NCBI RefSeq assembly: GCF_000186865.1
Contig: NW_008705561.1
Coordinates: 831,168-895,167, forward strand
DNA length: 64,000 nucleotides
Origin: Aureococcus anophagefferens
Lineage: Eukaryota > Sar > Pelagophyceae > Pelagomonadales > Pelagomonadaceae
Direction: 5' to 3'
Shown: in pieces, positions 1-64,000 of the stretch
Numbering within the stretch: position 1 is the stretch's first letter
Layout: every line of letters starts with the position of its first letter
Program-made: the position numbers and the translations under genes
Notes under the pieces: model-generated
Told to the model about the DNA's origin: nothing
Database searches by the model: none
Seen by the model: only the letters and a program-made list of their open reading frames with translations

Positions 1-492
1 AGCGCGGCCGTGATGGCCTGGGACAGCGACGCGGCCGCGGGCACGCCGCCGGGCAGCTTCGACCCGTCCGTGTGCACGCTGTAGACGAGCGGCACGCGCG
101 CCGCGCGGCAGAGCAGCGCGAGGTTCACGTCGTTGAAGAGGTCCGTGACGACCATGACGTCGGGCCGGAACTGCGCGAAGCGCCGCCAGAGCGCCCACAT
201 CCACGTCGGCGACGGCGCCTGCGGGGGTCGAGATTCGCGCCGCGAATCGCGCGCGCGGTCGGGGACGCGGCGCGCGCGCGTCCGTGAGCGTCTTCGGGAA
301 GAAGGGGTGGACGCAGCGCGGGATGCGCTGGCCCGCGTCCGCCGCGTCGACGGTCCAGAGGTCCACGACCCAGCCGCTCGCCTCGAGCTCCCTCGTGTAG
401 CCCCGCCAGCGCGGCGCGACGCCGCCGGCGCCGACGACGTCCGTCACCGACGGCACGGCGATGAGGGCGCGCTTGACGCGGGCGTTCGTCAT
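1..492 (-). CDS. glycosyltransferase family 4-like protein, N-terminal part (partial)
   Basis: The gene runs off the left edge of the window; the ATG is at 492. The visible part has the shape of the N-terminal Rossmann half of GT4 sugar transferases (SQD2/glycogen-synthase-like): a hydrophobic first strand (KRALIAVPSV), a glycine-rich turn (GAGGVAPRW), then FRPDVMVVTDLFN and PLVYSVHTDG, which match the family pattern 'F-K-P-D-ii-h..., P-v-v-s-y-H-T'. Frame is lost between about 290 and 219, and the sequence CCCCCGCAG just before 218 looks like a splice acceptor, so an intron of roughly 50-70 nt is inferred. Its donor is not clear. The catalytic C-terminal half lies outside the window. Substrate is unknown. 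Confidence 0.6.
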   Translation of the reverse strand, partial: MTNARVKRALIAVPSVTDVVGAGGVAPRWRGYTRELEASGWVVDLWTVDAADAGQRIPRCVHPFFPKTLTDARAPRPRPRARFAARISTPAGAVADVDVGALAALRAVPARRHGRHGPLQRREPRAALPRGARAARLQRAHGRVEAARRRARGRVAVPGHHGRA

Positions 493-623
493 CGTCGTTT
501 TTATGCGATGCGCGCACGAGATTCGATGCGTCTATGCCCACCGCCAACGCTTGTGGCGGCTTTGCTTCGCGGTTCACGATCGACATTCTGCCCTTCAACC
601 GCGGGCATCGCGCTTGCAAAAAA

Positions 624-1682
624 TCAGTTGACGCTGCCCTCGCGCGCCCCCTTCCCCCGGCCCTGCTTCTCGCGCGCGGCGACGGCGACGGCCAGCACGA
701 CGAGCGCCGTGGCGCCGCCCTCCCTGGCCCCGTAGGTCGACGAGCCCGGCGCGAGCGCGAGCGCGACGAGGGCCGTGAGCGGCGGCTGGACCGCGTTGTA
801 GAGGACGAGCGTCGCCGCGTCGACGTGGCGGTTCGCCCAGGCGCGGAGCGAGTAGCCGACGACGCTGCTCAGCACCGCCGCGTAGGCGAGCGCGGCGAGC
901 GCCGTCGGCCGGGCGACGCGCGCGGCCGCGCCGGCGCTCAGCGGCGCGGGCGCCTCGAGGCCCGCGGCGCCGTCGACGACCGCGGCGCAGGCCATGACGA
1001 CGCAGGAGCCGACGCAGGCGTGCGCCGTGAGCGTCACGGGGCCCCACGGCTCGCGCGCGGCGCCGCGCGCGCCGAGGAGCGCGTCGCCGCCCGTCTCCCC
1101 GTCGTCGTCGTCGTCGGACGCCGCGCCGTCGTCGCCCCGGACCAGCTGCTTCTGGAGCAGGCAGTAGGTCGCGATGCCGACGCCCTGGCAGAACAGCAGG
1201 CACGAGCCCAGGCCCGCGCGCCACCGGGGGCCCGCGGCGGCGGCGGCGGCGCCGCCGCCGAGCTGCAGCAGCGCGACGCCGCCGCCGGCGAGGACCGCGG
1301 AGCCCAGCTTCGCGAGCGTGCAGGGCTCCAGGCCGACGGCCGCGCCGATGACGGCCGCCGTCGACGGCTCGACGCACTGGAACAGCGCCGCGGCCGTCGG
1401 CGACGTCCACGCCACCCCCACCGCGAAGCAGAGCTGGAAGAGGCCGAGGACGACGCCGAAGCTCGCCATGTAGCGCCACTCGCGCGGAGTCGCGGGGAAG
1501 CGCACGGGCGCCTCGGCGCGCGACGCCCAGGCGTAGAGCAGCGGGATGGCCACGAGCTCGCGGCAGAGCGAGAAGGTCACGGGGCTCAAATGCTTCAGCG
1601 ATGCCGCCAGGAGGACGTTGTAGCCGGAATAGATGCCCGCGGCGAAGAAGAGCGCGACGTGCGCGAGGCGGATCTTGTTCAT
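624..1682 (-). CDS. EamA / drug-metabolite-transporter family membrane protein
   Basis: A single uninterrupted frame of 352 residues with about ten hydrophobic segments, the usual length and topology of DMT-superfamily (EamA, plant WAT1/MtN21-like) exporters. The N-terminus (HVALFFAAGIYSGYNVLLA, then LSPVTFSLCRELVAIPLLYAW) matches the first two helices of that family, and the second half repeats the pattern (ALAYAAVLSSVVGYSLRAWANRHVDAATLVLYNAVQPPLTALVAL), as expected for two tandem EamA repeats. An Asp/Glu-rich loop (about 1095-1130) separates the halves. It probably exports small metabolites across the plasma membrane or a plastid/vacuolar membrane; substrate cannot be read from sequence. 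No intron is needed. Confidence 0.85.
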   Translation of the reverse strand: MNKIRLAHVALFFAAGIYSGYNVLLAASLKHLSPVTFSLCRELVAIPLLYAWASRAEAPVRFPATPREWRYMASFGVVLGLFQLCFAVGVAWTSPTAAALFQCVEPSTAAVIGAAVGLEPCTLAKLGSAVLAGGGVALLQLGGGAAAAAAGPRWRAGLGSCLLFCQGVGIATYCLLQKQLVRGDDGAASDDDDDGETGGDALLGARGAAREPWGPVTLTAHACVGSCVVMACAAVVDGAAGLEAPAPLSAGAAARVARPTALAALAYAAVLSSVVGYSLRAWANRHVDAATLVLYNAVQPPLTALVALALAPGSSTYGAREGGATALVVLAVAVAAREKQGRGKGAREGSVN

Positions 1683-1873
1683 GGTTCGGGGGCCTAGGTT
1701 AAGTGGTTCGGGGCTCAGCCTCTGTCCATGCTCCCTCTATTCTCCACAAGTTTTTGCGAGCGTTTGGGTTGAACCTCAACTAGCCTCACTTGAGGTCAAG
1801 CAGAATTATCTAGCAGAATTCTCGAGGCTGCCCCAAGTCCTGCCCGAGCGTCGCGAGCTCCGACGCGCGGACG

Positions 1874-3452
1874 ATGGTGGCGCTCGACGCCGCGACGTCG
1901 CTCATGGGCGAGGACGCGAACGCGGCCGCCGACGACGCGTACTCGATGCTGCACGAGGACGCGCGGCTGGCCGCCGACTCGGCCCGCGCCCGGAGCCAGG
2001 GCCCCTGGACGAAGAACCTGCACTTCCGCCCGCCGTCGGGCTTCTGGGGCGATGCCGAGTGGTACGACCTGCAGCTCGAGCGCCGGCTGCCGGAGGTAAA
2101 ACCCATGCTCGACGAGGTCGTCTTCGCGCTGCCGCCGCTCGGCGGCGGCGGCGTCTGCGACGTCTGCGCCGGGTCCGGCCGCGCGTCCGCGGCGATCCGC
2201 GCCGCCTACCCGCGCGCGCGCCTCACGCTCGTCGACGTCGACGCCGGTCGCCTCGATATCGCCGCCCGCCGCGTCGCGCCGCCCGCGACCTTCGTCGCGG
2301 CGCCGATCGCGCCCGAGGCGCCGACGCTGCCCGAGGCGCCCTACGACGCCGTCGTCTTTTAAAAAAAAGTCTTTTTTTTTTAAAGTCCTGGTGCTGGCGC
2401 TGCGCCACGTCGTCGCGCCGGCGCCGCACTACGCGGACCGCCACGGCCTCGCGGTCGCCGCCACGATCGGCGAGGCCTACCGCGCCCTGTTCAACCAGAT
2501 CTTCTGCTCGCTCCGGCCCGGCGGCCACGTCGTCCTCGGCGACCACGTCGAGCACGGCCACCCGTCGGTCTTCGAGCACATGGTCCTGCTGCGGGAGTGC
2601 GGCTTCGAGGACGTCGACGTCGCCTGGCGCCGGCGCGACTACTTCGTCGTCGGCGCGCGCGCGCGCCTCCGCGTGGAAATCAACCGGCGAGCTGGGACGT
2701 CCCGACCAAACTTTGAAACCGATTCGGCTGATTTTTGGACGAATCGGTTGCTCTCGTCGATTTCTCGTAGCACAACAGAAGTGAAACGGCCTCATACGCG
2801 CACAGGGTCAACTTCCCAATAAGGCGTCCGCTAGCACGTAAAGACGTCCCCGGGCGAATCCTACGTCCGCAGAGGGTTCCTAGACGCCGATTTTTGGTAC
2901 GGTACCGGTTTTGGGCTTCGGGCGGCGCCCCATGCCCGAATCGACCACCGTACTTTTTTTTTTACCCCCGGCGACAGTCTGCGGACGAAAAATACCACGC
3001 GAGAGAGCATGGAGCTACCATCTCAGCGCGCTGCGCGCGGTGGACTTGCTGCGCTGCGTGCCTGACCTCACACCCATTCGCGAGGGTCGTTTCTGCGCTC
3101 TGGCCAGCGACGAAGTCGAAATTTTCTCCCGCGCGGCGCGCGGGGCGGGTGCGGCGACTCTGTGGCAGCGGCCTCTCGGGCGGCGGCAGCGGCGGCTGCG
3201 CGGAGCAGGCTCGTTCTCTGGCGAGGGCGCGACCTCCTGCACGCCGCGCGTGAGCGGCACGTGCAGCTGCGCCGGTTCTGGACCGCTACGCGCACTGGAT
3301 CCCGCCGAATTTTTCCTCCCGCGCTTCGCGCGGCAAGGAGGCGCTCGAGACCAAAACCGGTGCCTGGGCGCTGCGCGGCTTCATGGAGGTGGTCTAGAAC
3401 ATGTTCGAGGACGCCATGGACTTGGTCTCCGCTATAATCTCCACGCGCGCGC

Positions 3453-3493
<41 letters not shown>

Positions 3494-3990
3494 CGGCCGG
3501 CCGGCCGGCCGACCGACCGGCCGGGGCCGGGGCCGACGGCGCAAATGGCGTCCGTCGACGCCTCCGGCTTCGGCCCTGCGTCCCCGGGGTAAGACTAGGC
3601 GCCCCCGGCGTCGTAGCGACCGTAAATGCACTTTTCCCGATTAACGACGGGTCTGCCTCGCTTATTGGGAAGTTGACCCCACATTGAAGTCGGCTTGAAG
3701 ATTTGATTTCCACGCAGGTGCCCCTCGACGACGACGAGCCGCCCTGGCACAACGGCGCGCGGCCGCCGGACGACGTCGCCGGCTGGCGCCGCGACGGCGA
3801 CGCCGCGTCGGAGGGCGGCATCGAGATGCGCGAGGAGCTCGAGGTCGCCGCGGCGGCGCCCGAGGACACGGCGGGCACGGAACTCGCGGACCTCGGGCCG
3901 CCCGCGCCGCGCTCGCCGTCGCGCCCGGGGTCCCCGGCGACGCTCGCCGCGATGAACGCCGCGCGGCTCGCCGAGGAGAGCGAGCGCTAA
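1874..3990 (+). CDS. class I SAM-dependent methyltransferase, interrupted by a 1 kb element-like intron
   Basis: The N-terminal part (1874-2353) carries a methyltransferase motif I (GVCDVCAGSGRAS) and the acidic strand-2 end (LTLVDVDAG). The frame stops in a 31-nt A/T-only-like insert (about 2354-2384) and resumes at 2385 (VLVLALRHVVAP...). The second part contains FCSLRPGGHVVLGDH and a C-terminal strand DYFVVGARA, both typical of class I methyltransferases. From 2673 to 3717 lies a GT...AG intron with inverted-repeat ends (annotated separately). Splicing CGC|GTG to CAG|GTG keeps phase 0 and adds a 90-residue acidic tail to the TGA-region stop at 3990. Substrate is unknown. The 31-nt insert could be an assembly homopolymer error, a very small insertion or a disabling lesion, so the intact product is not certain. 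Confidence 0.6.
2671..3715 (+). mobile_element. 1,045 bp element with terminal inverted repeats, acting as intron
   Basis: The ends are a perfect 13 bp inverted repeat (GCGTGGAAATCAA at 2671-2683; its complement at 3703-3715). A second, inner inverted pair GGGTCAACTTCCCAATAAG lies at 2806-2824 and 3660-3678. The methyltransferase frame is continuous when GT at 2673 is joined to AG at 3717, so the element is almost exactly coextensive with an intron. No open frame resembling a transposase is visible inside; there is a GAC-repeat at about 3456-3492 and CCGG-rich repeats after it. No clear target duplication was found. The left arm (about 2724-2751) contains a stem-loop nearly identical to one in the introner family of this window. 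Confidence 0.6.
3453..3525. repeat. GAC trinucleotide run followed by CCGG/ACCG repeats
   Basis: A pure (GAC)n-like microsatellite at about 3456-3493 followed by alternating CCGG and GACC units. It lies inside the large intron of the methyltransferase gene and creates artificial poly-Asp and poly-Arg frames. Confidence 0.85.
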
Positions 3991-4140
3991 GAACTTTTTT
4001 TTTTTCAAAGAATGCTGTGCATGCGGCTTCTCAGTCGCAATTCCTCTGTTGAAGGCTAAGTTTGACCCACGTTGCCGCGATCCGAAGCGAGCATGTACGC
4101 GTTATGCTGCCCAGGGTTGCCGCGAGCTCTGAGAGGAGGC

Positions 4141-5610
4141 ATGATGTACGCGTTCTGCCTCCTCGCAACCGCCGCAGCCTTCCGCGGTCCTGCATCGCAG
4201 GTCGCTCCCGCGCGCGCTGCACCGCGTCTGCGCGGCGCCGTCGCTCCCGCGCGCGCTGCACCGCTTCTGCGCGGCGCCGTCGAGGACCACGTGACGCAGC
4301 GCGCCGAGGACCTGCTCATGGCCATCGTCAAGGACAAGACGGCCTTGGGCAATGACATCAAGCGCAACAACCAGCGCACGGGCGGGTCCGCGGTGCTCGA
4401 GGGCGTCACGCTCGAGCGCTGCGACGCCGACGGCCTCGACATGACCTGCGTCGTCCGGCGGCGCGTCGGCGGCTTCGGCCGCAAGTTCGAGACGGGCGAC
4501 GAGCGCGCGAACGCGACGTGGGCCGACTTGCTGCCGGACGACGCCGCCGCGGCCTGGGCGGGCGGCGCCGACGCGCAGCGGCGGCTCATGCAGGTCGCCT
4601 GCGGTTTAGAATTGCCCGGCGCCGCCGCGCGCCTCCTGGACGGGGCGTTCCCCGGCGGCCTCGGCGACGCCGGGCGCCTGCCCGACAACCTCTGGCTCAA
4701 CAACATCCCGGCGTCGAAGCTCGCGCGCAGGCACATGAGCGACGCGTGCATCGCCGGCGTCCTCGACGCGCTCGGCGCGCCCGGCGCGCCGAGCACGCTC
4801 GCGGTGACGATCAAGCCCCCGGAGCTCGACGTCGAGATGGACACGTACCGCATCGGCACCCTGCTGGAGCTCGTGCGGTCGTTGACCTTCGCCATCATCT
4901 CGGAGCGCGGCGAGCGCGTGCGCGTCGCCGTGCAGGCGCCCATGGGCGAGGGCATCTTCGCGGGCATGCCCCTGTCCCTGAACGGCGTGCGCAAGCTCCT
5001 CTCGCTCATGGACTGGGGCCCCGACGCGGCCCAGCTCATGGACGACGGCTACGTGCGCTTCGGCGCCGTGTCGGGCCGGCCCGAGGACGTCGACGACAAG
5101 GACGACGTCTTCGTCCTCGTCGCGCCGCAGTCCATCGTCGGCAGCTCCATCGTCGAGCCGCTCCGGGACATGGTCGAGGCGGCGGGGCGCCGCAAGGTCA
5201 TCACGATCAACGCGAATCTCGACGACATCCAGTCGTCCCAGGGGGTCATGTCCTACCGCGGCCGCGGCGAGCGCCTCGCGTTCGAGGACGCGTGGCGCGA
5301 GATCTTCCACTTCTCGCTCGTCGTGCCCATCGGGCGCACCTTCTTCCCGATCCTCGGCGCCGTCGTGAGGCCGACGCTGGGCAGCCCCTACGGCCTCTAC
5401 CAGCGCATGGAGCGCGCGAGCGACCCGCGCGCGACGTTCCGCGACAGCCGCGACCGCGCGAGGGCGGCCGCGGCGGGCGAGCTCACGGAGGTGTACCGGC
5501 CCGTGGGCTGCTACGCGGCCATGCCGACGCCCAAGGAGCAGAAGGCGGCCTTCGCCGCGGCGCTCCGGGACGAGTTCGAGCGCGAGGAGGCGCGTAAGAA
5601 GGAGGCGTGA
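4141..5610 (+). CDS. plastid-targeted DUF1995 protein (LPA3-like)
   Basis: About 489 residues from the ATG at 4141 (another in-frame ATG at 4093 would add 16 residues). The leader MMYAFCLLATAAAFRGP is an ER signal peptide ending in an A-A-A-F motif, the plastid-import signature of ochrophyte algae. The next 26 residues are a perfect-length 13-residue tandem duplication (VAPARAAPRLRGA / VAPARAAPLLRGA). The body fits DUF1995, the domain of the Arabidopsis photosystem-II assembly factor LPA3: RLPDNLWLNNIP, AVTIKPPELDVEMDTY, then FVLVAPQSIVGS and ITINANLDD, which correspond to the nucleotide-binding-like strands of that family. Inferred role: photosystem assembly or plastid maintenance. No intron needed; convergent neighbours are absent and the next gene starts 185 bp downstream. 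Confidence 0.7.
   Translation: MMYAFCLLATAAAFRGPASQVAPARAAPRLRGAVAPARAAPLLRGAVEDHVTQRAEDLLMAIVKDKTALGNDIKRNNQRTGGSAVLEGVTLERCDADGLDMTCVVRRRVGGFGRKFETGDERANATWADLLPDDAAAAWAGGADAQRRLMQVACGLELPGAAARLLDGAFPGGLGDAGRLPDNLWLNNIPASKLARRHMSDACIAGVLDALGAPGAPSTLAVTIKPPELDVEMDTYRIGTLLELVRSLTFAIISERGERVRVAVQAPMGEGIFAGMPLSLNGVRKLLSLMDWGPDAAQLMDDGYVRFGAVSGRPEDVDDKDDVFVLVAPQSIVGSSIVEPLRDMVEAAGRRKVITINANLDDIQSSQGVMSYRGRGERLAFEDAWREIFHFSLVVPIGRTFFPILGAVVRPTLGSPYGLYQRMERASDPRATFRDSRDRARAAAAGELTEVYRPVGCYAAMPTPKEQKAAFAAALRDEFEREEARKKEA
4201..4278 (+). repeat. 39 bp tandem duplication in a plastid transit peptide
   Basis: Units 4201-4239 and 4240-4278 differ at one base (CGT/CTT codon change Arg to Leu). The duplication doubles a 13-residue, Arg/Ala/Pro-rich transit-peptide segment of the DUF1995 gene and keeps the frame. 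Confidence 0.9.
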
Positions 5611-5795
5611 GGGGGGAGGTGCGTGGCCCACTGTGGGCCAGTGGCAGTGTAGACACTGTAGTCCTCAGTACCTAGGTACGCCTCTCATTGAGTCTCAAGC
5701 ACTTGTCGCCGAAACAAATCTCCGCGGTCGCGGTTGAGCTTATCCCCGAAAGCCAATCCTCGTCGGCGCGGCTCATATCGACACTTCCAAACACA

Positions 5796-8301
5796 ATGAT
5801 CGCCCGAAGGCTCGCGGTTCTCGTCGCCTTGGCGTCGCCGCCTGAATTGTCCGCCTTCTCGCGCATCTACGGCATCTGGCCGGGCGAGGACCACCTGCAG
5901 GACTTCTGGGGCCCCGCTCGCCTGGGCTTCGAGGGGAGTTTCGCCTATGAAGCGAGCGTCCTCGCCGCGAGCGACGACGACGTCGCGTCGATCATCGGCG
6001 GCATCCTGGGCGCTTCGGGGGACGCGCGCGGCGCGCTCGTCGTCGGGCCCATGCGCCACGGCGAGGCGAGCTACGCGGCGTTCCTCGAGGCCGGCGGCGC
6101 GTTCTTCCCCATCGCCGAGGGCGTCGACCTGGCCGCGTACGGCCTGACCAACGAGACGAGCTTCCAGTTCGTCTTCAGCCCGGACCCCATCAACGCCGCG
6201 GGGCTCGTGGCCCAGGAGATCTGCCGGACGACGGGCTACGGGGCCATCCACCGCGTCATGCGCCTGTACGGCGCCGCGTACGCGGACTCGCGCGTCGACG
6301 CGAACCTGGCGTGGCTCGAGGAGCACTGCGGCACGACGATCTTCGAGCACTCGTCGCTGCGGGCCTACTTCCGCGAGGAGACGGCCTACGACCTGGCCTT
6401 CTCCGCACTCGTCAAGGATTCGTCCGCGTCGTTGATCGTCGCCGCGAACGACCGCATGGTCAAGGGCGCGCTCCGGGCCATCGAGGACACGCTGAGCCCC
6501 GCGGCGGCGGCGAAGATTTTGATCGCGGGCTTCGACTGGACCGAGGACTGGATGCTCAAGCAGGGGAAGATCGTCGCCGACGGCGACCAGTACATGTCGA
6601 CGCCGGGCGTGGGCGCGTGGAGGTCCATGAAGCACGTCATCGACGTCGTGCGGTCCAACGGCTACGGCACGACGGCGGACCTGCAGCGCTTCTTCGACGA
6701 CGGCGCGGCGCAGATCTGGACGGAGACGTCGTGCCAGTACGCGGACACCGAGGGCTACGTCCTCTCTTATTTGCTCAACAACTACGCGCCGAGCGTGCGC
6801 GCCAAGCCCGCGTCGGGCGTCGGGCCGACGATCGTCCGCGTCGGCGCGAGCGACATTCACGTCGACGCGGTGGACACGGCCGGCGGCAGCTTCTCCGCGA
6901 CGGCCTGGATCAACCTCGAGTGGCACGACGCGCGCCTCGCCTTCGACGCGAACATCTACAACGGCACGGTCTACGTCGACGCGACGCGCATCTGGTTTCC
7001 GAACATCTACCTCCTCAACCATTTCACGCCGCAACTGCTCTTGTTGATCAAGGTGCTCCCCGCGGCCGTCATGCCGGACGGCACCGTGCGCGCGAGGTTC
7101 AAGGCCGCCGGCGAATACGTCTGCGACATGAACATCGCTCCCTACCCCTACGACGACCACGCGTGCGAACTCTCGCTCGTCTCCCCGTCGACGACGAGCG
7201 AGCTCAAGCTCGTCGGCGACCTCGGCTACACGATCTTCGGAGGGCCCGAGGGCTTCGAAACCCCGTCGCGCGACGACGTCCGCGAGGGGACGTACGTCGA
7301 CCAGCGAGGGGAGGGCCACGGCATGGTGGATCTTCCCATCTTGCTCACGCCAGCGTCCTGTGGCCGTGACGATTTTCGAGAGATTCTGGCCGGGAAAACG
7401 ACGAGAAATCGTTACGGCGGTGACGATTTTCGAGAGATTCTGGCCGGGAAAACGATGAGAAATCGTTACCGACACATTTGGTAGGCTCACGCGGGACCCG
7501 CGCTACGTCGTCCTGACCTACGTGCTCGTCGGCTGGGCGCTCAACATGCTGGGCTTCCTCGTGTTCTGGATCCCCACGGAGGGCAGCGGCATCGACCGGT
7601 CGGGCCTCGCGATGACGACGATCCTCACGGCGCAGTTCATGATGTACGAAGCCAAGGTCACGCAAGTCAGCACGTGGCTCGACATGTACTTCTCGCAGAT
7701 GATCGCGTACCAGCTCGTCGCCTTTCTCCTGACGGTCCACAGCGCGCGCAGGAACAGAATGGTGCTCGCGCTCGGCGGCGACGGGGACTACCTGGACAAG
7801 GTGTATCGGCGCCAGTACGAGCTCGGCGAGGGATCGGGCGGACACTTCAAGAACGTCGTCTTCTTCCTCTTCAACCTGCTCTTCGGCGGCGGCGACGCCT
7901 TCCCCGTGGACCGCTGGGCGCGCCGCTACTTCGTGCCCTTCTTCTTCGTTAGTCAGATCGCGCTTTGCTTCTACCCCTTCAGGAAAAGTGGCAAAATCAC
8001 GAAGTCGGACTACACGGGCTTCAACTCGCCCCTCTGCCACATCAATCTGGCCTTCGCCGGGATGTACGCGGTCGTCTTCGCGCTCGGGCTGCTGTACCGG
8101 AGCTGGGACGACAAGCCCGTGGGATTTTCCGCAGGCTGGCACGAAACTCGGCGCGAGCCGATCACGCCAAAACCCGGCTCGGTCGTCCTAGTCGGCGAGG
8201 CGACCGAGGCGCCCGAGGCGACGGGCTCAAGGCCGCGAAACCGGCGACTCTCGTCGGCGACGACGTCGACGTCGACGATGTCGGTGCGTGCGTGGGAATG
8301 A
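5796..8301 (+). CDS. periplasmic-binding-protein domain fused to a Cys-loop pentameric ligand-gated ion channel
   Basis: The product starts at ATG 5796 with a signal peptide. Residues about 20-330 form a type 1 periplasmic-binding (LacI/RbsB-type) fold: EGSFAYEASVLAA, ALVVGPMRHGE, LIVAANDRMVKGALRAI, ILIAGFDWTEDW and a closing GDQYMSTPGVGAW. Residues about 345-500 are a Cys-loop receptor ligand-binding domain: AWINLEWHDARLAF, IWFPNIYLLN and a loop with Cys443 and Cys457 separated by exactly 13 residues and containing YPYDDH, equivalent to FPFD in animal receptors. After an intron region (7296-7485) come M1 (RDPRYVVLTYVLVGWAL ... FLVFWIP), M2 (AMTTILTAQFMMYEA), M3 and one or two further helices, then a tail to the stop at 8301. 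A 58-nt intron 7296-7353 joining GTY to RPVAVTIF gives the expected strand before M1; the following junction to LTRDP is unresolved because of a repeated hairpin (7366-7469). Likely a surface channel gated or modulated by a small solute. Confidence 0.8.
7366..7469 (+). repeat. two 50 bp imperfect-palindrome units, 54 bp period, in an intron
   Basis: Units 7366-7415 and 7420-7469 begin GTGACGATTTTC and end GAGAAATCGTTAC, so each can fold on itself. They differ at one or two positions and are separated by GGCG. They sit just before the acceptor-like TTTGGTAG (ends 7484) of the channel gene and have no obvious coding role. Confidence 0.85.
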
Positions 8302-8312
8302 AGGCTAGCTTC

Positions 8313-8366
8313 CAACATCTAAGCCCACACGGATGTAAAGGGCGGCAACATCTAAGCCCACACGGA
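8313..8366 (+). repeat. 33 bp-period direct repeat
   Basis: The words CAACATCTAAGCCCACACGG at 8313 and 8346 are identical over at least 20 bases, separated by ATGTAAAGGGCGG-like spacer. Confidence 0.85.
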
Positions 8367-8459
8367 CGCGCACGCGTACGCGCGGGGAGCCCCCGCAGAC
8401 GCGTGCACGCGTACGGCGTACGCGCAGCCGACTGCAACAAATGTAGATGCAGTCACCGG

Positions 8460-8906
8460 CTAGGTTCCACTTTACTGCCGTAATTCGCCGGCGAGTGCGA
8501 GTTTGCTTGCTTTGCCGGAGTCGTCGCGAGTTTTCCCGTTTGCCGCAACTCGATTTGCCGGCGCCGCTAGTTGCGGGAAACGGCGAGTTTCCGTGGTAAA
8601 TTGAAGTAAAATTGCACCTCAACTTGAAGTAAACTACGATAAACTGGCTGCCAAGCCCCTAACACAACCAGCGCCGTCCTCGCAGGAGGAACCGTAATAT
8701 CCGCGCCAATGAAGCAGAGTTGATTTCGGTCGTTCCCGCGAGTCACGCGCGCCGCGTAGTACGCGGGACGCCACGGCTTGAAGGGCCTCTCGGCCGCCGA
8801 AAAACCGGCCCGGCAGTAAACTCGCCGGCGGCAAATCACCGTCAAAGTAAAACTCGAAAAACTCGCCCCTGGAGCGGCAAAGTTTTTACGGTAAAGTGGA
8901 ACCTAG
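8460..8906. mobile_element. 447 bp MITE with 16 bp TIRs and 8 bp target duplication
   Basis: The left end CTAGGTTCCACTTTAC (8460-8475) is perfectly complementary to the right end (8891-8906). The element is flanked by an identical 8 bp direct repeat GTCACCGG at 8452-8459 and 8907-8914. It encodes no transposase and is much richer in A/T than the genes. The 8 bp duplication is the length produced by hAT-like and some other DNA transposases (superfamily assignment is inference). Its insertion lies about 140 bp upstream of the dynamin ATG. Confidence 0.92.
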
Positions 8907-9047
8907 GTCACCGGTGCACTGCTCGAAATTGCCTCGCACGCAGACGCCACACACAACATCTCCGCGACGCGGCGCCAGCGCGCGCGCACCTGCGCCCTTC
9001 GGCACGGTCTCCGTCGCCGACGTCTGAAGCGCGCGCCGCCGGCCGCC

Positions 9048-11662
9048 ATGACGGACCAGCTCAACGACGCGGCGCGGCCGCTCATCGACCTCATCGACAC
9101 GCTGCGGGCCCACGGCGTGCAGCGCGACCTGTGCGGACGCCCGGCGTCCGCGGAACCGGCCGCCCGCGCGCGCGCGACCCCCCCCGTTCGCAGGCCGCTG
9201 CCGCAGATCGCCGTCATGGGCGACCAGAGCGCGGGCAAGAGCTCGGTGCTCGAGATGATCAGCGGCGTGCCTTTCCCGCGGGGCAGCGGGCTCGTGACGC
9301 GGTGCGCGACGCAGCTCATCATGAAGCGGACCGCGCCCGGGAGCGCCTGGGCGGCGACGGCGTCCGTGTCGTGGTCGCGGCCGCAGCCCGCGGAGTCGGG
9401 CCCCGTCGCGGACCCGGCGGCGCTGAGCGTCGCGATCGAGCGGCTCACGGAGGCGCTCTGCGCGGTGACGACCAACGGCTTCTCGACGGAGACCATCGTC
9501 ATCAACCTGTCGGCGCCGGACGTGCCCGACCTCACGCTGCTGGACCTGCCGGGCATCGTCCGCACGGCCGTCGCCGGGCAGAACGCGGACGTCGTCGGCG
9601 ACGTCAACGGCCTCATCACGTCCTACCTCGAGCAGGAGCGGACCATCGTGCTCGCCGTCATGCCCGCGAACCAGGACATCGCGACCATCGACATCCTGGA
9701 GCGCGCCGCGGTCGCGGACCCCGGCGGCATGCGGACGCTCGCGGTCCTCACGAAGCCCGATTTGGTCGACGACGGCGCGGAGGACGAGGTCAAGGAGTGC
9801 CTCATGAACCGGCGCAAGCCTTTACGGTTGGGCTTCGCCATGGTCAAGTGCCGCACGCAGCGCGAGCTCGACGGGCGCATCTCGCTGTCTAAGGCGCTCG
9901 TCGTCGAGCGCGAGTTCTTCGAGGCGCACCCCTACTGGTCCGCGGCCGTCCACGCCGACGAGCGCAAGAAGCTCATGGGCGTCCAGGCGCTCACGGGCCG
10001 CCTGTCGTCGCTGCTCGTGGAGCGCATCAAGGTCGCGCTGCCGGAGATCAAGTACGAGCTCCAGCAGCAGAGGCTCGTCGCCGTCGCCGAGTTCGAGCGC
10101 CTCGGCGGCGACAGCGCTTTGGACGGGCGCAACGCCATGCGCGCGGAGCTCGTCAAGGTCGTCGCGGAGTACGCGACGCTCCTGCGCCAGTCCGCGCGCG
10201 GCAACTACGGCAACCTGACGCTCGCGCGGCAGCCGGAGCTCCGGCTCTTCGGCGAGGGCCAGGAGATCTTCAAGTCCCTCAAGCTCGCCGTCCAGGGCAC
10301 GCAGCCCCAGTTCGACAACCGGGCCTTCACGGAGCGCCTCGCGGCGGAGATGCACGCGTTCCGCGGCCGCGAGCTGCCCGGCTTCACGAACAGCCAGGTC
10401 TTCTACGGCTTCATGGTCCAGAACATCGAGGAGTGGCGGCCCTACGTCGAGGAGTGCCGCCAGGCCTACGTCGCCGCGGCGGCCAAGGTCTCGGACGCGC
10501 TCCTCTACGCTCTGGCGCCCACGTACCCCATGCTCGTGTCCGAGCTCCGGCAGCGCGCGAGCGACATCACGGACGCGCGGGGCGACGACGTCCGGCAGAA
10601 GCTGGACGTGGTCTTCGCCAAGGAGAGCGACCCCTACACGACGAACGAGTCCATGCTCGAGCTCATCAACCAGATCCGCCTCAAGAACTTCGACGTCGCG
10701 CTCCAGTCCGTGCTCAACTCCGTGCCGCCGGGGTCGCTGCTCTCGAGCGACAAGAACGTCACGGAGCTGGCCAAGGCCCACGTCAAGCGCCAGCTCGGCA
10801 AGTGGTACATGCAGACCCACGGCGTCAACACGACGTCGAAGGTCGAGGACATGTGCACGCTGCTGGAGGCCTACTGGGACGTCGCGACGAAGCGTTTGGT
10901 CGACAACGTGTGCATGACGCTCGAGCACGACTTCACGAACGCCATCCTCAAGCAGCTCGAGGAGGCCTGCTTCATGTTCGCCGCGGAGATGAGCCTCGAC
11001 GACAAGGAGACGGAGCTCGCGCGCCTCTTCCTCGAGGACCCGCAGCTCCTCGAGCAGCGCGCGGCCGCGCGCGACAAGCGCGACCGCATGACCAAGGCCC
11101 TCGCGTCCCTGAGCGAGAGCGGCTTCAACGTCGTCGCGGCCAAGCCCCAGACGGAGGAGGAGCAGGCGCCCTCCGCCATCGCCGCGGGCTTCGTCACGAA
11201 GGACCAGGAGGCCGCGAACGACAAGCTCCTCAAGCGCGCGGCGCCGCGGCCGACGCCGCCGCCGCCGCCTCCGAAGCCCGCGGCGCCGCGCGCCGCCGCG
11301 CCGCCGCCGNNNNNNNNNNNNNNNNNNNNNNNNNNNNNNNNNNNNNNNNNNNNNNNNNNGCCGCGGCGCCCGCGGCCCTCGCCGCGGCGCCCGCGGCCGT
11401 CGCGGCCGGCGCGGCGAGTGGCGCGCTCGCGCCCGAGTACGCGGCCGTGGCGCCAGCGGCGCTCGCGGCCGCGCCCGCGGCCGTCGCGGCGGCGCCCGCC
11501 GCGTCCGACTTCGCGCGCAACAACCCGGGCCTCTTCTCCGGCGGCCTCTTCGGCGACGACGACGCCGCGCCCGCGGCCGCGTCCTCCACCGCGGACCTGA
11601 GCTCCAAGTTCGGCGACCTCTTCGGCGAGTCAAGCGGGCCGCCCAAGGGGCTCTTCGACTGA
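9048..11662 (+). CDS. dynamin-superfamily large GTPase (Mx/DRP-like)
   Basis: The GTPase core has all signature motifs: P-loop GDQSAGKSS, switch GLVTRCATQL, G3 DLPGI and G4 TKPD. The middle and GED-like stalk follows (KYELQQQRLVAVAEFERLG onward). A 63-nt intron at 9131-9193 is inferred: joining GACCT to GCCGCTG gives RDLPLPQIAVMGDQS, which matches the family, whereas leaving it in adds 21 low-complexity residues without changing frame. The last ~140 residues are a Pro/Ala-rich tail broken by a 50-N gap; the frame differs on the two sides of the gap, so the true gap is not exactly 50 bases. The end at 11662 (…GPPKGLFD) is in the downstream frame. Probable role: membrane fission of organelles or vesicles. 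Confidence 0.93.
11310..11359. other. assembly gap (50 N)
   Basis: Unknown bases inside the Pro/Ala-rich tail of the dynamin gene. Round size and loss of frame across it suggest a placeholder length. Confidence 0.99.
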
Positions 11663-11810
11663 CCCGGGGGCTTCTTACCTAACGCCCCCGTTCGCGACCG
11701 CCGCTTGTGTGTTTTGTTGGCGTCTATGTTGGCGGGGGCGCGAAGTGGGGGCAGGACATCGTTCGCCGAGTCGACCGTGACAAAGCCTCGACAAGATTAG
11801 CCACGGCGCT

Positions 11811-12990
11811 CTAGGCCTCCGCCGCGACGGGGAGCTCCGTCTCGGCGCCGCCCTGGGCGACCTTGGCGTCCGCCGCGCCGCCGTAGACCGCGGCCATCTT
11901 GTCCGGGGCGACGATGAACTGGAAGTCGTCGGGGATGCCGTTCGCGAGGAAGGGCGGCGGCGGCTTGTGCGGGCCCCAGGTGAACATGGGGACGAAGGCA
12001 CGGTGCGACACGATCTGGAAGATGAGCATCTCGACGGCGAGCGTGACCTGGTCCGCGTGCTTCGCGGAGCACTCGCCGATGATATTCCCCAAAATCATGC
12101 CGAAGAGGATCACGGTCTGCACGGCGGACGACCAGGGCAGGATGAAGATGTACATCTTGTTCCGCAGCGACACGATGGGCTGCCGGCTCGGGAGCACGAG
12201 CTTCGTGAGGTGGCCGACGAGCGGGATGATGCCCGAGAGGCCGCAGATGACGAAGAAGAGCTGCACGAAGCCGAGCATCATGCCCGCCTGCCCCTCGTGC
12301 GGGCAGCTCGCGGACTCGTCCTCGAACAAAAGGCCCTGGAACTGCAGCGTGCTCTTCACGAGGACGATGAAGAACATGCCCACGATCTGCGCCTCGACCT
12401 ACGGAAGGCGCGGTCTCGAAGCGCGCGGCGAGACGCCGCCGAAACCCGAGGGAGACCGCGGGACGCGGGCCCCGACGAGGCGCATGCAGTGGAAGACGAG
12501 CGCCGTGTTCGGCTCCTTCTTGCATTTGAACCCGTGAAAAGGGACGAAGGGCGGCGGGATCTTCTGCGGCCCGATCTTCGCCTGGTCGAGCGCTTTGCCG
12601 CAGGCCGTCATGACCTCGGTGCGCCCGCCGTGGCCCCGGATGTCAAAAAACGCGAGGAGCATCAAAATGTAGTGGTAGACCCACATGCAGCGGCCTACGC
12701 AGGGTCGACGCTCTCGGCGTTTCCTCGCGCGCCGTCGCGGGACGCCGGCGCCGGCTGATCGTGAGCGCGTCCTCGTAGAGCAGCTTCGTGCTGTTGGACA
12801 CGCCCATGGCCATCATGCCGTTGGACAGCGCGAGGCAGGCGCTGAAGAAGATGACCTTGATCATGTGGCCGTTGATGGCGCTGATGAACCCGTTGCTGTA
12901 GCGGTAGAACCAGGAGAGGTCGTAGGCGGCGACGACGGCCGAGAGCACCCCCAGGATGAGGCATACGGGCCCGAGCGGATTGTGCTTCAT
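11811..12990 (-). CDS. multipass membrane protein of unknown family, three exons
   Basis: The exons 12990-12744, 12694-12477 and 12398-11811 join in phase to 350 residues. Introns (about 12695-12743 and 12399-12476) start GTCCCG and GTCGGG and both end in GTAG. The product begins with a signal-anchor-like helix (LGPVCLILGVLSAVVAAY) and has four to six hydrophobic stretches, e.g. KVIFFSACLALSNGMMAM, MLGFVQLFFVICGLSGIIPLVG and VQTVILFGMILGNII. A Cys/His-containing segment (FHGFKCKKEPNTALVFHC) lies between helices. I do not recognise the family; function unknown. Confidence 0.7.
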
Positions 12991-13981
12991 CGTTGCGTGG
13001 GCGTTCCGAGCGTCGAGGTGTCCAGGAGACGACTGGCTGCCGCACGACAACGCGGGTGGAGGATGAAAAAAACGAGGGATGCGATAATTTCTAAATTGCC
13101 ACTACGACCTTGTTGACCAAGTTATTGAAGGGGGAGCACACCCGAAGATCCCGCCGGGGAAGGCGCGGGCGGAGGCCTAGCCGGGGATCTGGCGAACCAC
13201 ACCGGCCCCCTCCTCCACCCTGAAGATCGTGCGCGCACTCGGGACGGAGGCGGCGGTACACTCGCGCCACGCCTGGTACCACCGCCACGCCGAGAGCACG
13301 CCGGGACTGGCGCAAGGCAGTAGCATCCTGAGTCGCCTCATTCAGACGACACTCAACGGACTCTCCGTGGACCGGGGGAGGTTGAGAACGAAGGCACCCG
13401 CACCCGACGGGCAGGACGTCCGGCTCGACTAGGCCGATTCAACCTCAGGACCACAAGTGGCTAGCCGAGGGCACCGCCGAAGAGGACACCCGTAGTCAGC
13501 GGGACCGAAGAGAGCAAAGACGCCGACGAAGAGAGCGAAGACGCCGACGTCGACGGAGCCGCACACAGCGCCACGCTACGAAGAGACGCTGCAGAATGCA
13601 GAGAAACGAATGGACACGGGCACATCGAAGCCCGCACACCGAAGCCATCGAGGGCGCCGACCCCACCAGCTCCCCCCAAGACTCACGCCGAAGGCATCCG
13701 AACGAAGCGAGCGCGCGCGGCAGCCCCCCGGGCCCGTGGGCGACGTCGCGCCGACGGCCAAGCACTGCAAGCTCTCGCGCTCGGCGCCCCGCCGCCCAAT
13801 CGACGCGCGCAGCGGGGTGCTCCTCCCCGAGCGCCCCCCGGAGCCGACGCGGCGAGCCCCACCACCGGCCGCTGCGCGAAACCACCCCCGCGCACTCTCC
13901 GAAAGCCGCCCCATAAGCTTCGGCGTTATCATTCATGTAAAGTTGATGTTGTTGAACGCTTGATGAACTTGTTGCAATCCT
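12991..13981. other. 990 bp stretch with no recognised gene
   Basis: Open frames exist on both strands but they are Arg/Pro-rich and resemble no family. A short + strand frame (13229-13432) has somewhat more balanced composition but no supporting context. The region may be 5' leader plus decayed sequence. Confidence 0.5.
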
Positions 13982-14890
13982 ATGCGGCCTGCATTCGCAG
14001 CTCTCTGCCAGGCGCTCGCCTGCCATGGGCTCGCGCGCATGCCGCAGGCGCCCTACTATAGACAGAACGCGAACACGGGCCACGACGAAGCCGTAGAAGA
14101 AGCATCGCTCGACCGCGCGACGGAGCGCGAGTTCACGGACCTCATCGACGTCGTCCACGCCGCGCGCGAAACGCTCGGGCTGCCGCCGATCGCCGCGCCG
14201 GCGCGCGCCGGCGTCGCGAACGTCAAGTCGCTGTGCAAGGCGCGCGCGGCGGCGGCGACGGCGAAAATCGGCGACGCGGCCGCGACGGTCGCCGGCGGCC
14301 GCGTCTCGCTCGTCGAGCTCGGGAGCCGCGAGGGCCGCGTCGCCGCGTCGCTCGCCCACCTGGAGTTCGCGAGCGTGACTTTAGTCGACAAGGCGCACCC
14401 GGACAGCGACGAGGCCAAGGCCGTCGAGGGCCGCCGCGTGTCCGTCGGGCTCGAGCATTTGCACCTCGCAGGCCTCGGCGACGGCGACGTCGCCTGCGTC
14501 GCCAAGCACGTCTGCGGCCGGGCCATGGACTACGCGATCCGCGCCGTCGCCGCGGCGCCGCCGGCCGTCGTGGCGCTGGCGCCCTGCTGCTACTTCGACG
14601 TGGAGTATCGCGCGTACCCGCCGGAGGGCCGCGACTTCCTGCGGGACCTGGGCATCGACGCGCGGCGCTTCGCGATGCTCACGCGGCTGACGCAGTGCGG
14701 GCCGCAGGAGGTCTTCGGCGATCAAACCATAGGCCAGGCGGCCATGGACCTCATCGACGCGGGCCGCGTCCACTACCTCCTCGGCAAGGGCCTCGACGCC
14801 GCCGTCTTGCCCTACGCCACGCCGGCCCTCGCGAACGACGGCGCGCTGGAGTCGACGCTGATCGTGGGCTGGCGCAGCCCCGACGCGTAA
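13982..14890 (+). CDS. TRM13: TRM13-family tRNA 2'-O-methyltransferase (catalytic domain only)
   Basis: About 302 residues. TRM13 hallmarks are present: VSLVELGSREGRVAASLAHL (SAM-binding strand), CVAKHVCGRAMDYAIRA (equivalent to the family's KHLCG-x-ATD) and ALAPCCYFDVEYRAYPP (equivalent to the CCHH-type catalytic segment), followed by RLTQCG and a C-terminal strand. Family members methylate the ribose at position 4 of certain tRNAs. The CCCH/CHHC zinc fingers present at the N-terminus of fungal and plant enzymes are absent here. The first ATG (13982) would give a possible short leader; ATG 14039 is an alternative. Confidence 0.78.
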   Translation: MRPAFAALCQALACHGLARMPQAPYYRQNANTGHDEAVEEASLDRATEREFTDLIDVVHAARETLGLPPIAAPARAGVANVKSLCKARAAAATAKIGDAAATVAGGRVSLVELGSREGRVAASLAHLEFASVTLVDKAHPDSDEAKAVEGRRVSVGLEHLHLAGLGDGDVACVAKHVCGRAMDYAIRAVAAAPPAVVALAPCCYFDVEYRAYPPEGRDFLRDLGIDARRFAMLTRLTQCGPQEVFGDQTIGQAAMDLIDAGRVHYLLGKGLDAAVLPYATPALANDGALESTLIVGWRSPDA

Positions 14891-15059
14891 GAGGAGGTTC
14901 GTGTGCGTGTGCGCGGCCGAGTCCGAGACTTAGTCCGAGCGCGCGTAACGCGCGAGCCCTCGCGGGGGCAACGACGACCTCACTCGATGATGATGCCGCT
15001 GTCGCCACGCTTTTTGTGCCGCGATCTCCGCGCTGTGCCTCGAGCTCCGCGTGTTGTGC

Positions 15060-16061
15060 ATGAGCGCTCTGTTCAACCTCGTGCTCAACTGCTTCCAGAA
15101 GGTCAAGGACGAGGAGTACCCGAAAATGAACTCCGCCTGCCTCGTCAAGCAGGACGCCAAGACCAGCGCGGCCATCATCGGGCTCCTCGAGGGCGACGCT
15201 AAATTTACCGCGCTGAGCAAGTTCGAGGGCGAGTCCATCGTCGGCCGCGACGCCGAGGACGCGGAGAAGCTCCAGAAGGGCGTCGACGCGTCCATCGCCA
15301 AGGGCGTGCTGCCGAAGCTCGAGCCGCCGCCGACCTACGTGACCATCGACGTCCTCGGCAAGACGCCCGACGACGTCTGCAACGTCATCGTGGGCCACAT
15401 GGGCGACGCCGTGAACACGGGCGGCGTCGTCGTGCTCTGCGGCCTGAGCGGCACGGGCAAGGGCACGACCGTGGCGCGCCTCGGCGAGCTGCTGCCCGAG
15501 GGCAAGACCACGGGCTGGTCGAACGGCAACGTGTTTCGGTCGCTGACGCTCCTCGCGGCGACGTGGTGCGAGCAGCAGGGTCTCGCCGAGTTCGACGGCG
15601 CCAAGGCGCTGACGCCGGAGAACCTGGCGACGTTCATGGGCATGCTCACCTTCGACAAGTTCGACGGCGCGTGGGACATCAAGATCAGCGGCCTGGGCAT
15701 CGAGGCCATGGTGTCCGCGATCAAGAACACGGACCTGAAGGGCCCCAAGGTGTCGAAGAACATCCCCACCGTCGCGGAGCAGACCCAGGGCGAGGTCGTC
15801 AAGTTCGCCGCCGCCGCGGCGACGAAGATGGGCGAGGACGGCCTGATCGTGCTCTTGGAGGGCCGCGAGGCGACGGTGAACTACATCCCGTCGCCCTACC
15901 GCTACACGCTGACCATGAGCGACACGGCCGTCCTCGGCCAGCGCCGCGCGGCCCAGCGCGTCGCCGCCGCCGTCCTCAAGGAGTTCCCCGAGGGCGCGGA
16001 CGACGGCAAGCTCGCGGAGAGCGTGAGGACCAACTCCACGAAGATGGCCGAGGGCCTCTAG
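15060..16061 (+). CDS. P-loop kinase, cytidylate-kinase-like
   Basis: 333 residues, no intron. Residues about 1-110 are a lead domain of unknown type (LVKQDAKTSAAIIGLLEGD). The P-loop VVVLCGLSGTGKGTTVARL follows, then TTGWSNGNVFRSLTLLA, which fits the substrate-binding segment of cytidylate kinases, and near the end YRYTLTMSDTAVLGQRRAAQRVA resembles the lid/R-x-LG-x-RRA segment. A nucleoside-monophosphate kinase role is inferred; the N-terminal extension and lack of exact CMP-binding residues keep this tentative. Confidence 0.55.
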   Translation: MSALFNLVLNCFQKVKDEEYPKMNSACLVKQDAKTSAAIIGLLEGDAKFTALSKFEGESIVGRDAEDAEKLQKGVDASIAKGVLPKLEPPPTYVTIDVLGKTPDDVCNVIVGHMGDAVNTGGVVVLCGLSGTGKGTTVARLGELLPEGKTTGWSNGNVFRSLTLLAATWCEQQGLAEFDGAKALTPENLATFMGMLTFDKFDGAWDIKISGLGIEAMVSAIKNTDLKGPKVSKNIPTVAEQTQGEVVKFAAAAATKMGEDGLIVLLEGREATVNYIPSPYRYTLTMSDTAVLGQRRAAQRVAAAVLKEFPEGADDGKLAESVRTNSTKMAEGL

Positions 16062-16129
16062 ATTCCCGCCGCCCGTCGTCGTCGCGCGCCGTCGAGGCCC
16101 GCGCATGTAACACGCGCCCTCCGGCATTA

Positions 16130-17647
16130 TTACTCCTCGAGGACGACGCGCGCGAACGTGTCGTAGAGGTTCGTCTGCTTCCCGCTCGCGCCGGGATACA
16201 CGAAGTTGCGGACGTGGCCCCGCGCATCCGTGAGCTCGAAGAGGCCGCTGTCGAGGCCCGACGCGACGAGGTAGACGCCGTCGGCGATGACGCGGCCGCC
16301 GCCCTGCGCGTCCGCCTGCGCGAGGGACGTGTGAGGCAAACAACCGAGGGGGAAAGCGAGACGCGGCGGCGCGCGTAGAAGCCGCACGGCACGATGGAGT
16401 AGCGCGCGTCGAAGACGGCGTCCGTCGGGGCCGCGTCGTCCGCGCTCTGAGGCGCCAGTTTGAGCTCGAACTCGGCCATGTAGCTCGTCGGCTTCGCGTC
16501 CATGGAGTTGATGAAGAGGGAGATCGTCTCCTTGCCGACGAGACCGCCGTTCGACGTCGCGGACGACGGCGTATAAAAGACGTTGTGGACGCCGCCGGAC
16601 CAGGGCGCGACGCTCGGCGCGGCCGACGCGCCGACGCCGAAGACGTGGTACGACTGCGCGCCGCCGACGCCCGTGTGCGGCGGCGTGCCGAAGCGCTGGA
16701 GGATCGCGTCGGCGCCGTCCGCGGCGCCGTAGGTCCAGGGGTCCTTGACCACGAAGGCCTCGCGGTAGAAGCGGTGCGTGACCGCGAGAAGCGCGGCGCC
16801 GGCCTTGTCCACGAAGCGGTGGACGCCGTTGCCGTGCCACTCCTCGCCGTCCTCGGCCTCGGGCGCGTCCGACGCGTTGAGGTACTGGAACTTGTAGATG
16901 GCGTCCGAATAGGCCAGGGAGCTCGTGCCGATCTTGTCCTTCCAGGAGTAGTACGAGTCGCCGTCGACGGTCGGCACGACTTTACCGGTGCCCAGATCCA
17001 TGCGCACGAGGCCGTTGACGCGCACGACGCCCGCGAGCTCCGGGTCCGTCCACTGGACCACGAAAAGCGCGTGGACGTCGCCGGAGTCCGTCGCGAAGAC
17101 GTCGAACTGGTGCGTCACGTGGTGGAAGTCGACCTATGGGCGGTAATGAGCGGTATAGGGCGCGACTAAAGGAGACGCGGCGTGCGACCTCGGACGGGAA
17201 CGCGGCGTCGAGCGCGGCGTCCAGGTCGTGGTCCATGTAGGCGGAGCTCAACCGGTCGTAGACGCGCAGCGTGTCCGCGCAGCAGCCGCCGCCGGCCGTC
17301 GCGGGCGTCGCGCCCTTTTCCAGTAAAACGTACAACGAGTCGCCGACGACCTTGGCGCTGAGGCTCGCGCCGCCGGCGCCGCCGCCGTGGGCCGCGAGGT
17401 CGAGGCCCTTCCAGGAGCCGAGGGCGTCGTTGTTGTTGTCGCGCTTCACGAAGGACACGTTCACCGTGCGCGCGTCGTTGGTGGATTTGTCGTAGGAGAG
17501 CTCGAGCCATTCGAGCGTCGTGGACGTCGTCAGGTTCGGATCTCCGAGAGCTGGCACCATGGCGACGAGCTCGCGCGTCGCCGAGGCGACGGCGGCGGTG
17601 AATAAGAGGCGGAGCAAAATCATCGCAGGTCGGGGCAGCATAGCCAT
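16130..17647 (-). CDS. secreted arylsulfotransferase-like beta-propeller protein, three exons
   Basis: The exons 17647-17189, 17133-16363 and 16315-16130 join in phase 0 to 471 residues. The introns are 55 and 47 nt, with donors GTCGCA and GTCTCG and acceptors ATAG and GCAG. The N-terminus is a signal peptide (MILLRLLFTAAVASA). The middle contains repeated propeller strands and the ASST-like patterns WHGNGVHRF, AVTHRFYREAFVVKDP, HNVFYTP and ISLFINS. In arylsulfotransferases this fold transfers sulfate between phenols, but the algal members are not characterised. The start is only 41 bp from the divergent FKBP gene start, so the two must share a promoter region. Confidence 0.65.
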
Positions 17648-17688
17648 CGGCCGAACCAGCCAATCGGCGGACAGCAAGAAGCGAGTGC

Positions 17689-18453
17689 ATGAGTATGTTG
17701 AGCCTGCGACCGTCATCGATGCAGCGGCGACCGCTCGTCGCCCTCGTCGCGCTCGCAGCGCTCGCCAGCGCGCTCGTGCCGGCGCCGGCGCCGGCGCCGC
17801 ACACCGCCGTCCCGCGCCGCCGCGCGCTCGCGCTGCCGCTGGGCGTGTTCGCCGCCGTCATCAACCCTCAACAAACTCTCGCGGACCCGCCCAAGGTCAG
17901 CGAGCGCGTCGCCGTCCCCGGCGTGCTGCCGCCGGGCGCCGAGGCGACGTCGCGCGGCCGCGTGCTCAAGAACGGCCTCAAGTACGTCGACGGCGTCGCC
18001 GGCGCCGGCGCGGCGCCCGAGTGGGGCCAGGTGCTCAAGATCAAGTACACGGCCTACACGCGCGACGGTGCCGGCAAGCTCACGAAGGTCGACGCCGTGC
18101 CGACGTACCTCGTGCGCCACGGCAACGGGCGGACGATCCGCGGCCTCGACGAGGGCATCCACACGATGCGCGTCGGCGGCACGCGCCGCGTCGAGGTGCC
18201 GCTGACCATGGGCTACACGGCGCCGGGCCTCGGGCCGCTGCCCGAGGGCGCGGGCCAGCGCCGGCGGTTGGACCGCCAGCTCACGGACCTCGAGAAGAGC
18301 CCGGAGAACACCGCGATCGTCTTCGACGTGGGGCTGCTGGACGCGTGGGACGACGACGCGGACCAGGGCTTCTACAAGGACAACTCCTTCTCCGGGAAGG
18401 ACTTGACCTTCATCGCCGAGAAGGCGAATAGCATCGCGGAGCGGCTGAAGTAA
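17689..18453 (+). CDS. FKBP-type peptidyl-prolyl isomerase, predicted thylakoid lumen
   Basis: The leader has a signal peptide (VALVALAALASALVPAP, an ASAL variant of the ochrophyte ASAF motif) followed by a second, twin-arginine-like signal (RRRALALPLGVFAAVI ... TLA) typical of Tat-routed lumen proteins. The FKBP domain starts at about residue 95: LKYVDGVAGAGAAPEWGQVLKIKYTAY, HGNGRTIRGLDEGIHTMRVGGTRRVEVP and a final FDVGLLDAW. An insertion (PEGAGQRRRLDRQL) lies in the flap before the last strand, as in plant lumenal FKBPs. Inferred role: folding of thylakoid proteins. Confidence 0.88.
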   Translation: MSMLSLRPSSMQRRPLVALVALAALASALVPAPAPAPHTAVPRRRALALPLGVFAAVINPQQTLADPPKVSERVAVPGVLPPGAEATSRGRVLKNGLKYVDGVAGAGAAPEWGQVLKIKYTAYTRDGAGKLTKVDAVPTYLVRHGNGRTIRGLDEGIHTMRVGGTRRVEVPLTMGYTAPGLGPLPEGAGQRRRLDRQLTDLEKSPENTAIVFDVGLLDAWDDDADQGFYKDNSFSGKDLTFIAEKANSIAERLK

Positions 18454-18478
18454 CAAACTTTGGTAGTTTTAAACAGGC

Positions 18479-20797
18479 TTACTCGATCCTAGGCCGCTTC
18501 AGACGCGCGCGGAGGTGCGCGTCGCACTCAAAATTGAAACGCGCCATGCGCTTCTCGTGCTCCTCCAGCATGGCCGCGCCGCGGGCGTCCAGCTCCTCCT
18601 CGTGGCGGGCCATGCGGCGGGCCTCCTCGGCGCGGCGGCGCAGAGACGCCTCGAAATCCGCCGTGACCCCGAGGTCGACCCACCGGCCCGCGCGCGTCGT
18701 CGCGAAAAGCGCCGGAGGCTCGAGGTCGACCCAGTCGACGAAGGCCCCCGCGATGGCCAGCGTCTCGTCCTCCGCGGCGCAATGCAACGTGGCCTCGTCC
18801 GCGGACGCCGGCAGCGGCAGGCTGAGGAACCAGCACACGGCCTCCGCGCGGCGGGCCTCCTCCGCGAGACGGGCCTCCTCCGCGAGACGGGCCTCCTCGG
18901 CGAGACGGGCCTCCTCCGCGAGACGGGCCTCCTCGGCGCGGCGGGCCTCCTCGGCGCGGCGGGCCTCCTCGGCGCGGCGGGCCTCCTCCGCGAGACGGGC
19001 CTCCTCGGCGCGGCGGGCCTCCTCGGCGCGGCGGGCCTCCTCCGCGAGACGGGCCTCCTTGAGGGCGCGTAGGACGGCACCGTCGTCGGGTGGAACGACG
19101 GGTGCAGCGTCCTCGTCGAGGATAAGCGCCAGCCCCCCCTCGCGTCGCCAGACCGCCGGCGCGTCTCCGAGGACGGCCGCGATGGTCGCCTGGCGCGTCT
19201 CCTTGACGAGGCGGCCCGCGAAGTCGTAGATCCCGACCCACTCGAGCGGCACGCAGCCCTTCTCCTTTTTCTCGAAGACGACGCCGGGCCGCTTCTCCTT
19301 CGCGTCCGCCGCCGCCGTGGCGATGACCGTGACGCGCGTCGCCGCGACGCGGGGGTCGAAGACGCGCTTCGGCGAGGCGTTCGTGACCTCGACGAAGTCC
19401 TCGAAAAGCGTCTTGCAAAGGCGTCCACGCAACAGATGAGAGAACAAAACGGGATCAACCTGTCTGCGCGTGAAGTACAACGCGCTGAGATCGCCCGCGG
19501 ACAGGAACTGGCCCGCGTCGCACAACTCGGGAAACGGAACCTTGAGCGCCATGGCGAAGGGGAGCATCACCAAGCGAGCGACAGACAAAGGCTTGAAGCT
19601 CACCACGCAGGACACCTGGCCACACGCGCCAATCGTGTGGGTCGGCAGCGGCCAGGGCGGCAATTTGGGCGTCGGGGACCCGGCCACGGCCGCGGGCGCG
19701 ACGGCGCCCGCGAGGGCCGCCTCGCCCGCCAAAACGTTCGCCTCGATGGCCTTCCAGCGAGGCTGGCTCAGGCCGGGCCCGCGGGTCGGCGGCGGAGGGC
19801 AAGCGCCCTTGACCTGGGCCAACGCGGCGACGAAAAGGTCGACGAGACACGGGCCGTGGTAGGGCGTCCCGCTCTTCACCGCGGCCAAGACGGCCGGGAT
19901 CAGGGCGGTGATGTCGACGTCCCACTTGAAGATCGTGCCGAGGTTGGGCCAGCCCATGCCCCCCCGCGACCAGCGCTGGTGGAACATCTTACCGGTCGCG
20001 ACCGCGACCGTGGCGCCGTTCGGAAGCGGGAGTGTCACGTCGCGGAAGCCCGCGTTCTGGCCGATCAACTCCGTCGCGAAGAACGTCGCGCAGTTCGCCG
20101 GCGTCTCGATGAGGATCTCGAAGATTTCGTTCTTCCCGGCGACGTCGAAGATGACGACCTTGGTGACCTTCTTGACGTCGCCCGCCGTCAGGAAGCGGCC
20201 GAACCACTTCACAAACAGCGCCCGCACGTCGATGTGCCGGTCCGGGTGCAACGCGGAGAGAATGGCCCTGTAGCCGTCGATCGTCTCCCGCCCGGTGACG
20301 ATATTACGCGCGAGAAACGCCGCCTTTAGCGCGCGCACGAAGGCCGGGAAGAGCCCCGTCCCGGAGCTCGCGAAGTCCCGCATCGACCGCGCGTGCTGGC
20401 TCGGCACCGCGCCGCCGGCGCGCGGGTCGTTGTCGTCGACGCGGCACACGCAGTGGCCGCAGCCGTTCTTCCCGAAACTCGTCGGCAGGGCCGCCGGGCA
20501 GCCGACGCCGCCCGCGCAGACGTTGGCGAACGTGTCCTGGTCGACGCCCGCGGCCTCGAGGTCGAAGACCAAGGCGCCCAGTCTCAGCCAGGGATTCAGC
20601 CGCAAAAACTCCTGTACGAACAACGAATTCGGTCCCTCGAATGGCCCAGTCGTTCCTCGACGGATATATACGTCCGGCCAGCGGCAGCCCGGCGGCAGGG
20701 TCCGCAAGTCCGGCGGGAGCTGGCTATTGGATTGGCCGTACAAGAAAACGTCCAGCACGCGCCGAAGCTGGTCGAGGTTGTCGAAAGTCGCAGCCAT
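18479..20797 (-). CDS. large protein of unknown function with Glu/Ala/Arg coiled-coil repeat
   Basis: A single 772-residue frame with clean start (ATG 20797) and stop. Residues 1-560 are a globular region of ordinary composition with a Cys cluster (CAGGVGCPAALP ... CGHCVCRVDD) and no family I recognise. Residues about 580-655 are a repeated 6-residue unit (EEARLA/EEARRA), forming a long charged helix. A compact C-terminal domain follows and then a second coiled coil (RRRAEEARRMARHEEELDA). The stop lies 25 bp from the FKBP stop (convergent). Confidence 0.7.
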   Translation of the reverse strand: MAATFDNLDQLRRVLDVFLYGQSNSQLPPDLRTLPPGCRWPDVYIRRGTTGPFEGPNSLFVQEFLRLNPWLRLGALVFDLEAAGVDQDTFANVCAGGVGCPAALPTSFGKNGCGHCVCRVDDNDPRAGGAVPSQHARSMRDFASSGTGLFPAFVRALKAAFLARNIVTGRETIDGYRAILSALHPDRHIDVRALFVKWFGRFLTAGDVKKVTKVVIFDVAGKNEIFEILIETPANCATFFATELIGQNAGFRDVTLPLPNGATVAVATGKMFHQRWSRGGMGWPNLGTIFKWDVDITALIPAVLAAVKSGTPYHGPCLVDLFVAALAQVKGACPPPPTRGPGLSQPRWKAIEANVLAGEAALAGAVAPAAVAGSPTPKLPPWPLPTHTIGACGQVSCVVSFKPLSVARLVMLPFAMALKVPFPELCDAGQFLSAGDLSALYFTRRQVDPVLFSHLLRGRLCKTLFEDFVEVTNASPKRVFDPRVAATRVTVIATAAADAKEKRPGVVFEKKEKGCVPLEWVGIYDFAGRLVKETRQATIAAVLGDAPAVWRREGGLALILDEDAAPVVPPDDGAVLRALKEARLAEEARRAEEARRAEEARLAEEARRAEEARRAEEARRAEEARLAEEARLAEEARLAEEARLAEEARRAEAVCWFLSLPLPASADEATLHCAAEDETLAIAGAFVDWVDLEPPALFATTRAGRWVDLGVTADFEASLRRRAEEARRMARHEEELDARGAAMLEEHEKRMARFNFECDAHLRARLKRPRIE
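18846..19062 (-). repeat. 18 bp tandem repeat, about 12 units, in coding sequence
   Basis: Units read GCCTCCTCCGCGAGACGG or GCCTCCTCGGCGCGGCGG on the + strand and encode the hexapeptides EEARLA and EEARRA. The two unit types are arranged in blocks, indicating repeated duplication rather than one expansion. Confidence 0.92.
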
Positions 20798-20862
20798 CGG
20801 GGACCTACCATTCGAGTTTACTAAGTAAATTTAAGAACGCGGGGGGAGAGGGGGGGGGAGAG

Positions 20863-22130
20863 CGTCGTCCGCCGCTTCGTCGTCAGCGCCGGCGGGTCCC
20901 TCGTCGACGCCGTCGTGGGCGGCCCGCGCCCGCGCGACGAATCCGCCCGTCCCCACGGCCGTACGAGATCCCGGCCGCGCGCCGCGCGCGCCGGCCGGAC
21001 CACGCCGTCGACAGCGAGCCGGCGACCGTCGTCCGCCGCTTCGTCGTCAGCGCCGGCGGGTCCCTCGTCGACGCCGTCGTGGGCGGCCCGCGCCCGCGCG
21101 ACGAATCCGCCCGTCCCCACGGCCGTACGAGATCCCGGCCGCGCGCCGCGCGCGCCGGCCGGACCACGCCGTCGACAGCGAGCCGGCGACCGTCGTCCGC
21201 CGCTTCGTCGTCAGCGCCGGCGGGTCCCTCGTCGACGCCGTCGTGGGCGGCCCGCGCCCGCGCGACGAATCCGCCCGTCCCCACGGCCGTACGAGATCCC
21301 GGCCGCGCGCCGCGCGCGCCGGCCGGACCACGCCGTCGACAGCGAGCCGGCGACCGTCGTCCGCCGCTTCGTCGTCAGCGCCGGCGGGTCCCTCGTCGAC
21401 GCCGTCGTGGGCGGCCCGCGCCCGCGCGACGAATCCGCCCGTCCCCACGGCCGTACGAGATCCCGGCCGCGCGCCGCGCGCGCCGGCCGGACCACGCCGT
21501 CGACAGCGAGCCGGCGACCGTCGTCCGCCGCTTCGTCGTCAGCGCCGGCGGGTCCCTCGTCGACGCCGTCGTGGGCGGCCCGCGCCCGCGCGACGAATCC
21601 GCCCGTCCCCACGGCCGTACGAGATCCCGGCCGCGCGCCGCGCGCGCCGGCCGGACCACGCCGTCGACAGCGAGCCGGCGACCGTCGTCCGCCGCTTCGT
21701 CGTCAGCGCCGGCGGGTCCCTCGTCGACGCCGTCGTGGGCGGCCCGCGCCCGCGCGACGAATCCGCCCGTCCCCACGGCCGTACGAGATCCCGGCCGCGC
21801 GCCGCGCGCGCCGGCCGGACCACGCCGTCGACAGCGAGCCGGCGACCGTCGTCCGCCGCTTCGTCGTCAGCGCCGGCGGGTCCCTCGTCGACGCCGTCGT
21901 GGGCGGCCCGCGCCCGCGCGACGAATCCGCCCGTCCCCACGGCCGTTCGAGATCCCGGCCGCGCGCCGCGCGCGCCGGACCACGCCGTCGACGGCGAGCC
22001 GTCGTCCGCCGCCGCCGCGACGCCGGCGGGTCCCTCGTCGACGCCGTGGCGGCCCGCGCCCGCGCGGCGAATCCGCCCGTCCCCGCAGCCGTTCGAGATC
22101 CCGGCCGATTCGCGCCGCTCGCCGCGCGCG
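20863..22130. repeat. 164 bp tandem array, seven near-identical units plus one diverged
   Basis: Units start at 20863, 21027, 21191, 21355, 21519, 21683 and 21847, exactly 164 bp apart and almost identical; an eighth, shortened and diverged unit begins near 22000. Because 164 is not a multiple of three the array opens long frames in several phases on both strands. These frames are artefacts. The array lies between the start of the large unknown gene and the phosphate transporter. Confidence 0.95.
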
Positions 22131-22581
22131 CCGCTGAAGTTGCAAAATTATCGACACTGAAGTTGTACCCGTTCGGCTCCGCGCTACCAGTAACCCGAAA
22201 CCTTCACCCAGGAAGAAGTAGGTATAACCTTTTACTATTATCGCCGAGACCAACGCACCGCCGCAGCAGCTTTATTGGGACTCAACTCAGTCACGTCACT
22301 CAAGGTCGCCTCTTCAGGCAACGATCAAGGCGAACCTCAGGATGTTTCGGGTATGGTAGCGTTTCAGCACCTGCGCGTCGAGGAGCACGGCCGGCGTCGC
22401 GATGCCTGGTCTTACGTTGTGGACGATCGCCAAGGGCAACATCGGCATTTCATCGGCTCTGACCGTCGATTCAAAGCTCGCATCTCCATCCGCGCTCTCG
22501 TCTTTTCTCGAGATGTTCTCCTTCCCATCGATGGCGCGCGGCTTTGGCGCCCTCCTCATCATCACCACGGTCTCGGAGATC
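22131..22581 (+). other. leader between satellite and phosphate-transporter gene
   Basis: Composition drops to moderate GC. Two upstream in-frame ATGs (22402, 22531) could extend the transporter N-terminus by up to 60 residues, but homologous proteins begin close to MADRSTFEEQ, so this is treated as promoter and 5' leader. Confidence 0.5.
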
Positions 22582-24298
22582 ATGGCGGACCGCTCCACTT
22601 TCGAGGAGCAAGACTTCACGGTGAGTTATCGCCATCCGACTCCTTATATCGCTCTTCAACGCCCGCCCCGAAACATAACCCCGCCCCCACCCACGAAACC
22701 CCTTGAAACACGTCGGACACCTTCTTCCATCGTAGTGGCTCATCGTCTGCGCGGGCTTCCTCGCGTTCGCCGCGGCGTTCGGCATCGGCGCGAACGACGT
22801 CGCCAACTCCTACGCGACGTCCGTCGGGTCCAAGGCCATCACGATCAAGCAGGCCGTCGTGCTCGCGGCGATCTTCGAGTTCCTCGGCGCGCTCCTCATG
22901 GGCTCGTCCGTGTCCAAGACGATGCGCAAGGGCATCGCCGACGTCGAGTGCTTCGACGACAACCCGGGCCTCCTCATCTACGGCATGACGTGCGTCATCC
23001 TCTCCGTCGCGATCTGGCTCCTCCTCGCGAGCTACCTCGAGATGCCCGTGTCGACGACGCACTCGTGCGTCGGCGGCATCATCGGCATGACGCTCATGGC
23101 CCGGGGGTCGCGGTGCATCATCTGGAACTACAACAAGAACGACCAGAAGGACCTGAAACCGCTGAGCTTCGACGACTTCCCCTGGCTCGACGGCGTCGCG
23201 GAGATCGCCGTGTCGTGGCTGTTGTCGCCGATCGCGTCGGGCCTCTGCGCGGCGGTGCTCTACGCGCTCACCAAGTACGTCATCCTCGAGGGCCCGAACC
23301 CCTACCTCTTCGCCAAGGTCGCCTTCCCCGTCGTCGTCTTCATCACCGTGGCCATCAACACGTGCTTCATCATCATCAAGGGCACGAAGGGCCAGCCGAA
23401 GCGCTTCGAGACGCAGCGCCTCGTGCGCGAGGCCGAGGACGGCAACCTGCTGCCGGCCATCGAGGTCGGCTGCTACGTGGGCCTCGGCGCCGCGGGGCTC
23501 GCCGCGATCCTCGGCGTGCCGCTCGCGCGGTCCATCGACCGCGGCGAGGGCATCGCGGACTTCACGGTGCGGGACGCCGCGCCCGCGGACCCCGAGGCGG
23601 CGGCGGCCCCCGCGCCCGGCGAGTCGTCGGCGTCGGCCTTCGACAAGATGAAGGGCTACATCGGCGCCCAGGTCACCAAGGACACGCACCGCGACGTCCA
23701 GCGCGTCGAGAAGGTCGCGTCGATCCACAAGAACGCGAAGCTCCACGACGCCAAGGCCGAGTCCTTCTTCCGCTTCGTCCAGGTCTTCACGGCCATCGTC
23801 GCGTCCTTCTCCCACGGCGCGAACGACGTCGCGAACGCCATGGGCCCCTTCTCCGCGGCGTACGTCGCGTACAAGAAGGGCAAGGTCGTCCCCAAGCACG
23901 AGATGGACCCGGACACGATGATGTGGATCCTCGCCCTCGGCGGCGCGGGCATCGTCGTGGGCCTCGCGACCTACGGCTACAAGATCATGAACGCGATGGG
24001 CGTCAAGATGATCGCGATCACGCCGTCCCGCGGCTACTGCATCGAGCTCGGCGCGGCGCTCGTCGTCATCTACGGCACGGCCCAGGGCTGGCCGCTGTCG
24101 ACGACGCACTGCCAGGTCGGCGCCATCGTCGCCGTGGGCCTCTTCGAGGGCACGGACGGCGTCAACCTCAAGCTCTTCGCGAAGACGTGCTTCGGCTGGA
24201 TCATCACGCTCGTCGTCGTCGGCTGCTCCACGGCCGTCCTCGTCGGGCCCTCGCCCGAGCCCCTCAAGAAGTACTACTGCGACGGCTTCACGGCCTGA
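22582..24298 (+). CDS. PiT-family inorganic phosphate transporter (sodium/phosphate)
   Basis: The exons 22582-22620 and 22736-24298 give 533 residues. The 115-nt intron has a classical GTGAGT donor and a CGTAG acceptor. Both PiT signatures are present: GIGANDVANSYATSVGSKA near the N-terminus and SHGANDVANAMGPFSA in the second half. The paired VSTTHS and LSTTHC helical hairpins of the family also appear. A hydrophilic loop of ~100 residues joins the two halves. Length and about ten to twelve helices fit yeast Pho89 and mammalian SLC20 proteins. Likely plasma-membrane phosphate uptake. Confidence 0.95.
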
Positions 24299-24540
24299 GC
24301 CGAGCCCCGCCGCGCCGCCGCGAGTCGCGTCTCCGAACCACGCGACTCCGAACGTCTCGAAGCTCCGGTCGACGCACCGGACTTCCCCGCTCCTCCCCGC
24401 CCCCGCCCGCGCCGCCGCGTTCTTCGGACGCGACCGCCCCGGCGAGGGTCCCCCCTAATTGCGCTCGTCTAGATGCTGCGTGCCGTCAAGGACGGCTGAT
24501 TGCGTCGTTGAAGCGCCGAACACGACGTTGTGACAGCGCC

Positions 24541-25195
24541 ATGGCAAAGCGCGACGGTGTGGCTGCCACACAAGAGCCTACGCCGAGCAAGCGGCGCCGC
24601 GACACGCCGCCGACGAAGCAAGTGGCGTCGCGACCGGCTCGCATCGTAAAGCTGTTGGTCGGCGGTCGCGAGCACGCTACCACGCGCTCGACGCTGAGCC
24701 TCGTCACGGGCTCGTTCCTCGACCGCTTGGTAAACCAGGAGGACGAGGGAGGCATGGCGGCGATGGACGACGGCCGGTTCTTCATCGACCGCGACGGCGA
24801 CATCTTCGGGCTCGTTCTGGATTATTTGCGAAGCGCGGGCGAGTCGGTTCCGCAGTTCGACCCGGAGACGCTCCGGCGGTTGCGCATCGACGCCGACGCG
24901 CGACGCCGCGTCTTTTTGGTACGCGCGCGCGCGCCCTCTCGCGCGCACTGAACCCACCTCCCGCGCGCAGTTCTACGGGCTCGAGGACCTCGCGCGGCAA
25001 TGCGACGAGAACCTCGCGGCGCTCGAGCGGGAGCGCGGCCGCGAGAAGGAGCCCGTCGTCGTGCGCGTGCTCCAGCAGTCGAACGCGGCGGCCGCCGAGG
25101 AGGAGACGGACGCGCCGCCGATGCCCCTGAAGCGGCGGCGCAGCGAGGCCGTCGAGGCGCTCGGCGAGGACGTCTTCGGCGCCGACGACTTCTGA
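24541..25195 (+). CDS. BTB/POZ (KCTD/T1-type) domain protein, two exons
   Basis: The exons 24541-24918 and 24971-25195 are joined through a 52-nt intron (donor GTACGC, acceptor GCGCAG) in phase 0; product 200 residues. After a basic lead (PSKRRRDTPPTK) the T1-type BTB fold is clear: IVKLLVGGREHATTRSTLS, DGRFFIDRDGDIFGLVLDYLRSAG and, across the splice, DARRRVFLFYGLEDLA. The C-terminal ~60 residues are acidic/basic and unstructured. Family members are usually adaptors of cullin-3 ligases or tetramerisation modules. Confidence 0.85.
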
Positions 25196-25273
25196 GGACG
25201 CGCGCGGCGACTTTTGACCGACGTAGTGGGCAGGACGCGCATCCGTTAAAGCGCGCGTCAGCCCGCGGACCCC

Positions 25274-26401
25274 CTAGTTGGCCGCGGTGCCCGGCCGCTC
25301 GAGCTCCCACTCGTCCGCGCCGATGATGTCGAGCACGCGGATCGTCGCGTCGCCGCCGCCGACGGCGAGGCGCTTGCCGTCGGGCGAAAAGTCGAGGGTG
25401 AAGACGCCGCGCTCGAGGCCCGCGACCGTGCCGACCATGGCGTAGTTCGCGTGGCAGTCGAAGACGCGTGCCTCGTTCGCGCCGGAGCCGCCCGCGGCGA
25501 TGAGCGGCTCCGTGCCGTTCTTGGGCGCCTTGGCGAACTGGGCCGCGTAGACCATGCAGGGCTCGCGCTGCTGGATGAGGGACGACGTCCAGGGCACGGT
25601 CTCCGCGAGCGTTCCCGTGCCGAAGTCCCAGAGCTGGAGCTGGTCCTCGGGCCGCCACGAGCCCGTGAGGATCTTCGACCCGTCCGCGCTCACGTCGATG
25701 GCGTCGCCGCAGAGGTGGGGGCCGTACAGGGACCGCACGGACGCGCCGGCGCGCGCGTCCCAGATCTGGACCGTGTTGTCCCAGCCGCCGCTGACCAGTA
25801 AATTCGGATCCGTCGGGTGGAACTTGCAGGAGAAGATGCGGTTGCTGTGGCCCGCGGAGGCCTTGATGCCGTAGCCGCTGCCGCCCTTGAGGGTCGCCTT
25901 GAGCTTGCGCGTGTCCTCGTCGTAGACGCGGATCGCGCAGTCCTTGCCGCCGCCGGCGAACTCGGCGCCCGACGGCGCGTAGTCGAGCGCGTAGATCTGG
26001 TTGTCCGCGCCCTCCTCGACGTGGCTGTGGAGGCACTTGCCCGACGTGACGTGCCAGTGCTCGACGACGCCCATGGCGTTGGCCGCCAGGAGCACGTTCT
26101 TCGTCCGCGACCCGTCGCCGGAGGGCCGGAACCGCAATATGGTGCTCGGCAGGCCCTCGGACGAGCCCGTCGACAGGGTCTGCGACACCGTGCCCGTCTT
26201 CGCGTTGAAGACGCGCACGGCGCCGTCGCCGCAGCCCGCGGCGATGTACTTGCCGTCGGGCGAGAAGCGCACGGAGAAGACCTCGGCGGCGAGGCCCGAG
26301 ATCGTGATGCTCGGCTTGAGCTTGCGCTTCGTCGTCGGCGCGGGGCCGGACAGGGCCGGGTCCGGCGCCAGCTGGGCCTCGACGTTGCCGAAGGTCGCCA
26401 T
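25274..26401 (-). CDS. WD40-repeat protein
   Basis: 375 residues, intronless, start at ATG 26401. At least six WD40-like blades are visible: FSVRFSPDGKYIAAGCGDGAVRVFN, YALDYAPSGAEFAGGGKDCAIRVYD, FSCKFHPTDPNLLVSGGWDNTVQIWD and, last, FTLDFSPDGKRLAVGGGDATIRVLD. No extra domain shows a specific pathway. Its start lies 301 bp from the divergent thylakoid protein gene. Confidence 0.9.
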   Translation of the reverse strand: MATFGNVEAQLAPDPALSGPAPTTKRKLKPSITISGLAAEVFSVRFSPDGKYIAAGCGDGAVRVFNAKTGTVSQTLSTGSSEGLPSTILRFRPSGDGSRTKNVLLAANAMGVVEHWHVTSGKCLHSHVEEGADNQIYALDYAPSGAEFAGGGKDCAIRVYDEDTRKLKATLKGGSGYGIKASAGHSNRIFSCKFHPTDPNLLVSGGWDNTVQIWDARAGASVRSLYGPHLCGDAIDVSADGSKILTGSWRPEDQLQLWDFGTGTLAETVPWTSSLIQQREPCMVYAAQFAKAPKNGTEPLIAAGGSGANEARVFDCHANYAMVGTVAGLERGVFTLDFSPDGKRLAVGGGDATIRVLDIIGADEWELERPGTAAN

Positions 26402-26702
26402 GGGTCTCCTGTCGTCGAGGACGAGCACCGAGGCGCCGGCTGCACCGACGAGATGGGCTGCCCCGAGAGCTTTGAACTCGGGCCACCTGTCGAGATGAGG
26501 TTGCTCGTGCGGCGACGGTGCTTCTCGGCTGACGCCCTGCTTGAAGCAGGCCAGCGCGAAGGACTCGTCGCCGTTCGAGCGTCAGGTCGGTTGCAGCGAC
26601 TCCCGTACGCAGCGCACCCATCGACATCGGCCGTCGCACGCCGCTCACCGGCATCGCACGGTGCAACACTGTTATCTCCGTCGCTCGCGTTGCAAACGAA
26701 CC
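26402..26702. other. divergent upstream region of WD40 and lumen-protein genes
   Basis: 301 bp between two opposite ATGs. No open frame of its own; a small inverted repeat (GCTTGAAGCAGG area, about 26530-26560) is present. Confidence 0.4.
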
Positions 26703-27386
26703 ATGGACTCGCTGCTGCTGCGCATCATCACACTGTCAATGGCGCTCATTGCCTTGCCTTTCATCGACGACGGCCTCGGCGTCGACGCGCTCCACGCGCA
26801 GCAAAGCCAAGCGACGGCGCTCGGCCGGCGCAGCGCGGGCCAGCGCATCGCGGCGGCCGTCGCGTCGCTGACGCCGTTCGCGGTCGTCGCGCGGCCCGAG
26901 GGCGTGAACAAGCCCGAGCTCCTGCCGACGACCCTCGTCGACGGCCGGCGGCCCAACGTCATCGACGTCAAGGTCAATTTTCTCACCAAGGGCGAGCAGA
27001 AGCGCCTCGACGTCCTCGCGGCGAAGACCGAGAAGGCGTCGGGCTTCAAGATCCGCGTGCTCTGCCAGTCCTACCCGGAGACGCCGGGCCTCGCCATCAA
27101 GGACTACTGGAAGGTCGACGACAAGACCGTCGTGCTCATCGCCGACAAGGGCCTCAAGGGCACGTCGAACATCCTCAACTTCAACGTCGGCGACGGCCTC
27201 GCGGACGTGCTGCCGACGCCGTTCTGGACGCGGCTCCAGGGCCGCTTCGGCACCTCCCGCTACTGGCGCGACAAGGGCGAGGACGTCGCCATCACCAACG
27301 CCGTCGAGGCCATCGCCTACTGCCTCCAGCAGGAGGACGGCTGCACGGACCCTCCGAGCCGGGACCTCATCGACGCGAAGCTGTAG
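26703..27386 (+). CDS. thylakoid-lumen TPM-domain protein (Psb32/TLP18.3 family, At5g52970-like)
   Basis: 227 residues. A bipartite leader (hydrophobic MALIALPFIDD, then a second hydrophobic stretch RIAAAVASLTPFAVVA) precedes VNKPELLP, the mature start seen in the Arabidopsis 15.0 kDa lumen protein. The TPM fold follows: LDVLAAKTEKASGFKIRVLC, TPGLAIKDYWKVDD, VLIADKGL and NILNFNVGDGL, then FWTRLQGRFGTSRYW. Family members support photosystem II repair or assembly. It is predicted to act in the thylakoid lumen. Confidence 0.88.
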   Translation: MDSLLLRIITLSMALIALPFIDDGLGVDALHAQQSQATALGRRSAGQRIAAAVASLTPFAVVARPEGVNKPELLPTTLVDGRRPNVIDVKVNFLTKGEQKRLDVLAAKTEKASGFKIRVLCQSYPETPGLAIKDYWKVDDKTVVLIADKGLKGTSNILNFNVGDGLADVLPTPFWTRLQGRFGTSRYWRDKGEDVAITNAVEAIAYCLQQEDGCTDPPSRDLIDAKL

Positions 27387-27476
27387 TAAGACCTTCGCGG
27401 CGCGCCGCTCGTGCGGGGGCTGTGCGCGACGAGGGGAAGTTGCGGCCTAGAGTCCGCCGGGGAAGTTAGGACCGTC

Positions 27477-29035
27477 CTAGACGCCCGTCGGCGAGAACGT
27501 CTTGTTCGCGAGGGCCCGCGGGCAGTACGTCGACCCGGACCACTTCGGCTCGTCCTCGAGCGCGCCCGCGCACTCCGTCGTCGCGACGCGGTCGACGGCG
27601 ATCCGCGCGATCCAGTCGATGAGCGTGCGGCCGCCGCCGCCGCCCTTGGGGCCCGTGCCGTCGGCCTCGTAGACGAGGCCGTCCTCCGTGAACGTGTGCA
27701 TGTCGCCGTCGACGGCGTAGTGGACGACGTTCGGGAGCGCGTCGAGGCCCAGGAGGATCTCGTTCGCGCGCTCGTAGAACTTGCTATCCGAGAGGAGGAA
27801 GGGCCTGCGCGGGGTTTCGCGCGTCGCGCGGAGAAAGACGAGGAAGACGCGCACCCGGGGCAGGACAAGAGAGCGAAATTCCCAACTTCAAAGGCTGCTC
27901 TCTCGGCCGTTTTCCACTCGTTTCGGCTGATTTTTGGACGAGCGATCATCTCTTGGAACGGTCTCGAAGCGTGGATGCTTGTTTTTGGAACGCGCGCGCG
28001 CGGAACACTCACATTGAAGCGACGTTGAATCACTCTTGTCTTGCCCAGCGCGCACCAGGATTTGAAGCTCAGCGCGATGGACTCGAAGAAGCCCTTCTGG
28101 ACCGCGTCGGCCTTGCTCTGGATGAAAGCGAAGGGCGCGTCGGCGTGCCTCGTCGCCGTCGCCGCGAGCACCTTCTGGATCGTCAGGTTGCCCGCCGCGC
28201 ACGCGCGGTCGAGGCCGAGCGCCGCGAGCGACGTCGCCAGAGGCCCCGTGCACATGGGCCAGACCTCGGAGAGCACGTTTCCCTGGCAGCCGTCGGGGAA
28301 GACGCCCAGGTAGGAATCCAGGAGCGCCGTCTTCCGCGCCGCCGGGAACATGTCGAAGATCGCGTTGCCCCAGGCCTGCGCCGCGAGGGACCCCGCGGAG
28401 TCGCCGCCGATCACCAAATCGGAAAGCGCGCCGACCTGCCCGCGGAGCCAGGCGAAGGTGGCGTCCGCGTTCTGCTGGCCGCTTTGGACGGCCCTGTCGC
28501 CGTCCGCCGTCGTCCAGCCGTGGTCCGCGGCGTCCGCGGCGAACGCGTCGCCGGAGCAGTAGAGCAGCTGCACGACGGTGTGGTTGACGTAGGGATTCTT
28601 CGCGTTCGCGCGGTCGAGGAGGCCCGTCATGTAGGACGGGTAGGCGTCCTCGACGCACATGGAGCGCTTCGTCGACGCGGCGTCCCAGCACGCGCCGCCG
28701 CCCTGGAAGAAGACGAGGAGCTTGTCGCCGTCGCCGGGGATGACCTGGAACCCGTAGGCCGTCTTCTCGGAGATGCAGCGCGTGTCGCCGCCGGGGTAGA
28801 CGACCGTCGATTCGTCGCGCGGCATCTTCGCGATGGAGCACTCCGACCTTTGCAGGTCGCAGGTCTTGTAGCCGCCCTCCTCCATGCGCGGGCGGGGCTC
28901 GAAGCGGAAGATGCGCGGCGCCTGCACCGTCGTCGTCTCGGTGACGGTGGTGGTCCTCGTTCTCGTGACCGTCGTCGTCGCGGTCGCGGCGGCGGCCAAT
29001 TGCAACAAAAGGAGGCTGCCAATGCGGAGATCCAT
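27477..29035 (-). CDS. secreted pectinacetylesterase/NOTUM-like carboxylesterase, intron contains an introner
   Basis: The exons 29035-28056 and 27804-27477 join TG|G in phase 2 to 435 residues. The N-terminus has a signal peptide followed by a Thr-rich stretch (TTTVTRTRTTTVTETTTV). The alpha/beta-hydrolase core shows the oxyanion strand LLVFFQGGGACWD, the nucleophile elbow VIGGDSAGSLAAQ and a late HTFTEDG with the probable catalytic His. Family enzymes remove acyl groups from polysaccharides or lipoproteins. The 251-nt intron (27805-28055) is a compound of an original ~50 nt intron and a 193 bp introner. The start is 109 bp from the divergent glycosyltransferase gene. Confidence 0.85.
27856..28048 (-). 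mobile_element. introner element copy 1, inserted at the donor of an older intron
   Basis: 193 bp. TSD GGTGCGCG (gene strand) at 28049-28056 and 27848-27855. Terminal inverted repeats GGGCAAGACAAGAG / CTCTTGTCCTGCCC. The downstream end reads CCCCG instead of CCCAG, so the element's own acceptor is lost. Splicing instead uses CGCGCAG ending at 27805, which would have been the acceptor of a pre-existing 50-nt intron (27854-27805, donor GTGCGC). In the gene's sense the core is in the reverse orientation (starts GTGATTCAACG). Confidence 0.93.
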
Positions 29036-29144
29036 GGCGAGAGCTCTGCAGATCTGCGTGTTCAAGCAGGGCAGCCAATTACAAAAGCGCAACAAAGATG
29101 AAGTAGAGGGCAATCGGCGAGCTGTGTAAAAAGCCTCTGTGGCA

Positions 29145-31151
29145 ATGGACCCCTCGGTCTTTGCCAACATCGGCGGCTTCCTCGGCGGCGGCCTGCCCGC
29201 GGCGCCGCCGGCGCGCGCGACACCAAAACCGACGCCAACGCAGGCGCAACCACCACCGCCCGCGACAGCGCACCGCACGCGCTGCGTCGTCTTCTCCAAG
29301 GACCGCGCCTTCCAGCTGCGGTGCCTCCTGCGGTCCCTCAAAAAGAACGTCACCGTCGACGAGACCCTCGTGCTCTGGCGCGCCGACGACGACGGCGGCG
29401 CCGCGGCCTACGCGGGCGTCGCGCGCGAGTTCGAAGGCGCGACGTTCGCGCGGGAAGCGGGCTCCGCCGAGCTCCGCGCCGCCGTCGCCGAGACGGCGAC
29501 GAACGTCGACTTCGTGCTCTTCCTCGTCGACGACGCCCTGCTCCTCAGACCCGTGGACCTCCGCGCCTGCGCGCGAGCGCTCGCGGACCGACCGGACGCG
29601 CTCGCGGCGCACCTGCGGCTGTCGCCGTGCGTGAGCTGGTCGCACGCGGCCTCCAAGGCCTGCGCGCCGCCGTCCTTCGAGCTCCCGCCGTCCGCCGTCG
29701 GCGGGACGCCCGGCGACGTGCTCTTCTTCGACCGGCGCGGCGCGGCGGGCGACTGGAACTACCCCTGGGATCTGTGCGGCGGGCTGTACCGCGCCGAGGA
29801 CGCCGCGGCGATTCTGGGCGCCGTCGGGGACGCGGCCCTGGGCCACCCGAACCGTCTCGAGGCCGCCGGCGACGCGGCGTTGAAGCGCGGCGCCCTCGAG
29901 GCGCTGGGCGCGCGGCGGCCGCGGTGCGCGTGCCTCGCGGCGCCCGCGCTGACCTGCGTGACCGTCAACCGCGTCCAGGACGTCTACGCGGCGCCGGTCT
30001 ACGGCGGCGCGCCGACGCTGGATGATTTAAACGCGCGCTGCGGCGACCCCGCCGCGGACCTCGACGCCGACCACTACCGCCTCGCGCGCTTCGACAGCGT
30101 CCACGTCGGCGACGTCGCGGAGAGGAAGGTTCCGGAGGCCGCGCCGCTCGTGAGCGTGCTCATGCCCGCGCGCGACGCCGAGAAGACCGTCGAGCGCGCC
30201 CTGCGGTCCGCCCTGGACGACGGCGTCGCCGAGGTCGTGGTCGTGGACGACGGGAGCGCGGACGGCACCGCGGACGCGGTCCGACGCGTCGCCGACGCCC
30301 GCGTGGTCCTGGTCCGACTCCCGGAATCGCGCGGCGTCGCCGGCGCGCTCAACGCGGGCCTCGCGCGCTGCCGGGAGCCCTTCGTCGCCCGCCTCGACGC
30401 CGACGACGTCGCGGCGCCCGGGCGCTTCGCGGCGCAGGCGGCCGCGCTCGCCGCGCGGACCGACGTCGATTTCCTGGGCGCGGGCTGCGTGTCCTTCGAC
30501 CTCGCCACGAACACGGCCGGCACCTATGTCCAGCACCCGCACTGCCCGCTGCTCGTGGGCTGGGCGCTGCACTTTTCGTGCTGCGTCGCGCATCCGACGG
30601 TGCTCTGCCGCCGGGCCGCGCTCGAGGCGCTCGGCGGCTACGACGAGCGCTGCCGCGCGGAGGACTACGACCTGTGGCTCCGCGCGACGGAGCGCAACGC
30701 GACGGCGGTCATGAACCTGTCGGAGCCGCTCGTCTGGCTCGCCAAGGCCGCGGCGTCCGTGAGCAAAGCCCGCGGCGCCGAGCTCCGCGCGGACGCGGAC
30801 GCGGCGGCGGCGCGCGCGTTCGCCCGGCGCCTCGGCGGGCCCGTCGACGCCGCCGCCGCGGCGGCGCTCCGGCGGCCCGAGGACGGCGGCCTCGCGGCCC
30901 TGGGCGCCGCGGGCGACCTGCTCCTCCGCCTCGAGGCCGCGTTCCTCGCCGCGGACCCGGGCCCGGTCCCGGACTCGCCGACGCTCCGCCTCGGCCCGGC
31001 GCGCGCCGCGGCCCACGTCCGCGCCGACGTCCTCGCGCGCCTCGGCGAGCTCCACGTCCACGCCATGCGGCAGGGCGGCGTCTGCGGCGCCTGGACGCGG
31101 CGGGCGACGCCGGCCCAGCAGGCCGCGGCGCTGCGCGCGCTCCTAAGCTAG
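29145..31151 (+). CDS. double glycosyltransferase (two GT-A domains in one chain)
   Basis: 668 residues from ATG 29145, no intron. Residues about 45-300 form a first nucleotide-sugar-transferase-like domain (CVVFSKDRAFQLRCLLRSL, DFVLFLVDDALLLRP with a D-D motif, ACLAAPALTCVTVNRVQ). Residues about 335-560 are a canonical GT2 domain: VSVLMPARDAEKTVERAL, EVVVVDDGSADGTADAV, FVARLDADDVAAPGRF (DXD) and GGYDERCRAEDYDLWLRA. A Pro-rich linker is at the N-terminus and an Ala-rich helix at the C-terminus. Likely builds a surface or secreted glycan with two different transfers. Confidence 0.82.
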   Translation: MDPSVFANIGGFLGGGLPAAPPARATPKPTPTQAQPPPPATAHRTRCVVFSKDRAFQLRCLLRSLKKNVTVDETLVLWRADDDGGAAAYAGVAREFEGATFAREAGSAELRAAVAETATNVDFVLFLVDDALLLRPVDLRACARALADRPDALAAHLRLSPCVSWSHAASKACAPPSFELPPSAVGGTPGDVLFFDRRGAAGDWNYPWDLCGGLYRAEDAAAILGAVGDAALGHPNRLEAAGDAALKRGALEALGARRPRCACLAAPALTCVTVNRVQDVYAAPVYGGAPTLDDLNARCGDPAADLDADHYRLARFDSVHVGDVAERKVPEAAPLVSVLMPARDAEKTVERALRSALDDGVAEVVVVDDGSADGTADAVRRVADARVVLVRLPESRGVAGALNAGLARCREPFVARLDADDVAAPGRFAAQAAALAARTDVDFLGAGCVSFDLATNTAGTYVQHPHCPLLVGWALHFSCCVAHPTVLCRRAALEALGGYDERCRAEDYDLWLRATERNATAVMNLSEPLVWLAKAAASVSKARGAELRADADAAAARAFARRLGGPVDAAAAAALRRPEDGGLAALGAAGDLLLRLEAAFLAADPGPVPDSPTLRLGPARAAAHVRADVLARLGELHVHAMRQGGVCGAWTRRATPAQQAAALRALLS

Positions 31152-31353
31152 GGAATTGTACCCCGGCCCCGAAATTGGTTTCGACGTTCTTACGTGTCAG
31201 TGACGCCGCGGCTTCGATCTCGCGACGGTCGGAACGTCGGCGCGACGCGCGGGCCCCGCGGGCGCCCCGTCGCCGGGGGTCGCCCGCGCGCCGCCGGGCG
31301 ACGCCGGGGGATGGGCCCGGGCGCGGGGCGCCCTGTTTTTTTTGGCGCGGCGC

Positions 31354-31677
31354 TCAGATGCAACACGGCTCGGTGCACTCGGGCCCGCAGCTCGCGCACC
31401 GCGGGTTGGAACAGCACCCGCGACACGCGGGGTTCTCGCAGCACCGGCTCGACTTGCCGCGGCAGCAGGGCGCCTGGCAGTTCTCGTCGCAGCCGCCGCG
31501 GCAGCAGGGCTCGTTGCAGACGGGGGCGGCGAGGAGGGCCGTGGAGAGTTGAACCGCGTAGGACTGCGCCGCGCGGGCGGGGCCGAGCGCCGAGCGGTAG
31601 ATTTTCGTCGGCTGGAGCGCGATGACGCGCCACAGCGTGAGAAAGAGGGCGATGAGAGAGCGGGGGGTGTTAGCCAT
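31354..31677 (-). CDS. small Cys-rich secreted protein
   Basis: 107 residues from ATG 31677. An N-terminal hydrophobic signal (LIALFLTLWRVIALQ) is followed by a short spacer and a C-terminal half with about twenty cysteines, arranged in CC pairs (EPCCRGG, APCCRGK, SRCCENP, RGCCSNP, EPCC). Three related PCC units suggest internal duplication. Such arrays are either disulfide-bonded or metal-binding; no family is recognised. Confidence 0.6.
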   Translation of the reverse strand: MANTPRSLIALFLTLWRVIALQPTKIYRSALGPARAAQSYAVQLSTALLAAPVCNEPCCRGGCDENCQAPCCRGKSSRCCENPACRGCCSNPRCASCGPECTEPCCI

Positions 31678-31951
31678 CGTACACGATTGCAGTGCCAGGC
31701 GAGGACTGGGGAGCTTCACTCTGAGCTCTTATCGACAAAGCACGTGTCGGACGACGTTGATGTTTGCCCTGTCGGCGCGCGCGTCGACCTATAGCTAGGC
31801 TGAGCCACGACGCCGCTGTCGCCGGCCGACTCGGAGGCCTCACCGGGTGGCCGCGCGAACATCCATGGTCCGGCACAAGACCCAGCAGAAATGAGAACGT
31901 TGTGCTGCTTTCGCGGGGGGACATCCGCGGCAAAAAACAACCGAGAACGTG

Positions 31952-34104
31952 TTACAGGTCCAGCTTCCGCTCGAAGTTCGGCGGCAGGGGCGGCCCGTGG
32001 ACCGGCGGCGTCTCGTCCGGGTAGGCCGCGGGCAGCGACGGGAGCGGCGCGTCGCCGGCCGCGTCCTCCCGCCGCGGCGCGTCGGCGGCCGCGTCGTCCC
32101 GTCGCGGCGCGTCGCCGGCCGCGCCGTCGTCGTCGTCGACGAGGCCGCCGCCGCCGATGGCCTTGGGCGCGCGGGCGACGATGTCCTTCTCGTGCTGGAG
32201 GAAGGCCTTGGCGGCCTTGTGGAGCTCGGCCTGCATCGTCTCGACCTGCTTGTCGCGCGCCTTCACGTTCGCGTCCAAATTCGCGACGAGCTCCGACAGC
32301 CGCTGGATCTCCTCGTCGCGGGCCTTGACCTGGGCGTCGACCATCTCCCGCCGCGCCTCCATGTTCTTGAGCTCCCGGGTCAGCAGCTCCTCCTGGAGCA
32401 TCGACGAGTCCGCGAACGCGCGGTCGACGAGCTCCTGCGCCTCGTCCTCGCAGCGCCGGCGCTGCTCGTCGAACCAGCGCTCCTGCTCGCGCCGCGCCTC
32501 CGCCGCGACGTCGACGACGGCCTCGGCCTCCTGGAGGTCGCGCCGCGTCGCCTCGTGGGCCGCCCGCTCCCTCGCGAGCGCGGCCTCGAGGCGGTCGCGC
32601 GCGGCCCGCGCGGCCTCGAGGTCCGCGCGCAGGCCGTCGCTCTCGGACCGCGCGCCGTCGGCGGCGCCCGCCTTCTTCTCGAGCTCCGCCCGGTGCAGCG
32701 CGAGCTCCTCCTCGAGCGCGTTGTTGAGCTGCGCGTATTCCAAAACCCGCCGCTCCGCGTTGTTCCGCTCCCGCGTCATGCGCGCCATCTGCTGCCGCGC
32801 GGAGGCGTACATCTTCGCGTAGGCCCGGCCCGTGATGCCGTCGCGGCCCGCCGCGTCGCTCGCGTCGCCGTCCGGGTCGCGCGCGAGCGGCGGCGCGGCC
32901 GCCGAGATCTCGCCCTTCTCGAGCGCGGCGAGCAGCGGCGGCTTCAGGCCGCCGCGGACCGCGGGCGGCTCCTCCGGCGGCGGCAGCGCCGGCGCGTCCG
33001 GGTCGTCGGACGCGTCGTCGTCGTCGTCCTTCGTCTCCGGGTACCCCGCCGCCTCCGCGTCCATCGCGGCCCGCGCGGCGTCCTCCGCGTAGAGGGCGTC
33101 CTGGGCGATCAGCTGCGCGGCGATCTCCGCCTCGAAGTCCGGCGGGAAGTAGGTCGCGATGGTCTCCGTCGCGGCTTTGAGATGGTACGTCAGCTCCTGC
33201 TGCTCCTCGACGGTCCGCACCTGGGCGGGAAAAGAGAGATTCGACGTCGCTTCAACGTGGGTGTTCCGCGCGCGCGCGTTCCGGGAAAAGCATCCACGCG
33301 TCGAGACCGTTCCGAGAGATGATCGCTCGTCCAAACATCAGCCGAAACGAGTGGAACACGGCCGAGATAGAAGTTGGGAATGTCGCGCTCTTTTCCCGCC
33401 CCGGTCCGCGCGAGCAGCTTGTGCTTCGCGATGCAGCTCAGCGTCGCCGCGGCGGCCGCGGCGGCGGCCTCGGCGTTCGTCGCGTCCGCGGCGCGCAGGC
33501 GGGCCTCCAGCGCTTCGACGCGCGTCGACGCGGACCGCTCGTTCGCCTCCGCGGAGTCGCGCGCCGCGGCCGCCTTGGCGCGCGCGACTCTCTCGGCGTC
33601 GAGGTCCCGCCGCAGCTTCGCGGCCGCGGCGTCGCGGTCGCGCGCGGACGCCTCGGCCGCGCGCCGGTCCTGCGCGTGCGCGCTCTGGAGCCGCGCGTTC
33701 TCGCCGGCGACGGCGCGCGACGCCTCGCGCTCGCGCGCGAGCGCGACGCGCGCCTCGTCGAGCGCCGCGTCGCCCGTCGGCGGCTCCGGCGGCGCCTCAG
33801 GCTCCGGCTCCGGCGGCGGCGGCGCGGCCGCGGCCGGCGGCGGCGGCGGCGGCGGCGACGCGGACCGCGGCGCGGGCGCGGGCGCCGGCTCGTCGCCCGC
33901 GGCGATGGGCGCGTACTTGCGCTCGAGCTGGCGCACGAGCTCGTCCTCGCGGCCGACGTACTTGCTCAGGATCACGTCGACGGAGCCGAGCTTCTCCGGG
34001 TTGAACTCCGTGTAGAACTTGATGATCCAGTCCCGGATCGACTCGTCGGGCTGCTCGTCGGCGTCGAGCGCGTCCTGCGCCGCCTCGAAGTCGGTCTCGT
34101 TCAT
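31952..34104 (-). CDS. long coiled-coil protein, split by an introner
   Basis: The exons 34104-33412 and 33220-31952 join in phase 0 to 653 residues (KLL|VRTVEEQQ). Residues about 22-66 are a compact helical module (IRDWIIKFYTEFNPEKLGSV ... LERKY) shared with the PH-like gene at 42 kb. A Pro-rich linker follows (PPPPPPPAAAAPPPP), then coiled coil before and after the splice, including a long Glu/Arg/Ala helix of ~250 residues. The C-terminus is acidic with repeated DAPRRDDAA units. Probably a cytoskeletal, ciliary or vesicle-tethering scaffold; function is inferred from architecture only. Confidence 0.8.
33221..33403 (-). mobile_element. introner element copy 2, functions as a GC-AG intron
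   Basis: 183 bp. The intron is 33411-33221. Target duplication is GCGCGGAC on the donor side (33411-33404) and GTGCGGAC on the exon side (33220-33213), one mismatch. TIRs: GGGCGGGAAAAGAG / CTCTTTTCCCGCCC. The acceptor CCCAG is carried by the element. Splicing between CTC and GTG keeps phase 0. Core is in the forward orientation relative to the gene. Confidence 0.93.
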
Positions 34105-34267
34105 CGCTGCGACCGCTGCGCGAGGCCGCGACGACGCGCGGTCGCTGCGACGTTCCGTGCGCGCAGGCCGCCTGCGCGCGTCGCGCGCGATGCCTCTCGA
34201 TGGCAGCCTCGCGGAGTACTAGTGCACCTTGAGCTCATTGAACCATGTTGCAGCTGCTGCGAGCAAG

Positions 34268-34804
34268 CTACTTACCCCTGAACGCGGACATCGTGCCGCC
34301 GTGGAAGTCGGCGTGCTCGTCGTGCAAGTCGGCGTGTGGTTCGAAGTCGTCCGGGCTCATGTCGCGGCACCGCGCGACGGGCGAGCCGCTCGGCGAGGTC
34401 ACGCCGACTTCCGGGTAGGGGTCCTCCTCCTCCTCCTTTTCTTGGTCGTCCGCCTCGCGGCGGCAGGTCAGCTCCTCCGTCCCGTAGGAGCAGCAGAGGA
34501 AGGGGCCGAAGGTCGTGCCGAGCCAGCTGTCCTTGCTGGGATCGGCCTTGGCGTCCTCGTTGAGCTTGGCGGTCAGCTCGCTGCTCGCCTTGCGGACGGC
34601 GCCCTCGCGCATCGGCGGCCGCTTGCCGTCCTTGCTCTTCACGAGCACGTAGTTCGTGTCGAGGATCGGGCTGCCCGTGCGCGGAGTCGACCGGGTCCGT
34701 CGAAAGGACGTCGATCCGGCGCCGACGCCGGGCGGCGCCCCGCGGCCGCCCTGGCCGCCGCCGCGGCCGCCGAACTCCTTCACGCGAGGCGAGCCGCGCG
34801 GCAT
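34268..34804 (-). CDS. hypothetical protein, Gly/Arg-rich start and acidic end
   Basis: 178 residues with an ATG start. The N-terminus is Gly/Arg-rich (GGRGGGQGGRG), the middle is hydrophilic with NYVLVKSKDGKRP and a hydrophobic, cysteine-containing patch (TTFGPFLCCSYGTEE), and the end is acidic. No family recognised. A GTAAGT sequence overlaps the stop codon, so a further 3' exon cannot be excluded. Confidence 0.45.
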   Translation of the reverse strand: MPRGSPRVKEFGGRGGGQGGRGAPPGVGAGSTSFRRTRSTPRTGSPILDTNYVLVKSKDGKRPPMREGAVRKASSELTAKLNEDAKADPSKDSWLGTTFGPFLCCSYGTEELTCRREADDQEKEEEEDPYPEVGVTSPSGSPVARCRDMSPDDFEPHADLHDEHADFHGGTMSAFRGK

Positions 34805-34996
34805 GGGTCAAGTACCGAGCGCGGAAGCGCCGCCAGACACAGCAAAGCTAGGAGAAGCGACCCCAACCCAGCGGTCCCCACCCCTGGAGGGAGCGCGGCT
34901 GCCACCCAGTGAGGCACTCCGAAAGAGCGGATCGAGTTTGTATGAAACTACTTCACTTTCACCGAGCTTGAACTGCAAGTTGTTAAAATGGCGAGT

Positions 34997-37084
34997 TCAC
35001 GCGAGGAACTTCTTCTCCTTGACGATCCTCCGCGTGACCTCGGCGACGGCGTCGCTGACGGCGTCGCGGTCGTCCGGGTGGAACTTGGAGAGGTCGAACT
35101 TGTCCGGGTGCCAGCGGAGGAGCGCGGCGCGGACGGCCCGCTTCCGGTCGTCGACGGGGTCCGCGCGCGACGCGCCGGACACGGAGCCGGAGCGCCTCGG
35201 CAGGGGCAGGTCGCCGAGGCGGAGCGCGCCCTCGGCCGCCGCCTCGAGCTTCGTCTCGAATCGCGCGAACGCCGCGGCCGGGTCGCGCGGCGCCGGCGGC
35301 GGCCGCGCCTTCGGCGGCGGCGGCGGCGGCGGCATGGCGGCCTCGAAGTTCGGCGGCGGCGGCATGGGCGGCGGCCCCGGCTGGTGGGGCGGCGGCGGCG
35401 GCGGCCGCTCCGCGGCGCCGCGCGCGAGCCGCGCCGCGAGCGCGTCGCGCTCGCGGAGCGCGAGGTCGACCTCCGTCGCCTCCTCGCGCACGGCCGACGC
35501 GTCCCGCGCCCAGGAGGGGAGGCCCGCCGCCTCGTCGCGGCCCTGGGCGCGCCGCAGGCCCTCGAGCGCGTCCGCGAGCTCCGCCAGGCGCGCGGGCGTC
35601 GCCTTCGCGTCGAGCGCCGCCGCGAGCAGCGCGGCCCGCTTCGCGAGGCGGTCGAGCGCCGCGGCGTCGCCGGCCGCGGGCCGCGGGCCGAGGGCGTTGC
35701 GCCCGAGCGCGAGGTCCGTCTTCGCGGCGATGACCGCGCGGTGGCGGCCGCGCGCGCCGAGCTTCGCGCCGTCGTCGGCCGCGAGCGACAACCCCGCGCG
35801 GCACTTGAGCGCGAAGAGGGCCGCGCGGTTCGGCGGCGCGCCGCCCGGGGGCGCGCCGGAGCCGCCGCCGCCGGNNNNNNNNNNNNNNNNNNNNNNNNNN
35901 NNNNNNNNNNNNNNNNNNNNNNNNNNNNNNNNNNNNNNNNNNNNNNNNNNNNNNNNNNNNNNNNNNNNNNNNNNNNNNNNNNNNNNNNNNNNNNNNNNNN
36001 NNNNNNNNNNNNNNNNNNNNNNNNNNNNNNNNNNNNNNNNNNNNNNNNNNNNNNNNNNNNNNNNNNNNNNNNNNNNNNNNNNNNNNNNNNNNNNNNNNNN
36101 NNNNNNNNNNNNNNNNNNNNNNNNNNNNNNNNNNNNNNNNNNNNNNNNNNNNNNNNNNNNNNNNNNNNNNNNNNNNNNNNNNNNNNNNNNNNNNNNNNNN
36201 NNNNNNNNNNNNNNNNNNNNNNNNNNNNNNNNNNNNNNNNNNNNNNNNNNNNNNNNNNNNNNNNNNNNNNNNNNNNNNNNNNNNNNNNNNNNNNNNNNNN
36301 NNNNNNNNNNNNNNNNNNNNNNNNNNNNNNNNNNNNNNNNNNNNNNNNNNNNNNNNNNNNNNNNNNNNNNNNNNNNNNNNNNNNNNNNNNNNNNNNNNNN
36401 NNNNNNNNNNNNNNNNNNNNNNNNNNNNNNNNNNNNNNNCTCGTCGCCCTTGGCCTTGGCGCGGGCGACGACCTCGGGGATGTCGCGGCCCGGCGACCCC
36501 GACGACGACCGCGGCCGCTCCCGCGGCGTCGCCTGGACCCGCGGCGCCTCGCGGGGCGCCTCGGCGCCCCGGGGCGTCGCGTCGCCGGACCGCCGGCGCC
36601 GCGCGCACTCCACGAGGCCCGCGGACGCGGCGCGCACGCCCCGGTCCCGCAGGTCCTTGAAGGCGCGGCGCGCCGCCTCGACGTCGCCGCCGTCGAGGAG
36701 CGCCTTCGCCGCGCGCAGCGCCGCCGCGTCCTCGCCGCCGCCCGGGGGCCGCTTGCGGTTCCGCGCGCGCTTCCGCTCGACGCGCTGCCGCGTCCGCTCG
36801 GCCTTGGCGTCCTCGGCCTCCGCCGCGGACCGCGCCTCCCGCGACACGCGCTCCGCCGCGCGCTCGAAGGCCTCCTTCGGGGGCGGCTCCACGTTCTCCG
36901 GCTCCGCCCGGGGCGTCGGCGCGCCGGCGCGCGCCGCCGGCGCCTCCTCGTCGGCGGGCGGCGGCGCGTCGCCCTTGGGCCGCGCCGCGGGGATGGACCG
37001 CCAGAGGCGCTTGATGCCCGACGACACGGACCCGCGCAGGCCGCCCTTGGACTCGTTCGACGGCTTCATGGCCCGCCGAAGCAT
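34997..37084 (-). CDS. Pro/Ala-rich protein with C-terminal J-like (WHPDKF) domain, contains a gap
   Basis: One frame from ATG 37084 (or 37069) to the stop at 34997, with 565 N in the middle; both flanks share a frame. The N-terminal part is basic and Pro-rich; the middle is Ala/Arg-rich helix; a poly-Pro block (PPPPPPHQPGPPPMPPPP) precedes the end. The last ~50 residues, RAALLRWHPDKFDLSKFHPD followed by a helix, resemble the degenerate J-domain at the C-terminus of NFKBIL1-type proteins. Exact function unknown. Starts 120-140 bp from the divergent RCC1 gene. Confidence 0.65.
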   Translation of the reverse strand: MLRRAMKPSNESKGGLRGSVSSGIKRLWRSIPAARPKGDAPPPADEEAPAARAGAPTPRAEPENVEPPPKEAFERAAERVSREARSAAEAEDAKAERTRQRVERKRARNRKRPPGGGEDAAALRAAKALLDGGDVEAARRAFKDLRDRGVRAASAGLVECARRRRSGDATPRGAEAPREAPRVQATPRERPRSSSGSPGRDIPEVVARAKAKGDEXXXXXXXXXXXXXXXXXXXXXXXXXXXXXXXXXXXXXXXXXXXXXXXXXXXXXXXXXXXXXXXXXXXXXXXXXXXXXXXXXXXXXXXXXXXXXXXXXXXXXXXXXXXXXXXXXXXXXXXXXXXXXXXXXXXXXXXXXXXXXXXXXXXXXXXXXXXXXXXXXXXXXXXXXXXXXXXXXXXXXXXXXXXXXGGGGSGAPPGGAPPNRAALFALKCRAGLSLAADDGAKLGARGRHRAVIAAKTDLALGRNALGPRPAAGDAAALDRLAKRAALLAAALDAKATPARLAELADALEGLRRAQGRDEAAGLPSWARDASAVREEATEVDLALRERDALAARLARGAAERPPPPPPHQPGPPPMPPPPNFEAAMPPPPPPPKARPPPAPRDPAAAFARFETKLEAAAEGALRLGDLPLPRRSGSVSGASRADPVDDRKRAVRAALLRWHPDKFDLSKFHPDDRDAVSDAVAEVTRRIVKEKKFLA
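35875..36439. other. assembly gap (565 N)
   Basis: Unknown bases inside the WHPDKF-domain gene. Confidence 0.99.
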
Positions 37085-37206
37085 GCAAGCGCTTGGCAGC
37101 GTCGCAGCCTGAGTCCCAACCGGCTTCTCGACAGGGAAATGTTTACGCATCTTTACGTGTTGAACGCTGCCCAGCGCCGCGATGATCGAGGCTGCCTAAA
37201 CCTAGG

Positions 37207-39071
37207 ATGGACGCGCTGCGCCTGGAGTGGACGACGGGCAAGGACGGCGAGGTGGCGTGTGTCGGCGGGCGTACCGTGCTGGGTTGCAGCGAGCTCGACG
37301 ACGACGCGTTCTGCGTCGCCATCGACGACGAGGCGTTCCTGCGGATCCGGGGCCGCGTGCCCTTTGGCTGCGAGAGCGAGCCGGGCCACGAGTACAACTT
37401 CCTCGGTCCGGGGTCGCGGGCGACGACGCCCTTCGCGGACGAGGCGGCGCGGCGCGCCGTCTACGTCCGCGAGCGGCGCCGGAGCCGGACGATAGAAAAC
37501 GCGACGCTCCGCCACGCGCACCTCGTCGCGTCGGGCCGCACGCACAGCGTCGTCGTCGGCGGCGACGGCACGGCCTACAAATTGTGGCACGGCGAGGCGC
37601 GCGACGACGCGCTCCTCCTGTCGCCGCTGCGCATGCACCCGACGCCGTACGTCGTCCGCGTCGTCGCCGCGGGCTGGACGGACTTCCTCCTCCTCTCCGA
37701 GGCCGGCGCGCTCTACGCCTGCGCCGTCGACGAGGACACGCCCCGCGCCGTGGACGCGCTCATCGGCGTGCGCATCCGCGCCATCGCCTGCGGCAGCGAG
37801 CACTTCGCCGCGGCGAGCCACCGCGGCGACTGCTACACCTGGGGCAAGGGCCAGGGCAGGAAAAGGGTGATTCAACGTCGCTTCAACGTGAGTGTTCCGC
37901 GCGCGCGCGCTCCGGAAAAAGCAACCACGCGTCGAGACCGTCCCGAGAGATGATCGCTCGTCCAAGAATCAGCCGAAACGAGTGGAAAACGGCCGAGAGA
38001 GGAGCCTTTGAAGTTGGGAATTTCGCACCCTTTTCCTGCCCAGGCAAGGGCGCCGCGGGGCGGCTGGGCCACGGCGACGAGGACGACGTGCCGCGGCCCA
38101 AACTCGTGGACGCCCTGGCGAACTCGAACGTCTGCGCCGTCGGCGGCGGCCTGGCGCACACGCTCGCGCTGTGCTGCGACGCAAACGGCAAGCACGGCGC
38201 GATCACGATGGCGTTCGGCGAGGGCAAGCACGGGAAGCTGGGCGTCGGCGACGCCGAGGATCGCCTGCGCCCCGCGCGCGTGCGCATGAACGGCGTGTCG
38301 TCCCTGTCCCTGGGCCACCAGCACACGCTCCTCGTCGACGACCGCGGCGACTGCTTCGGCCACGGCTGCGGCTACCGCAACGGCCACCCGGACCACGCGG
38401 ACCTGCCGTTCCCGCGGCGCATCCCGGGCCTGCGGGGCGTCGACGTCGTCGCCGTCGCCGCGGGCCGCTACCGCTCCTTCGCCGCGGCGAAAGACGGCAA
38501 AGTCTACGCGTGGGGCGGCGACCGCGCGGCGCGGCGCAAGTCGAAGCCCGCGATGGACGAGCACCTGCGCGTGGCCTGCGACGTCTGCCACGTCTGCCGC
38601 CGCCGGGACCACGTCGCCCGGGCGCCGCGCCTCCTGAGGGAGGCGAGCCGCCTGCAGGCGCGCGAGGAGGAGCCGTTCTGGCCCTTCGCGCGGCCGATCC
38701 GCGTCGTCGACCCGGAGTTCGACGAGGACATCCCGCCGGACACGGACGAGTGCAACTACCCGGCCCAGCCCGTGGTCATGGAGATTTCCGCCCACCACGA
38801 GCCCTACGTCGTCGACGTCGTCGTCGCCGTGAAACGCGACGCGGGCTTCCCGGGCGCGCCCGACGACGCGGGCGAGTTCTTCCGGTCAAACATCCGCCAG
38901 CTCAAGTGGCGCGTCGACCCCTTCGACTCGCGGACGCTCATCCTCACGCGCCACGCGCGGTCCCACGGCGACCCGCCGCCCGTGGACGACGCCTTCACCT
39001 TCAAGGACCGCGGCCGCGCGGCGGACTGGTGCTTCGTCCTCGACCAGTGGTACGTCTGGGAGCCCCTCTAA
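37207..39071 (+). CDS. RCC1-repeat protein, split by an introner
   Basis: The exons 37207-37843 and 38044-39071 join TGG G|GC AAG in phase 1 to 554 residues. Several RCC1 blades are visible: HSVVVGGDGTAYKLWHG, GDCYTWGKGAAGRLGHGDED (the splice falls inside this blade), TMAFGEGKHGKLGVGDAEDR, HTLLVDDRGDCFGHGCGYR and RSFAAAKDGKVYAWGGD. The C-terminal ~170 residues form a separate region with a CXXCXVCRRRDH cluster. Family roles include nucleotide exchange on small GTPases and ubiquitin-ligase scaffolding. Stop is 46 bp from the convergent GH31 stop. Confidence 0.88.
37852..38043 (+). mobile_element. introner element copy 3, functions as a GC-AG intron
   Basis: 192 bp; intron 37844-38043. Perfect 8 bp target duplication GCAAGGGC at 37844-37851 and 38044-38051. 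TIRs: GGGCAGGAAAAGG / CCTTTTCCTGCCC. Donor is GCAAGG, from the target copy; the acceptor CCCAG is the element's end. Removing it restores an RCC1 blade. Core is reversed relative to the gene. Confidence 0.95.
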
Positions 39072-39117
39072 AAGCCCGGGTGTTAGGGGCGATTCGCCGG
39101 GGGCACGAGGACCGCCC

Positions 39118-41994
39118 CTAGAAGGTGAGCGCGATCTCCCAGGCGCCGGCGACGGCGACGTTCGGCGCGCGGAGCACGAGCGAGGAAGCCTCGGAGTTCC
39201 ACGCGAACTCGACGGCTTTCCCACTTTGCGACACGGCCGTCGGCGGCGCGGCGAGGCCCAGCACGACGACGCGCTCGACGACATTCGTCGGCGCGAAGCT
39301 GCCCGCGTCCGCGGCGATGCCGAGCGCCGCCGCGCGCGCGTCGCAGTCGTTGCCCGCGTTCGCCGAGAGCTTGCCGCCCGCAAAGGTGAAGACCGACTTG
39401 TGGAAGGCGCCGCCCGTGAAGCCAAAGGTCTCGAAGTCGTCGAGGTAGAGGCTGCCCGACGCCTCGCCGGCGTCGTCGAGCGCGACCGTGAGCTCGTAGG
39501 GGTCCGACCGCATCGCGGCCGTCGACCGGCGGAGGCGCCGCTGGCGCGGGATGATGGACCCGCCGCGCTGGAGCGCCGGCGCCGTGCCGTCGAGGGGCGC
39601 GGGCACGCCTTTCGCTAAAACGCCGCCGCTGCGCTTCGTCATCGCGGCCGTGTGCGTCTCGAACCACGTCGTCCCCTTTGGTAAATAGACGTCGACCGTG
39701 GAGACGCCCGCGTCCGTCGCGGGCTTCACGAGCAAATCCTCGCCCACGAGCCAGGCGTCGCCAACCAGCAAAGCGTCCGCGTCGTGGGCGTGGTGCGCCC
39801 ACAACGGCCGCATGACCGGCAGCCCCGCGAACCGCGCGGCCGCGAACGTCGTGTACCAGTACGGCAGGAGCGCGTAGCGGTCCGCGATGGCGCCGCGCAT
39901 GCGGGCCGTGTGGGGCTCGCCGAAGGACCAGGGCTCGCGCCGCTTCGCGTCGTGGTGCGCGTGGCCCCGGAAGAAGGGCGTGTAGGCCGCGGCCTGGATC
40001 CAGCGGACCATGAGCTCGGGGTCGGGATCGCCGAAGAAGCCGCCCGCGTCCGCGCCCGCGAAGCTCAGCCCGCAGACCGAGATGGACAGCAGCATCTGCG
40101 ACGCGACCTTGAGGTGGTCCCAGCGCGCGGCGTTGTCGCCCGTCCAGATGGCGCCCCAGCGCTGGGACCCCGCGTAGAACGCGCGGCTCAGCACGAACGG
40201 CCGCTTGTTCTCCTTCGAATCGCGGAGCATGAGCCCCTCGGCCGTCGCGCGGTGGAAGTACATGCCGTAGAGGTTGTGCCACTCGCGGTGCTCGACGCCG
40301 CCCAGGTTGACGAGCGTCTTCGCCATGGTCACCTCGGGCCCGTTGAAGACCGACGGCTCGTTCATGTCGTTCCACGTGTAGAGGTTCGCCGTCGACCCGC
40401 CGTAGTTCGCCAGCGAGAAGCGCTCCGCCCACCACTGGCGGACGTGGGCCGCCGTGAAGTCGAGGTAGGACGAGCTCCCGGGCCAGCACCAGCCCTCGAA
40501 GTCCTTCAATTCGCCGTGCTTCCGCTCCTTGACGTACAATCCGGCGTCCGTCGCCTTCTTGTGGACGTCGTAGTTGTTGTCGCGCTTGATGTGGGGGTCG
40601 ACGATGGTGACCATCTTCCGCCCCGTTTTCGCGAGCGTGTCCTGCATGGTCGCGGGGTCGGGGAAGAGGTTCGCGTCCCACGTGAAGTAGCGCTTGCCGT
40701 CCGTGTGCTCGATGTCGAGCCAGAGCACGTCGTAGGGAATATCCAACGCCTCGAACTGGCCGTGGACCGCCGCGACGTCCTTTTCGTCCTTGTAGTTCCA
40801 GCGGCACTGGTGGTAGCCCAGCGCGAAGAGCGGCGGCAGCTCCTGCGCGCCCGTCAGCGCCGCGTATTTCGCGAAGCCGTCGAGCGGCGTCTCCGGGAGG
40901 ATGAGGAAGAGGCTCAGGACGCCGGACTCGGACACGAAGTGCAGGTCCCAATTGGTGTCGTCGGGCCCGGCGCCGACGTCCACGTAGGTCTCCGTCGGGT
41001 TGTCGTAGAAGACGCCGACGGTCGAGTGTTTCTCCCGCCCGGGCGCGACGGCCCACGCGAGCGGGATCGTGCCGTAGAGCGCCATGGGCACGTCGAGGTC
41101 GTACTCGAAGACGTCCAAATTGTAGAAGCGGAAGGGCTCGTCGTAGCCGCCGCCGCCCGTCGTCTTCTTGAGCGCGAACTGCGACGCGTGCTCGGCCAAG
41201 CCGAAGAGCGCCTTCGACCCGGGGAACGACACGTCGACGCCCACGGACATGGGCCCGTTGGGCACGTCGTCCGTGTGGCCGCTGAAGGTCTCGGAGAAGT
41301 CGCCGTCGTCCTTGGCGACCTCCGCCGCCTTGTAGGTCTTGACCTCCTTGGTGCCGTCGGCGAAGCGCGCGAGGCCGTCCTCCCAGTAGCCCGCGATCTC
41401 GAGGCACCGCTCCCCGTTCCAGGCGAAGCCGTCCTCGCAGCCGTGGGAGTCGGCGTCGCCGCCGCTGGGGTCGCCCAGGGACGGCGCGGCGGCCGCGGCC
41501 GCGCGGCCGCGCTCGTAGTGGAGCAGGTCCTTGCCGTTGACGACGATCAGCGGGTCGCCGCCCGCGGGGCCCAGCGACAGCGTGAAGGGCGCGTAGGTCA
41601 CGGCCACGGCCCCGCCGCCGCCGAGGGTCAGGGTCGCGCCCGCGGGGGTCTTGGAGAGCTTCGCGTCGCCGTCGAGCGCGAAGGGGCCGAGGAGCACGTC
41701 GTCGGGCTCCCAGCGCGACACGCCGGCCTCCGTCACGCGCACGTTGACGACGCCCGCGTCGGCGTGGGGCAGCACGGTCACGACGAGCGGCGCGAGGGTC
41801 CCCTCGGACACCTCGAAGCGCAGCGCGCCGTCGGCCATGGCCACCGAGGCGTCGTTGACGGCGTAGGTCGGCGGCGGCGCCGCCGGGCGCGCGTGGACGC
41901 GGCAGAAGCGCGTGTCCTGGCACGTGCGGAACTTGCTCTTGTCCACCGCGCGGCACGCGACGCCCAGCAGCGCGAGGCGCAGGAGGGAACGCAT
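39118..41994 (-). CDS. GH31 alpha-glucosidase (glucosidase II catalytic subunit-like)
   Basis: 958 residues, intronless, with an N-terminal signal peptide (MRSLLRLALLGVACRA). The GH31 core is unmistakable: FALGYHQCRWNY, VLWLDIEHTDGKRYFTWD, LYTWNDMNEPSVFNGPE with the nucleophile Asp in WNDMNEP, and the acid/base region WGAIWTGDNAARWDH, then FAGADAGGFFG. Size and domain order match GANAB, which trims glucose from N-glycans in the ER as part of quality control. Insertion of a Cys-containing segment (HGCEDGFAWNGERCL) is unusual. Start is 107 bp from the divergent PH-like gene. Confidence 0.93.
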   Translation of the reverse strand: MRSLLRLALLGVACRAVDKSKFRTCQDTRFCRVHARPAAPPPTYAVNDASVAMADGALRFEVSEGTLAPLVVTVLPHADAGVVNVRVTEAGVSRWEPDDVLLGPFALDGDAKLSKTPAGATLTLGGGGAVAVTYAPFTLSLGPAGGDPLIVVNGKDLLHYERGRAAAAAAPSLGDPSGGDADSHGCEDGFAWNGERCLEIAGYWEDGLARFADGTKEVKTYKAAEVAKDDGDFSETFSGHTDDVPNGPMSVGVDVSFPGSKALFGLAEHASQFALKKTTGGGGYDEPFRFYNLDVFEYDLDVPMALYGTIPLAWAVAPGREKHSTVGVFYDNPTETYVDVGAGPDDTNWDLHFVSESGVLSLFLILPETPLDGFAKYAALTGAQELPPLFALGYHQCRWNYKDEKDVAAVHGQFEALDIPYDVLWLDIEHTDGKRYFTWDANLFPDPATMQDTLAKTGRKMVTIVDPHIKRDNNYDVHKKATDAGLYVKERKHGELKDFEGWCWPGSSSYLDFTAAHVRQWWAERFSLANYGGSTANLYTWNDMNEPSVFNGPEVTMAKTLVNLGGVEHREWHNLYGMYFHRATAEGLMLRDSKENKRPFVLSRAFYAGSQRWGAIWTGDNAARWDHLKVASQMLLSISVCGLSFAGADAGGFFGDPDPELMVRWIQAAAYTPFFRGHAHHDAKRREPWSFGEPHTARMRGAIADRYALLPYWYTTFAAARFAGLPVMRPLWAHHAHDADALLVGDAWLVGEDLLVKPATDAGVSTVDVYLPKGTTWFETHTAAMTKRSGGVLAKGVPAPLDGTAPALQRGGSIIPRQRRLRRSTAAMRSDPYELTVALDDAGEASGSLYLDDFETFGFTGGAFHKSVFTFAGGKLSANAGNDCDARAAALGIAADAGSFAPTNVVERVVVLGLAAPPTAVSQSGKAVEFAWNSEASSLVLRAPNVAVAGAWEIALTF

Positions 41995-42101
41995 GGCTTC
42001 GGCGCGCACGGCCGCGTGTAAAGGCGGCGAGTTCGATGGCGAGGACTGGATGCAGGCCTTCAATGTTGCCGCACTTACGGCTTGGCAGCCCCTTGGAAGC
42101 A

Positions 42102-43010
42102 ATGGCTACCTGGCTCTTCGGCTCGGCGCCGGCGCCAGCGCCCGCGAATGAGGCGCCGGCGCCGGCGGCCGCGCCGAAGAACGGCAAGAAGGCGCCGCGC
42201 AAGGACATCATGAACGGGCGCCTCGAGAAGCGCTCCGGCGACGGCAGCTGGAAGGCCCACGGCTTCTACGTCCATTCGACGATCCTGTGCTACTACCTGG
42301 AGGACCAGGACGGCGTCGAGGACGCGCCCCACGCGAGCATGAACCTGTTAAGCGTCGAGAAGGTCGACACGAAGATGAAGGACGGCCGGAAGGTCGTGCG
42401 GCTCTGGATCGACGAGAAAAAAAAGGTCGAGCTGCGGCAGGCGCCCAAGGACGGGGACAAGGACGACGCGTCCATCGACAAGTGGGAGCAGGCCTTCACG
42501 GCCTTCGTCGAGCAGGCGAAGACGAACGGCGCGCGGCAAAAGTACATCGACGACCACAAGCCCAAGAGCCGCATGCGCCGCATGTCCGAGTCCGTGGAGA
42601 TGACGCTCTTCGGCGCGCCCGAGGACCCCCAGGCGAACCTGAACGCGCTGGCGAAGGCGGGCATCATCGAGTTCTACACAGGGCAGCAAAAGAGAGCGAA
42701 ATTCCCAACTTCAAAGGCTCATATCTCGGCCGTTTTCCACTCGTTTTGGCTGATTTTTGGACGAGCGATCATCTCTCGGAACGGTCTCGACGCGTGGATG
42801 CTTTTTTTTGGAACGCGCGCGCGCGGAACACTCACGTTGAAGCAACGTTGAATCACCCTTTTGCTGCCCAGGTTCTACAAGGCGCACAACCCTTCAAAGC
42901 TCAAGGACGTCGACGGCCTCATCGAGAAGTACAAGACGGCCGGCGTCGACGTGCCGACGCTCTTCGAGGCCATCAAGAAGAAGTACGAGGCGGCGGGCGC
43001 GCCGAGCTAG
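42102..43010 (+). CDS. PH-like domain protein with FYxxxNPxKL module, split by an introner
   Basis: The exons 42102-42670 and 42872-43010 join GA|G in phase 2 to 235 residues. After an Ala/Pro-rich start, residues about 30-140 look like a PH domain: NGRLEKRSGDGSWKAHGFYVHST, ILCYYLED, VVRLWIDEKKKVELRQAP and a C-terminal helix DKWEQAFTAFVEQA. The last 42 residues, rejoined by splicing, are a helical module FYKAHNPSKLKDVDGLIEKY ... FEAIKKKY, the same as in the coiled-coil gene at 34 kb. A membrane-binding adaptor role is inferred. Confidence 0.78.
42679..42871 (+). mobile_element. introner element copy 4, functions as a GT-AG intron
   Basis: 193 bp; intron 42671-42871. Perfect 8 bp target duplication GTTCTACA at 42671-42678 and 42872-42879. 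TIRs: GGGCAGCAAAAG / CTTTTGCTGCCC. Donor GTTCTA comes from the target copy and the acceptor CCCAG from the element. The exon copy encodes the Phe-Tyr of the FYKAHNP module. Core is in the forward orientation relative to the gene. Confidence 0.96.
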
Positions 43011-43045
43011 GGCCTTTTAACGGTGCGGGCTATTTAGAGTCGGAC

Positions 43046-44065
43046 TTACCGGTGCTCCCTCCGGAAGCTCGCGCGGGACGCGCCGCGCGCGCCGCTCGCC
43101 GTCGCGACGCGCCGCTTCTTCCGCGCCTTCGTGAGGCTGCCGGGCGCCCAGCCCGGCGGGTTGATCCAGACCGTGGCGATCCACTTCGTGTCCGGCGCGC
43201 GCACGTCGCAGCCGCCGTGCAAAGCGTAGCGGTCCAGGGGCCCGAGCTCCGTCCACTTCGCCGGGTCGGGATTCGAGATCGGCTCGTGGTTGTACCAGAG
43301 CACGGCGCGGCCCTTCCTCGGTCTCACCCACACGTTCCTCCGGCAGCTCGCTTCCCGAGAGAGATCCCAGGGCTCGCCGTCCGGCGCCGCGGGGTCGCCG
43401 TCGCGCCAGCCCATCGGCATCGTCGCGACGTCGTCCTCCTCGGCGTCGCCGTCGGTGAAGCTCACAGAGCCGTCGTCCGCCAGCGGGAACGACGTCTCGC
43501 CGCCGGCGTCGACGTCGTTCAAGTACAACGTCAACGTGAGGTAGCGTCCGACGCCGTGGTTGCGCCCCGTGTCCAGGTGCAGGTAGTAGTGGCCGCCGGG
43601 CTCGTAGCGCGCGGTCTGCACCGGCTCGGACCCGTGGACCATCGAAGGAGGGAGGCGAGCGACGGCGGCCACTCGCCGCGACAGATCGAAGGCCGCGTCG
43701 CCCGCCTTCGCGTGGTCGAGCCAGGCGTGCTCGCTGACGCGGATGACGCCCTCGTTCCGCAGCGTGCCCGACGGCTCGAGGAGTCCGGCGGACGCGGCGA
43801 CCAACGCGTCGGCCTCCGCGGCGGAGCAAAAGTCCTCGATGAGGAAGAGTTTCGGTCTCACGGCGAGCGTCTCGACGACGAGTTGGCGCCCATCCTCCGT
43901 GTAAGCGCGCTGCTTGTAGCCCTTGCGCACGGGGTCGAACATGAAGAGGCCTGGTTGCCTGTCGGGGCTCGGGCGCAGCCAGACCAGGCAGCCGAGGAGG
44001 GCTGCGGTGGCTAGGATCGACTTTGTGGGGGCGCTTATCCAGGGGATCGACCTTGTGGATCCCAT
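43046..44065 (-). CDS. prolyl 4-hydroxylase alpha-subunit-like 2-oxoglutarate dioxygenase
   Basis: 339 residues from ATG 44065; a membrane anchor (KSILATAALLGCLVWL) gives a type II topology. The dioxygenase core shows EDFCSAAEADALV, the iron ligands HLD in HYYLHLDTGRNHG, the double-stranded helix LTLTLYLNDVDAGGETSFP, the third ligand in RYALHGGCDV and the 2-oxoglutarate-binding Lys in APDTKW. An insertion of about 60 residues between the Asp and distal His regions is longer than in plant enzymes. Acts in the ER/Golgi on hydroxyproline-rich proteins (family knowledge). Confidence 0.9.
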   Translation of the reverse strand: MGSTRSIPWISAPTKSILATAALLGCLVWLRPSPDRQPGLFMFDPVRKGYKQRAYTEDGRQLVVETLAVRPKLFLIEDFCSAAEADALVAASAGLLEPSGTLRNEGVIRVSEHAWLDHAKAGDAAFDLSRRVAAVARLPPSMVHGSEPVQTARYEPGGHYYLHLDTGRNHGVGRYLTLTLYLNDVDAGGETSFPLADDGSVSFTDGDAEEDDVATMPMGWRDGDPAAPDGEPWDLSREASCRRNVWVRPRKGRAVLWYNHEPISNPDPAKWTELGPLDRYALHGGCDVRAPDTKWIATVWINPPGWAPGSLTKARKKRRVATASGARGASRASFRREHR

Positions 44066-44276
44066 GCCTAGGCACTTTGCTTCAGGCGAGCCCGGCAATG
44101 AGGATGCTGCTCGATGTCGTCGGCGCTCCCATTACTGCTTCAGGCAGCTGGAAGGCTGGGTTTTGGGGCTCCATCGATGGGCTGCGACCGACGTTGAAGA
44201 CTTATTGAAGCCAGTGCTGCATCTCGATAGAGGATGGGCTCGACCCTGCGCGCCTGTGAGTAGCGCCGAACGAGAC

Positions 44277-45470
44277 ATGGAGGCCGCGGCGCTCGAGATG
44301 CTGCGCGCGCGGCGCGCGGGCCAGAGCGCCGACGTGGCCGCGGTGCTGCAGCACGGCGCCCGGGACGCGGCGAAGATCGCGGACGCGGCCATGTCCCTCG
44401 CGCTCGCCGGCGTCGACGACGACGCCGTCTTCCGCGCGCTCGGCGCGCTCCTCGACGCCGCGCCCGCCATCAAGGACAAGGCGGCGCGAGCCGCCGCGCG
44501 CGCCAGGTGCGGCGTCGCGGACTTGCCGCTCGCGCGGTCGACGTGGCGGCGGCTCGGCGGCGCGCGGCTGAGGCCCTGGGACGCGCCCGCGCTGCGCGCG
44601 CTCTGGGCCTACAGCAAGTCGCGGAAGAAGGTCGCGTCGTCCGGCGCCGCGCCGCGCGCGGCCTGGCCCCCGGCCTTCGCGGACTGGAGCCTGCCGCTCG
44701 TCGTCGACGTCGGCTGCGGCTTCGCCGCGTCGCCCGCGGCGCTCGCGGCGCGGACGCGGCGCGTCAACGTCCTGGCCTGCGACCGCGCGGCGCACGCGCT
44801 CCTCTACGGGCGGTCCCTGGCGGCGCGGCTGCGCCTCGCGGACCGCTGCCAGATCGTCCGCGCGTCCGCCGAGGACGCGCTGCACTGGGTCCGGGAGCGC
44901 TACGCGGGCCCCGTCGAGAGCGTGCTCTTCCAGTTCCCGACGCCGCCGGCGCTGCCCGAGGGCCGCAACGCGCAGCTGCCGTCGGCGCCGTCCAAGTACA
45001 TGGCCTCGCCGCGCATGATCGACCTCGCGCGCCGCGCGGGCACGCCGGGCAAGACGACGATCCTCGTCGCGTCGAACGTCGAGGACGTCGCCGTCGCCGC
45101 GCGCGACGTCTTCGCCGCGACGGCGGGCCTGCGCGTGCTGAAGGCTTCCGAGGCCCTGGGGCCCACGTGCGCGGCGGGCGCGCCCGAGGCCGCGCTGAAC
45201 GAGCGCGCGCGGCGCTGGGTCGCGGCCGGCGGGCAACGGGCCGCGGGGCCGGACTTCCTGCCGCGGAGCCCGCTCGTCGTCGGGACGCGCGTCGTCCAGA
45301 CGGAGACCGAGGGCGAATACGAAAGCGCGGGGAAGCCCGTCCACCGCGTCGCCGCGGTTGTGGTGACGTCCGGCAACGCCATGTCCTTCCAACGGGCGAC
45401 GCGCGACGACGACGGCGACTACCGGAAGCTCGTCGCGCGCATCCGGGGACCGAAGCGCCAGCGAACCTAG
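44277..45470 (+). CDS. TrmB-like SAM-dependent methyltransferase
   Basis: 397 residues, no intron. A helical N-terminal region (about 120 residues) precedes the methyltransferase: VVDVGCGFAASPAALA (motif I), NVLACDRAAHALLYG, CQIVRASAEDAL and VLFQFPTPP, which stands where TrmB enzymes have FPDPW. This suggests a relative of tRNA guanine-N7 methylases, but the substitution and extra N-terminal domain mean another RNA or protein target is possible. Convergent with the MFS gene with only 4 bp between stops. Confidence 0.65.
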   Translation: MEAAALEMLRARRAGQSADVAAVLQHGARDAAKIADAAMSLALAGVDDDAVFRALGALLDAAPAIKDKAARAAARARCGVADLPLARSTWRRLGGARLRPWDAPALRALWAYSKSRKKVASSGAAPRAAWPPAFADWSLPLVVDVGCGFAASPAALAARTRRVNVLACDRAAHALLYGRSLAARLRLADRCQIVRASAEDALHWVRERYAGPVESVLFQFPTPPALPEGRNAQLPSAPSKYMASPRMIDLARRAGTPGKTTILVASNVEDVAVAARDVFAATAGLRVLKASEALGPTCAAGAPEAALNERARRWVAAGGQRAAGPDFLPRSPLVVGTRVVQTETEGEYESAGKPVHRVAAVVVTSGNAMSFQRATRDDDGDYRKLVARIRGPKRQRT

Positions 45471-45474
45471 GTCG

Positions 45475-46767
45475 CTAGTCCGCTTTCGCGCGCGTCGGCA
45501 GGCGGAGCGCGGCGAGGAGCGCCAGCCCGGCGAGCGCGCCGCCGAGCGCGAAGGGCCGCGCGGGGTCGCCCGCGGCCTTGCCCGCCCGGTAGAGTCCGGC
45601 GAAGGCCTTCGAGGAGCAGATGACGGCGAGCGTGTTCAGCGACGCGAGCGCCGCGGCGAGCGCGCCGCTCTCGGGCGCGTCGGCGTCGCCCGCGGCGCGC
45701 CGCTCGGCGACGACGGCCGCGGAGAGCTGCTGGACGCACGCGTCGGCGCCGATGCCCGGCGCGCCGAGGAACAGCCCCAGCGCCATGGGCAGGGGCGCGC
45801 CGGGCCCGAAGTACCAGACGCACCGCTGCAGCGCCGCGGCGAAGAGGCCGACCTTGAGCGCGGCACCCGCGCCGAGCGTCGCGACGAGGGGCTTGACGAG
45901 CAGGGACTGCGCGAGGAGCACGTCGACGCCGACGACGAACATGGCCGCGGCGATGCCCGACGCGCCGAGGCCCCACTGCTCCATCATGAAGGGGTGGTAG
46001 ACCGCCTGCTCGCCGCGCGTCGTCGCCGACAGGAACGCGACGACCGCGAGGCTCGCGAGCCCCGGCGAGGCGAGCACGCGCAGCGACGCCGCCGGGTTCT
46101 TGAACTTCGGGCCCGCCGCCTTCCGGACCTTCAACGTCTCCGGCAGGAGCAGCGCGTAGCCGAGGAACGCCGACAGCAGCGCGCCCACCGCGAACGCCGC
46201 GACGCCGGGGAAGCCGAGCGTCGCGTCGAGCGCCGCGCCGACGGCGGGGCCCAGGAGCATGCCCGCGCCCATGCTCGCGCCCGCCACTCTCCCCGTCGCC
46301 GCCGCGATGCCCGCCGGCGCGACGGCGTCGCCGATGGACGCCTGCGTCGTCGCCGCCGCGACGATGGCCGCGGCCTGCTGGAGCACCTGGCACGCCAGCA
46401 GCGGCGCGGCGCCGATGAACCCGTAGCGGGCCGCGGCGAGCGCGGCGACGGCGCCGAGCTGCGCCGCGACGCAGCCGCAGAGCACGGGCCGCCGGCCCGC
46501 GGCGTCGCTGAGCGCGCCGCAGGACGGCAGCACGAGCAGCTGGGCGACGGCGCCGAAGAAGGAGATGGACGCGCTGTGCGCCGCGACGTCGTCCGTGACG
46601 CCGGCGATGATGCGCGGGTTCACGGGCACGAGGCTCATCGTCGCCAGCATGCGCAGCGTCGACACGACCGTGACCGTCGACAGCCACGACGACGAGCCGG
46701 GCGCCATCGATGATGGTGCGGCGGCCGTCTTGCACGCTGCAGCATTTGCAGCCTTGTCAGAGGCCAT
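45475..46767 (-). CDS. major facilitator superfamily transporter
   Basis: 430 residues with about twelve hydrophobic helices. The MFS motif A lies between helices 2 and 3 (GALSDAAGRRPVL), and the family's internal two-fold repeat is visible (VLLAQSLLVKPLVATLGAG in the second half). N-terminus is Ala/Ser-rich and cytosolic. Similar to tetracycline-resistance-type and MFSD members; substrate unknown. Start is 81 bp from the divergent FkbM gene. Confidence 0.88.
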   Translation of the reverse strand: MASDKAANAAACKTAAAPSSMAPGSSSWLSTVTVVSTLRMLATMSLVPVNPRIIAGVTDDVAAHSASISFFGAVAQLLVLPSCGALSDAAGRRPVLCGCVAAQLGAVAALAAARYGFIGAAPLLACQVLQQAAAIVAAATTQASIGDAVAPAGIAAATGRVAGASMGAGMLLGPAVGAALDATLGFPGVAAFAVGALLSAFLGYALLLPETLKVRKAAGPKFKNPAASLRVLASPGLASLAVVAFLSATTRGEQAVYHPFMMEQWGLGASGIAAAMFVVGVDVLLAQSLLVKPLVATLGAGAALKVGLFAAALQRCVWYFGPGAPLPMALGLFLGAPGIGADACVQQLSAAVVAERRAAGDADAPESGALAAALASLNTLAVICSSKAFAGLYRAGKAAGDPARPFALGGALAGLALLAALRLPTRAKAD

Positions 46768-46848
46768 GTTGATCGGAGATGTGAGATCAGTCAGCTTCAG
46801 GTATGAAGATCCCTCAACATGCACTAGACTTGCACCTCATACTCAACG

Positions 46849-47844
46849 ATGGTGGCCTCTCATCGGCTGCTGCGGCTGCTCTGTTGCAGCCCGCTGCTCG
46901 CCGGCTCGTCGCTCCTCTCGCGGACGCGGGCCTATTTCACGCAGGAGCGGCCGGAAACGCCGACACCCGCGCGGCCGCCGATCGCGAGACAGCCCCCGAA
47001 AAACACGGCCACTCACGAGCCGCCGTGGAGCGGCTGCGGCGCCGTGAAGCGCTGGGCGGCGGCGCACCGCCCGGACTGGCGCGCGGCCTTTGGCGGCAAG
47101 ATGTCGCACTCGCAGTCCGGGCAGGACCTCGTCGTCGTCGCGCTCGCGCACGCGCTCTCGCGGGGCGCGAACGCGACGCTGACCGGCCCGTTCCACTACG
47201 TGGACCTCGCGGCCAACGACCCCAAGTCGGGGTCCACCACCTACCTGCTCGACGCCTGCTTCAGCTGGAAGGGCCTCTGCGTCGAGCCGAACCCGCGGTA
47301 CCACGCCGCGATCCGCGGCGCGCGGAGCCGCCCGCTCGCGGACGCGTGCGTCTCCGACCGCGAGGTCGCGGTCGACTTCCTCGCGACGGGCCCCGTGGGC
47401 CACATCGCCGGCCGGAAACTCGTGCCCATGACGTGCACGACGCTGCGGCGCGTGCTCGAGAAGCACAAACGCGTCACGTACCTGTCGCTCGACGTCGAGG
47501 GCCACGAGCTGCCCGCGCTCCGGGGCATGGACTGGAACTCCACGGCCGTCGACTTCATCACGCTCGAGAACGCCAAGGCGGACCACGTCGCCTACCTCGG
47601 GAGCCGGGGCCTGCGGCCCGTCGTCTGCGTCGGCATCGACACGCTCTTCGCGCGGGACCCCCTCGTGCCCGCGGCGTCGGCCTGGTTCGACGCGAACGGG
47701 GCGTCCCTCGCGCCGCTCTGCGTCGACAGGGACGTCGCGCGGTGCCAAGACGGCGACGCGCGAGGCTACTCCTGCGCCGTGCAGACGCCCGCGGTCTGGA
47801 ACGCGTGGCAGGGCAAGTTCCCCGGGCGCAGGGGCACCGGGTAA
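46849..47844 (+). CDS. FkbM-family methyltransferase, secretory or membrane-anchored
   Basis: 331 residues; an N-terminal signal anchor (LLRLLCCSPLLAGSSLL) is followed by a Pro-rich stem. The FkbM pattern is clear: SHSQSGQDLVVVALA, FHYVDLAANDP, GLCVEPNPRYHAAI, VTYLSLDVEGHELPALRG. Family members methylate hydroxyls of glycans or small molecules. A GTAAGT covers the stop, but no downstream exon is plausible within 50 bp of the convergent PUM3 gene end. Confidence 0.85.
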   Translation: MVASHRLLRLLCCSPLLAGSSLLSRTRAYFTQERPETPTPARPPIARQPPKNTATHEPPWSGCGAVKRWAAAHRPDWRAAFGGKMSHSQSGQDLVVVALAHALSRGANATLTGPFHYVDLAANDPKSGSTTYLLDACFSWKGLCVEPNPRYHAAIRGARSRPLADACVSDREVAVDFLATGPVGHIAGRKLVPMTCTTLRRVLEKHKRVTYLSLDVEGHELPALRGMDWNSTAVDFITLENAKADHVAYLGSRGLRPVVCVGIDTLFARDPLVPAASAWFDANGASLAPLCVDRDVARCQDGDARGYSCAVQTPAVWNAWQGKFPGRRGTG

Positions 47845-47894
47845 GTGCGTCCCTCGGGCTCGGGACCCCATCTCATAGTTCGAGTTCAGGCGCA

Positions 47895-48295
47895 TTAGAG
47901 GGCCTTGAGGAGCGCCGCGCAGCCCGGCGTCGCCTTGGCGAGCTTCTTGAGCTGCGCCTTGTGGCCGCGGAGCTCCGCCTTGGCGTTCTCCGTGCCCGGG
48001 GACCGGAGGAGCGCCTCGAGGACGAGCGCGCCGCGGTTCGAGTCGCACCACTGGCCGAGGTGGCCGGCGACGAGGCCCGCGAAGGCGCCCGCGAAGGGCC
48101 CGCCGGCCGCCGCGGCCTCGCGCTGGAGGAGCGTGATGAGCGTCCGGTGCGCGACGTCGTGCTCGAGGACGAGGGGCTTCCCGGACGCGTCGACGTCGTC
48201 GTCGCCGCCGTCGTCGTCGTCCAGGGCCACGGCGACGTCCTCGGCGTCGACGCTCTCGTCGTCGTCGTCGTCGTCGTCCGCGAAGGCCTTCTCGA

Positions 48296-48334
<39 letters not shown>

Positions 48335-48388
48335 CCATCTCGTCGTCCATGGCGCCGTCGTCGTCGTCGTCCGCCGCGAAGGGCGCGG

Positions 48389-48420
<32 letters not shown>

Positions 48421-50015
48421 AAGTGCTTGGGCTTGAGCGCCGGGTCCGCGGCCTCCGTGAGCGTCGCGTCGAAGGCCGACCCGAGCGCCGCGCGCGCGAC
48501 CCGGGCCGCCGTCTTGTCGCTCTTCGTCGCCAGCAGCGTCTCGACGAGCACGGCGCCGCCCGCGCGGCTGCCGAGGAGCGCGGCGCCGTAACTCTCGACG
48601 AGCTTCGACAGGTGCGGGAGCACGGCGGCGCGGAGCTCCGCGCGCCGCGTCGCGTCGGGCTTCTTCGACGCCGTCACGACCTTCTCCGTGCCCGGCACGG
48701 GCACCGCGAGCTCGTCGGCCTTCTTCGACAGCAGCTCGAGCTCGACGGGGTCGAAGTGCTTCGTCGCCGCCGTGCCGCAGAGGAGCCAGAGCAGGAGCTT
48801 CGACCCGTTCGGGTGGAGGCAGACCTCGAGGAGCGGCGGCGCGCCGCCGCCGCCGCCCGCGAGGTCGCCGAGCAACAGCTTGTGCGCGGCGACGGTGTCG
48901 TCGACGACGTCGCAGAGCCGCAACACCGCGAGGTACGCGTGCGCGTGGCAGAGCGCCGCGCAGACCTTGCCCTTGAAGCCCTTGAGCAGCTTCTTGCGCG
49001 TCTTCGCGTCGGCGTAGGTCGCGAGGCCCGCGACGGCCAAGGCGCCCCGGCGCGTCGACACGACGTGCGCCGCGCCGTCGGCCGCGCGGCCCGCCATCGC
49101 CCGGAGGCGGTACGCGTCGCCGGGCTCGCACGCCTCGACGTACTCGAAGAGCAGGTCGTGGGACAGGTGGAGGTGCACGAGGGCCTTGTCGCAGAGGCGC
49201 GCGAGGGCGCGCTCGACGCCGTCGAGCACGCGGCCCTTGCGCGTCGCGTTCGCCGCGAGCACGTCTTTCAAAGAAGAGCCGGCGCCCGTCTCCTTGGCGA
49301 AGAGCGCGAACTCCGTGCCGAAGAGCTCGGCCCGCAGGGACGCCGCGTCCTGCTTCGACACGCTCTTGAGCGCGGCCTCGGCGACCTTGGCGCCCGTCGC
49401 GTGCGTCGCGAGCTTCGCGAAGCCGCCCTCGAAGCTTTTGAAGAAGACGCGGCGCTCGTCCTTGACGTGGCGCAGGAGGCAGAGCGCCACGTGGCGCGCG
49501 TAGGGCAGCTTCGCGAGCTCGAGCATGCGCGGGCCGAGCTCCGCCGCGATCTTCGCCCGCTGCTTCGCGTCGCCCCACTGGATGAGCGACTGGACGACGC
49601 GCGCGGCGTCGTGCTTGAGCGACGCCTCGTAGAGCTTGCCGTCGAGCGCCTTGAGCGCGCCGGAGATGGTCTTCGACCGCTTCGCCGGGTCGAGGGCCTT
49701 CTCCCGGAAGACGTTCCAGAGCTTGACGCTCTCGCTCACCTCGCCGCCGCGCACGGTGGTGACCTTGAGCGCCTTCTTCCCTCCGAGCGGCACGGCCGCG
49801 GGCTCCTCGCGGCGCCGCTTGACGGCCTTCTTCTTGTCCGTGGACACGACGCCCTTGGCCGACGGGGCCGTCGCGAAGCTCCCCTTCTGCGGCAGGTGCG
49901 TCTTGGCGCGCTGCATCTTCGCGCCGCCGCCGCCCTTGCCGCCCTTGCCCCGGCCCTTGCCGCGGCCGCCGCCGCCGCCGCCGCGGCCTTTGCTGCCGGA
50001 CTTCGGGCCGCCCAT
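47895..50015 (-). CDS. PUM3: PUM3/Puf6-like nucleolar RNA-binding protein
   Basis: 706 residues, no intron. After a Gly/Lys/Arg-rich start (KGRGGGGGGRGKGRGKGG), the core has Pumilio-type helical repeats adapted to the Puf-A family: LYEASLKHDAARVVQSLIQWG, LAKLPYARHVALCLLRHV, LATHATGAKVAEAALKS. It continues with a CPL-like C-terminal domain (LLEVCLHPNGSKLLLWLLCG, VESYGAALLGSRAGGAVLVETLL). Several poly-Asp tracts (about 48240-48420) are encoded by GAC runs. Puf6/PUM3 acts in 60S ribosome assembly and mRNA repression (family knowledge). Confidence 0.88.
48180..48420 (-). repeat. GAC/GTC trinucleotide tracts encoding poly-Asp
   Basis: Several uninterrupted trinucleotide runs within the PUM3-like coding region; each keeps frame and yields 5-12 Asp in a row. 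Confidence 0.9.
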
Positions 50016-50213
50016 GGTGGGAGGGGTTTGCGCTTCTCTTGCGTGCGTCTGGTGGTGCACGGCCCTGGACGCGCTGCTGCTGGACGACGCGGAGAGCTGC
50101 CGAAGAGCCGAGCTCAGCAAAACATCGCCAAGCCAACAGAGCAGCTTTGTGGCAGTGGAGATCGGCGGCCGCAGGCGTGCGCGGCGCCTGCTAGTTGCCA
50201 CCAAGCAGTCCAC

Positions 50214-52252
50214 ATGGAGCGCGCCGACAGCGAGCCCACGCTCGAGGAACCCGCGCAGCTCGAGCCGGCGTTGGCGCCGGAGGACGCCGCGCCGGGCCCC
50301 GCCGGCGAGCGCGCGCGCACGGACTCGGAGGTCGAGGCCCTCCGCGACGGCGACGGCGACGACGCGCCGCGCCTGGGCTTCGAGGCCGCCGCGACGGGCG
50401 TCGAGTGGCGCGAGGGCGACGCCGTCGAGGTCTTCTACCGGACGCTCGAGGACGGCAACGGCGGCTACTTCCCGACGGCGTCGCCCAGCGACTGCCTCCG
50501 GAGCCCGCGCGTCGCGCGCACGGACTGCTGGGTGCCCGCCGTCGTCGTGCGCGACTACCAGGGCTGGCGCGACGAGCGCGTCGTCGTGCGCCACACGCAC
50601 GAGCACTGGCGCGACGCCCGGGGCCAGCGGCTCGACATGCGCGACGAGGCCAACGCGGTCCAGCGCTTCGCGCCGGCCCGCGTGCGGCCCGCGGCCGGTT
50701 TGGGCTTCCCGAGCCGCACGCGCGCGTCCCTGGGCCTCGTGCTCGTGCGCTGGGGCGGCGAGGAGCAGCCCGAGTCCTGCGACGGCACGCACGCGGGCGG
50801 CTGGGGGCCGTCGGGCGCCGTGCCGAGCCACACGTACGCCGCGGGCCTCATGGAGGCCATCCACGGCCGCGTGGGCACGTCCTACGAGGCCGTCACGGCC
50901 TACGTCGCATCGACGGACGACCTGCGGTCCCTCTGCGAGCGGCGGCTCCTGGACCTCGTCGCCGGCTGCGACCATTACGGCGCGCTGTACCTGCTCTGGC
51001 CGACGCAGTTCGACGACGGCACCGCGGGGCGGCCGGGCATGGTGCCCGCGTCGCCCTTCTTCGACCTCATGCAGCGCCTCGAGGGGGCGGGCATCCCGAG
51101 CCGCTTCCCCCACGCGGCCCACGTCTACCGGACCCTCGTGTCCAAGGAGTGGACGAGCCATTTGGGCGCCGTCGGCGCGCTCGCCGTGCCGCCGACGACG
51201 CGCGTGAACCTGAGCGCCATCGAGCGCGACGCCGAGGGCGCCGCGCGGCGCGCCGTGGATGCTTTGAAGGTCGTCGGCCGCGACTTCAAGGCGCGGCGGC
51301 CCAAGGACGGCGGCGCGAAGCCGTGGGCGCCGGGGCGGGACAAGAGTGATTCAAGATCGCTTCGACATGAGTGTTCCGCGCGCGCGCGTTCCGGAAAAAG
51401 CATCCACGCGTCGAGGCCGTTCCAAGAGATGATCGCTCGTCTAAAAATCAGCCGAAACGAGTGGGAAACGACCGAGATAGGAGCCTCCAAAGTTGGGCAT
51501 TTCGCACTCTTTTCCCGCCCAGGTGGACGCGCGGCGTCGCGAAGTTGGGCCACTCCTGGGAGGCCATCGACGTGCGCGCCTGGCGCGGCAAGGGCCAGCT
51601 GCGGGACGCGCTCCGGTCTCTCGCGCGGCAGCCGGGCTGCCGCGCGGACTACGTCTTCGTCCAGGAGTTCGTCGAGGCCGTCGGCGAGGTCCGCGCGTAC
51701 TGCGTCGACGGCAAGCTCGAGAAGCTCCTCTACACGCGCTTCGACGACCCCGACGCCGGCGACGAGCCCGTGGGCGAGGAGGACCAGGGCCGCTTCGTCA
51801 CCTTCTCCGAGCTCGAGCGGGCCGACGCGGTGCAGCAGTGGTTCCGCGGCGACGAGGCGCTCGCGGACGCCGCGGAGCGCGAGGTCCGGACGCTCGTCGG
51901 CCGCTGGCTCGCGTGGCTCCGGGGGTTGGACAGCGAGCCGCTGCCCTTCGTGCGCGTCGACGTCTTCGTCTGCGTCCACGACGACCCGGCGACGGGCGCG
52001 CCGAAGCTGTCCGTCGCGACGGGCGAGCTCACGGAGCTCGGAGCGTCGTTCCTCGGCTGGCGCGACGGCCCGCGCCTCGTCTTCGACGCGCTCCTGCGGT
52101 CCTGCTTCCGCGACCGGCCCTGCGAGGGCGGCGCCTACCCGCTGCCGGCCTGGGTCGAGCGGGACCTCGACGACGGCCGCAAGCGCGACCGCGGCAAGAA
52201 GAAGAAGCGGAAGACGCACGCGTCCCCGGGCGACGAGCCCGTCGCCGCCTAG
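50214..52252 (+). CDS. ATP-grasp-like protein of unknown substrate, split by an introner
   Basis: The exons 50214-51322 and 51523-52252 join CC|G TGG in phase 2 to 612 residues. The first third is acidic, then a beta-rich domain (DAVEVFYRTLEDGNGGYFP, VPAVVVRDYQGW). From about residue 290, PSRFPHAAHVYRTLVSKEW and, after the intron, DYVFVQEFVEAVGEVRAYCVDGKLE resemble the nucleotide-binding and catalytic lobes of ATP-grasp ligases, ending with a strand containing RVDVFVC. The last 25 residues are basic. Substrate and partner are unknown. Confidence 0.6.
51331..51522 (+). mobile_element. introner element copy 5, functions as a GT-AG intron
   Basis: 192 bp; intron 51323-51522. Target duplication GTGGGCGC (51323-51330, donor side) versus GTGGACGC (51523-51530, exon side), one mismatch. 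TIRs: GGGCGGGACAAGAGTG / CACTCTTTTCCCGCCC. Acceptor CCCAG belongs to the element. Core is reversed relative to the gene. Confidence 0.94.
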
Positions 52253-52295
52253 GGCTGCCCATAACCGGTCGATCGATGTTACTGCGGAGTTTCGC

Positions 52296-53924
52296 TTACG
52301 TTCCACTAGTGGCCAAGTTTCCAGGGCGTCCCCTGGCGTAGTGATGGTTTCGTCTGACACACTGCTGTCGTCGGGTTTCATCCGCCAACGCCAAGAGGGC
52401 GTCGACGCCGGCTCGAAGGCGGTCCAGGCAGGCCTCGCCGACGTACTCCGGGAGCGAGATGCGCACGCACAGTTGACCGTCGAACGCGAAGCAGGGCACC
52501 TCGACGGCGTGCGTATTCCACAGGTAATCGTGGACGTAGGTCTTGAGTTTCTTGAGCCGGATACCGCCTAAAGGCCGGCCCCCTCTGGGGCCCTCCGGAA
52601 CGAGACCAGAGGGGTCCGCCGGAACGAGACTGAGCAGCCTGTCCATGGGCAGGAAGACGGACGCCATCGAGACGCACATGCTCTCGGAGACGAGCGGCGG
52701 CGAGCCCCAGTGCAGCGCGAGGGAGTTGAGCCCGGGCGCGTTGCTCAGGACCTTGGGCAGCATCTTCGCCCGGTGAGCGAGGAACGCGGGCTCGCGGCGC
52801 CGCGCGATGGCGACGCAGAGCGGCAGCACGATAAAATTCGCATAGTCGCGCGTCGCCTCGTCGTAGAGGCCGCGCGTCAGGTGGTCGATGCGGTAGCTCG
52901 GCGACCCCGTGTCGAACCAGGAAGCGTCGATCCAGGGCGCAAGGGGCCGGGACCCGAGGATGAGCGCGCCGGACGGTCGCGGCGCGTAGAGCCATTTATG
53001 GAAGTTCACGGCGTAAAAGTCCGCGCCGATGTCGTCGACGTCGAGGTCCGGCAACGATCCCGGCGCGTGGGCGCCGTCGACGAGGCAGGGGATCCCTTTC
53101 TCGTGGCAGATTCGGACCATCTCCTTGACGGGGAAGAGCACTGACGGCTTCGAGCTCACGTGGTCGAAGACCGCGAGGCGCACGGGGCCTTTTTTCGCCG
53201 CGGCGTCGAGTTCGTGCGGGAGATAAGTGAGGATCGTGGCGGCTGATTCAAACCACTTCGCGCTGAGCTTGATGGTGTGGAGCGTCGCGCCCGCGCGCTC
53301 GCACAGGTCCGCGAGCGCGTCGTCCACGGAGTGGTAGCGCACGTTCGTCGTCACGACGACCGGCGGTCGAGTGTCGGGAGTTTGAGCGTCGGAAGCCGGC
53401 CTTCCACGCCCACGAGCGGGCGCGGCGGCGGGCGCGAGCGAGCACGCTTTCAGCGCCGCGAAGATGCCCACGGACACGTTCTCCACGAAGTGGAGCCGCG
53501 CGGGGTCGCGGCAACCCACGTAGCTCGCGACAGTATCTTCCGCGCGCGCGACGAGCGCCGGCGCGACGGCGCGGTGCCACTCCATCGGCTGGCGATTCGC
53601 CATCTCGTCGACGGTGCGTTTCAGCGCGAGCGCGCCGACGCAAGGGCCGCTGCAGCCGCCGTGGTTCAAGAAGGTCGTCTTTGCGGTCGACGCGAAGGGG
53701 AATTTGTGCGAACCCTCCTGTGCGAGGAGCCGCCGCTCCTCCTGCTCGATCTCCACCACGGCCGCCGCGGCGGCCCGGTCGTCGCGATCCAGGGTCACGT
53801 AGTCCGCGACGTGCTCCACGACGTTTTCCGGAAGTCGTATGAGGTTGCTCCGCTCGCAGCCGTTGCCCGTGAAGAGCAGCGAGAGCTGGTCTTGCTGGTT
53901 TCCATGCCAAAGCATGGACGCCAT
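52296..53924 (-). CDS. class V (PLP) aminotransferase, isopenicillin-N-epimerase/cysteine-desulfurase-like
   Basis: 542 residues, one frame. After ~80 lead residues, the fold-type-I pattern begins at FASTAKTTFLNHGGCSG. It continues with LHFVENVSVGIFAALKA, LAVFDHVSSKPSVLFPVKEM, IPCLVDGAHAPGSLPDLD (PLP-binding Asp/His) and FYAVNFHKWLYAPRPSG, with the Schiff-base lysine in FHKW. The last ~30 residues diverge from the family. Possible roles: C-S or amino-group chemistry on a small molecule; not a canonical NFS1. Confidence 0.87.
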   Translation of the reverse strand: MASMLWHGNQQDQLSLLFTGNGCERSNLIRLPENVVEHVADYVTLDRDDRAAAAAVVEIEQEERRLLAQEGSHKFPFASTAKTTFLNHGGCSGPCVGALALKRTVDEMANRQPMEWHRAVAPALVARAEDTVASYVGCRDPARLHFVENVSVGIFAALKACSLAPAAAPARGRGRPASDAQTPDTRPPVVVTTNVRYHSVDDALADLCERAGATLHTIKLSAKWFESAATILTYLPHELDAAAKKGPVRLAVFDHVSSKPSVLFPVKEMVRICHEKGIPCLVDGAHAPGSLPDLDVDDIGADFYAVNFHKWLYAPRPSGALILGSRPLAPWIDASWFDTGSPSYRIDHLTRGLYDEATRDYANFIVLPLCVAIARRREPAFLAHRAKMLPKVLSNAPGLNSLALHWGSPPLVSESMCVSMASVFLPMDRLLSLVPADPSGLVPEGPRGGRPLGGIRLKKLKTYVHDYLWNTHAVEVPCFAFDGQLCVRISLPEYVGEACLDRLRAGVDALLALADETRRQQCVRRNHHYARGRPGNLATSGT

Positions 53925-54641
53925 GCTGTGGCAAATCTCGATGCCTCAAGGTGCAAGCGCTGAGGAGGGGGGGGTTTGCTCCGTAGTGGCGCCCCGGCCG
54001 ACCCCTCCAGCGCAGCGACGCGGTACTCGAAAGTCACGATCTTGAGCGCGATCGAACCTTCATAGTACCGTCGACTAGGAAACCAAGGGGCACGTCCAAC
54101 ACCATCGATGGTGGCGAGATCGGCTGTGCCGGATTTGTCCGTAGGAGCGCGGTGGACGAGCGAGGCCCGTAGGGTGGATTTTGGACCGACACCGAAACGG
54201 CGTCTCCGGAACTCACCAACCGTCCAGGGCGACGCCAGGGGTCATGGGGCGTCGCCCCGACCACAAAAAGCGACCGTTCTGCACCTATACGCAGCGCATG
54301 GCTGGCGCGTATACGCGCGTATTCGTACGTAGGCGGTCCTTTTTCGAGGATATTGTGCCGAGATCGTCGAGTTAGAAAGAGCTTGCTTCACGCGAGCGTA
54401 GCCACCGGACCTCTCCCGGCGCATGCAAAAAAGAGTGACTTTAGACGCCGCCGTCGCGCGACGGCGCCGACCTTGCCGAAGCAACCCCCCCCATGCTGAG
54501 GTCGATCGTGAGTTGCCGGCCCTTGACGACTTGAGCTCTGGGCTCGCGTCGCGTGTTCTCACCGCGCCCGCGCGACGTCGGCCCGGTCGCGCGGACACCG
54601 CGCAGCACCGCACCACGGCGCGCCAGGTCCGAACCGAGCCG
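53925..54641. other. 717 bp between aminotransferase and TLC genes
   Basis: Divergent upstream region of unusual length for this window. Nothing coding is recognised; composition is less GC-rich around 54280-54430 (CGTATACGCGCGTATTCGTA alternation). Confidence 0.5.
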
Positions 54642-55403
54642 ATGGGTGGCGTCCACGCCGCGTGGCTCGTCGCCGCGTGGTGCGCCGTCATCTTCGCCGT
54701 CTTCGGCGCCGTCTACTGCGTCACGCGCGTACACGCCGACTTCAAGGAGAAGCCGGCGCTGGCGGCCATGAACATCACGCACATGCTGCCCATCGTCGCC
54801 CTCTGCTACTACGGCGTGCTCGGGTACCGCGCGCGGCCGGATGAAATCGAGCGGCGCATGTACGAGTACGACGGCGACGCGGAGATGATCTGCGTCGTGC
54901 AGATCGCGCTGCAGGTCTTCGTGACGACGATGGCGCTGTCGACGCGGGACAAGAGCCTCTTCAAGCCCGAGCTGCTGGGCCACCACGCGACGACGGCCGC
55001 GCTCATGGTGCTGTGCCTGCGGGGCACGTTCGCGCACAGCTACCTCGCGGTCTTCTTCGGCGTCACGGAGCTGTCGACGATCCCCCTCAACGTCATGGAC
55101 ACGCTCAAGAACTTCAAGGGCCTGCGCAAGAAGCACCCGACGCTCGACTTCGCGTCGAAGCTCTCGTTCGCGGTGTTGTTCCTGTCGCTCCGCGTGGGCC
55201 TGAGCTCCAAGGTGAGCGTCGAGTTCCAGGCGGATTTGTACGAGCTCTGGCAGGACGACCGCGCCGCGTCCGTGGGAACCTGCGCCTTCATGTCCGTGGC
55301 GAACCTCTTCGTCTGCGCGCTCCAGCTCTACTGGGCGTCGCTCATCGTCAAGGGCCTCTACAAGATCGCCACGGGGCAGGACAAGAAGGGCAAGGAGGAG
55401 TAA
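54642..55403 (+). CDS. TLC (TRAM/LAG1/CLN8) domain membrane protein
   Basis: 253 residues with six to seven helices: WLVAAWCAVIFAVFGAVYCV, MLPIVALCYYGVLGY, AEMICVVQIALQVFVTTMAL, then the TLC signature FKPELLGHHATTAALMVLC followed by YLAVFFGVTELSTIPLNVMD, with the conserved His pair and Glu. A basic C-terminus (KKGKEE) resembles ER-retention tails. TLC proteins include ceramide synthases and membrane-fluidity regulators; whether this one is enzymatic is unclear. Stop is 18 bp from the convergent K+ channel stop. Confidence 0.87.
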   Translation: MGGVHAAWLVAAWCAVIFAVFGAVYCVTRVHADFKEKPALAAMNITHMLPIVALCYYGVLGYRARPDEIERRMYEYDGDAEMICVVQIALQVFVTTMALSTRDKSLFKPELLGHHATTAALMVLCLRGTFAHSYLAVFFGVTELSTIPLNVMDTLKNFKGLRKKHPTLDFASKLSFAVLFLSLRVGLSSKVSVEFQADLYELWQDDRAASVGTCAFMSVANLFVCALQLYWASLIVKGLYKIATGQDKKGKEE

Positions 55404-55421
55404 GGTCGCACGCGGGGCTCC

Positions 55422-57401
55422 CTAGCAGGCGCAGAGCGAGCCCGCGGCGCCGGGGTCGTTCTCGTAGAAGACCTTGGCGGACGCGGAGATGCGCGTGAGG
55501 AGCGTCTTGAGGGGCTCCTCGACGTGGGGGAGGACCGCCGTCTTCCACGCGTCGGGCCCGGCGTGGAGCACGGCGTAGTCGACGAAGTGGGCGTCCGCGC
55601 GGAGCCGCGGGCTCGCGTACTGGAACGCCGCGGCGTCCTCGCCGACGGCGATCTCGCAGAGGGGCTGCGTGTCCTTCATGGCGTCGGACACGTCCTTGAG
55701 CTTGTGGGGGTCCGACGACACGGCCTGGTAGCACTCGACGAGGTCGCCCGTGTTGAAGAGGAGCGACGTCGTCGACGGGCCGCGCGCGAGGCGCGACGGC
55801 CGCTTGTGCTGGACCTTCATCTGCTTCACCTTGCGGATGAGGGCGCTGAAGACGCGCGCCCACATGACGGGCATGCGCTCCTCGGGGAAGTCGCGCAGGA
55901 TCTCGAACAAATTCTCCTTGGCGAGGCGCTCGACCTCGACGTAGTTGAGCGCGCGCATCATGAGCACGAGGCGGAGCTCGCCGACGAGGAAGAAGTCCAA
56001 GTTCAGCGCCATGCCCGACGTGTAGATGCGGCCGTCGGAGCCGATGACGCCCTGGTTCGCGATGATGAGCAGCCGGTCCTCGTAGATGAGCTCCTGGGGG
56101 CAGAAGAGGCGCCGCGTCATGCGCTTGAAGAGCGCGAGCCGGAAGTTCGACGACCGGTGCTGGAAGTACTTGATCGCCGTGAGCCGCTTCGCCGAGATCT
56201 CCTCGCAGAGCACGCCCTGGAGCTCCGGGCTCAGGAACTCGATGAGGTCGCTGTAGCCGATGCGCCGCTCCATCTCCTCCGTCTGGAAGAGGAACGACCG
56301 CACGGACGCGGCGACGGGCCGCGTGATCGCGAGGTCCACGAGCATGTTGTTGATCTGGTCGTAGAGCTGCTGGTGCTCGATCTTCTTGATGTCGAGCGTC
56401 GACGTGATGGCGCAGACGGCGCCGATGATGTAGGCCCACATGAACCCGCCTAGAAACATCATGACGATCATCAGCGCGTACTCGGAGATGTTCTGCGCGA
56501 GCACGTCGCCGTAGCCCACGGTCGTCAGCGTCATGATCGCGAAGTAGAGCGAGATGACGTACTGGTGCTTCGGGTTTTTGATGTTCCACTTGGGCAGCGG
56601 GTTGTCGTCGTCCAAACCGTCGCCGCGCACGAACGCCGTCATCCACGAGTTGCCAAAGCCGGAGCTCGACGCGTTCGCCGTGTAGCCCCAGAGGCAGGCC
56701 ATCCAGTGGCAGGCGATGACCGCGAGGATGACGAACCCCCAGAGCTGGATGATGCCGTAGGACACGCTCATGTCCGCGCGGTAGCGGTTGATGAGCCGCG
56801 ACGACCGCATGATCCGCAGGAGCTTCGCGAGGCGGAGCAGCCGCAGGAGCCGCGCCGCCGCCAGGTCCCCCATCGCGGGGAACATCATGCCTAGGGCGCC
56901 AAAGGGGATGGACGAGAAGAAGTCGAGGCAGAAGTAGCCCTTGAGGTAGTGCGCGACGATGCGCTTGTGGTTCCGGACCCACGTCAAACCCTTCTCCTTG
57001 GGCAGCTGGTAGTGGAGGAAGAACTGGAGGGCGACGTCGCAGAGGAAGATGGCGTTGACGAACATGTTCACGCCGAAGAGCGCCATGTAGTCGTTGACCT
57101 TGTCCTCGTCCGTCACGAAGCCGACCTCCGCGGGCGTGACGACGGCCGTGTAGACGAGCGCGAAGCAGAGCACGACGTCCCAGTTCTGGACGTGCTTGTT
57201 CTTGTCCGGCGCGATGGTCCAGGAGCCGGCCTCCGTGTGCTTCATCTGCTTCGCCGCCTCCTGGGCGGCGCTGACGTCCGACGCCGCCGTCGGGCTCTTC
57301 GGCCCGAGGTCCGGCCGGTCCCCCTTCTCCACGTTCATGATCTCGAGGTTCTTCGCCGTGAGGTCGCTGGGCTTCTCCGTGGGGGTCACGAACTGGACCA
57401 T
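55422..57401 (-). CDS. voltage-gated K+ channel with C-linker/cyclic-nucleotide-binding-like domain (EAG/KCNH or CNG type)
   Basis: 659 residues from ATG 57401. S1 VQNWDVVLCFALVYTAVVTP, a charged S4 (ARLLRLLRLAKLLRIMRSSRLI), S5 and the pore with the selectivity filter TLTTVGYGD mark a K+-selective channel. S6 (MMFLGGFMWAYIIGAVCAI) is followed by a C-linker (YDQINNMLVDLAITRPVAASVR) and a beta-rich domain (EDRLLIIANQGVIGSDGRIY) that is only loosely like a cyclic-nucleotide pocket; the usual ligand arginine segment is not evident. Intracellular N-terminus of ~75 residues. Confidence 0.92.
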   Translation of the reverse strand: MVQFVTPTEKPSDLTAKNLEIMNVEKGDRPDLGPKSPTAASDVSAAQEAAKQMKHTEAGSWTIAPDKNKHVQNWDVVLCFALVYTAVVTPAEVGFVTDEDKVNDYMALFGVNMFVNAIFLCDVALQFFLHYQLPKEKGLTWVRNHKRIVAHYLKGYFCLDFFSSIPFGALGMMFPAMGDLAAARLLRLLRLAKLLRIMRSSRLINRYRADMSVSYGIIQLWGFVILAVIACHWMACLWGYTANASSSGFGNSWMTAFVRGDGLDDDNPLPKWNIKNPKHQYVISLYFAIMTLTTVGYGDVLAQNISEYALMIVMMFLGGFMWAYIIGAVCAITSTLDIKKIEHQQLYDQINNMLVDLAITRPVAASVRSFLFQTEEMERRIGYSDLIEFLSPELQGVLCEEISAKRLTAIKYFQHRSSNFRLALFKRMTRRLFCPQELIYEDRLLIIANQGVIGSDGRIYTSGMALNLDFFLVGELRLVLMMRALNYVEVERLAKENLFEILRDFPEERMPVMWARVFSALIRKVKQMKVQHKRPSRLARGPSTTSLLFNTGDLVECYQAVSSDPHKLKDVSDAMKDTQPLCEIAVGEDAAAFQYASPRLRADAHFVDYAVLHAGPDAWKTAVLPHVEEPLKTLLTRISASAKVFYENDPGAAGSLCAC

Positions 57402-57480
57402 GGAGGGCGCGTGGCCGTCCAAACGGCGGACGAAATCGGCAGAGGCAGCCCTCGCCCGGGCCGCAATCGATGGATCTCTG

Positions 57481-57675
57481 ATTTTTCAACAACAGGAATG
57501 CCGTTCATGCAGACTTCATAATGCCGTTAATGCAGACTTCAACAATTATCCGGTCCTAGGCGAACCAGGCGCCCGCCTCATTTTTCAACAACAGGAATGC
57601 CGTCATGCGTGGCCTTCAACGGCAGACTTCAAGGGCATTATCCGGGGTCCTAGGCGAACCAGGCGCCCGCCTCCA
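57481..57675. repeat. 100 bp tandem duplication over a gene 3' end
   Basis: ATTTTTCAACAACAGGAATG occurs at 57481 and 57581; the two copies also share GTCCTAGGCGAACCAGGCGC, the reverse complement of the last codons and stop of the glycosidase-like gene (57650 onward). The outer copy is a stop-codon-containing fragment outside the gene. Confidence 0.9.
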
Positions 57676-58903
57676 CGCACCCGTCCACGCCGCGGTCGTC
57701 GAGGTAGGACGTGTTCGTGCCGTCGCTCCAGAGCACGCAGCCGCCGCCGGCCGTGTAGTTGACGAACACCCTCGTGCCCGTCGCGAACGCGCGGTCGCGG
57801 ACGCAGTACTCGCCGGGCGCGTGGCAGGACGGGTCGCAGGTCGCGTTCCGAGCGCAGCAGCCCTTCTCCGGCGCGCAGCCCGCGGTCTCGTTCGCATCAC
57901 CCCGGGGCGCGCCGAGGGGCGCCGCGTACGCGCGCTCGACCGCGTCGGACCGCGCGAGCCAGCCGTCGGCGCCGCACTCGTAGCCGAAGCCCGAGCCGTG
58001 GTACTGGTAGTCCGAGGCCGCGATCAAGAACTGGGCCATGGACTTGAGCAGCGTGTGGTCGTCGTTGGCGTGGGGCACGTGCGTCAGCATCGCGTAGTCG
58101 CCCTGCGTCGCTTCGATCTCCGCGATCGACGCCACGTGGTCGAAGTTGCCGCCGCCGCGCTCGTCGTTCGTGCCGTCGCAGGGGCACTCCGCGATGGGCT
58201 TCGACGGGTCGCAGGTGAAGGGGCCCGGCGTGTAGTTGCAGATCAGGGTCCCGTTCTTCCCCAGGATCTCGCGCTTGAGCCGCCAGAGCGCGGCGACCAG
58301 GCCCGCGTTCCACCGCTTCATGGTCTCGTCGTCGCAGCCCGCCTCGGACGTGCAGACGCGCACGCAGCCCATGTCGCCCTCGAAGGGGTTGCAGCCCTGG
58401 AAGCCGTCGATGAAGACGCCGTTCAACTTACCCGCGGTGACGAGCGCGCGGCTCGTGTTGAGCCACCGCTCCGCGCCGCACTCGGACCCAAAATCCCAGA
58501 CCGTGCGCGGCACGGCGTCGCCGTTGACGTCGCGCAGCTGGCACTCGGGGTGCGCCTCCATCCAGTGGTCGTTCTCGAAGTTGTGCACGCGGACGAGATC
58601 GATCGCGTAGTAGAACCACTGCCGCTGGTCGGGGTTGAGCGCCCGGAGCGCCGCGGCCTGGGCGGGCATGCGCACCTCGCTGCGGTCGATGCTGCCCGCG
58701 GGCCGCGTGAGCACGGGGTTGTTCAGGAAGATGGGCTGCTTGGCGACGTAGGCGAGGGCCTCGTCGTTCAAGGGGCCGCTGCTGTTCACGCAGAAGGTGT
58801 AGCGGGGCAGCGTGTCCCAGGAGAAGGGCAGGTAGCCCAGCGTGTGGTTCACGGCGGACGCGCCGGCGAGGGCGCAGGCGAGGACGAGGCGCGGCAGCGA
58901 CAT
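57650..58903 (-). CDS. secreted Cys-rich protein, putative glycoside hydrolase (TIM-barrel-like)
   Basis: 417 residues with a signal peptide (MSLPRLVLACALAGASA). The core shows RQWFYYAIDLVRVHNF, LNGVFIDGFQGCNPF and AMLTHVPHANDDHT, reminiscent of the putative glycosyl-hydrolase families with a G-V-F-x-D-G motif, but catalytic residues cannot be assigned with certainty. More than twenty cysteines and many N-x-S/T sites indicate extracellular or ER location. Members of similar size occur in other microalgae (family knowledge). Confidence 0.55.
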   Translation of the reverse strand: MSLPRLVLACALAGASAVNHTLGYLPFSWDTLPRYTFCVNSSGPLNDEALAYVAKQPIFLNNPVLTRPAGSIDRSEVRMPAQAAALRALNPDQRQWFYYAIDLVRVHNFENDHWMEAHPECQLRDVNGDAVPRTVWDFGSECGAERWLNTSRALVTAGKLNGVFIDGFQGCNPFEGDMGCVRVCTSEAGCDDETMKRWNAGLVAALWRLKREILGKNGTLICNYTPGPFTCDPSKPIAECPCDGTNDERGGGNFDHVASIAEIEATQGDYAMLTHVPHANDDHTLLKSMAQFLIAASDYQYHGSGFGYECGADGWLARSDAVERAYAAPLGAPRGDANETAGCAPEKGCCARNATCDPSCHAPGEYCVRDRAFATGTRVFVNYTAGGGCVLWSDGTNTSYLDDRGVDGCVEAGAWFA

Positions 58904-59100
58904 GGGTGCGTGCGTGTGGGCGGTGCGCGGTGCGAAGGGTGTGTTCGGTTCGGAGAGCGGCGGTGCGCGGCTCGTCGCGACTCGGCCGGCGGCGCTTCAA
59001 ATCTTCAACTTGATCTTCAACTTACAGCATCGCCACCGTCTATCCGCAACACGCGACCCCATCAGCGAGCAGACCGGTCCATTTTAGCGAACGCGGTGCC

Positions 59101-61589
59101 CTAGGCGTCGGGCGTCGGCGCCGAGGACTCGATCTGCGTCGACTCCCAGAAGCCCGCGGAGTAGTTGAAGTAGAGCTCCTCGCCCGGCGCGATCTCGCGC
59201 TTCGCGAAGAGGCCGATGCGGTGGTCGCCGTCGACGAGCGCCACGCGCGCCGCGCAGTTCGGGTCCGCGTGGTGGTTCGCGAACTTCATCTTCGCGCCCT
59301 TGCGCGTCGCGTCGACGACGAGCTCGTCGTCGAGGTTGAAGAGGAACGAGCAGTTCAGCTTGTCGTAGATCTTGCCGCGGCGGTCCGCCTCGTCCTGGCT
59401 CACGAGCTCGCCGCGGTACTCGCCCACGAGGTCGCCCACGCGGCAGCGCTCCAGCGCGAAGGCGCCCCAGCCGTGCGTGCACGACCGGCCGATGGCGACG
59501 CGCTTGTGGCGCCGGAGGCGGATCGCGACGTTGCGGCAGCCCGCGCAGCGCGCCGCGATGTCGTCGACGGCCGTCGGGTCCCCGGACACGGGCGCCGACG
59601 AGCAGCAGCGGCAGAGGTCCGGGTCGCACTCGCGGCCCGCGGCGACGCAGTCGCACGCCCCCGCGGTGCGGCAGCCCTGGCGCTCCGGGTCGAGGTTCGG
59701 CGCGCAGCGGCAGCCCGGGAAGCGCGCGCGGCAGTCCGGCCCGCAGGCGCAGTACTTCTCGCAGAACGCGGCGCCCCGGGCCACGCACGAGCACGCGTCC
59801 GTGTCGCAGGGGCCGTCGTGGTTGCAGGGCATGAACGTGTGCGGCGTGTCCCTCCGGCTCGCGAAGCCCTTGGAGCCCAGGGCGAGCTTCTGGCGCCGGA
59901 ACAGGGCCGCGTGGGCCGTCGCCCAGCGCGAGTGCGCGGGGATCTTCTTCGCCTTGCGCTTGCCCAGCGTGAGCGAGAGGCCGTTCGACCCCGTCTGGTA
60001 CCGCTTGCGCTTCGCGCCCTTCTTCGGCGACGGCGACCCGGTCTCGAGCTGGGGCTCCGGCGCGGCGGCGACGTCCTCGGCGACGTCGTCGGCGGCGCCG
60101 TCGAAGACGCCCGGCGGCGCGAAGCCCAGCGCGGACGCGGCCTTGGCGCCGGCGCCGAGCGCGGCGCGCGCCTTCGCCGCGAGCAGCAGATCCGCGGCGT
60201 CGACGTCGAAGGCCGGCGGCGGCGGCATGGCGCGGTCCCGGGCGTCGTAGGCCGCGTCGTCGGGCCAGGCCGCCTCGCGCTCCTGCTCCGTGTGGAACAC
60301 GGGGTCGCACCGCGCGCGCGGCAGCGGCTGCCTCACGCCGTGCTGCGCGCAGTCGTAGACGAAGCAGCGCCGGCAGAAGAGGTCGCGGTAGGACTCGCTG
60401 AGCTCCGCGTAGGTCCTGGCCGCGACGCGCAGGCCGCGGCCGTTCGCGTCGTTCCGCGCGTTCCGCGGCGCCGGCGCCGCCTTGGCGTTCTGCGCCTTTG
60501 CCGCGGCGAGCGCGGCGAGCGCGAGGTCCCGCGGCGCGCCGCCGAGCGCCTTCTCCAGCGCCGTCGCCAGCGGCTGCAGCTCCGCGTCGCCGCCGCCGCT
60601 CCCGCCGCGGAACGTGCCGTAGGTGCGCCACGCGACCCACTCCTCGACCTCCGTCAGTCGGCCGCGGCGCCGGGGCCCCGGCGCCGCGAGGCGCCGCTTC
60701 TTCGGGTCCGGCTGGTCGTCGGCGGCCTGGCGCGCCGACTCGGGCACGGCCTCGTAGGCCGACACGTCGATGCCCCTCGCGTCGTCGTCGCCGAAGTAGG
60801 GCACGTAGCGGAGCACGGGATCGTCGTCGGCGTGGTAGTTGGACCGGAGGCCGTTCCAGGCCACGGACTGGGGGATGGGCACGTGGCGCTCGAGGGCGAA
60901 GCGGCCCGCGGGCCAGGGCGCCGCGGCAAAGTCGGACGCGTCGCCGTCGCCCGCCGGCCTCGCCCGGAGGAACGCGTCCGTCGCGGTCCGATTCAGCGCG
61001 ACGACGCCCGCGTCCCGCTCGCGGCGCCGCGCCTCCATGGCGTCGCGCGTGCGCCGCGCGAAGGCCGCGACCTTCTCCGCCGTCGGCGCCGGCGCGCCGG
61101 GCGTCGCCGCGCCGCGGCCGTTGACCGTGACCGTGAGCGCGAGGCCGCGTTTGACGCGCGAGAGCGCGGGCGCGGCGCCGGCGCCCGCGCCCGCGGGCGG
61201 GCCGACCCACTCGACGCTCGGCGCCGCGAGGGGCGCCACGGGCGGCGGGCACGGCGGCGGCGGGAACGCCGCGTCCTCGCGCAGGGTCGTCTCGCGCGCC
61301 GCGCGCGCCAACGTCGTCAGCGGCGGCGCGGCGCCCGCCGCGCACGCGCGGCCCGCGCCTGCGAGGGGGGGGGGGACGGGGGTCTCGTTGCGCGGCGCCG
61401 CGGCGCGCGCGGCGGCGGCGCACCTTTGTCCAGCGACTCCCAGACGCCCGCGAGCGCCGGTCGCCGGCGCTCCGACGACGCGTAGGCGCTGTCCCGGACG
61501 CTCGTCTCGAGGCGGGTCACGCAGCGCGTCGACGTCGGCTTAAAGTTCGGCTTCGCCGCCGGCGACGACCGGCCGTCGCCGTCGGCCAT
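59101..61589 (-). CDS. E(z)/EZH-type SET-domain histone methyltransferase (PRC2), two exons
   Basis: The exons 61589-61424 and 61358-59101 join AAA G|GC in phase 1 to 807 residues through a 65-nt intron (donor GTGCGC, acceptor CTCGCAG after a pyrimidine run). The C-terminal third has the diagnostic CXC cluster: MPCNHDGPCDTDACSCV, CEKYCACGPDCRARFPGCRC, CDPDLCRCC. The SET domain follows: VAIGRSCTHGWGAFALERC, LVGEYRGELVSQDEADRRG, KFANHHADPNCAARV (equivalent to the N-H-S-x-x-P-N-C cofactor site) and GEELYFNYS. This architecture is that of the Polycomb repressive complex 2 catalytic subunit, which methylates H3K27. The N-terminal half is Ala/Arg-rich and poorly conserved. Confidence 0.95.
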
Positions 61590-61933
61590 GTTCCTGCGTG
61601 CTAATCGACGACGGGTCGCGCGCTTACGGCGCCGCAAGACGAGGCTCGACGCCCATCGGAGAGCCCGCGACCCGAACCCGATCGGGCCCGAGCCGCTTGT
61701 GAAGCTCACATTGAAGCCGGCGAGACCCCGCTCCCTCGGCCTCCCGGGTGCGCGGCCCTCGCTTTCGCGCCACCTCCCCGCAATCTCTATGCGCTAAGGG
61801 AGCGTTCGTCTTCGCCTTACGGCGGCTTCTCTACGCGATCGGCGCGCTGCGCGAAGGGCGCGTTCGCCGCGCGGCTCCGCGCCGCGCGGCCGCCGCCGTC
61901 GTCGAACTCGACGGTGTTACCCCTGCCATTCCC
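61590..61933. other. 344 bp intergenic region
   Basis: Upstream of the EZH-like ATG and downstream of the PDZ-like stop (both genes on the minus strand). No gene seen; Arg/Ala-rich frames only. Confidence 0.5.
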
Positions 61934-62347
61934 CTAAAATTCATACTTCGGGAGTGGTGGTAGAGTGCGGTCGAATTCGAGGCGGCGCGCGTTTGCGGCC
62001 CGCTCCTCGAGAAGCTGCGTCGCGGCCGCGCCGGTCATCTTCGACACGTCGACGTCGTCTACCTTCTCGAGCTTCCAGCCCACCTTCACCTTGCCATGCA
62101 GCGACGACAACGCGGCGAGGCCCGTGACCGTAGGCGGCGTCGTGGTCTCGTCGAAGAGCAGTCCCAGCTTACCGGCCGGCGCCGTGACGGTCGTGGAGCG
62201 CCTCCTGTACTTGTACCGTGTGTAGATACACACGAATAAAATCCCTAGCCACACAGCGCTTCCGCCGACGATTTCATACCATGCCACACCCTTAGCCGCC
62301 ACCGCGGTCGGCAGCAGCGCGAGGACAAGGGCGCGCGGGCCCATCAT
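61934..62347 (-). CDS. small single-pass membrane protein with PDZ-like domain
   Basis: 137 residues from the ATG at 62347. Signal peptide (MMGPRALVLALLPTAVAAKG), short ectodomain, one transmembrane helix (IVGGSAVWLGILFVCIYTRY), then a cytosolic domain LGLLFDETTTPPTVTGLAAL ... HGKVKVGWKLEKVDDVDVSK with the strand order and G-L-x-F carboxylate loop of a PDZ fold. Likely a small scaffolding or quality-control membrane protein. Confidence 0.6.
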   Translation of the reverse strand: MMGPRALVLALLPTAVAAKGVAWYEIVGGSAVWLGILFVCIYTRYKYRRRSTTVTAPAGKLGLLFDETTTPPTVTGLAALSSLHGKVKVGWKLEKVDDVDVSKMTGAAATQLLEERAANARRLEFDRTLPPLPKYEF

Positions 62348-62722
62348 GGTCGATCGGTGCAGCCCGAGCATGAGCATTCCCCTGCAGCATGCGCAAAAGG
62401 TCATCATCTCCTCAACTTGACCTACCTACCGGCCCAACGACGCGATCATCTGGCCGACGCTGCACCCCCCGACGCCGACGGCCCAATCGACGACGGCCGC
62501 ATCGGCCACATCGCCGCCGGTTCTTGAAGGGCAAGCGGCGGTGTTGAGGAGTACGCGGCTTGATATCATGATTAGGGGGCGACACTGAAAACCCGGGATT
62601 TTGCCGTCGTCGAGCCGAGCTCCGAGACTGCGCCTATCCCGAGGAGCCCGCGTAGGAACTCGAAAACGACTTTCGGTTCGTCCTGATCCGTCCGGATTGA
62701 GCGAAGTTATGGTACTAGAAGA

Positions 62723-63064
62723 GGTCGTTTTTTTTCCGCGGAACGCGCGTCGGGGACGCGCGGACGTTTCGAGGATGTTCCTGTGCTGCGGGTCCGGGAG
62801 GATGACATCCAGGAACTTGGCGTAGTGAGGGCGGTTCACGTAGACGGCGACCGACGCCTCGAACTCGAGGTCCTGGCGCCCGCCGGAGGCGCGGGACTCG
62901 CCGACGTAGAAGGCCTTGGAGTACTTCGCCTCGAGCCACGTGTAGTAGTCCCTGGCGCCCTTGCCCTTCCTCCGTGGACCTTCTGAGACCGCGCGAAGCT
63001 GTCGAGACGTCGACGCGGCGAATAGAAGCACGCTGGTGACCTGGTTTGGATCAGGACCCAGCAA
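62723..63064 (-). CDS. possible internal exon or gene fragment, unknown family
   Basis: An open minus-strand stretch encodes a well-balanced segment (ARDYYTWLEAKYSKAFYVG, then FEASVAVYVNRPHYAKFLDV) that looks protein-like, then degenerates into Arg/Ser. No in-frame ATG precedes it. It may be one exon of a gene with unseen splice sites, or a remnant. Confidence 0.3.
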
Positions 63065-63276
63065 AGTCTCTCTCTTGCAGAGCGAGCTTTAGGCGCCGAC
63101 GAGCGCTGCGGTTGCTGCGGCCATTCGGGCTGGCGCAAGGCGCGGGGAATCGAATCCAAACGCCCGCAGGCGCACAGCCGGGCCGACGGGCGGCGACACG
63201 GGCAGCCCAGCTCTCACAAAACGCTCTCCCTGGTCCGACAAGTGCAGGGCACTGTGACCCATTCCAGCCGGGGCGA

Positions 63277-63358
63277 TTTAGTGGGGAGCCCTAAACCGGC
63301 GCATTCGCCGCGGGGCGGCGCCCCACGCAGTTCCCCTAATTTTCGCGTCCCCACTAAA
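63277..63358. repeat. inverted repeat, 11 bp arms
   Basis: TTTAGTGGGGA at 63277-63287 and TCCCCACTAAA at 63348-63358, with CCGG near both outer sides. An 82 bp unit that could be a small MITE or a hairpin. Confidence 0.6.
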
Positions 63359-63858
63359 CCGGGAAGTCGCTCCAGGGACGCCTCCAAAAACCAGGCGCCA
63401 GCGGGGGCGGAGCGGAGCCCGGAGAGCACCCGGGCTCAGTGACCCCCCCTATTGATATTCAAGACTAAGTGGAAGCGCCGGCCACGCCGGCGGGATTCGC
63501 AACGCCGGAAAACACAGGGCTCGTAGCTTAGGAGGGGCGGCTTTTGGCGGGCGGGCGTCGTACCGCGTGGTGGTACGCGCCCGGTGACACGCCGCCCGGG
63601 GGGTTGCGGGCCGCCGTTCTCCGCGAGCTGCGAGGTCTTCTTCTCGTGTCCGTGGAACGCCTGGTGGCGGGCGGGCGCTACGTCGCGTAGCGTCCGGTGA
63701 CCGCCGCCCGGGGAGCGGAATCCCCGGGCCGTCGTTCCGCGATGCGTCCTTCGACGCGCCGGCCGGGCGCGCGTACCCCTCGCGGGGGGGTACGCGCGGT
63801 GACCGTCGGCGCGAGCCCCGCGCGCGCCTCCTCGGGCGCGCGCGGGGCGTGTTCGTGT

Positions 63859-64000
63859 TCATGCGGTGGCCTCCTTGGCGAGGGCGAGGAGCTTGATGCG
63901 GGGCCCGTAGGGGAGGCCGACGTCCTTGAGGTCGTCGGCCGTGAGCAAACGGAGCGTGCCGACGTCGTGGATCTCCTCCTGGCGCAGCAGGTCGTGGTAG
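63859..64000 (-). CDS. SAM (sterile alpha motif) domain protein, C-terminal end (partial)
   Basis: The final 46 residues before the TGA at 63861-63859: YHDLLRQEEIHDVGTLRLLT then ADDLKDVGLPYGPRIKLLAL. The E-I-x-D, L-T-x-x-D-L-K-x-x-G and G-x-R-x-K-L-L pattern is that of helices 3-5 of a SAM domain. The rest of the gene lies beyond the right edge. Confidence 0.75.
   Translation of the reverse strand, partial: YHDLLRQEEIHDVGTLRLLTADDLKDVGLPYGPRIKLLALAKEATA

Follow-up and report, generated by a model that had tools for sequence, protein, structure and literature searches.

Animal and protist Cys-loop receptors share the Cys-loop, the helices M1-M4 and the overall fold with the algal protein described here, and we know of none with a fifth helix. 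NMDA and AMPA receptors, in the part of the literature covered, resemble it in carrying a PBP-type (periplasmic-binding-protein) N-terminal domain on a ligand-gated channel; their pore, however, is unrelated to that of the pentameric channels (pLGICs), and they are tetramers. As the original prediction had noted, similar fusions exist in prokaryotes: PBP-I domains joined to pLGICs were described in Magnetospirillum and Bradyrhizobium (Tasneem et al. 2005, PMC549065). The available text of that paper gives the same domain order as in the alga (PBP-I, ligand-binding domain, channel), whereas the bacterial proteins are described as having a four-helix channel and lacking the Cys-loop cysteines, both of which the algal protein has. 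The bacterial channel DeCLIC also combines an extra N-terminal domain with a cation-type pore, its N-terminal domain being built of two jelly-roll lobes in place of a PBP fold, and the 2022 DeCLIC paper states, in the part available, that the extra N-terminal domain of prokaryotic pentameric channels is found in no eukaryotic homologue (PMC9897478). Cys-loop and Cys-less members of the family were reported from Aureococcus (Jaiteh et al. 2016, PMC4795631, available in part), in a report whose main text contains neither ‘periplasmic’ nor ‘N-terminal’. Among the titles and abstracts listed, with thin coverage of subscription papers, there was no report of a eukaryotic PBP-fused or five-helix pLGIC.

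The window, a stretch of 64,000 nucleotides of Aureococcus anophagefferens DNA, had been predicted to encode a Cys-loop channel carrying a PBP-type fold at its N-terminal side. This fusion was confirmed; the PBP and ligand-binding domains lie in one frame in the window gene and also in paralogues. The putative fifth helix, the introner identity of the intron, the probable gene conversion and the divergent second subfamily come in addition to that prediction. Both exons are open, with zero stops, and the parts of the gene are as follows.

5796-8301, forward strand: gene of two exons, from open frames
5796-7354, forward strand: exon 1 (519 codons plus 2 bases) with signal peptide, PBP domain, linker and Cys-loop ligand-binding domain, from the open frame and Pfam; splice site from the introner pattern
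5796-5855, forward strand: probable signal peptide MIARRLAVLVALASPPELSA, amino acids 1-20, judged by eye
5856-6674, forward strand: type-I PBP (RbsB-like) domain, about amino acids 21-293
6101-6617, forward strand: probable gene-conversion tract with paralogue L020, from windowed DNA identity
6675-6770, forward strand: linker with conserved TETSCQ (C313), about amino acids 294-325, from alignment A2; model confidence low
6759-7354, forward strand: Cys-loop receptor ligand-binding domain, C443-x13-C457, from Pfam and a PDB profile
7343-7350, forward strand: left copy of the target-site duplication GCTCACGC, followed by the element's CAGC
7355-7484, forward strand: introner intron, GT-AG, with an internal 54-bp tandem duplication (7362-7415 and 7416-7469), from the element pattern
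7485-7492, forward strand: right copy of the target-site duplication GCTCACGC
7485-8301, forward strand: exon 2 with M1 to M4, extra helix M5 and C-terminal tail, from the open frame and model
7507-7569, forward strand: M1, from the model
7585-7659, forward strand: M2 pore helix with Asp at -1', from alignment to GABA-A beta-3
7672-7737, forward strand: M3, from the model
7906-7980, forward strand: M4 with a VDRWARR-type start, from the model
8035-8106, forward strand: predicted fifth transmembrane helix, from hydropathy and the model

Three A. anophagefferens protein matches (P0001, P0006 and P0015) carry the database label ‘GABA-A receptor’; P0001 is the window gene itself under a gene model with other splicing, which lacks stretches of the PBP domain, the ligand-binding domain and M3. 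The neighbouring frames at 4090-5607 and 9048-11300 encode a DUF1995 protein and a dynamin, with a short masked stretch (X) inside the downstream one. On balance, we favor the reading that the window protein is a subunit of a Cys-loop (pentameric) cation channel, probably located at the cell surface, in which sensing has been handed to an RbsB-type Venus-flytrap domain at the outer end.

The channel part was recognized by the ligand-binding-domain family Neur_chan_LBD (PF02931) at 76 bits against a cut-off of 26, bearing out the predicted Cys-loop domain with Cys443-x13-Cys457, and YPYD with its proline is present. Both Cys-loop cysteines, singled out beforehand as noteworthy, are indeed there but are usual in this genome, at 13 of the 17 other loci with a real loop (real loops chosen by eye from a motif scan). 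The profile built from alignment A1 matched GABA-A beta-3 in the PDB at 5.3e-27, with a 97.8-bit alignment that takes in M1-M3. The family PF02932 did not match exon 2 up to an E-value of 1, and the window was absent among its 12 genome matches; matches below cut-off occurred in L018, P0006 and L022. In the alignment to GABA-A beta-3, an Asp precedes the conserved basic residue where M2 meets the cytosol; cation channels have an acidic residue at this position, -1'. The available part of the DeCLIC paper describes rings of acidic residues at the cytoplasmic mouth for all known cation-selective members (PMC9897478). The same alignment showed the loop A Tyr in the Cys-loop domain.

The exon-2 model (mean pLDDT 58.4, pTM 0.55) contains the M1, M2, M3 and M4 bundle, followed by another helix that spans residues 182-208, while the displayed pLGIC rows align inside residues 4-181. 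A last hydropathic segment is common to the window protein, L020, P0002, P0004, P0005, P0006 and P0008-P0010, whereas the divergent paralogues L022 and L028 stop after M4, without a fifth helix. At the threshold used, hydropathy fails to pick up the window protein's M2, M3 and M4 and flags two non-membrane stretches, and it was used for the last segment only. The model and this segment suggest that the fifth helix would span the membrane. A family search found a WWE domain at the C-terminus of P0008 and P0010 (P0008-P0010 are the PBP-channel relatives with a C-terminal WWE), which would suit a cytosolic tail.

The binding domain, expected to form a PBP fold over residues 20-330, showed a two-lobe PBP-I fold. 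Both models of the fusion are of low confidence, with a mean pLDDT of 52.5 for the first and 58.4 for exon 2, and the ligand-binding domain and linker in the first are mostly under 60. The window PBP scored 17.2 bits with Peripla_BP_4 (PF13407), below the curated cut-off of 35.1 (best relative, P0004 at 21.0), and its kinship to solved sugar PBPs extended to 45 PDB sequences up to an E-value of 1, the best at 7.1e-8. The fold is common to RbsB, the glucose/galactose-binding protein and LuxP, which are stand-alone periplasmic proteins, whereas the window PBP is fused to a channel; with RbsB it would also have C-lobe pocket residues in common. At six RbsB positions, including R141, which we take to be its C-lobe sugar contacts, all six residues were identical in the local alignment; a global hhalign alignment (probability 23%) still paired five of the six, with R166 off R141. 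For the sugar contacts of the N-lobe no placement was obtained. The PBP cysteines C143 and C178, kept in all five members of A1, possibly form a disulfide. The proposal of a channel gated or tuned by a sugar or small solute stood in part: the pocket residues make a sugar-like ligand plausible, and gating is our inference.

Judging from these residues, the PBP domain would bind a sugar or sugar-like solute, with a pentose, a hexose, inositol or a LuxP-type furanosyl signal as candidates. Closure of its two lobes would pull, through the TETSCQ linker of about 30 residues, on the Cys-loop domain and open the pore; with Asp at -1', the pore would pass cations, and external sugar might depolarize the cell or let calcium enter. 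The fifth helix would leave the C-terminal tail in the cytosol, where some relatives would have their WWE domain. It is possible, at a distinctly lower probability, that the PBP domain binds a ligand, or contacts nothing but neighbouring subunits or the cell cover, and only modulates or assembles a channel whose agonist site lies elsewhere, for example in the Cys-loop domain. In the accessible text on DeCLIC, the N-terminal domain influences gating kinetics, and those of AMPA and NMDA receptors bind ligands with allosteric effects (PMC9897478); moreover, alignment A1 shows that L022 and L028 have lost both D247 and Q265 or never had them. On the other hand, the six C-lobe pocket residues are invariant among the window-type rows, and the loop B and C aromatics are absent from the window Cys-loop site in the GABA-A beta-3 alignment, both of which speak against this alternative.

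Splicing had been placed at 7296-7485, and we corrected the boundaries of the intron to 7355-7484. The genome contains at least 41 introner copies, including that of the window (40 of 323 candidates scored), and at the compared loci they read as an 8-bp target-site duplication, CAGC, GTCCTGTGGC...GGTAG and the same 8 bp. The duplication was clean, by eye, in 10 of the 13 elements compared, and exact in the window copy. Aureococcus introners are reported to add 12 bp to the transcript, 4 from the element and 8 from the duplication (PMC9860276, available in part), and the window copy, its pattern read from DNA alone, agrees with them in the 8-bp duplication, the 4 bp followed by GT, the AG end and the 12 nt added. 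The introner would therefore add four residues (LTPA) directly ahead of the pre-M1 RDPRY. P0002 crosses the site without added residues (PILLTRDPRY), for which reason GC-AG splicing (7343-7484, zero residues added) was considered; we ranked this second to GT-AG because the published introner pattern, to which the element conforms, adds 12 nt, and an allele lacking the introner may be the source of P0002. The P0003 protein runs into an introner copy with a single unit. By hand calculation, a donor at 7360 would not keep the reading frame of exon 2. With its 54-bp tandem duplication (7362-7469), the window introner is longer than the other copies compared. A different introner-like insert, with its own terminal repeats by eye, splits the PBP coding sequence of L020 at about 2830-3000.

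The frame change at 7355-7484 could be taken to mean that the PBP and the channel belong to two genes, brought together by an assembly or reading error. However, the change falls within the channel part, at the introner, and PBP and ligand-binding domain are co-framed in the window, L018, L022, L028, P0004, P0008-P0010 and P0014. This reading is extremely improbable and is contradicted because independent copies keep one frame.

We searched the 49-Mb genome (86 contigs) with PF02931 and obtained 26 matches, or 23 loci after merging neighbours. A full PBP domain was found at five loci at least: the window, L020, L018 and the divergent L022 and L028. At the other loci only the ligand-binding-domain frame was inspected, together with one tblastn over 25 loci and one protein search of the genome; since those searches missed the divergent PBPs of L022 and L028, other PBP copies may have been missed too. 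A protein search with L028 gave three proteins, all close to it. L064 matched Peripla_BP_4 above cut-off at 793-2394 on the minus strand without a channel in frame, and its protein appears by eye to be secreted and perhaps to contain a second PBP unit. L035 and L037, located on separate contigs, are almost the same Cys-less pLGIC gene, and in both a transmembrane stretch seems to be repeated.

The window gene also bears traces of exchange with L020. In 100-base windows, DNA identity between the two is 94-100% over window 6101-6600, 70-90% in the flanking coding windows from 5801 to 8000, and lower beyond. Over amino acids 151-275 the window protein equals L020 at 122 of 125 positions and its close relative P0003 at 94 of 125, whereas over the rest of exon 1 it equals P0003 at 368 of 396. 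Because the tract is near-identical to L020 while the rest of exon 1 resembles P0003, the window copy most likely received its pocket-bearing PBP C-lobe from L020 by gene conversion, with the six pocket residues unaltered. The tract (window 6101-6617; L020 up to 2829) joins paralogues on the same contig, the C-lobe being replaced relative to P0003.

Such events raise the question of a copy decaying in this strain through introner insertion, tandem expansion and gene conversion. The introner puts 12 nt beside the pre-M1 strand, and a truncated PBP-channel copy, L066 (C8:1610400-1613900, minus strand), has a PBP N-lobe and then no similarity to P0004 or P0006. The dN/dS of amino acids 276-510, 1.06 against L020 and 1.23 against L018, points the same way, with dS unreliable because genome GC is high; as several stretches have ratios around 1 or higher and G and C are favored at third positions, we set it aside as functional evidence. 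Decay is nevertheless very unlikely in our view, given the open exons, the helices and motifs that are kept, and an architecture retained in paralogues and relatives.

Finally, following the earlier suggestion of a possible bacterial acquisition, we considered whether the whole fusion was taken from a bacterium by lateral transfer, as opposed to a PBP domain joined to a eukaryotic Cys-loop channel. The Magnetospirillum and Bradyrhizobium fusions (PMC549065, as available) provide a conceivable source. In a tree of 35 channel halves, the eight PBP-bearing rows formed one clade (99/89; 98% of 200 bootstrap trees), with seven other algal paralogues on its side of a weak split (39/88) and eighteen bacterial and two divergent algal rows opposite; none of the bacterial rows has a one-frame PBP fusion. 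The tree excludes partial frames (including L023, L024, L029, L030, L032-L034 and L037-L041), bacterial near-copies, L058, L062 and P0014 and treats P0013 as bacterial; the program issued a warning about six long branches, none of them in the PBP group. Low-sensitivity scans with A1 patterns, one peptide pattern in genome_contigs and two in viral_contigs, each returned 87 pattern matches, none of them a relative. A scan of plasmids with P0013 had zero matches, and in genome_contigs P0013 found a single ordinary bacterial pLGIC locus. Of 395 sampled genomes from one phylum, 15 had a PF02931 match, 14 above cut-off, with 18 matches in total, among them L056, a long frame of 637 aa that by eye resembles DeCLIC, and L057, whose match adjoins a separate frame that is PBP-I-like by eye; a narrower sample of three genomes added one more copy from the same genome. 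The clade apart from the 18 bacterial rows sampled, both Cys-loop cysteines and the empty low-sensitivity scans make lateral transfer of the fusion rather unlikely.

The Aureococcus fusion is a counter-example, in several copies, to the statement in the available DeCLIC text on eukaryotic homologues (PMC9897478), and its analysis names candidate ligands. Tentatively, and with more doubt than confidence, we suggest that no eukaryotic pentameric channel with a Venus-flytrap sensor, and none with five transmembrane helices, was known before these, that the agonist site has moved from the subunit interface to a sugar pocket, and that conversion swaps the pocket lobe as a cassette, providing new chemical senses on a fixed cation pore. 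The fifth helix, if real, would break the four-helix rule of the family. With this protein, nature provides a way to ask whether a Venus-flytrap module can gate or only tune a Cys-loop pore, a question comparable to that of the PBP-type domains in glutamate receptors. The design is known from bacteria; here it would point to a bloom-forming alga that detects dissolved sugars via a nerve-type channel and may open an ion channel directly on a sugar-like molecule.
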